From a virus, in the IMG/VR virus record IMGVR_UViG_3300037336_000124, positions 1 through 20,513 of that record: a stretch of 20,513 nucleotides of DNA. One strand, given 5' to 3'. Positions 1 to 20,513 of the stretch are shown here, piece by piece; positions within the stretch are counted from its first letter, which is position 1, and every line of letters begins with the position of its first letter. The notes under the pieces are model-generated. The model did no database searches. It saw only the letters and a list, made by a program, of their open reading frames with translations, and was not told the origin of the DNA. A program made the position numbers and the translations under genes.

Positions 1-114
1 TATAACTCTAGTTACTATTAAATGACGGCGTGTACACAATAGGTCGCACATCGGACTGATACAGATATTGGCAATATGTCACACACGTTTTCTGACATTT
101 CCCGTGCCACAAGC

Positions 115-130
115 ATACCGTTAACGGTAT
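115..130. promoter_or_regulatory. 16-bp perfect palindrome in the leader
   Basis: The sequence ATACCGTTAACGGTAT is its own reverse complement. It lies about 100 bases upstream of the holin-like gene. A TTGACA hexamer follows at 135-140, but no convincing -10 box is found at the usual distance. A further inverted repeat (TGGAATA at 146-152, TATTCCA at 163-169) lies just after it. A dimeric regulator could bind here, but that is inference. I see no gene in 1-216. Confidence 0.35.
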
Positions 131-177
131 TGATTTGACATAACATGGAATAGCGCACTCGTTATTCCACATTAAAC

Positions 178-198
178 AGCCACCTTCGGGTGGCTTTT
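178..198 (+). terminator. Hairpin terminator upstream of the lysis genes
   Basis: A perfect 7-bp stem (AGCCACC at 178-184, GGTGGCT at 189-195) closes a TTCG tetraloop and runs into a short T tract. This is the classic shape of an intrinsic terminator. It sits immediately before the holin-like start, so it probably ends transcription arriving from upstream of the window. Read-through would still reach the lysis genes. Confidence 0.6.
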
Positions 199-216
199 CG
201 TATGAAAGGAAACATT

Positions 217-399
217 ATGCCCAACATTTCAACTCAGTGGCGTAAATACCTATACGGTATTAGTGCCGCAACCATCCCTATTCTTGTCATCCTTGGTTTC
301 ATTTCGGATGAACTCGCTGTCACTCTTGTTGCTATGGCTAACGCCATATTCATCGGTGGTTTAGCGTTTACTAACACTCACCCTGAGGGTGAACTGTGA
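217..399 (+). CDS. Holin-like small membrane protein
   Basis: This 60-residue protein has two likely membrane spans, roughly residues 10-29 and 33-52, and a short acidic tail. Size, hairpin topology and position just before an endolysin fit a phage holin, which would let the lysin cross the inner membrane. The ATG at 217 is preferred because AAAGGA stands at 205-210 just before it. The GTG at 190 and ATG at 202 in the same frame lie inside or next to the terminator hairpin. The stop overlaps the endolysin start as GTGA. No family was matched by sequence, so the holin call rests on topology and context. Confidence 0.65.
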   Translation: MPNISTQWRKYLYGISAATIPILVILGFISDELAVTLVAMANAIFIGGLAFTNTHPEGEL

Positions 400-890
400 C
401 CCCCCCGTGGAAACTGGTTGCTGGTGGTGTGACTCTTCGGGCACAAATGGATGCACGTTTCCCCGGTAGGGACAAGACCCTCGATGGGGCCAAGGGTGAT
501 TTCGCTCACTCACAACGGAAATCCGACCACAATCCTGACTCTAAAGGATGGGTTCACGCCCTCGATTTGGACGCTAACTTTGGTAAGTCTGGTAGTTGGC
601 GCAGGTCGCGCAACGCGAAGAACCTTACTAAGCAACTCGTTCAGTATGCCGCTTCCGGTTTGCCCGGTAGTGACCGCGTGAAATATGTGGTGCATCGTGG
701 ACAGATTGCCAGCGGGACATATCGCTCTTCGTGGTGGCAGTTACGTGGCAAAGGGTACGGGCATTGGGGTCACGTGCATATTTCTTTCACTGCCGCTGCA
801 CAAAAGAACGGTGCGTTGTGGCCGTTGCCTATTCTTGGTAGGCGTTTGAAGACGCGTCGTGCGTGGGCTAAGAACCTTCGGGATGCTTGA
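396..890 (+). CDS. Endolysin, M15/VanY-like peptidase
   Basis: This 164-residue protein carries the zinc-peptidase pattern of D-Ala-D-Ala carboxypeptidase-like (M15) lysins. The S-D-H at residues 43-45 and H-A-L-D at 54-57 are followed by a C-terminal G-H-V-H at 125-128. Such enzymes cleave peptidoglycan stem peptides and release phage from the cell. No separate cell-wall-binding domain is visible; the C-terminus is a short basic tail. The GTG start overlaps the stop of the holin-like gene by four bases, which suggests translational coupling. The family call is good; the exact bond cleaved is not known from sequence. Confidence 0.8.
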   Translation: MTPPWKLVAGGVTLRAQMDARFPGRDKTLDGAKGDFAHSQRKSDHNPDSKGWVHALDLDANFGKSGSWRRSRNAKNLTKQLVQYAASGLPGSDRVKYVVHRGQIASGTYRSSWWQLRGKGYGHWGHVHISFTAAAQKNGALWPLPILGRRLKTRRAWAKNLRDA

Positions 891-942
891 CGTTAAGTGT
901 GACCAGTGTACGTGTAAACAGTGTAAGAACTCTACAAACTAG
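883..942 (+). CDS. Possible 19-aa Cys-rich micro-ORF
   Basis: An ATG inside the last codons of the endolysin opens a 19-codon frame with the pattern C-x2-C-x-C-x2-C at residues 6-14. The stop lies eight bases before the tail-protein start. Four cysteines in nine residues could bind one metal ion. There is no strong ribosome-binding site, so translation would depend on coupling to the endolysin stop, which it overlaps by eight bases. A chance frame of this length is quite possible; I list it because of the cysteine spacing and tight fit. Confidence 0.25.
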   Translation: MLDVKCDQCTCKQCKNSTN

Positions 943-950
943 GGAGCGTA

Positions 951-2882
951 ATGCCAGTAGATATTTCTGATGGTGTCGTGGAGGATCTTGGTTCTGCTTT
1001 ACTCGCACAAGTTAACGCATCAACCCCAGATTTTATATCGTGGGATTGTGACATTGCTGGTCTAAAGTTTTTGTTTGGGTTCAGTCGCTCGTACCCGTTG
1101 CAACGCGAAACGGCACCGTTTCGTAGGGAACGTGTAGATAATGAACGTAACCCCGGTGAGCAGTCTCTTGATTCTGGTTACTGGATCAGGTCGCAGTCTT
1201 CGTGGCATTTTGGTAGCGGTCTTCTTACTGCTGAACCGTTGGAGGTTTCAGCGGAAGAGGCACAGTTCAGGTATAACCGTGGCGGTGGGGTTAACCCGTG
1301 GCAGGCAGGTGTTCTTTCTTTATTGAAGGACACAAGTAACGTGTATTCTTCTGACGGTGCCACGCAACTGATGCTGGGTGTGGGTACGGGTGTTCTTCAC
1401 GCAACCGGCAACGTGTTGAAGCATATCGCTAACGACAACACTGCAACCACAATAACGTGGGGTAGCACGGAAGACATTCAATCTATTACCACTGACGGTT
1501 TATCGTGGTTCCTCACTACCACTGTTGGTTTGTACAAGGGTGCGTTGCCTTCGGGTGCTGGCGCAAAGATTTACGACGCTAAGGCTAGCACTGCCCGTAG
1601 TCTTGTGCGTTGGGTTAAGTCTCGTTTGGTTTACGTGTGCGACAATGAGGTGCATGAGGTGACTGACTTGTCACCCGCCAGTGTCGTTCACCCACCTGTT
1701 TTTTACACTCACCCTAGCACCGACTGGGTGTGGAATGACGTGTCTGAAGGGCCAACAAGTATCTACTTGTCTGGCTACGCCAACGACGTGTCTTCTATTT
1801 ACCGTGTCGCTATTGCTACGACCTCCACCACTGTGACGTTGGAGCAACCTATCGTCGTGGCTGAGATGCCTCGCGGTGAATCAGTGAACTCGTTGTACTC
1901 CTACTTGGGTACGTTCCTTATCGTGGGTACTTCTAAGGGTGCCCGTGTTGCGGCGATGGATGTTAATGGTTCTTTGAACCTTGGGCCTTTGACGGTTGAG
2001 TCTGTTGATGGTTGTACTGATGCTGTTGCTATTGGTTCGTTTGTGTTTGTGACTGTCGGGTCGAAGTCTTCTTCGGGTGACCGTGTAAACAGGGCGGGGT
2101 TGTGGCGTATTAACCTTGGTCAAACGATTAACAACACGCAGTTGTTGTTTGCTTCGGCAGCGGATCTTACTACGAATACTACTGTTACTGGTAAGGCCAC
2201 TCAGGTTACGTTTGCTGGGGGTAAGTTGTGGTTTAGTGTAGACACGCAGGGCGTGTACAAGGAAGCGGCAACGTTTGTTCCTTCCGGCTGGGTTGAGACT
2301 GGGCGTATCCGTTTGGGTACGTTGGAGTCGAAGGCTTGGCGTGATTTAAGGTTGCTGGCTGAGAGTGATAGTGCCGGTAGTGTTACTGCTTACGCTAACG
2401 TTGCTGGTTCTACGGCACCGTCCACGTGGGATCAAGTGATTTCTGTTAACGGTACTGTCACTGACTTGTCGGGTCAGTTGAACGTTGTTGCACCGGGTCC
2501 TGTCGCTAACTTGTTTGTTGCTTTCGAGTTGGAGTCTAACGCTGACCGTTCCCTTTCCGCTGAGATGATAGGTTTTCAGGTTCGCGCTATCCCTGCCCCT
2601 CGCAGGGCAGAGTTGTTGTCTGTGCCGTTAATGTGTTTCGATTTTGAGACTGACCGTAAGGGTCAAGCGTACGGTTCGGTTGGTTTGTCGTGGGCTAGGT
2701 TCAGTGTGTTGAAAGAGTTGGAGTCCACTTCGGCTACGATTCGTTGGACGGATCACACTACGGGTGAGGTGGCTGAGGGTTACGTGGAGAAAGTATCCAT
2801 GAACAGGATCACCCCGCCGTCTAAAGGTTTAAAAGGTGAGAACATTGGTGGTCTTGTGACGGTGCTTCTACGGCTGTCGTAA
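951..2882 (+). CDS. Phage tail protein, probable minor tail/receptor-binding
   Basis: This 643-residue protein is rich in Ser, Thr, Val and Gly, with many short predicted beta strands and no transmembrane segment or signal peptide. The early stretch around residues 65-110 (E-Q-S-L-D-S-G-Y-W-I-R-S-Q then F-G-S-G) resembles, from memory, minor tail proteins of actinobacteriophages that carry beta-propeller-like repeats. The region at about 110-450 has recurring hydrophobic-strand and turn patterns that fit such a fold. A GGGAG ribosome-binding site at 942-946 precedes the ATG. Position next to lysis genes is common for tail genes. Receptor binding is inference; an alternative is a distal tail or baseplate component. 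Confidence 0.6.
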   Translation: MPVDISDGVVEDLGSALLAQVNASTPDFISWDCDIAGLKFLFGFSRSYPLQRETAPFRRERVDNERNPGEQSLDSGYWIRSQSSWHFGSGLLTAEPLEVSAEEAQFRYNRGGGVNPWQAGVLSLLKDTSNVYSSDGATQLMLGVGTGVLHATGNVLKHIANDNTATTITWGSTEDIQSITTDGLSWFLTTTVGLYKGALPSGAGAKIYDAKASTARSLVRWVKSRLVYVCDNEVHEVTDLSPASVVHPPVFYTHPSTDWVWNDVSEGPTSIYLSGYANDVSSIYRVAIATTSTTVTLEQPIVVAEMPRGESVNSLYSYLGTFLIVGTSKGARVAAMDVNGSLNLGPLTVESVDGCTDAVAIGSFVFVTVGSKSSSGDRVNRAGLWRINLGQTINNTQLLFASAADLTTNTTVTGKATQVTFAGGKLWFSVDTQGVYKEAATFVPSGWVETGRIRLGTLESKAWRDLRLLAESDSAGSVTAYANVAGSTAPSTWDQVISVNGTVTDLSGQLNVVAPGPVANLFVAFELESNADRSLSAEMIGFQVRAIPAPRRAELLSVPLMCFDFETDRKGQAYGSVGLSWARFSVLKELESTSATIRWTDHTTGEVAEGYVEKVSMNRITPPSKGLKGENIGGLVTVLLRLS

Positions 2883-2935
2883 GGGGCAACACGGTGAGGT
2901 TTAATAAAAACATTCATCCCCTTCGGCGTGTCGGG

Positions 2936-2965
2936 TTGACAAGCCACAAAACTCGTACTTAAACT
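2936..2965 (+). promoter_or_regulatory. Promoter-like site in the tail/replication gap
   Basis: A consensus -35 hexamer TTGACA (2936-2941) is followed after 18 bases by TAAACT (2960-2965), a fair -10 box. It would fire rightwards, either making a short RNA that stops at the terminator at 3118-3162 or, by read-through, feeding the replication operon. The spacing is slightly long and there is no direct evidence of use. Confidence 0.4.
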
Positions 2966-2971
2966 GGAGTC

Positions 2972-3162
2972 CGTAAGGACGGCAACCGGGAGTAACCTAA
3001 CCGTTCGTCGCAGCCCCACAGAGGGCTGCTCCTCACCTGTTAAATACCGGGTACTCAGTCGTCGCTTCGCTCCTCCTTCGTGTACTGTTAAACATTCTAC
3101 GCCAATGCAAAAGATTCACCCCTCGTTTCTCCCTAACCGGAGTTACGGGGGGTTCTTTTTTT
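2972..3162 (+). ncRNA. Putative structured small RNA in gene-free gap
   Basis: The gap 2883-3220 (338 bases) holds no credible gene. Between the promoter-like site and the terminator lie compact hairpins: GTCC-GTAA-GGAC at 2969-2980 and a perfect 7-bp stem GCAGCCC/GGGCTGC at 3010-3029. CTGTTAAA occurs twice within about 50 bases. If the promoter and terminator are used, the transcript would be about 190 nt. It could equally be an untranslated leader or simply the 3' end of the tail transcript. No known RNA family is recognised. Confidence 0.25.
3118..3162 (+). terminator. Strong intrinsic terminator
   Basis: ACCCCTCGT (3118-3126) pairs with ACGGGGGGT (3145-3153) with one G-T wobble. An inner CTCC/GGAG pairing extends the stem. 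The hairpin is followed by TTC and a run of seven T (3156-3162). It separates the lysis/tail genes from the replication operon and most likely ends the late transcript. Confidence 0.75.
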
Positions 3163-3220
3163 GTGCCCAAAACCGGCGTGGCGTTACCCCAACTCACCTA
3201 ATACATGATAGTTTTATGTA

Positions 3221-3406
3221 ATGAATAAAATACCAGAATACATTTCCTACTCGGGAATGACCACGTTTAACGATTGCGGGGAGAAATACAGACTCACCCG
3301 TATAGAGAAAGTAGATGAAGGTAACGCTTACTTCTTCGCCGGGGGAACATCCGTTCACTCCGCATGTGACTCTGTTGACTACGCACTACTGGGGGTGGCA
3401 GAATGA
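3221..3406 (+). CDS. N-terminal part of split Cas4/RecB-like nuclease
   Basis: This 61-residue ORF has the features of the start of a Cas4/RecB-like PD-(D/E)XK exonuclease. The stretch Y-I-S-Y-S-G-M-T-T-F-N-D-C places the N-terminal cysteine (C19) that in this family joins three C-terminal cysteines to bind an Fe-S cluster. G-T-S-V-H at 42-46 gives the motif I histidine. It stops at 3406 and overlaps the next ORF, which carries the rest of the domain, as ATGA. The whole enzyme is normally one chain of about 270-300 residues. The two pieces may act as a two-chain enzyme, be joined by -1 frameshifting, or reflect a lost base in the GGGGG run at 3391-3395. No strong ribosome-binding site precedes the ATG. 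Confidence 0.7.
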   Translation: MNKIPEYISYSGMTTFNDCGEKYRLTRIEKVDEGNAYFFAGGTSVHSACDSVDYALLGVAE

Positions 3407-4077
3407 CTGACGCCCTAGCAGCAGGCGTATCAACGTTCAACAAAACCTTCGAGACACTACTCATCGAAGGAGGCGACCGTCCATGGAGGGCAGGTGGTAG
3501 GAAAAGCAAGGCACTACCCAACAAGGAAGACGCAGACTGGTGGAGGGCCAACGGCCCACTGATGGTTGGTAACTATGTCAGGTGGAGGCAACTCAACCCA
3601 AACATTGAAGTGTGGACGGCACCTAACGGTAAGCCAGCCATTGAAATAGGTATCGAAGCGATGCTACCCAACGAAACAATGTTGAAGTCCTACATTGACC
3701 GTGTGTTCCAAGACAAAACCACTGGTGAACTACTTATCGTGGACCTTAAGACTGGGCAACCACCGAAGTCGTCACTGCAACTAGGCGTGTACCGTTTAGC
3801 GATACGTGAAATGTTTGATGTGGACATTCGTTACGGTGCCTACTGGATGGGTCGTGAAGGAACACTCACACAACCAAGTGACCTTGACGTGTTCCCACCC
3901 GAAATGGTTTCCCGTTTCATGCGGGACACATACAAGATTATTAAGCAAGGGATCTTTCTCCCCAACATTAGTATGGGTTGCTCGTGGTGCGGCGTGGCGG
4001 AACACTGCTACACCCAAAACCCTGCTATACTACCGCCTGTATTAGAAAACGACATCATTGAGAAGGAGACAGCATGA
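3403..4077 (+). CDS. Cas4/RecB-like PD-(D/E)XK nuclease, C-terminal part
   Basis: This 224-residue ORF carries the nuclease core: Y-I-D-R with D99, V-D-L-K-T-G with D114 and K116, and the Q-L-G-V-Y motif (Q126, Y130). Three cysteines follow at C193, C196 and C202, the C-terminal Fe-S ligands of the Cas4/AddB group. The fourth cysteine and the motif I histidine are on the preceding ORF, so this part alone should be incomplete. Enzymes of this family degrade or trim DNA ends, often for recombination. The ATG overlaps the upstream stop by four bases and the stop overlaps the next gene as ATGA. A role in phage recombination or replication fits the neighbours. Confidence 0.8.
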   Translation: MTDALAAGVSTFNKTFETLLIEGGDRPWRAGGRKSKALPNKEDADWWRANGPLMVGNYVRWRQLNPNIEVWTAPNGKPAIEIGIEAMLPNETMLKSYIDRVFQDKTTGELLIVDLKTGQPPKSSLQLGVYRLAIREMFDVDIRYGAYWMGREGTLTQPSDLDVFPPEMVSRFMRDTYKIIKQGIFLPNISMGCSWCGVAEHCYTQNPAILPPVLENDIIEKETA

Positions 4078-4541
4078 CCGCATCAAAAGACACACTAGTT
4101 CAAGTAAACTTTAAGACACGCAACGGCACGTTAATCAACGTGTACGGTAACGATGAGCCTTCGTTTGATCTTGGCTTAGCAATCATTCAAGACCGTATCG
4201 CTACGTTCACGGAGATTGAACAGCAACTATCCGGTGCCGGTGTAGTCGGTGAACAGGTAGCGTTAGCGTCGGTACAGCCACCAGCAGCAGCAGGTGTACC
4301 CGACGTGGCACCACAAGCACCACCGGCAGCAGCATGGGGTCAAGCACCCGCACCGGCAGCAGCGTTCACGGCAGGTGCAGTACGACAATGTGCACACGGT
4401 GCCATGACTGCGCGTAGTGGGCAGAGTGCCCGTGGACCGTGGAAGGCGTACATGTGCCCGACACCCAAGGGTACACCGGGTCAATGTCAAGCACAGTTCC
4501 TTGACAACAAGAGTGCCGAATGGAACTCGTTCGCTGCGTAA
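4074..4541 (+). CDS. Ala/Pro-linker protein with C-terminal Zn ribbon
   Basis: This 155-residue protein has three parts. An N-terminal beta-rich domain (about 1-55) is followed by a long Ala/Pro/Gln linker (about 60-100). The C-terminal Cys/His module has C-A-H-G, then Y-M-C-P and Q-C-Q-A-Q-F, fitting a small zinc ribbon. Proteins of this layout sit next to the Cas4-like gene in actinobacteriophages, as far as I recall. A nucleic-acid-binding partner of the nuclease is plausible but not shown. The start overlaps the nuclease stop by four bases, with GGAG upstream. Confidence 0.6.
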   Translation: MTASKDTLVQVNFKTRNGTLINVYGNDEPSFDLGLAIIQDRIATFTEIEQQLSGAGVVGEQVALASVQPPAAAGVPDVAPQAPPAAAWGQAPAPAAAFTAGAVRQCAHGAMTARSGQSARGPWKAYMCPTPKGTPGQCQAQFLDNKSAEWNSFAA

Positions 4542-4547
4542 CTAAAC

Positions 4548-4609
4548 TTAGTGTGGGCAGGTTGACAGGGAAGCGGTCTGTCCACACTAACACCCTTTCC
4601 CTGAAGGAG
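4548..4609 (+). promoter_or_regulatory. Predicted pseudoknot leader before the helicase module
   Basis: TTAGTGTGGGCAG (4548-4560) pairs with CTGTCCACACTAA (4578-4590), a 13-bp stem with one G-T wobble and a 17-base loop. In that loop CAGGGAA (4566-4572) is the exact complement of TTCCCTG (4597-4603), which touches the AAGGAG ribosome-binding site at 4604-4609. A loop pairing with downstream sequence gives an H-type pseudoknot. It is not a normal terminator, because no T run follows. TTGACA at 4562-4567 could alternatively be a -35 box, but no good -10 follows. Control of translation of the next gene is inference. Confidence 0.45.
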
Positions 4610-4613
4610 AAAC

Positions 4614-4850
4614 ATGAGTAAAAGAATCTACAACATCAACTACCACACGTCGGCCCCCGGCGAACGCACCATATACGCTAGAAGTTTCCTGAATTTACAA
4701 GTAAGACTTATCAGGCAAGACTACGACCACCAAGTTGGGGTGGCCCTAGACCTTGAAAGATCCGGGGCGACAAGCATTAAGTTTTCTTTCCGCAACAAGG
4801 CTTTCTTTATTACGTGGTGGGCAACCAGAATAAGGAAGCACACAACATGA
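4614..4850 (+). CDS. Hypothetical basic protein
   Basis: This 78-residue protein is not recognised. It is basic, with mixed beta-like and aromatic segments (F-F-I-T-W-W near residues 63-68) and no cysteines or signal peptide. A strong AAGGAG site lies ahead of the ATG, and the predicted pseudoknot precedes it. Its stop overlaps the ATPase start as ATGA, so it probably helps couple translation of the helicase gene. Function cannot be inferred beyond membership of the replication operon. Confidence 0.7.
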   Translation: MSKRIYNINYHTSAPGERTIYARSFLNLQVRLIRQDYDHQVGVALDLERSGATSIKFSFRNKAFFITWWATRIRKHTT

Positions 4851-5626
4851 GAACACTTGATCGTGCAGTACGCTCACTTGACAAAGGTGGTGCAGCATTA
4901 CACCTACCCTTCCGTTCATGGGCAGACAAGCACATAAGCATACGTCGTGGTGAAGTATCCATGATCGCAGGTCCACCCGGTGCAGGTAAATCCACCGTGG
5001 CCCTAGCCCTCGCACTTAAAACACAAGTCCCAACCTTGTACGCTAGTGCTGACAGTCACGAATCCACCATGGCAATCCGATCCGTGTCCATGATAACAGG
5101 TTTACCACAATCCGAAGTCGAATCACGCATGATGATGGACGTTGATTGGGCTAGCGGTTTACTGAAACAATACGGCAGTCACATCAAATGGATGTTCGAT
5201 GCCAGCCCCACACTAGGCGACCTTGAAGACGAGATCAACGTGTACCGTGAACTGTACGGTTCCGACCCCGAACTTGTGGTAGTAGACAACGCAGTAGATA
5301 TTACTCACGAGAGTGGTGACGAGTTCGGTTCGTTGCGTTCACTGATGCGTGAAGTTAAATGGTGGGCACGGGAAATGAACTCAGCCTTCCTCATCCTGCA
5401 TCACACCAGCGAGTCGTACAACAGTAACCCTTGCCCTCCACGGGCAGCGTTGCACGGAAAGATCGCACAAATACCTTCACTGATCCTCACCCTGTCATCC
5501 GAACAGCCCGGGCTCATGGCCGTTGCACCAGTAAAGAACCGTTACGGGCCAGCGGATGCCACGGGTGGCACGGCAGTGTGGATGAACTACTCGCCAGAGT
5601 CAATGCTATTGAGGGACATGGAATGA
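4847..5626 (+). CDS. DnaB/RecA-like helicase ATPase
   Basis: This 259-residue protein has a Walker A motif G-P-P-G-A-G-K-S-T at 42-50 and a Walker B L-V-V-V-D-N-A at 143-149. A histidine pair in L-H-H-T-S-E (185-186) and K-N-R-Y-G at 230-234 match the sensor and arginine-finger region of RecA/DnaB-type ATPases. It lacks the DnaB N-terminal primase-binding domain, as is common for phage replicative helicases of this size. ATG 4847 is chosen over GTG 4814 because it forms an ATGA overlap with the previous stop and has AAGGAAG at 4832-4838. It most likely unwinds DNA with the primase encoded downstream. Confidence 0.85.
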   Translation: MRTLDRAVRSLDKGGAALHLPFRSWADKHISIRRGEVSMIAGPPGAGKSTVALALALKTQVPTLYASADSHESTMAIRSVSMITGLPQSEVESRMMMDVDWASGLLKQYGSHIKWMFDASPTLGDLEDEINVYRELYGSDPELVVVDNAVDITHESGDEFGSLRSLMREVKWWAREMNSAFLILHHTSESYNSNPCPPRAALHGKIAQIPSLILTLSSEQPGLMAVAPVKNRYGPADATGGTAVWMNYSPESMLLRDME

Positions 5627-5985
5627 GTGCAGCGAATAAGGCTAAAGGAAGCAAGTGGGAGTCTGACATTGAATCCTACCTGAATGATGTTGGCATTAAA
5701 GCACGACGCTTACCCCGTGCCGGGGCGAAAGATATTGGCGACGTGGCAATCACACTCAAGTCAGACAAAGTGATCGTGGTTGAAGCAAAGAACGTGGCAT
5801 CAGTGACGTTGAAAGAGTTCCTGCGACAGGCCGAAGTAGAAGCAGACAACTATGAGTCTAAATACAAGAACGTATGCTACCCTGTTGTCATGGTTAAAGC
5901 ACGCCAACAAGGTGTTGGTGAAGGTCGCGTCATTATGACGTTGGACACGCTACTCAACTTACTCAAGTGGGAGGGCTTATCGTGA
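5623..5985 (+). CDS. Holliday-junction-resolvase-like PD-(D/E)XK nuclease
   Basis: This 120-residue protein has the compact core of archaeal Hjc-like or related resolvases: G-S-K-W-E with E13, D-I-G-D with D40, and V-V-E-A-K-N with E54 and K56. These form the metal-binding acidic and lysine set of the PD-(D/E)XK fold. It would cut branched DNA made during recombination or replication. The ATG at 5623 overlaps the ATPase stop as ATGA. The longer frame reaching back to 5431 lies entirely within the ATPase gene and is not needed. A VRR-Nuc-type nuclease is an alternative name for the same fold. Confidence 0.75.
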   Translation: MSAANKAKGSKWESDIESYLNDVGIKARRLPRAGAKDIGDVAITLKSDKVIVVEAKNVASVTLKEFLRQAEVEADNYESKYKNVCYPVVMVKARQQGVGEGRVIMTLDTLLNLLKWEGLS

Positions 5986-6140
5986 CTGACGCTAGGCTCC
6001 CCATTGCAGAGGCATACTTCACAAAGTATTATTCTTACCTTTCCAAATACTTCGAGATCGCAGTTGTTTTTGGTGGCGAAGAAGCCAAGAGACAATTCTA
6101 TGCCGATCACAACATGAACCCTGACGGAAGCACGAAATGA
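5982..6140 (+). CDS. Small hypothetical protein sharing a start with the primase
   Basis: This 52-residue ORF starts with GTG in a GTGA overlap with the resolvase stop and ends in an ATGA overlap with the primase zinc-finger ORF. The protein is aromatic-rich (F, Y) and probably helical, with no cysteines. Its first seven residues, M-T-D-A-R-L-P, almost repeat the M-T-D-A-R-F-P that starts the next gene. The coupling at both ends supports its being translated. Function is unknown. Confidence 0.65.
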   Translation: MTDARLPIAEAYFTKYYSYLSKYFEIAVVFGGEEAKRQFYADHNMNPDGSTK

Positions 6141-6159
6141 CTGACGCTAGGTTCCCCAT
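5982..6159 (+). repeat. 23-bp direct repeat at two adjacent gene starts
   Basis: Bases 5982-6004 and 6137-6159 match at 21 of 23 positions. Each copy begins at a start codon (GTG and ATG) and encodes M-T-D-A-R-(L/F)-P. The copies are 155 bases apart, the spacing of the intervening small gene. A past duplication or a recombination-made gene insertion would explain this. Confidence 0.75.
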
Positions 6160-6535
6160 ATGGCCAGTGCTCGAACACTACGGGTGGACGTTACCATCAC
6201 CGCGTGGAGTGTGGCAGACAGTGAAGTGTGGGGCACACGACGACAGTCACATGTCCTGCCGTGTCAGTGAAGACGCGGGTCAAGTAAAATGTTTAGCGTG
6301 CGGATTTTCGGGTGACGCGATAGCGGTCGTCCAACATTACGAACAGTTAGGATTTAAGGATGCTCTCACTAGATGCGAAGAACTCACTGGAACAAGCGAC
6401 AGCAGCGTACGAAACACAAGTGGATCAGGTCGCGGGTTATCTGGCAGCAAGGGGAATAAGTCAAGAGGCCGCGTTTACACACCGCCTAGGCTTCGTGGCC
6501 GATCCTCTGGTGGGACACGAACGGTACGTGGGTAG
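6137..6535 (+). CDS. Primase zinc-binding (CHC2-type) subunit
   Basis: This 132-residue ORF has the CHC2 zinc finger that begins DnaG-type primases: C31-x2-H34, then C52-x2-C55, with the usual G-D-A-I-x-x-V segment after it. This domain helps recognise template DNA. The domain ends at about residue 85. The remaining tail is rich in Ser, Gly and Arg and lies opposite, in another frame, the start of the TOPRIM ORF, so it may be a disordered tail or not conserved coding. The ATG overlaps the previous stop as ATGA. The TOPRIM part of the primase is the next ORF, in the +1 frame. Confidence 0.8.
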   Translation: MTDARFPIWPVLEHYGWTLPSPRGVWQTVKCGAHDDSHMSCRVSEDAGQVKCLACGFSGDAIAVVQHYEQLGFKDALTRCEELTGTSDSSVRNTSGSGRGLSGSKGNKSRGRVYTPPRLRGRSSGGTRTVRG

Positions 6536-6977
6536 ACTTGCTATCCCCTACGTCACGCCTACTTGTGTCACTGATGTTCGCTTCCGTGCTGTTAACGATG
6601 ACGATTCTCCGAAGTATTTGTCGCGTGAGGGAGCCGAAACCCACCTATACAACGTGAAAGCGTTCGAGATGGACTCAGATTTTATTGCCATATGTGAAGG
6701 GGAAATGGACACGATCATATCCCATAGCATGTGTGGTATTCCTACGATAGGATTAGCGGGTGCTAACGCGTGGAAGCCTTGGTATGCTAGGGCTTTCGCT
6801 GATTACCATAAAGTGTTTGTGTTAACTGATGGTGACCAGCCGGGTAGGGATCTTGGTAAGAAGATCGCGCAGCAGATTGATGTGGCGGTAGTAGTGTCCA
6901 TGCCTGACGGGATGGATGTGAACGAAGTGTTTATTCGTGACGGTGTTGAAGGTGTCAGAGGAAGGATCGGGTTGTGA
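6360..6977 (+). CDS. Primase TOPRIM subunit
   Basis: This 205-residue ORF holds a TOPRIM domain: C-E-G-E-M-D with E113 and E115, and T-D-G-D-Q-P-G-R with D157 and D159, the metal-binding acidic residues for primer synthesis. It begins inside the zinc-finger ORF and overlaps it by 176 bases in the +1 frame. AGGA at 6349-6352 stands seven bases before the ATG, so an internal start is credible. Together with the zinc-finger ORF it makes up a DnaG-like primase without a recognisable helicase-interaction domain. A +1 frameshift joining the two is the alternative. Confidence 0.8.
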   Translation: MLSLDAKNSLEQATAAYETQVDQVAGYLAARGISQEAAFTHRLGFVADPLVGHERYVGRLAIPYVTPTCVTDVRFRAVNDDDSPKYLSREGAETHLYNVKAFEMDSDFIAICEGEMDTIISHSMCGIPTIGLAGANAWKPWYARAFADYHKVFVLTDGDQPGRDLGKKIAQQIDVAVVVSMPDGMDVNEVFIRDGVEGVRGRIGL

Positions 6978-7159
6978 ATCCTTGGGTGTGGTTTAGTATC
7001 GGTGGCGTGGCGTTTATCGTTGTCGGTTTCATTGTTGACCGTGCAATCATGCGTGTCACGGGATGGGCGCAGGAGCGAGACATTAACAGGATCATTGCGG
7101 ATGAGGTTGTTGAACAGTTCCGTAGGGAACAATCAAGCCGGAGGGAAGATCCACTATGA
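6974..7159 (+). CDS. Small single-pass membrane protein
   Basis: This 61-residue protein has one hydrophobic segment at about residues 4-22 and a charged, probably helical C-terminal half. The topology suggests an inner-membrane anchor with the charged part in the cytoplasm. The GTG start overlaps the primase stop by four bases and its own stop overlaps the next start as ATGA. No family is recognised. Confidence 0.65.
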   Translation: MNPWVWFSIGGVAFIVVGFIVDRAIMRVTGWAQERDINRIIADEVVEQFRREQSSRREDPL

Positions 7160-7461
7160 CCGACATGCAACTGTTCGGGGACAACGCCAGAGTAATATAT
7201 CAAGACTTAGAAGACGTACTCATACTGAAACAACTGGACTACGGTCCCGGTAACATTAACAACGCGCCCGGAGGTGCCATAAACGGCATCCTTGTACGCA
7301 TGAATGATAAGGTTGAGCGACTAAAGCACCTCAACTACCATGCGGAAGGTGAACCACAAAACGAATCCATAGACGACAGCCTGCTAGACATAGCAAACTA
7401 CGCTGTCATCGCGATGATGGTGAGGGCAGGGACATGGCCGAAAAACATTTCTTCGCATTAA
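7156..7461 (+). CDS. Nmad1/DUF1599-like protein
   Basis: This 101-residue protein matches from memory the pattern of the nucleotide modification associated domain 1 (DUF1599). L-x-x-K-x-x-D-Y-G-P leads in, followed by N-G-I-L-V-R-M-N-D-K-V-E-R-L-K-H-L and a closing E-S-I-D-D-S-L-L-D-I-A-N-Y-A. The conserved acidic and lysine residues suggest a MazG/dUTPase-like all-alpha pyrophosphohydrolase fold acting on nucleotides. The name reflects frequent linkage to phage nucleotide modification; the substrate is unknown. The start overlaps the upstream membrane-protein gene as ATGA. Confidence 0.7.
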   Translation: MTDMQLFGDNARVIYQDLEDVLILKQLDYGPGNINNAPGGAINGILVRMNDKVERLKHLNYHAEGEPQNESIDDSLLDIANYAVIAMMVRAGTWPKNISSH

Positions 7462-7565
7462 GAAACTACCGCGTGTGTACCGAATGTAAAAACGGTTTCG
7501 TTCCCTCGGACCCACCGTCCGTTTACACGTGTATGACGTGCCGTTCATTGGCTCCTTGTGCCTGA
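7434..7565 (+). CDS. 43-aa Zn-ribbon microprotein
   Basis: The 43-residue product has C-T-E-C at residues 15-18 and C-M-T-C at 33-36, the paired knuckles of a zinc ribbon, plus one more cysteine near the end. It overlaps the end of the Nmad1-like gene by 28 bases. AGGG lies just upstream of the ATG. It overlaps the next microprotein ORF by eight bases. The two paired CxxC motifs in a tightly packed operon support a real gene. The role is unknown; small zinc ribbons often bind nucleic acid or protein. Confidence 0.6.
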   Translation: MAEKHFFALRNYRVCTECKNGFVPSDPPSVYTCMTCRSLAPCA

Positions 7566-7686
7566 CGTTGAGCATGTGTGTGGCTACTGCATGACGCAGT
7601 ACCATGACAACTGCCGGAAAGTAATAGTGTACTTCGATAAGACATGGACATGTGAATGTGTACACAACGAGGGAGACACCGAATGA
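7558..7686 (+). CDS. 42-aa Cys-rich microprotein
   Basis: The frame encodes C-G-Y-C at residues 8-11, C19, and C-E-C at 32-34, together with several histidines, so metal binding is likely. The best start is GTG 7558, which overlaps the end of the previous microprotein; a later GTG at 7576 is possible. The stop overlaps the phosphoesterase start as ATGA, strong evidence that this frame is translated. Function is unknown. Confidence 0.6.
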   Translation: MPDVEHVCGYCMTQYHDNCRKVIVYFDKTWTCECVHNEGDTE

Positions 7687-8426
7687 AACGCACCGTGGTA
7701 ATATCTGACCTGCAAATTCCCTTCGAGGATCGTAAGGCTGTTGATGCCGTCGCGCAATTCATTGAGGACTTCAAACCTGACAGTGTTATCAGTGTCGGTG
7801 ACGAATCCGATCTCGCACCACTGTCACGCTTCTCACTAGGCACCCGTGGCATGTACGAAGGTAACCTTGGTGCCGAACGTGACCGTGTAGTAGATGTTCT
7901 AGGTATGCTGAAAGTACAGCACATCACCCGCAGCAACCACCTTGACCGTTGGTTCGCTGCACTCTCAAGAGTACCAGCGTTCGAGACAGTACCCGAAATG
8001 AAACTCGAAACGTTCTACAAGTTCGAGCAGTTAGGTGTCACCTACCACAAAGATCCGTGGGCACCAGCAAAGAACACGCTACTCATGCACGGTGACGAGG
8101 GCGCCATGAGCAGTAAGGCAGGGCAGACAGCCCTCGGTTTAGCGTTACGAACCAACACGAACATTGTGTGCGGGCATACGCACCGTCAAGGTATCTCTAG
8201 TACCACGTTCACGTGGCTAGGTAACAAACAACCCAAGACCGTGTTTGGTTTTGAGGTTGGTACCCTCGCAGACTTCAACTCTCCGGGTATGCGCTACGCA
8301 AAGATGAAGAACTGGCAGCAAGGATTCGGCTTGCTGTATGAGGATGGTAGTAACGTCACGCCAGTGGCAATACCGATAGTGAACAAATCTTTTATTGTAG
8401 AGGGGACGATGTACAAATGGAGATGA
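7683..8426 (+). CDS. Calcineurin-like metallophosphoesterase
   Basis: This 247-residue protein shows the five blocks of the calcineurin-like phosphoesterase fold: S-D-L-Q (D9), G-D-E-S-D at 39-43, S-N-H at 84-86, M-H-G-D at 135-138 and G-H-T-H at 164-167. The first block has Gln where many members have His (D-x-Q instead of D-x-H), and the third has Ser instead of Gly before N-H; I believe both occur in phage relatives. It would hydrolyse a phosphodiester or phosphomonoester using two metal ions. Nucleic-acid or nucleotide processing fits the operon. ATG 7683 is chosen over 7656 because it makes an ATGA overlap. Confidence 0.8.
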   Translation: MKRTVVISDLQIPFEDRKAVDAVAQFIEDFKPDSVISVGDESDLAPLSRFSLGTRGMYEGNLGAERDRVVDVLGMLKVQHITRSNHLDRWFAALSRVPAFETVPEMKLETFYKFEQLGVTYHKDPWAPAKNTLLMHGDEGAMSSKAGQTALGLALRTNTNIVCGHTHRQGISSTTFTWLGNKQPKTVFGFEVGTLADFNSPGMRYAKMKNWQQGFGLLYEDGSNVTPVAIPIVNKSFIVEGTMYKWR

Positions 8427-9028
8427 AAGAAATGACTATTACCGATAGTGAAATTAAACTAGCAAAGCAAGGGGCGCAAGGCGCGTACCGTGCAGGGCGT
8501 GGACTGATAGACCTCGGGGATCTTATCGGGGAATCAAACATGTGGATGGTGGAAAACTATCGTAAGGTAGTAACGTGGAGAGATGAAGGTCGCCATGGTC
8601 ACAACAAACTTCGGCAGGCGTGTCGTCAGCGTTGCCTCACTGTGATTGCAAGGGAACGCAAGAAGCGTTCAGGTCTCAAAGGCGGTGACATTTTCTTTTA
8701 CAATCCTCAAATGGTGCGTGAAATTATCGCAGACATTTTTGATGTGGATGACTGGATTACTAGCGGTGTTGATAATGGTGAGTTGCGGGGCAAATCGGTA
8801 CCTTCTGAGGGTGGAAACAAACTAGCCATGGTGGTTGATGTGCGTGGTGCTTTCTATTCCCTTACAGTGGACGACAGGGCTGTTATTACGGCGTTGTATC
8901 GTGACGGTAAATCGTTTACACAGGTAGCGGATGTCCTTGAGGTTGCTGAACGCACGGTGAGGCGCAAGGAAGAACGTATCCTTGAGAAGATTGTTGAACG
9001 GTTGGGTGGGGAGTCACCCTTCAGGTAA
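8417..9028 (+). CDS. Sigma-70 region-4-like DNA-binding protein
   Basis: The 203-residue protein ends in a helix-turn-helix at about residues 148-197 (S-L-T-V-D-D-R-A-V-I-T-A-L-Y, then F-T-Q-V-A-D-V-L and R-T-V-R-R-K-E-E-R). This resembles sigma-70 region 4, which contacts the -35 box. The N-terminal part (about 1-110) is helical and basic and is not clearly region 2. It closes the rightward operon, so it may redirect host RNA polymerase to later phage promoters, which is inference. The start is uncertain: 8417, 8423 (ATGA overlap) and 8432 (GGAG nine bases before) are all possible. Confidence 0.65.
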   Translation: MEMKEMTITDSEIKLAKQGAQGAYRAGRGLIDLGDLIGESNMWMVENYRKVVTWRDEGRHGHNKLRQACRQRCLTVIARERKKRSGLKGGDIFFYNPQMVREIIADIFDVDDWITSGVDNGELRGKSVPSEGGNKLAMVVDVRGAFYSLTVDDRAVITALYRDGKSFTQVADVLEVAERTVRRKEERILEKIVERLGGESPFR

Positions 9029-9054
9029 GTGACCCCCCGTTAGTAAGCCACACT

Positions 9055-9088
9055 ATGCCCGGTTGGGCATGTTCTGGCGTACATTTTT
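9055..9088 (+). terminator. Possible rightward terminator
   Basis: ATGCCC (9055-9060) and GGGCAT (9065-9070) form a perfect 6-bp stem with a GGTT loop. A run of T occurs at 9084-9088, some 13 bases further on, so the fit to an intrinsic terminator is imperfect. The position at the end of the rightward operon, facing the leftward block, favours a termination role. Confidence 0.35.
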
Positions 9089-9103
9089 CCCTAACTAAAG
9101 AGT

Positions 9104-9128
9104 CAAAATACACCCGATATTAGGGGTG
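9104..9128 (-). terminator. Leftward terminator of the minus-strand block
   Basis: On the minus strand CACCC (9128-9124) pairs with GGGTG (9115-9111) around an 8-base loop. It is followed by TATTTTGA. It lies 26 bases past the last leftward gene, in the convergent gap, so it probably ends that operon. The stem is short. Confidence 0.4.
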
Positions 9129-9153
9129 AATTGACGGGTTACAAATGATTCAC

Positions 9154-9423
9154 TCACCACTTCACCTCCAAACCCTCATACTGCTCGGCACCTTTACGTT
9201 CACGCTTACGCTTAGCGTTATCGGCAGCGTCAGCAATAACCTTAGCCAGTACTGTTACGGCGCGAGGCAAATCACCCTCCCAATCCGGTGTGAAAGGATT
9301 GAAAAGGAAAGTTGCACTCAACTTAACCATGGAGTCTTCATGCTGAGCATACTCAAGACTAAACAGTGACAGTCGTTCGGGACTTGACGGTCGTGGTTCC
9401 CGGTACGGGTCACTCACTGTCAT
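9154..9423 (-). CDS. Hypothetical protein, end of leftward operon
   Basis: The 89-residue product is not recognised. It has a Pro/Ser/Arg-rich beginning, a middle segment with L-S-A-T-F-L-F-N-P-F, and a helical, strongly charged C-terminus with K-R-K-R-E-R-K. The ATG at 9423 is chosen because the 28-aa ORF overlaps the region before it; the ATG at 9459 in the same frame would lengthen it by 12 residues. It is the last gene before the convergent terminators. Confidence 0.6.
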   Translation of the reverse strand: MTVSDPYREPRPSSPERLSLFSLEYAQHEDSMVKLSATFLFNPFTPDWEGDLPRAVTVLAKVIADAADNAKRKRERKGAEQYEGLEVKW

Positions 9424-9496
9424 CACCCTTGTCGTGGTCACTGTCGTCATGCCTGTCATGCTCCGTGTTTACCAGTAAATCTTTCAACTTACCCAT
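9410..9496 (-). CDS. 28-aa acidic microprotein
   Basis: This short ORF encodes a basic-amphipathic start followed by a run rich in Asp, His and Ser. A strong AGGAAGGAAG ribosome-binding region precedes the ATG. It overlaps the upstream 59-aa gene by eight bases and the downstream gene by 14 bases. The Asp/His content could bind divalent metal, but that is speculative. Size alone makes it uncertain. Confidence 0.4.
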   Translation of the reverse strand: MGKLKDLLVNTEHDRHDDSDHDKGDDSE

Positions 9497-9668
9497 TGTC
9501 TTCTTCCTTCCTGCTGTTGATGAGTTCCAGTATCTGTCGCGCTAAAGTGTACGCTTCGTCTTCACTGAAGATCAGTGTCGTGTCGTCGTTAGCCACACGA
9601 ATGTTGTTGTCCTTAACGTACGTTACTTTCAATGGTTCAGTGTCGTGCTTTGAAAACAAACTAAACAT
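9489..9668 (-). CDS. 59-aa hypothetical protein
   Basis: The product begins M-F-S-L-F-S-K-H and has a beta-like centre (L-K-V-T-Y-V, I-R-V-A) and a helical acidic end. No cysteines or membrane segment are present, and no family is recognised. GGAG lies upstream of the ATG near the stop of the previous gene, and its own stop overlaps the 28-aa ORF. The spacing fits an operon member. Confidence 0.55.
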   Translation of the reverse strand: MFSLFSKHDTEPLKVTYVKDNNIRVANDDTTLIFSEDEAYTLARQILELINSRKEEDNG

Positions 9669-9674
9669 TATCGC

Positions 9675-9935
9675 TCACTCTCCATTCATTACGTGTGTCA
9701 TTGACCCGGGATTCTCAAACTTTTCTTCCAGTATTTCCTCAACGTGTAAACGGATCTCGTTATCCGTAGGGTACTCGTCGTAAGCAAACTCGTGATCAAT
9801 AATAGTTTCCTCACTGTTGTATGCGTGAACAGTATACGTGTCATCCGTCCACTCGTGCACACAAATATCGTAACCTTCAATCTTGTCACGTTTCTGTTTC
9901 TGTATCAACCAAACATGTTTCGGTTCACTCAACAT
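9675..9935 (-). CDS. Hypothetical acidic protein
   Basis: This 86-residue protein is strongly acidic and rich in Tyr and His, with alternating beta-like segments and a helical C-terminal part (V-E-E-I-L-E-E-K-F). Four possible ATG codons lie close together at the start. GGAG at 9945-9948 is best spaced for the ATG at 9935 or 9938; 9950 is the longest option. It overlaps the end of the upstream Zn-ribbon gene by 11 bases. Function is unknown. Confidence 0.6.
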   Translation of the reverse strand: MLSEPKHVWLIQKQKRDKIEGYDICVHEWTDDTYTVHAYNSEETIIDHEFAYDEYPTDNEIRLHVEEILEEKFENPGSMTHVMNGE

Positions 9936-10182
9936 CATCATCATCTCCATCTATAGGTGTCGGTAATGTAACAAGGCTACCACACAAGGCACACACCCCG
10001 TCAAGTAAATACCACGCAACCTCACGGTCATCATCAAACTTTACGCAAGCAATAAACGTGTCACACCCACATGGGCACACGCACGTCGGTATACCACGGT
10101 AATCCGTGCCCTCACCTCGCATGATACCATCAAAAACCGTTGCAAGTAAAGGGTTTCTTCGCTTAACTTTTCTACCAAACAT
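9925..10182 (-). CDS. Zn-ribbon protein
   Basis: The 85-residue product has C-V-C-P-C-G-C-D-T-F then, about 25 residues later, V-C-A-L-C-G-S, fitting a zinc ribbon with knuckles in each half. Similar small proteins with the D-G-x-C-A-L-C-G ending are, from memory, common in actinobacteriophages but uncharacterised. AGGAG stands well spaced before ATG 10182, which overlaps the upstream stop (TAATG). The end is a run of Asp. Confidence 0.7.
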   Translation of the reverse strand: MFGRKVKRRNPLLATVFDGIMRGEGTDYRGIPTCVCPCGCDTFIACVKFDDDREVAWYLLDGVCALCGSLVTLPTPIDGDDDDVE

Positions 10183-10679
10183 TACAAACAACTCCTAACC
10201 TTGTATGATGTTTGCGCCCAATGTGAGCGACCATCACCATGATTCCACACTAGCCAGAACGCCATGTCCTGCCAGTACATTGACCAATCATTAACCTTAC
10301 TAGCCCGCAACGTTCGACCAATCTTGATAGCCGAATCTTTAGGTAAAGTTAAGCGTAACTCACGCTGTATCATCCAGCCAGCACCAACACCCATCTTTTT
10401 TGACAGTTGATACGCGCCACGATACTTACCCGTGCCATTGTTAGCGCCGTAAGCATGACGCGACTCATGGTAGCGGATACACCTACGCAACGCATCCGTC
10501 CTCGCAACAAAAAACCTTCCAGTGTACAGGCTTGCACCGTGATACTTTTTCTGTCCACGATCCAACACTTTAATGTTCACCTTGTCCCCGTAAGGCCGGT
10601 GGTACACGCCCTCACCCGCCACCGACACACCAGCGGGTGTGAGTGCAAGGCTAGTGGCCAGTATTATTTCCTTAATCAT
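10182..10679 (-). CDS. Secreted lysozyme/Rpf-like protein
   Basis: This 165-residue protein starts with a likely signal peptide (about residues 1-21, ending S-V-A-G). Its core has the transglycosylase-like pattern of resuscitation-promoting factors and related lysozymes: I-R-Y-H-E-S-R with probable catalytic E72, then G-K-Y-R-G-A-Y-Q at 84-91 and a later W-N-H-G-D-G-R-S-H-W at 145-154. Such domains cleave the glycan strands of peptidoglycan. It is unusual here because it lies in the leftward accessory block, not with the holin and endolysin at the left end. It may loosen the wall early or act as a secondary lysin; the timing is not known. Confidence 0.7.
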   Translation of the reverse strand: MIKEIILATSLALTPAGVSVAGEGVYHRPYGDKVNIKVLDRGQKKYHGASLYTGRFFVARTDALRRCIRYHESRHAYGANNGTGKYRGAYQLSKKMGVGAGWMIQRELRLTLPKDSAIKIGRTLRASKVNDWSMYWQDMAFWLVWNHGDGRSHWAQTSYKVRSCL

Positions 10680-10968
10680 CTTGCACCCCGATCAGTTTCG
10701 TTATCAGTATCCGTGACCTATCTGGTCCCGGTTCCGGTATGTTCCTAGACAAAGCATTCTCAGCCTGCTTCACAGTCCAGTACGGACCCCACGTAAACAT
10801 GCCAAGGCTTGACTGTTGCACCACAACGTACGTGTCCCGTTTAAACACTAAGTCTGACGCAGCAACCAGCACGTTACGTGCCAACGATTCAACGTCGTCA
10901 TGCTCAGCGTCCAGCAGCGCAGTAACCTCCCGTACCTCACCGACACGAGGGTTGAACACGCTAGACAC
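10672..10968 (-). CDS. Hypothetical protein
   Basis: The 98-residue product has a mixed alpha/beta pattern with the aromatic stretch G-M-F-T-W-G-P-Y-W-T near the middle. No cysteine motif, signal peptide or membrane span is visible and no family is recognised. The GTG start overlaps the end of the WhiB-like gene and its stop overlaps the start of the lysozyme-like gene, so the three are probably translated as a coupled set. Confidence 0.6.
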   Translation of the reverse strand: MSSVFNPRVGEVREVTALLDAEHDDVESLARNVLVAASDLVFKRDTYVVVQQSSLGMFTWGPYWTVKQAENALSRNIPEPGPDRSRILITKLIGVQDD

Positions 10969-11254
10969 AACTCAACCCGTAGTCAATCCGTTGATACGGG
11001 ATGCCTCGCTCCCTGCGTGTAGCCTTAAGGTCGGCGGGACTCATGCCACCCCAGAAACCGTACTCTTCGTGACGTAAACCCCACTCACCACAATCAACGT
11101 TGATAGGGCAAGCGTCACAAATCTTTTTTAGTACAGGGTTTTCGACCCGTGCGACACCAACTTCAACAAAAAAAGCGTCGTCACCGATACTGATGCACGT
11201 CCCTTCTTCCCAGCGTATGTCAGTGAATCGTTTAAACGCCACGGTAAACACCAT
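10961..11254 (-). CDS. WhiB-like Fe-S transcription factor
   Basis: This 97-residue protein has the WhiB signature: C20, C46-x2-C49-x5-C55, followed by the turn G-F-W-G-G at 66-70 and a basic A-T-R-R-E-R segment at 78-83. The cysteines hold a [4Fe-4S] cluster and the basic part contacts DNA; in the host such proteins bind the primary sigma factor. WhiB proteins occur only in Actinobacteria and their phages, which is the best host clue here. The start is uncertain: ATG 11254 is adjacent to AAGG, and later GTG codons are possible. The 55-aa Zn-ribbon ORF overlaps it by 23 bases. Confidence 0.85.
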   Translation of the reverse strand: MVFTVAFKRFTDIRWEEGTCISIGDDAFFVEVGVARVENPVLKKICDACPINVDCGEWGLRHEEYGFWGGMSPADLKATRRERGIPYQRIDYGLSCV

Positions 11255-11399
11255 CCTTCGTGTAGTTAGTCCACTTAATTATCGCGCAGTCCTGAGTGCA
11301 GTAATGCTCACCGTCGTAGGTAACCCAATGAAAGGGTACTGTTGGACTGTTCACGACACGATCACAGTAGTCGCACTCGACTGTCTCTTTAATACTCAT
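11232..11399 (-). CDS. 55-aa Zn-ribbon protein
   Basis: The product has C-D-Y-C at residues 9-12 and C-T-Q-D-C at 34-38, with H and W between them, as in treble-clef or zinc-ribbon proteins (C-x2-C then C-x3-C). The ATG overlaps the previous stop (TGATG) with AAGGTG upstream. Its end overlaps the WhiB-like gene. The spacing of cysteines supports a folded metal-binding domain; the role is unknown. Confidence 0.6.
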   Translation of the reverse strand: MSIKETVECDYCDRVVNSPTVPFHWVTYDGEHYCTQDCAIIKWTNYTKDGVYRGV

Positions 11400-11590
11400 C
11401 ACTTCACCTTTTCTTGTAGTTTTTCTATGCTACCGTCGTCATAACCCAACATGTCTACGGCTAGCACCGCATAGTCCAGCATGGCCGGATCACTGTATGG
11501 TTGGGGCCTTGGTTTGAATCCTTTGAAGTCACAGAATCTTTCGTAGAGTACACGTGCCAACAAGTATTGTACTTTTAGTTCGTCGTCCAT
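11399..11590 (-). CDS. Hypothetical helical protein
   Basis: The 63-residue product is largely helical with an N-terminal amphipathic segment and a central P-R-P-Q-P. It has a single cysteine and no membrane span. The stop overlaps the Zn-ribbon start (TGATG) and its own start abuts the stop of the upstream membrane-protein gene. No family is recognised. Confidence 0.6.
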   Translation of the reverse strand: MDDELKVQYLLARVLYERFCDFKGFKPRPQPYSDPAMLDYAVLAVDMLGYDDGSIEKLQEKVK

Positions 11591-11766
11591 TAGATGCCTT
11601 CCTTTTCCCAGTCGTAAACGTTGTCATCATTAAGGTAATCGTAGTAGTGATCCTCAGTAAACATGCTGTAAAACATGGCAGCCAGTACCGCTATGCCACA
11701 TAGCACAACGAGCACTAAGCCTACACGCACACCAATGTCTAGTGTCGCCCAAAGAATATCGTTCAT
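11590..11766 (-). CDS. Small membrane protein
   Basis: This 58-residue protein has one strong hydrophobic segment at about residues 8-34 and an acidic, Tyr/Asp-rich C-terminal tail. It probably sits in the inner membrane with the acidic tail on one side. ATG 11766 is preferred over GTG 11775 because GGAG is well spaced before it. Function is unknown. Confidence 0.6.
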   Translation of the reverse strand: MNDILWATLDIGVRVGLVLVVLCGIAVLAAMFYSMFTEDHYYDYLNDDNVYDWEKEGI

Positions 11767-11771
11767 CTCAC

Positions 11772-11939
11772 TCACTCCTCACATCGGATACAAGAACACT
11801 TGCCGAAAGATATGTATTCCTTATGGCAGGAATTACACTCTCCATTTGAACCCCACTGTGGGTTAACAAATTCGTACCGACAGGATGGGCACTGCACTAC
11901 CACATCCTTCGTGTATACCGTTCTCTGCTGCTCACTCAT
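11772..11939 (-). CDS. 55-aa Zn-ribbon protein with four Cys pairs
   Basis: The 55-residue product has C-P-S-C at 17-20, C-N-S-C at 35-38 and C-S-C-I-R-C at 48-53, seven cysteines in all. The first two pairs fit a zinc ribbon; the last group may bind a second metal or extend the fold. It belongs to the leftward block and its stop is five bases before the membrane-protein start. The function is not known. Confidence 0.6.
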   Translation of the reverse strand: MSEQQRTVYTKDVVVQCPSCRYEFVNPQWGSNGECNSCHKEYISFGKCSCIRCEE

Positions 11940-11940
11940 G

Positions 11941-12156
11941 TCACTCACTCTCCCATTCCAACGTCAAATTATCTAACTCAATCCAGCCTTCCGACACCCC
12001 GTCACTCCAGCGGATAGCCGGGTACTCCTTGCCAAAGTGACGCCACATGAACGGCTTGCCCCATTGCAGGCACTCACCTCTGCGCTCACCCTTAGTGTCA
12101 AGTCGCCACGCGAATCGTCCACTGTTTGCGACGGCTTCATCCCATGTCACATCCAT
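11941..12156 (-). CDS. Hypothetical Trp-rich protein
   Basis: The 71-residue product has six Trp residues and an acidic end, with beta-like stretches (F-A-W-R-L, W-I-E-L). No cysteine pair or membrane span is seen. ATG 12156 is chosen because it overlaps the previous stop (TAATG) and follows a GGGGGA site; GTG 12168 is the longer option. No family is recognised. Confidence 0.6.
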   Translation of the reverse strand: MDVTWDEAVANSGRFAWRLDTKGERRGECLQWGKPFMWRHFGKEYPAIRWSDGVSEGWIELDNLTLEWESE

Positions 12157-12377
12157 TAGATCCCCCACCTATTCAACTGAGCAATCTCACGGACGTACTG
12201 CTTCACGTCCTCAAGAGTCTCAAAGCACTCACGGACTACATCAGAGCCGTCAGGGTCAATCCCAAACTCAGCATGATGCAGATCGAAGTATCCGTCCACG
12301 GGCCACGCCCAAAACGTGCCACGGTAACCGTCTAGTTTCCCGTTGCGTAAACGGATCGGGCTTTTGATTCCTTCCAT
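12156..12377 (-). CDS. Hypothetical protein
   Basis: The 73-residue product has an early basic part and a later acidic, helical part (E-T-L-E-D-V-K-Q-Y-V-R-E-I). It is not recognised. ATG 12377 is preferred over GTG 12386 because an AGG site is better spaced. The stop overlaps the start of the next leftward gene by one base (TAATG). Confidence 0.55.
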   Translation of the reverse strand: MEGIKSPIRLRNGKLDGYRGTFWAWPVDGYFDLHHAEFGIDPDGSDVVRECFETLEDVKQYVREIAQLNRWGI

Positions 12378-12418
12378 CTCACTCACCTATCCTTATCTAT
12401 TTAGCGTGGCAGCGGACG

Positions 12419-13255
12419 CTACCAGCCTGAATTCTTTAACGCTAACCTATCCTCAGTATTCCACCAGTTACCCGAACCACCCTTAGGGGTGTGGCATAGG
12501 CACTCTAAACTATCTGACCCACAATCAACACAATGCCAGCATGTACGGCACACTCCACTAACCGCAGACTCCGACGATTCACCCCAAACAATACCACACT
12601 CGGGGTTAAGGCACTCCACACCAAAGTCAAGGTCGCAATCATCTCGCACATAATACTCGTCCGATAGCATGTACGACCAGTTGGCAGGATACCGCGAAAC
12701 ATAAGGCTTATAACTTGTGTTACTAAACCACATGCCCTCGTCCCAAAGCCCGTCGTCCTCGTTCAATATGTATGTCGGTTGCAGCATGTCATCTCTCGAA
12801 GTCATGATGACCATCTTTGATCCCTTCATCCACTTCTCGAACTTCTTGAACTCTTTAGGCTTATCTAGTGTGCCGACACCACGCCTAGTGAGTATGTCCT
12901 CAGCGAATATCCTAGTATCTGACCTACGATCACCCTTAGCAGGTTCGATAGGCAGCATACCGTTATGCGCCAAGATGGTTCGCTCGTCACCCACCCTGAA
13001 CGGATGATTATTCTCCAGCATAGTAGGGCCATGCGTCGTGATCCTCGCATGATAAACCGCGTCGAAGTCAATCCACTTAGATCGTAACTCCATGTAGCGT
13101 TCAATAGCAGTATTAGGGTTCATGGTTCGACCCGTAATAATCTTGTCTGGTGTACGAACCGCCCAACCAAACCCGTCAGGGTTACTAGCGTTGCAGTTGT
13201 TTAGTTGTCCCTCTGTCGGCATGAATCCTGCCGGGCTATAACATATGATGCACAT
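12419..13255 (-). CDS. Class II glutamine amidotransferase with Zn-ribbon tail
   Basis: This 278-residue protein starts M-C, giving the N-terminal nucleophile Cys2 of Ntn-type (class II) glutamine amidotransferases once Met is removed. Other family motifs follow in order: N-P-D-G-F-G-W-A at 25-32, H-A-R-I-T-T-H-G at 69-76, N-N-H-P-F at 82-86, A-H-N-G at 96-99 and S-D-T-R at 112-115. It should hydrolyse glutamine to glutamate and ammonia. A C-terminal Cys-rich tail (C215, C220, C236, C239, C242, C245, C252, C254) probably forms zinc ribbons and is unusual. No synthetase domain is fused; the amidoligase lies next upstream. AGGAGC precedes the ATG. The partner and product are unknown. Confidence 0.85.
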   Translation of the reverse strand: MCIICYSPAGFMPTEGQLNNCNASNPDGFGWAVRTPDKIITGRTMNPNTAIERYMELRSKWIDFDAVYHARITTHGPTMLENNHPFRVGDERTILAHNGMLPIEPAKGDRRSDTRIFAEDILTRRGVGTLDKPKEFKKFEKWMKGSKMVIMTSRDDMLQPTYILNEDDGLWDEGMWFSNTSYKPYVSRYPANWSYMLSDEYYVRDDCDLDFGVECLNPECGIVWGESSESAVSGVCRTCWHCVDCGSDSLECLCHTPKGGSGNWWNTEDRLALKNSGW

Positions 13256-13280
13256 TGTGTTGCTCCTATTCTTTGCTGAA

Positions 13281-14411
13281 CTATCGCACGTTGCGAGTAG
13301 TCACTAATTGTAGTGCGTAAGGGTAGTCGGATAGTTCCGCGTCCTCTAACCATGTAGTGAAGTTGTCTGCCAGTAATGCCCCTGCCAGTATGTCGTTGAT
13401 CGTAATGTCTCTGGTGTATTCCACTATCGCAGCGACGAACTCCACATAACCTAGTACCGTATGGAACTCATTGTTACCAGCGAACATTCTTACTTCCACA
13501 GTTGCGCTATTGCACAAGTTCAATGCCCTATACCTGTCACCGACTTGTCTTTTAATGCTACGTCGCAACTCGCCTTTATCGTACTTGCTCACCTTCGACC
13601 AACGGTCAATGTATCGTCGTCCACTCACTTTCTCAATGAACTTGGAGTTGTGAACCATGAACGTCGCAAGTCGTGCAAGGTGCATGTCATCTTTGAATGT
13701 AGTCCTAGACACATGAACGTGTGCTCCGCATGAGTCCCGCCCAAAGTTTGAGCCGATACGTTTAGCGTCGCTCATGAACTCCGATATCCTGATCCCGAAC
13801 TCTCCACGCCACCCTTCCAAAGTGGCAGGGTTAGTTATAAACTCCGTCCCTCGCTCCAGTGATCCGTCAGTTTCGGCGTGACCAATATAGTCACCCTCTA
13901 AAGACTCAAAGATGCTGCCTAGCATAGTGTCAAAACCCTCAGACTCTAACTCTACGCCGAAGTGCTGCGACTTGACAGGGTCGCGTGTTGGTTCATCTTC
14001 CACGTCCCAAAACTTTATGCCGTGAGGATTACCACTGTGGTACTCATGCAAGTAAGGTATATCAAATTCACATTCACTATAAGAATCATGACATGACTCG
14101 CAACGGGATTCATAGTCGTCACCAGAGTAGAAGTGATCTTCGTGTGCAAAATATCCGCAGTCCACGCACTCACGATGGTCACTCATGCAACGATTGCACA
14201 TGTCATGGTCACCGTTGTAATGCGTGTCCCTCACGTACACATCGCAATTATGGCACCACGACCAATCCTTATCAACGCACTCACCACACAACAACCGGCC
14301 AGTGCGTGACTCGCCTTGATAGTCAAGGTTCAGGTCTTTATCTTCAAGGCATTGAGAGCAATTAAATAACTCTACTTCGTCCTCTGTGATTGTTTCGGTT
14401 ACGTCAATCAT
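13281..14411 (-). CDS. GS-fold amidoligase with triple Zn-ribbon N-terminus
   Basis: The 376-residue protein has six CxxC pairs in its first 107 residues (C18/21, C42/45, C53/56, C72/75, C82/85, C104/107), fitting three zinc ribbons. The rest matches the amidoligase family (COOH-NH2 ligases with a glutamine-synthetase-like fold): H-F-G-V-E-L-E-S-E at 150-158, H-A-E-T-D-G-S-L-E then E-F-I-T-N-P-A-T-L at 178-198, and C-G-A-H-V-H-V-S-R at 228-236. These supply the metal/ATP acidic residues and the His pair. It should form an amide bond using ATP; the substrate is unknown. ATG 14411 is chosen over 14459 because of the AGGAG just upstream. Confidence 0.8.
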   Translation of the reverse strand: MIDVTETITEDEVELFNCSQCLEDKDLNLDYQGESRTGRLLCGECVDKDWSWCHNCDVYVRDTHYNGDHDMCNRCMSDHRECVDCGYFAHEDHFYSGDDYESRCESCHDSYSECEFDIPYLHEYHSGNPHGIKFWDVEDEPTRDPVKSQHFGVELESEGFDTMLGSIFESLEGDYIGHAETDGSLERGTEFITNPATLEGWRGEFGIRISEFMSDAKRIGSNFGRDSCGAHVHVSRTTFKDDMHLARLATFMVHNSKFIEKVSGRRYIDRWSKVSKYDKGELRRSIKRQVGDRYRALNLCNSATVEVRMFAGNNEFHTVLGYVEFVAAIVEYTRDITINDILAGALLADNFTTWLEDAELSDYPYALQLVTTRNVR

Positions 14412-14430
14412 TCTGTCCTCTCCTCGCGCC

Positions 14431-14479
14431 GTATCCGCTTTGGATACTACACCATGCACTGACTCATTCGCCTAGTGCA
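14431..14479 (-). promoter_or_regulatory. Inverted repeats upstream of the amidoligase
   Basis: GTATCC (14431-14436) and GGATAC (14442-14447) form a perfect 6-bp inverted repeat with a 5-base centre, about 20 bases upstream of the amidoligase start. A second pair, TGCACT (14455-14460) and AGTGCA (14474-14479), is separated by 13 bases. These could be a regulator site or mRNA hairpins that tune translation of the amidoligase. No clear promoter hexamers were found. Confidence 0.3.
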
Positions 14480-14519
14480 CAGTATGCTATTGAAAGCGGG
14501 CCAAGATGTCGTGCCTCAC

Positions 14520-14687
14520 TCATTCATATGTGTCACTCTCTCCTAGTAGTTGGCGGAATAAAGCCTTAGCATCTGGCAAGGTATAGTCAATGTAGCGTTG
14601 TCGCACCAGATAACCTAAGTCATCCAAGGCTGATAGTGTGAATCCATCCACGCTATGTTGCTCTACGGTAATGTTGGTGTCGCTCAT
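14520..14687 (-). CDS. 55-aa hypothetical protein
   Basis: The product begins M-S-D-T-N-I-T-V and has L-V-R-Q-R-Y-I-D-Y-T-L-P-D-A-K-A-L-F, a beta-hairpin then helix pattern. I recall this in small uncharacterised actinobacteriophage proteins (Y-x-D-Y-T-x-x-E-A-x-x-L-F). No cysteine is present. It is the second gene of the leftward block, and about 110 bases separate it from the amidoligase gene. Confidence 0.6.
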   Translation of the reverse strand: MSDTNITVEQHSVDGFTLSALDDLGYLVRQRYIDYTLPDAKALFRQLLGESDTYE

Positions 14688-14696
14688 GTCTCATCC

Positions 14697-14987
14697 TTAA
14701 TTGTAGGCAGGTCGGTTAGCCTGATCAAAAGTAGAATATGTCACCTTGACATATGGCCTAGGCACATAGTCATCGTCGTTCACAATAGGTTCGACTAGGT
14801 TCGTCGAAACATTAACCCGTTCGCGTGTTGTCCTACGTCGTGGCTTTTTGCCATAGGCAGGATAGTAACCCGTTGGTGACGAACTACTACGCAAGCCATA
14901 CACACTAGGGTTAGGTCTTGCACTCACCCTAGCCAGATTTAATGGCGTACCACTTCCGAACAACGACGCGCTATTTGCGCGTGACAT
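14697..14987 (-). CDS. Basic, probably disordered protein; first leftward gene
   Basis: This 96-residue protein is rich in Ser, Pro, Arg and Asn, with a basic K-K-P-R-R-R-T-T-R-E-R patch near the middle, and looks mostly unstructured. It is not recognised. ATG 14987 is preferred over 15035 because AAGG lies about eight bases before it and the longer form would run across a hairpin and the likely transcription start. As the first gene after the control region it is likely expressed early. Binding to nucleic acid is possible from the charge. Confidence 0.55.
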   Translation of the reverse strand: MSRANSASLFGSGTPLNLARVSARPNPSVYGLRSSSSPTGYYPAYGKKPRRRTTRERVNVSTNLVEPIVNDDDYVPRPYVKVTYSTFDQANRPAYN

Positions 14988-15014
14988 GAATACCACCTTG
15001 CCTTTCCTAGTCTG

Positions 15015-15030
15015 AGATACTTGCGTATCT
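15015..15030 (-). promoter_or_regulatory. Leader hairpin of the leftward operon
   Basis: AGATAC (15015-15020) and GTATCT (15025-15030) form a perfect 6-bp stem with a 4-base loop. It lies between the probable transcription start near 15036 and the first leftward start codon at 14987. It could be an operator or a 5' hairpin stabilising the mRNA. Confidence 0.35.
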
Positions 15031-15042
15031 TCCAATAAATCA

Positions 15043-15071
15043 ACCTTACTACTTTTGATTCATGTAGTCAA
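15043..15071 (-). promoter_or_regulatory. Possible leftward promoter
   Basis: On the minus strand TTGACT (15071-15066) and TAAGGT (15048-15043) are separated by 17 bases. The -35 box is good, the -10 box is weak. The position fits a start just upstream of the hairpin and first leftward gene. Confidence 0.35.
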
Positions 15072-15133
15072 GTACCTAGCGGAAAGAATCTTGGGAGAGG
15101 ATCACGGGCGACCCGCTTAACGATCCAAACTCC

Positions 15134-15270
15134 CCGGAACTTTCCGGTTGCTACTTGCTTACAAGAGGAACATTACTCTGATCTCAGGAAAGCGCAAGGG
15201 GCAAAACGGACATTCATCAAACTATTTATGTGACTTACATCACACTCATTGTCCGATATCCGGAACTTTC
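15134..15270. repeat. CCGGAACTTTC direct repeat with hairpin
   Basis: CCGGAACTTTC occurs at 15134-15144 and again at 15260-15270. The first copy extends into a perfect inverted repeat, CCGGAA-CT-TTCCGG (15134-15147). The second overlaps the TCCGATATCCGGA element. Binding sites for one factor are possible. Confidence 0.4.
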
Positions 15271-15344
15271 GACCCCCGACCCAATACATGCAACCGAATC
15301 CTAGGCCCTCAGAATGGACGACAGAGCCACGTCCGATAGTCGGA
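15252..15344. repeat. Two TCCGATANNCGGA elements
   Basis: TCCGATATCCGGA (15252-15264) and TCCGATAGTCGGA (15332-15344) match at 11 of 13 positions and each has TCCG and CGGA arms around five bases. They are 80 bases apart, preceded by G in both. This is the pattern expected for paired operators of a dimeric protein. Confidence 0.45.
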
Positions 15345-15384
15345 GTCCTGGAGTTCACATAACGGACACACACACACAACGCAC

Positions 15385-15438
15385 CATCTGCAAGGTAGTT
15401 GCATCTGCATGCGCTTGGTTATTGCAAGTTGTTTGCAG
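15385..15438. repeat. TGCA-rich short repeats
   Basis: CATCTGCA occurs at 15385-15392 and 15402-15409, a 17-base period. TGCA recurs further on within TTGCA (near 15424 and 15434). Such iteron-like spacing can mark an origin or operator, but the copy number is low. Confidence 0.3.
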
Positions 15439-15460
15439 GTAGTGGTAGGGTTTGGTTGTA

Positions 15461-15474
15461 TATGTCTAGACATA
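15461..15474. promoter_or_regulatory. 14-bp perfect palindrome
   Basis: TATGTCTAGACATA is its own reverse complement. It lies in the control region just before a cluster of stem-loops. A dimeric repressor site is the simplest reading. Confidence 0.4.
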
Positions 15475-15500
15475 GACAGGGTATGGCAGGGTTTTGACCT

Positions 15501-15569
15501 ATACCCCGTAGGGGTATCCCCCGCACCGTGGTTACCCGTGAGTAAGTTACCGACAAGTAACCTACGGTG
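15501..15569. promoter_or_regulatory. Tandem stem-loops in the control region
   Basis: ATACCCC-GTA-GGGGTAT (15501-15517) is a perfect 7-bp stem with a 3-base loop. It is followed by CACCGTGGTTAC (15524-15535), which pairs with GTAACCTACGGTG (15557-15569) with one bulged A around a 21-base loop. GTTACC-like sequence repeats inside. These may be RNA structures or protein sites; no T run follows, so termination is unlikely. Confidence 0.4.
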
Positions 15570-15703
15570 TAGTAGGTAAGGCTATCCTAACCTGACCCCA
15601 TGGATGCTTAGGTAGCCGCGGAGGGTATTTTATATATAGGGGTACCTTTCTTGCGGGTTATATTGTTTGGGGGCTACCGTATTGTCCGGTTTGTACACAT
15701 AGT

Positions 15704-15720
15704 TTACAACAATGTTGTAA
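15704..15720. promoter_or_regulatory. 17-bp operator-like palindrome
   Basis: TTACAACA-A-TGTTGTAA has two perfect 8-bp arms around one base. It is flanked by AT-rich DNA, as in helix-turn-helix repressor operators. No copy elsewhere in the window was noticed. Confidence 0.45.
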
Positions 15721-15744
15721 CGATTTGCTTTTTCTTCGTTTTTT

Positions 15745-15766
15745 GTGTCCGAAAGGGTGTCCGAAA
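15745..15766. repeat. Tandem GTGTCCGAAA pair
   Basis: GTGTCCGAAA occurs at 15745-15754 and 15757-15766, a 12-base period. The core GTCCG/CGGAC also occurs at 15207, 15251, 15331, 15363 and 15684, seven times in about 560 bases. A run of T and an AT-rich tract flank it. This may be a protein-binding array. Confidence 0.4.
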
Positions 15767-15848
15767 CGAGGATATATATATAGAGAGTAAAACCGTACGG
15801 TACTGTAAGCGAGTGCTTCTTGCACGAGCGCACATCGCTTCGGTTAAA

Positions 15849-15879
15849 GTACCGGCACTACGAAGTAAAGGGCCGGTAC
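15849..15879. promoter_or_regulatory. 8-bp inverted repeat upstream of terminase
   Basis: GTACCGGC (15849-15856) pairs perfectly with GCCGGTAC (15872-15879) around 15 bases. Another structure-prone stretch precedes it (AAGCGA at 15808 with TCGCTT near 15836). GTTAAC occurs twice further on (16000-16005 and 16012-16017). These may belong to the terminase leader. Confidence 0.3.
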
Positions 15880-16060
15880 GTTGTACTCACCCTTTCGTTG
15901 CTTCGCCTCAAGGGTTCGTGTTGTTGTTTACTTCGCCTTCACAGTTTACGGCTCAGTAACTAATTTAACGCCAATGGGGGTACCCTCTCCTACACCCCTG
16001 TTAACACCTTAGTTAACGTTGCTGTGTACACAATTTTTTTTTAACGGAAAGGTTGTCTTT

Positions 16061-17938
16061 ATGGCTTCAGCGGGCCGTAAGGCTGGTACTGTTGCCGAGG
16101 CTAAAATCTTGTTCCTTGAGCAGTTGCAGTCAGGTATGACTATTAAGGCCGCAACTAATGCTACTGGCCGTAACATTACGACGTATGAGCGTTGGCGTCG
16201 GGATGATCCTGAGTTTGTGTCGGCGGTTGAACGTATCCGTAACATGAGGAACGTGTCTGGTGTACGTAGGGGTGTTCACTTGTCGTTCCCGGAGTTTAGT
16301 GAAAAGTTTCTTGGTGCCCGCGTTTTTCCTCACATGCAGAATGTGGTGGACATGATTGAGGGTGGGAAGCCTTCGTGGGTTCATCCTAGTATGACGCATG
16401 AGGGTGGGGAACCTGACCTTATTATTGCGAACATGCCACCAGAACACGCGAAGACTACGAGTATAACAATTAATTATGCCGTGTACCGTATTGCTATGGA
16501 CCCTAATACTCGTATCCTTATCGTGTCGAAGACACAAAGTATGGCTAAGAAAATGCTTTTTGCTATCAAGACTCGTTTGACGCATCCCCGCTACGCGGAC
16601 ATGATTACCCAGTACGGTCCGGTGGGTGGTTTCGATAAGGATGCTGAAGCGTGGAATCAGGACATGATCTACATTTCTGGTAATGCCCGTGACAGTGGCG
16701 AGAAAGACCCCACTGTGCAGGCTCTTGGTATTAGGGGCCAGATTTATGGTGCCCGCGCCGACCTCATTATTTTGGATGATGCTATTGATAGTATTAACGC
16801 CCACGATTATGAGCGACAAATAGATTGGATACAATCTGAGGTTGTCTCCCGAATTTCTTCATCAGGTGCCTTGCTAGTGGTTGGTACACGACTTTCCAGC
16901 AAAGACCTTTACTCAGAGTTACGTGACCCGAAAAGGTACCCTGATGAGGAATCCCCATGGTCATACTTGGGGATGCCTGCCGTCTTACAGACGGACGAGG
17001 ACCCCCTAAAATGGGTCACGTTGTGGCCTAAATCCAATCAGATTGAGATTGGGGCTAAAGGGGCAGACACAGAACCAGACGAGGACGGGCTGTTCCCTAA
17101 ATGGAACGGCACAAAATTATCTAAGAAACGCAAACGTATGACACCGCGAGTGTGGAGTATGGTCTACCAGCAGCAGCAGGTTGCTGATGAATCCATCTTC
17201 ACTATGGAGTCGTTGCGTGGAAGTATTAACGGTAACCGTATGACTGGTCCTATGCCTAAAGGTATGGTGAACTGCCGACAGAATGGTATGGATGGTCTCA
17301 TTATTATTGCTGGCCTCGACCCTGCCACTTCTGGGCACACCGCCGCCGTAGTTATTGGCCTAGATCATTACACGAACAAACGATACGTACTAGACGTGTA
17401 CAACAAGGCGGGTACTACACCTGAAGAGATCCGGGATCTTATCAAGAACTGGACTGACCGTTATGGGGTAGTTGAATGGAGAATAGAAAAAAACGGTTTC
17501 CAAGGGTTCCTTGTCCATGACCGCGAAATAAACCAGTATTGTGCTGGGCGCGGTGCAAGGATCATGCCCCATTTTACTGGCAACAACAAGCATGACGCCG
17601 ATTTTGGTGTTGCTTCTATGACAACTTTGTGGGCAGGGTGGGAAGATAAACATCACCTTGTAGAGTTACCGTCCACTCACGGTTCTGAAGCAGCCAAAGC
17701 AATGGTGGAACAACTCGTTACTTGGTCGCCTAACGCACCTAAAGGAACGAAGACAGATATTGTTATGGCTTTGTGGTTTGCTGAACTTGGTGTTCGGGAC
17801 CGTATCACGTTGCGGGGCAACTACACTAGGTCACACGTAAAGAACTCTTTCCTTACCCCGTGGGATAAATCGAATCAGATTACAGTTGACCTTGTTGACG
17901 CTGAAGCGCAGCAACGTTGGCAAACTATTGGTGTTTAG
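16061..17938 (+). CDS. terL: Terminase large subunit
   Basis: This 625-residue protein powers DNA packaging and cuts concatemers. The ATPase has a variant Walker A in N-M-P-P-E-H-A-K-T-T-S (124-134), Walker B L-I-I-L-D-D at 235-240 and V-V-G-T-R at 273-277. The RNase H-like nuclease has D420 (A-G-L-D-P-A-T-S-G), E476 (W-R-I-E-K-N-G) and D566 (K-T-D-I-V-M-A-L). Residues about 25-50 look like a helix-turn-helix, so a small-subunit-like DNA-binding function may be fused; no separate small terminase is seen. ATG 16061 is chosen over 16019 because AAAGG lies about nine bases before it. Confidence 0.92.
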   Translation: MASAGRKAGTVAEAKILFLEQLQSGMTIKAATNATGRNITTYERWRRDDPEFVSAVERIRNMRNVSGVRRGVHLSFPEFSEKFLGARVFPHMQNVVDMIEGGKPSWVHPSMTHEGGEPDLIIANMPPEHAKTTSITINYAVYRIAMDPNTRILIVSKTQSMAKKMLFAIKTRLTHPRYADMITQYGPVGGFDKDAEAWNQDMIYISGNARDSGEKDPTVQALGIRGQIYGARADLIILDDAIDSINAHDYERQIDWIQSEVVSRISSSGALLVVGTRLSSKDLYSELRDPKRYPDEESPWSYLGMPAVLQTDEDPLKWVTLWPKSNQIEIGAKGADTEPDEDGLFPKWNGTKLSKKRKRMTPRVWSMVYQQQQVADESIFTMESLRGSINGNRMTGPMPKGMVNCRQNGMDGLIIIAGLDPATSGHTAAVVIGLDHYTNKRYVLDVYNKAGTTPEEIRDLIKNWTDRYGVVEWRIEKNGFQGFLVHDREINQYCAGRGARIMPHFTGNNKHDADFGVASMTTLWAGWEDKHHLVELPSTHGSEAAKAMVEQLVTWSPNAPKGTKTDIVMALWFAELGVRDRITLRGNYTRSHVKNSFLTPWDKSNQITVDLVDAEAQQRWQTIGV

Positions 17939-17947
17939 GAGTAATTA

Positions 17948-19825
17948 GTGAATGAACTAACAGGTGGCAAGGGCACAGAAGATGTGCCTATGCGCGAACT
18001 TAGGGGCTTGTACACCCGCACCAAGACCCGTTTCACTGCCCGCGATACCCGTATGCAGAACGTTCTTGCTGTACGTCAAGGCCGTATGCGTGACGTTTTC
18101 CCTGCCCTGTTCCCTGAAGGCCCCTTCGATGGTGGCATCGTGGCGAACATGGTTGATGTTGCGGCCCGTGACCTGTCAGAAGTACTAGCACCACTACCAT
18201 CCTTTAACTGTTCCTCATCTAAGATGACTAACGACACGGCTCGTGCCTTCGCTGAGAAACGCACACGCATCGTTAACGGCTACTTGGATAACAGTGGCCT
18301 GCAAATACAAATGTACACGGCGGCAGACCGCTACTTCACTTACGGTTTCGTTCCCAGCATCATCGAAATTGATGACGAAAACAAAATGCCAAGGATTCGT
18401 TTCCTTGATTCTATCGGTGCATACCCTATCTTTGACCGTTGGGGAATGATCACTGCTGGTTTCTTTTCTTTCTTCAAGTCCCGCGACGAACTCATAGTCA
18501 TGTACCCCCACACTCGGGGTATCCTTGAGACTCCCGGTGGTGGAGGGGGCAACGACCTTATAGAGATTGTTCGCTACCACGACAAGCACGTTGACATGAT
18601 CTTCATGCCCCACAAAGAAGGCATGATACTGGAATCAGTCAAGAACCCTGTGGGTGAATGTCTCCTAGAATGGACTCAACGTCCCGGTGTTGATGAAGAA
18701 TCACACGGACAGTTCGATGACGTGCTAGCAGTACAGGTTGCTAAGGCAAGGTTTGCTTTACTGAGCCTTGAGGCTGCACAGAAAAGTGTTCAGGCACCCA
18801 TCGTGCTGCCACTTGACGCGCAAGAAATGACGTTCGGACCTGACTCTATCATCCGAACTAACAGCGGTGACCGTGTACGAAGGGTAGCCCTTGAGGTTCC
18901 TTCTGTTGCTTTCGCTCAACAAGGTGTACTTGATCAAGAGTTACGGCAGGGTTCACGTTACCCTGACGCACGTAACGGCAACGTTGAGGGCAGTGTTGTT
19001 ACTGGCCGTGGCGTTCAGGCACTCATGTCAGGTTTTGACACGCAGATCCGCACAGGTCAAGCCATGTTTGCCCGCACCCTTGAACGTCTTGTTCGCAAAT
19101 CGTTGATGCTTGACGACATGCTGTTCGCTACTGTAAGCAAAACTGTTCGCGGTAACGCCGACGGTACCCCGTATGAGGTGAAGTACCGCCCAGAAAAAGA
19201 CATTGACGGTGACTACACTGTTGACGTACAGTACGGTCTCATGGCCGGACTAGACCCCAACAGGGCACTCGTGTTTGGTTTGCAGGCCCGTGGAGACAAA
19301 CTGATTTCCCGTGACTTCCTTCGCCGCCAAATGCCTTTCTCTTTGAACGCTTCAGAAGAAGAACAACAAGTAGACATCGAAGAACTCAGGGATGCGTTGA
19401 AGCAGGCTGTTGCGGGTTACGCACAAGCCATACCTATCCTTGCACAGAACGGTCAAGACCCCGGAGAAATCCTTGCACGTCTATCCCAAATTATTATTGG
19501 TAGGCAAAAAGGTTTACCGATGGAAAAGATTGTCTCAGAAGCCTTCGCTCCTGAGCCTGCTCCCATGCTGCCGGGGGTTGAACAGTCAGGTGTTGATGAC
19601 CCTAACGCTGAGATGCTGGGTCCCTCTGGCGAGGTTCCCCCCGGCGGTGATGGTAACGCTCTTGCTGGCCTGAACGATGCCACTGGTCAACTCCGTGGGG
19701 TGGCACCGGGACAGTCCGGCATGAGTCCGGGTGGTGCACCTGACATGCAAACCCTTCTTGCGTCCATGGGTTCTAATGGGCAACCTAACTTGCAGGCTGG
19801 CGTTACACGCCGCCTACCTATCTAA
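17948..19825 (+). CDS. Portal protein
   Basis: The 625-residue protein follows the terminase directly, the usual portal position. Its N-terminal and central parts are mixed alpha/beta, and the C-terminal part has helices followed by a Gly/Pro/Gln-rich tail from about residue 535. The length and the pattern D-x-F-P-A-L-F-P in the first 60 residues, followed by a dense strand-helix core, fit large portals of tailed phages. The portal forms the dodecameric vertex through which DNA enters. AGGAG lies seven bases before the GTG start. The call rests mostly on position, size and composition. Confidence 0.8.
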   Translation: MNELTGGKGTEDVPMRELRGLYTRTKTRFTARDTRMQNVLAVRQGRMRDVFPALFPEGPFDGGIVANMVDVAARDLSEVLAPLPSFNCSSSKMTNDTARAFAEKRTRIVNGYLDNSGLQIQMYTAADRYFTYGFVPSIIEIDDENKMPRIRFLDSIGAYPIFDRWGMITAGFFSFFKSRDELIVMYPHTRGILETPGGGGGNDLIEIVRYHDKHVDMIFMPHKEGMILESVKNPVGECLLEWTQRPGVDEESHGQFDDVLAVQVAKARFALLSLEAAQKSVQAPIVLPLDAQEMTFGPDSIIRTNSGDRVRRVALEVPSVAFAQQGVLDQELRQGSRYPDARNGNVEGSVVTGRGVQALMSGFDTQIRTGQAMFARTLERLVRKSLMLDDMLFATVSKTVRGNADGTPYEVKYRPEKDIDGDYTVDVQYGLMAGLDPNRALVFGLQARGDKLISRDFLRRQMPFSLNASEEEQQVDIEELRDALKQAVAGYAQAIPILAQNGQDPGEILARLSQIIIGRQKGLPMEKIVSEAFAPEPAPMLPGVEQSGVDDPNAEMLGPSGEVPPGGDGNALAGLNDATGQLRGVAPGQSGMSPGGAPDMQTLLASMGSNGQPNLQAGVTRRLPI

Positions 19826-19832
19826 GGAGTAA

Positions 19833-20444
19833 ATGGTGGCGTACATTAAAATCGGTCAAGAGTTTAAGGGTTATACTTGGACTGGTAAAAGGTGGGTAAA
19901 GACACCTGAACGAACTGCCGATAAAGTATCTTTGAAAAAAAAGATTGCCGAGGATTCGGCAAAACTACGATTCCCAAAATTAACCGCGGATGAAGCGAAG
20001 AAAAAATACCCCGGTGGGGAGTACCGTCCAGCAACTCCCGCGAAAAAGCCTGCTCCCTCCAGCGCAAAGAGCAGATTGCAGGGAACCACAAACCAGACTG
20101 CCAAGTTTATTAAAGGGAAAAAACCTGAAACAACCCCAACTCCTACAACTACACCACAACCAATTGCGAGTACTTCTTCTAAAAGTTCTAGTAGTTCTTC
20201 CAGTTCCTCTAAGGCAAGTAAACCTGCCACTAAGAAGCCAGTCGTTTCCCAGTCCAAAACCATGTACGTCAAGAAGGGTGACATGGTTAACGGCAAGGAA
20301 GTAAAGAAGGGTTACGTTGCACAGTACGGTAAGCCTGAACGTAAGGTTACTGGTGTGGTTAAACTTGTTGTTGACACTACCCGTGGTAAGGCTGGCTCTA
20401 AGGTTGAAGTTAAAAAGGGACGTTATAACAAGAAGGGTAAGTAG
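19833..20444 (+). CDS. Lys/Ser-rich hypothetical structural-region protein
   Basis: The 203-residue protein begins with a short folded-looking part (Y-I-K-I-G-Q-E-F-K-G-Y-T-W) and continues as a Lys/Pro/Thr-rich, probably disordered chain with a run of Ser near the middle. The last 60 residues look like beta strands separated by Lys/Gly turns (Y-V-K-K-G-D-M-V-N-G-K-E-V-K-K-G). It lies between the portal and another small gene, so a head-assembly or decoration role is possible but not shown. AGGAG precedes the ATG at 19833; GTG 19836 is an alternative. Confidence 0.6.
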   Translation: MVAYIKIGQEFKGYTWTGKRWVKTPERTADKVSLKKKIAEDSAKLRFPKLTADEAKKKYPGGEYRPATPAKKPAPSSAKSRLQGTTNQTAKFIKGKKPETTPTPTTTPQPIASTSSKSSSSSSSSSKASKPATKKPVVSQSKTMYVKKGDMVNGKEVKKGYVAQYGKPERKVTGVVKLVVDTTRGKAGSKVEVKKGRYNKKGK

Positions 20445-20445
20445 G

Positions 20446-20513
20446 GTGGCTTCCACCCCTGACCCTCGCTTAAAGAAGGCGGGTGTTACTGGTTTCAATA
20501 AACCTAAACGTAC
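20446..20513 (+). CDS. Partial small protein, DUF6321-like start
   Basis: A GTG one base after the previous stop opens a frame that runs off the window. The 22 visible residues read S-T-P-D-P-R-L-K-K-A-G-V-T-G-F-N-K-P-K-R after the first two. From memory this matches the conserved opening of small phage proteins of the DUF6321 type found near portal and capsid genes. GGTAAGTAGG precedes the start. The remaining length and function cannot be seen. Confidence 0.5.
   Translation, partial: MASTPDPRLKKAGVTGFNKPKR

Follow-up and report, generated by a model that had tools for sequence, protein, structure and literature searches.

An adjacent amidoligase and class II glutamine amidotransferase gene pair with predicted zinc-ribbon arrays in phages, plasmids and mobilisable elements

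Described pairs and the setting of the locus

A pair of genes for an amidoligase and a class II glutamine amidotransferase (GAT-II, hereafter GAT) has already been reported in Marvin, LUZ24-like and OM43 phages, in accounts which cite Iyer 2009. The name 'peptidoglycan modification cassette' is attributed to Iyer 2009 and Hardies 2013 in papers citing them (PMC5498523, PMC11945000; also PMC3890496). Peptidoglycan has been proposed as the target of the LUZ24 cassette (PMC5498523), and the cell wall or secondary metabolites as targets in LUZ24-like, phiEco32-like, OM43 and Marvin phages. Here we compare these systems with a pair found in the window, which is the entire IMG/VR record IMGVR_UViG_3300037336_000124 (20,513 bases) and a piece of a tailed phage genome.

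Among isolated phages, the pair most closely related to that of the window is gp105-gp106 of the cluster S mycobacteriophage Marvin (34% for the GAT, 29-31% for the amidoligase), in which, as in the window, the amidoligase gene is directly followed by the GAT gene and both proteins carry CxxC clusters. However, the Marvin amidoligase is longer in its C-terminal part and poorer in CxxC at its front, and the phage genome is different. Both Marvin genes bear the annotation 'glutamine amidotransferase domain protein', a name that belongs to the gene after gp105. The same annotation stands on the amidoligase (Marvin gp105 and relatives; L001 6025-7386) in most of 19 mycobacteriophage records.

In LUZ24, the amidoligase gp18 and the GAT-II gp19 have the same order as in the window with an 11-nt gap, match the window families remotely, and are accompanied by a COOH-NH2 ligase, an ATP-grasp protein and a gamma-glutamyl cyclotransferase; unlike the window amidoligase, gp18 has no zinc-ribbon front. 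Neither the gamma-glutamyl cyclotransferase nor the COOH-NH2 ligase (PF14395) was found in the window and 24 related contigs of ~40 kb, whereas the cyclotransferase was found in LUZ24 and LUZ24 was positive for the ligase in the same search. The ATP-grasp/RimK-like model PF08443 matched nothing in the window relatives and also missed the annotated ATP-grasp protein of LUZ24. Since the cyclotransferase and the COOH-NH2 ligase are absent and the ribbons are present, we class the window pair as a reduced, zinc-ribbon-bearing variant, similar to the core of the described cassette but lacking some of its defining features. The OM43 (Methylophilales) phages MEP401 and MEP402 encode an amidoligase and then a GAT as overlapping genes (gp05-gp06), which have been mentioned together (PMC10580990); compared to the window, their GAT is without a zinc-ribbon tail and the front of their amidoligase is long and unrelated.

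Two cellular systems offer further comparison. MurT-GatD of S. aureus combines a Mur-ligase fold with a class I amidotransferase. It is described as performing a two-component, glutamine-dependent amidation of a carboxylate, and we see in it a likeness in working and claim no homology (PMC3267633, PMC5871853). In ergothioneine synthesis, a homolog of gamma-glutamyl ligases (EgtA) and a protein of GAT-II fold (EgtC), the latter being a fold match of the window GAT, serve one pathway (PMC9103826), but this pathway has five genes and no zinc ribbons are known in EgtA-EgtC.

The window also encodes a terminase and a portal protein (Table 1), a DnaB-type helicase, a RusA resolvase, an exonuclease, a primase and a metallophosphoesterase. 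A sigma-factor-like or regulator protein (8417-9028), kept in the aquatic phage lineage, adjoins the metallophosphoesterase. The pair belongs to a leftward gene block together with a WhiB-like regulator, and this regulator and the similarity to Marvin point to an actinobacterial host. A nucleotide search of the whole window against sequenced phages gave no match, no tRNA genes were found, and a scan for promoters and terminators gave no more sites than shuffled sequence.

Table 1. Positions of the pair, its predicted parts and selected genes in the window
Feature	Coordinates	Strand	Basis
WhiB-like regulator	10961..11254	(-)	PHROG 472, 3.7e-13
GAT-II (Ntn hydrolase), 278 aa, starts Met-Cys (ATG 13255)	12419..13255	(-)	PHROG 25883, AlphaFold2, Foldseek, residues
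GAT C-terminal cysteine cluster (Cx4C, three overlapping CxxC, CxC), probably two zinc sites	12482..12616	(-)	Cysteine positions
Intergenic gap, 25 nt from amidoligase stop to GAT ATG, with AGGAG ribosome-binding site for GAT	13256..13280	(-)	Sequence
Glutamine synthetase (GS)-fold amidoligase, 376 aa from ATG 14411	13281..14411	(-)	Pfam, AlphaFold2, Foldseek, catalytic residues
Amidoligase catalytic GS-like domain	13284..13970	(-)	GxExE, DGS, GxE, GxHxHxS, R265, N298, ExR; dN/dS 0.07
Amidoligase N-terminal array, six CxxC knuckles, probably three four-Cys zinc sites	14082..14372	(-)	Cysteine positions
Terminase	16019-17938		
Portal	17948-19825		

The two enzymes and their cysteine arrays

Both genes lie at the positions given in the initial annotation, and its description of a motif-complete glutaminase holds also in the relatives. 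The motifs MC (residues 1-2), HAR (69-71), TTHG, NNHPF, AHNG and SDT are exact in the window GAT; among 60 homologs, Arg71 and Asn98-Gly99 are conserved in all, and Cys2 and Asp113 in 59 each. The protein matches PHROG 25883 at 1e-43, and a PDB search with a profile of its family reaches GlmS at 7e-13. Its match to Pfam GATase_6 (9.9e-5, 22.8 bits) stays below the cut-off of 27, which is exceeded by several close relatives. The AlphaFold2 model (pLDDT 86.6) was matched by Foldseek to GlmS (7.9e-7), PurF (5.6e-5) and EgtC (8.6e-5). Sequence and model confirm the product as a GAT-II with all catalytic residues, for which glutaminase activity is predicted.

The open reading frame of the amidoligase runs from 14459 to 13281 and is open from a GTG at 14459. 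The ATG at 14411, with GAGGAGAGGACAGA before it, is the likely start; it stands after GAGGAGAGG and is a better start than the GTG. Pfam Amidoligase_2 (PF12224), the profile proposed for checking in the initial annotation, matches the protein at 3.6e-6 with 27.5 bits, above the curated cut-off of 22. The acidic and His motifs are intact as had been claimed, namely GVELE (E154, E156), TDGS (D182), GTE (E190) and GAHVHVS (H231, H233), and all 12 of the tested catalytic positions (acidic metal-binding, His/Arg) are invariant in 91 diverse homologs. The AlphaFold2 model (pLDDT 83.9) was matched by Foldseek to glutamine synthetase (1.5e-4) and YbdK (3e-4) with a probability of 1.00; the TM-scores, taken over the whole two-part chain, reach only 0.3-0.4. 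Dop and glutamate-cysteine ligase are further fold matches. The product is thereby confirmed, at the level of sequence and predicted structure, as a GS-fold amidoligase, and ATP-dependent amide formation is predicted for it.

Both genes are under purifying selection: between the window and the sister contig L005, dN/dS is 0.13 in the amidoligase gene and 0.017 in the GAT gene. The dS value, however, is 0.40 for the amidoligase (window 13281-14411 versus L005 6001-7179) as compared to 0.09 for the GAT, so that the amidoligase forms a divergent patch, with its start region rewritten too, between nearly identical flanks in two sister phages. This contrast suggests that amidoligase alleles have been exchanged between sister phages by recombination.

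CxxC arrays are present in both proteins, as had been noticed from the letters. In the amidoligase, six CxxC begin at residues 18, 42, 53, 72, 82 and 104, and all 12 of these cysteines fall within the first 107 residues. C53, C56, C72 and C75 are nearly invariant in the 91 homologs, five of the CxxC are invariant between aquatic phages and clostridial elements, and a profile comparison gives a weak match to LIM domains (0.0038). The GAT tail holds eight cysteines between residues 215 and 254, and four CxxC are found in the tails of most aquatic-phage and Nocardia relatives. Judging from the cysteine pattern, both arrays probably bind zinc.

The GAT ribbons are absent from the OM43 phage MEP401, from ctgrD200 and from all clostridial forms, where amidoligases with six or seven CxxC stand beside GATs with none. 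Scored by at least four CxxC in the amidoligase and at least two in the GAT tail, the viral pairs divide into 139 with ribbons in both proteins, 35 with ribbons in the amidoligase only, 5 in the GAT only and 54 in neither, counts which are inflated by shared ancestry. Since ribbon-less GATs pair with arrayed amidoligases in the clostridial forms and in the 35 viral pairs, the array, common across the amidoligase family, is the more basic feature, and the GAT ribbons, confined to part of their family, may depend on it. The suggestion that the ribbons bring both proteins to a common target gains indirect support from the near restriction of GAT ribbons to pairs with an arrayed amidoligase; the same shared ancestry weakens it.

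Adjacency and the predicted reaction

Only amidoligase alignments were used to collect relatives, which left the GAT out of the selection. Scans of viral contigs returned more than 570 relatives each, and 244 loci were kept as the best. In 229 of these the amidoligase is followed by a GAT on the same strand with a gap below 300 nt (within 60 nt in 209). The GAT was listed first in seven loci, of which six are adjacent pairs in reverse order; in four others the two genes share a strand at a distance of 390-901 nt, one contig being counted twice; and in the last four, without a GAT, the contig ends within 82 nt of the amidoligase gene. A scan of bacterial and archaeal genomes returned 481 relatives, from which 79 loci were read, and the GAT adjoins the amidoligase in 72 of the 74 that have one. 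As some contigs were fetched repeatedly, the 323 viral and genomic loci were grouped by shared neighbours into 47 unrelated contexts. The two genes touch in 42 of them, the GAT lies 390-901 nt downstream in three, and two are cut by contig ends. Amidoligase distances and GAT distances are correlated (r=0.80, a value reached in none of 500 permutations), and in clostridial elements the GAT has been swapped for one of a different GAT-II subfamily with the pairing kept. The pair is thus clearly a working unit, near-universally adjacent in one order and co-inherited. The initial annotation had named loss of the motifs, lack of adjacency and a fold unlike GS as findings that would speak against it; all three were checked, and the relatives keep the motifs and the adjacency while the models keep the fold.

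The remaining locus with the GAT listed first (L163, 2446-4023) was considered as an amidoligase-GAT fusion and rejected, as the Cys2 region of the GAT is absent and the zinc-ribbon front lies in another frame; by its sequence, this reading frame appears to be a decayed or misassembled joint. Since the catalytic Cys of the GAT must be free at the N-terminus, a true fusion is unlikely. One exception to the pairing is real: in a relative from a C. difficile phage-plasmid, no GAT is annotated next to the amidoligase, and some relatives may therefore need none.

Because a GAT-II and an ATP-using GS-fold ligase are nearly always found together, we propose that the pair would act as a two-component, glutamine-dependent amide-forming enzyme in which ammonia from the GAT feeds the ligase. 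We give this reading about an even chance. Removal of Met1 would free Cys2 of the GAT, which would hydrolyse glutamine and release ammonia. The amidoligase, with ATP and a metal, would activate a carboxylate to an acyl-phosphate, and attack of the ammonia on this intermediate would yield a carboxamide. The zinc ribbons would most likely tether the GAT to the amidoligase, or both of them to one macromolecular substrate. We infer both the supply of ammonia to the ligase and the identity of what is amidated. LUZ24, with the same gene order in a cassette proposed for peptidoglycan (PMC5498523), counts in favour of amidation, while EgtC counts against it, showing that a GAT-II-fold protein that works with a GS-fold ligase may act as a gamma-glutamyl amidohydrolase and not as an ammonia donor.

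The EgtA/EgtC precedent (PMC9103826) leads to the strongest rival of two-component amidation, in which the amidoligase couples an amine with an amino-acid group, gamma-glutamyl or another, that is later split off by the GAT acting as an amidohydrolase. The match of the GAT model to EgtC, a weak match of a clostridial GAT to the EgtC model, and the presence of the gamma-glutamyl ligases YbdK and glutamate-cysteine ligase among the fold matches of the amidoligase are all consistent with such a sequence of events. However, the ammonia-donating glutaminases GlmS and PurF match the GAT better in both fold and sequence, and no further pathway gene accompanies the pair. The conserved glutamine-contacting residues Arg71 and Asp113 would also speak for a glutaminase, but they do not discriminate, because EgtC retains glutamine-contact residues too; the conserved residues thus do not decide between the two readings. 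On balance we regard this adding and removing of a group as unlikely.

Distribution, candidate targets and meaning

The initial annotation placed the pair in phage biology, and this scope proved too narrow, as the pair is found also on mobilisable elements, plasmids and actinobacterial chromosomes. In Nocardia and its kin it often occurs as two or three copies in tandem (for example L255-L258 and L261-L265); Prim-Pol and DUF2637 genes lie near one Nocardia pair (L255) and a DUF4192 gene at another Nocardia locus, and a Saccharopolyspora locus has TniQ/TniB. Two pairs per phage are seen in L154, L201 and L220. Mycobacterial plasmids carry the pair as well, and on pGD21-2 we read the gene after the amidoligase, annotated as glucosamine 6-phosphate synthetase, as the GAT. 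The pair is also present in an Acinetobacter phage. One contig binned as Lokiarchaeota (L285, JAHPYZ010000033) has the pair among phage-like genes, with an SSB-like protein recognised by eye; it stems either from a virus of archaea or from a phage that was mis-binned.

Loci of Ruminococcus and relatives show the succession DUF960-amidoligase-GAT, followed by a resolvase or integrase gene, and the opposite strand carries NikA-like and relaxase genes; from this gene content we identify these loci as mobilisable elements. In 36 of 41 loci (L291, L294-L331) the amidoligase gene is directly preceded by DUF960, and several genomes of this set have multiple copies of the cassette. Three sequences, L004 (MT839723.1, 'Bacteriophage sp.' in GenBank), L088 and L089, cluster with the clostridial mobilisable elements by shared neighbours and may not be phages. 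A related amidoligase has been listed with a GGCT-like gene in Tn6164 of C. difficile (PMC3485107). In the mostly open literature that was searched, we found no earlier account that places the pair on clostridial mobilisable elements, in Nocardia tandems or on mycobacterial plasmids.

Such a distribution could be expected if the pair served in counter-defence or conflict between elements, spreading as cargo and covalently modifying a host defence or regulatory protein chosen by the ribbons. Its occurrence in phages, on mycobacterial plasmids and on clostridial mobilisable elements that encode a relaxase and a resolvase, the Tn7-like or integrative-element genes in its neighbourhoods, and the restriction or Fic genes beside some clostridial copies would all fit. 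Against this stands that no PADLOC model matched the two window proteins or the Nocardia and clostridial proteins tried, that the defence association, with neighbours taken against no background rate, is weak, and that superinfection exclusion through a change of the wall would give the same distribution. We therefore hold a role in counter-defence to be quite unlikely.

Neighbouring genes were rejected as a guide to the pathway, as no third gene recurs beside the pair across the contexts outside the window's own phage lineage, where the recurring neighbours are the terminase, the phosphoesterase and the sigma-like and WhiB genes. This bears on the idea that phage DNA or nucleotides are modified; a DNA base, among the targets first suggested for the window, is not supported. 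In favour of the idea, nucleic acid is a frequent ligand of zinc ribbons, and some phages have the pair close to replication genes. However, no nucleotide-modification gene recurs beside it, and it is also present in bacterial genomes with ordinary neighbours, which makes such a target the most improbable of those weighed here. Scarcely more probable is a role as auxiliary metabolic genes of nitrogen or amino-acid metabolism, boosting the turnover of glutamine or glutamate. Hosts already have a glutamine synthetase, and zinc-ribbon arrays and tandem duplicates would be unexpected for a bulk metabolic enzyme, although a metabolic reading has been given for a planctomycete phage with an amidoligase and a GAT (PMC10945688).

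Under two-component amidation, the most likely target would be a carboxylate in peptide precursors of the host envelope, whose amidation would change the chemistry of the wall in the course of infection or in cells where a mobile element harbours the cassette. Taken by itself this choice of substrate is tentative, and it is weakened by the finding that no envelope gene co-occurs with the pair across the contexts. A broader version, in which a ribbon-guided amidation unit is general cargo of mobile elements and amidates one host macromolecule, for example against rival phages or defences, appears rather unlikely at present. If true, it would constitute a new class of host-takeover or exclusion system, beyond a part of a peptidoglycan cassette.

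The pair was already known in phages as part of a proposed peptidoglycan-modification cassette, and phage amidoligases have appeared in lists for more than a decade, their role being no more than a guess. The occurrence of the two-gene form in a tractable phage (Marvin, of M. smegmatis) and on plasmids and mobilisable elements makes the substrate testable without the other enzymes of the cassette. If wall precursors are modified, the pair would bear on superinfection exclusion, and if a protein is modified, it would represent an unrecognised kind of host takeover.
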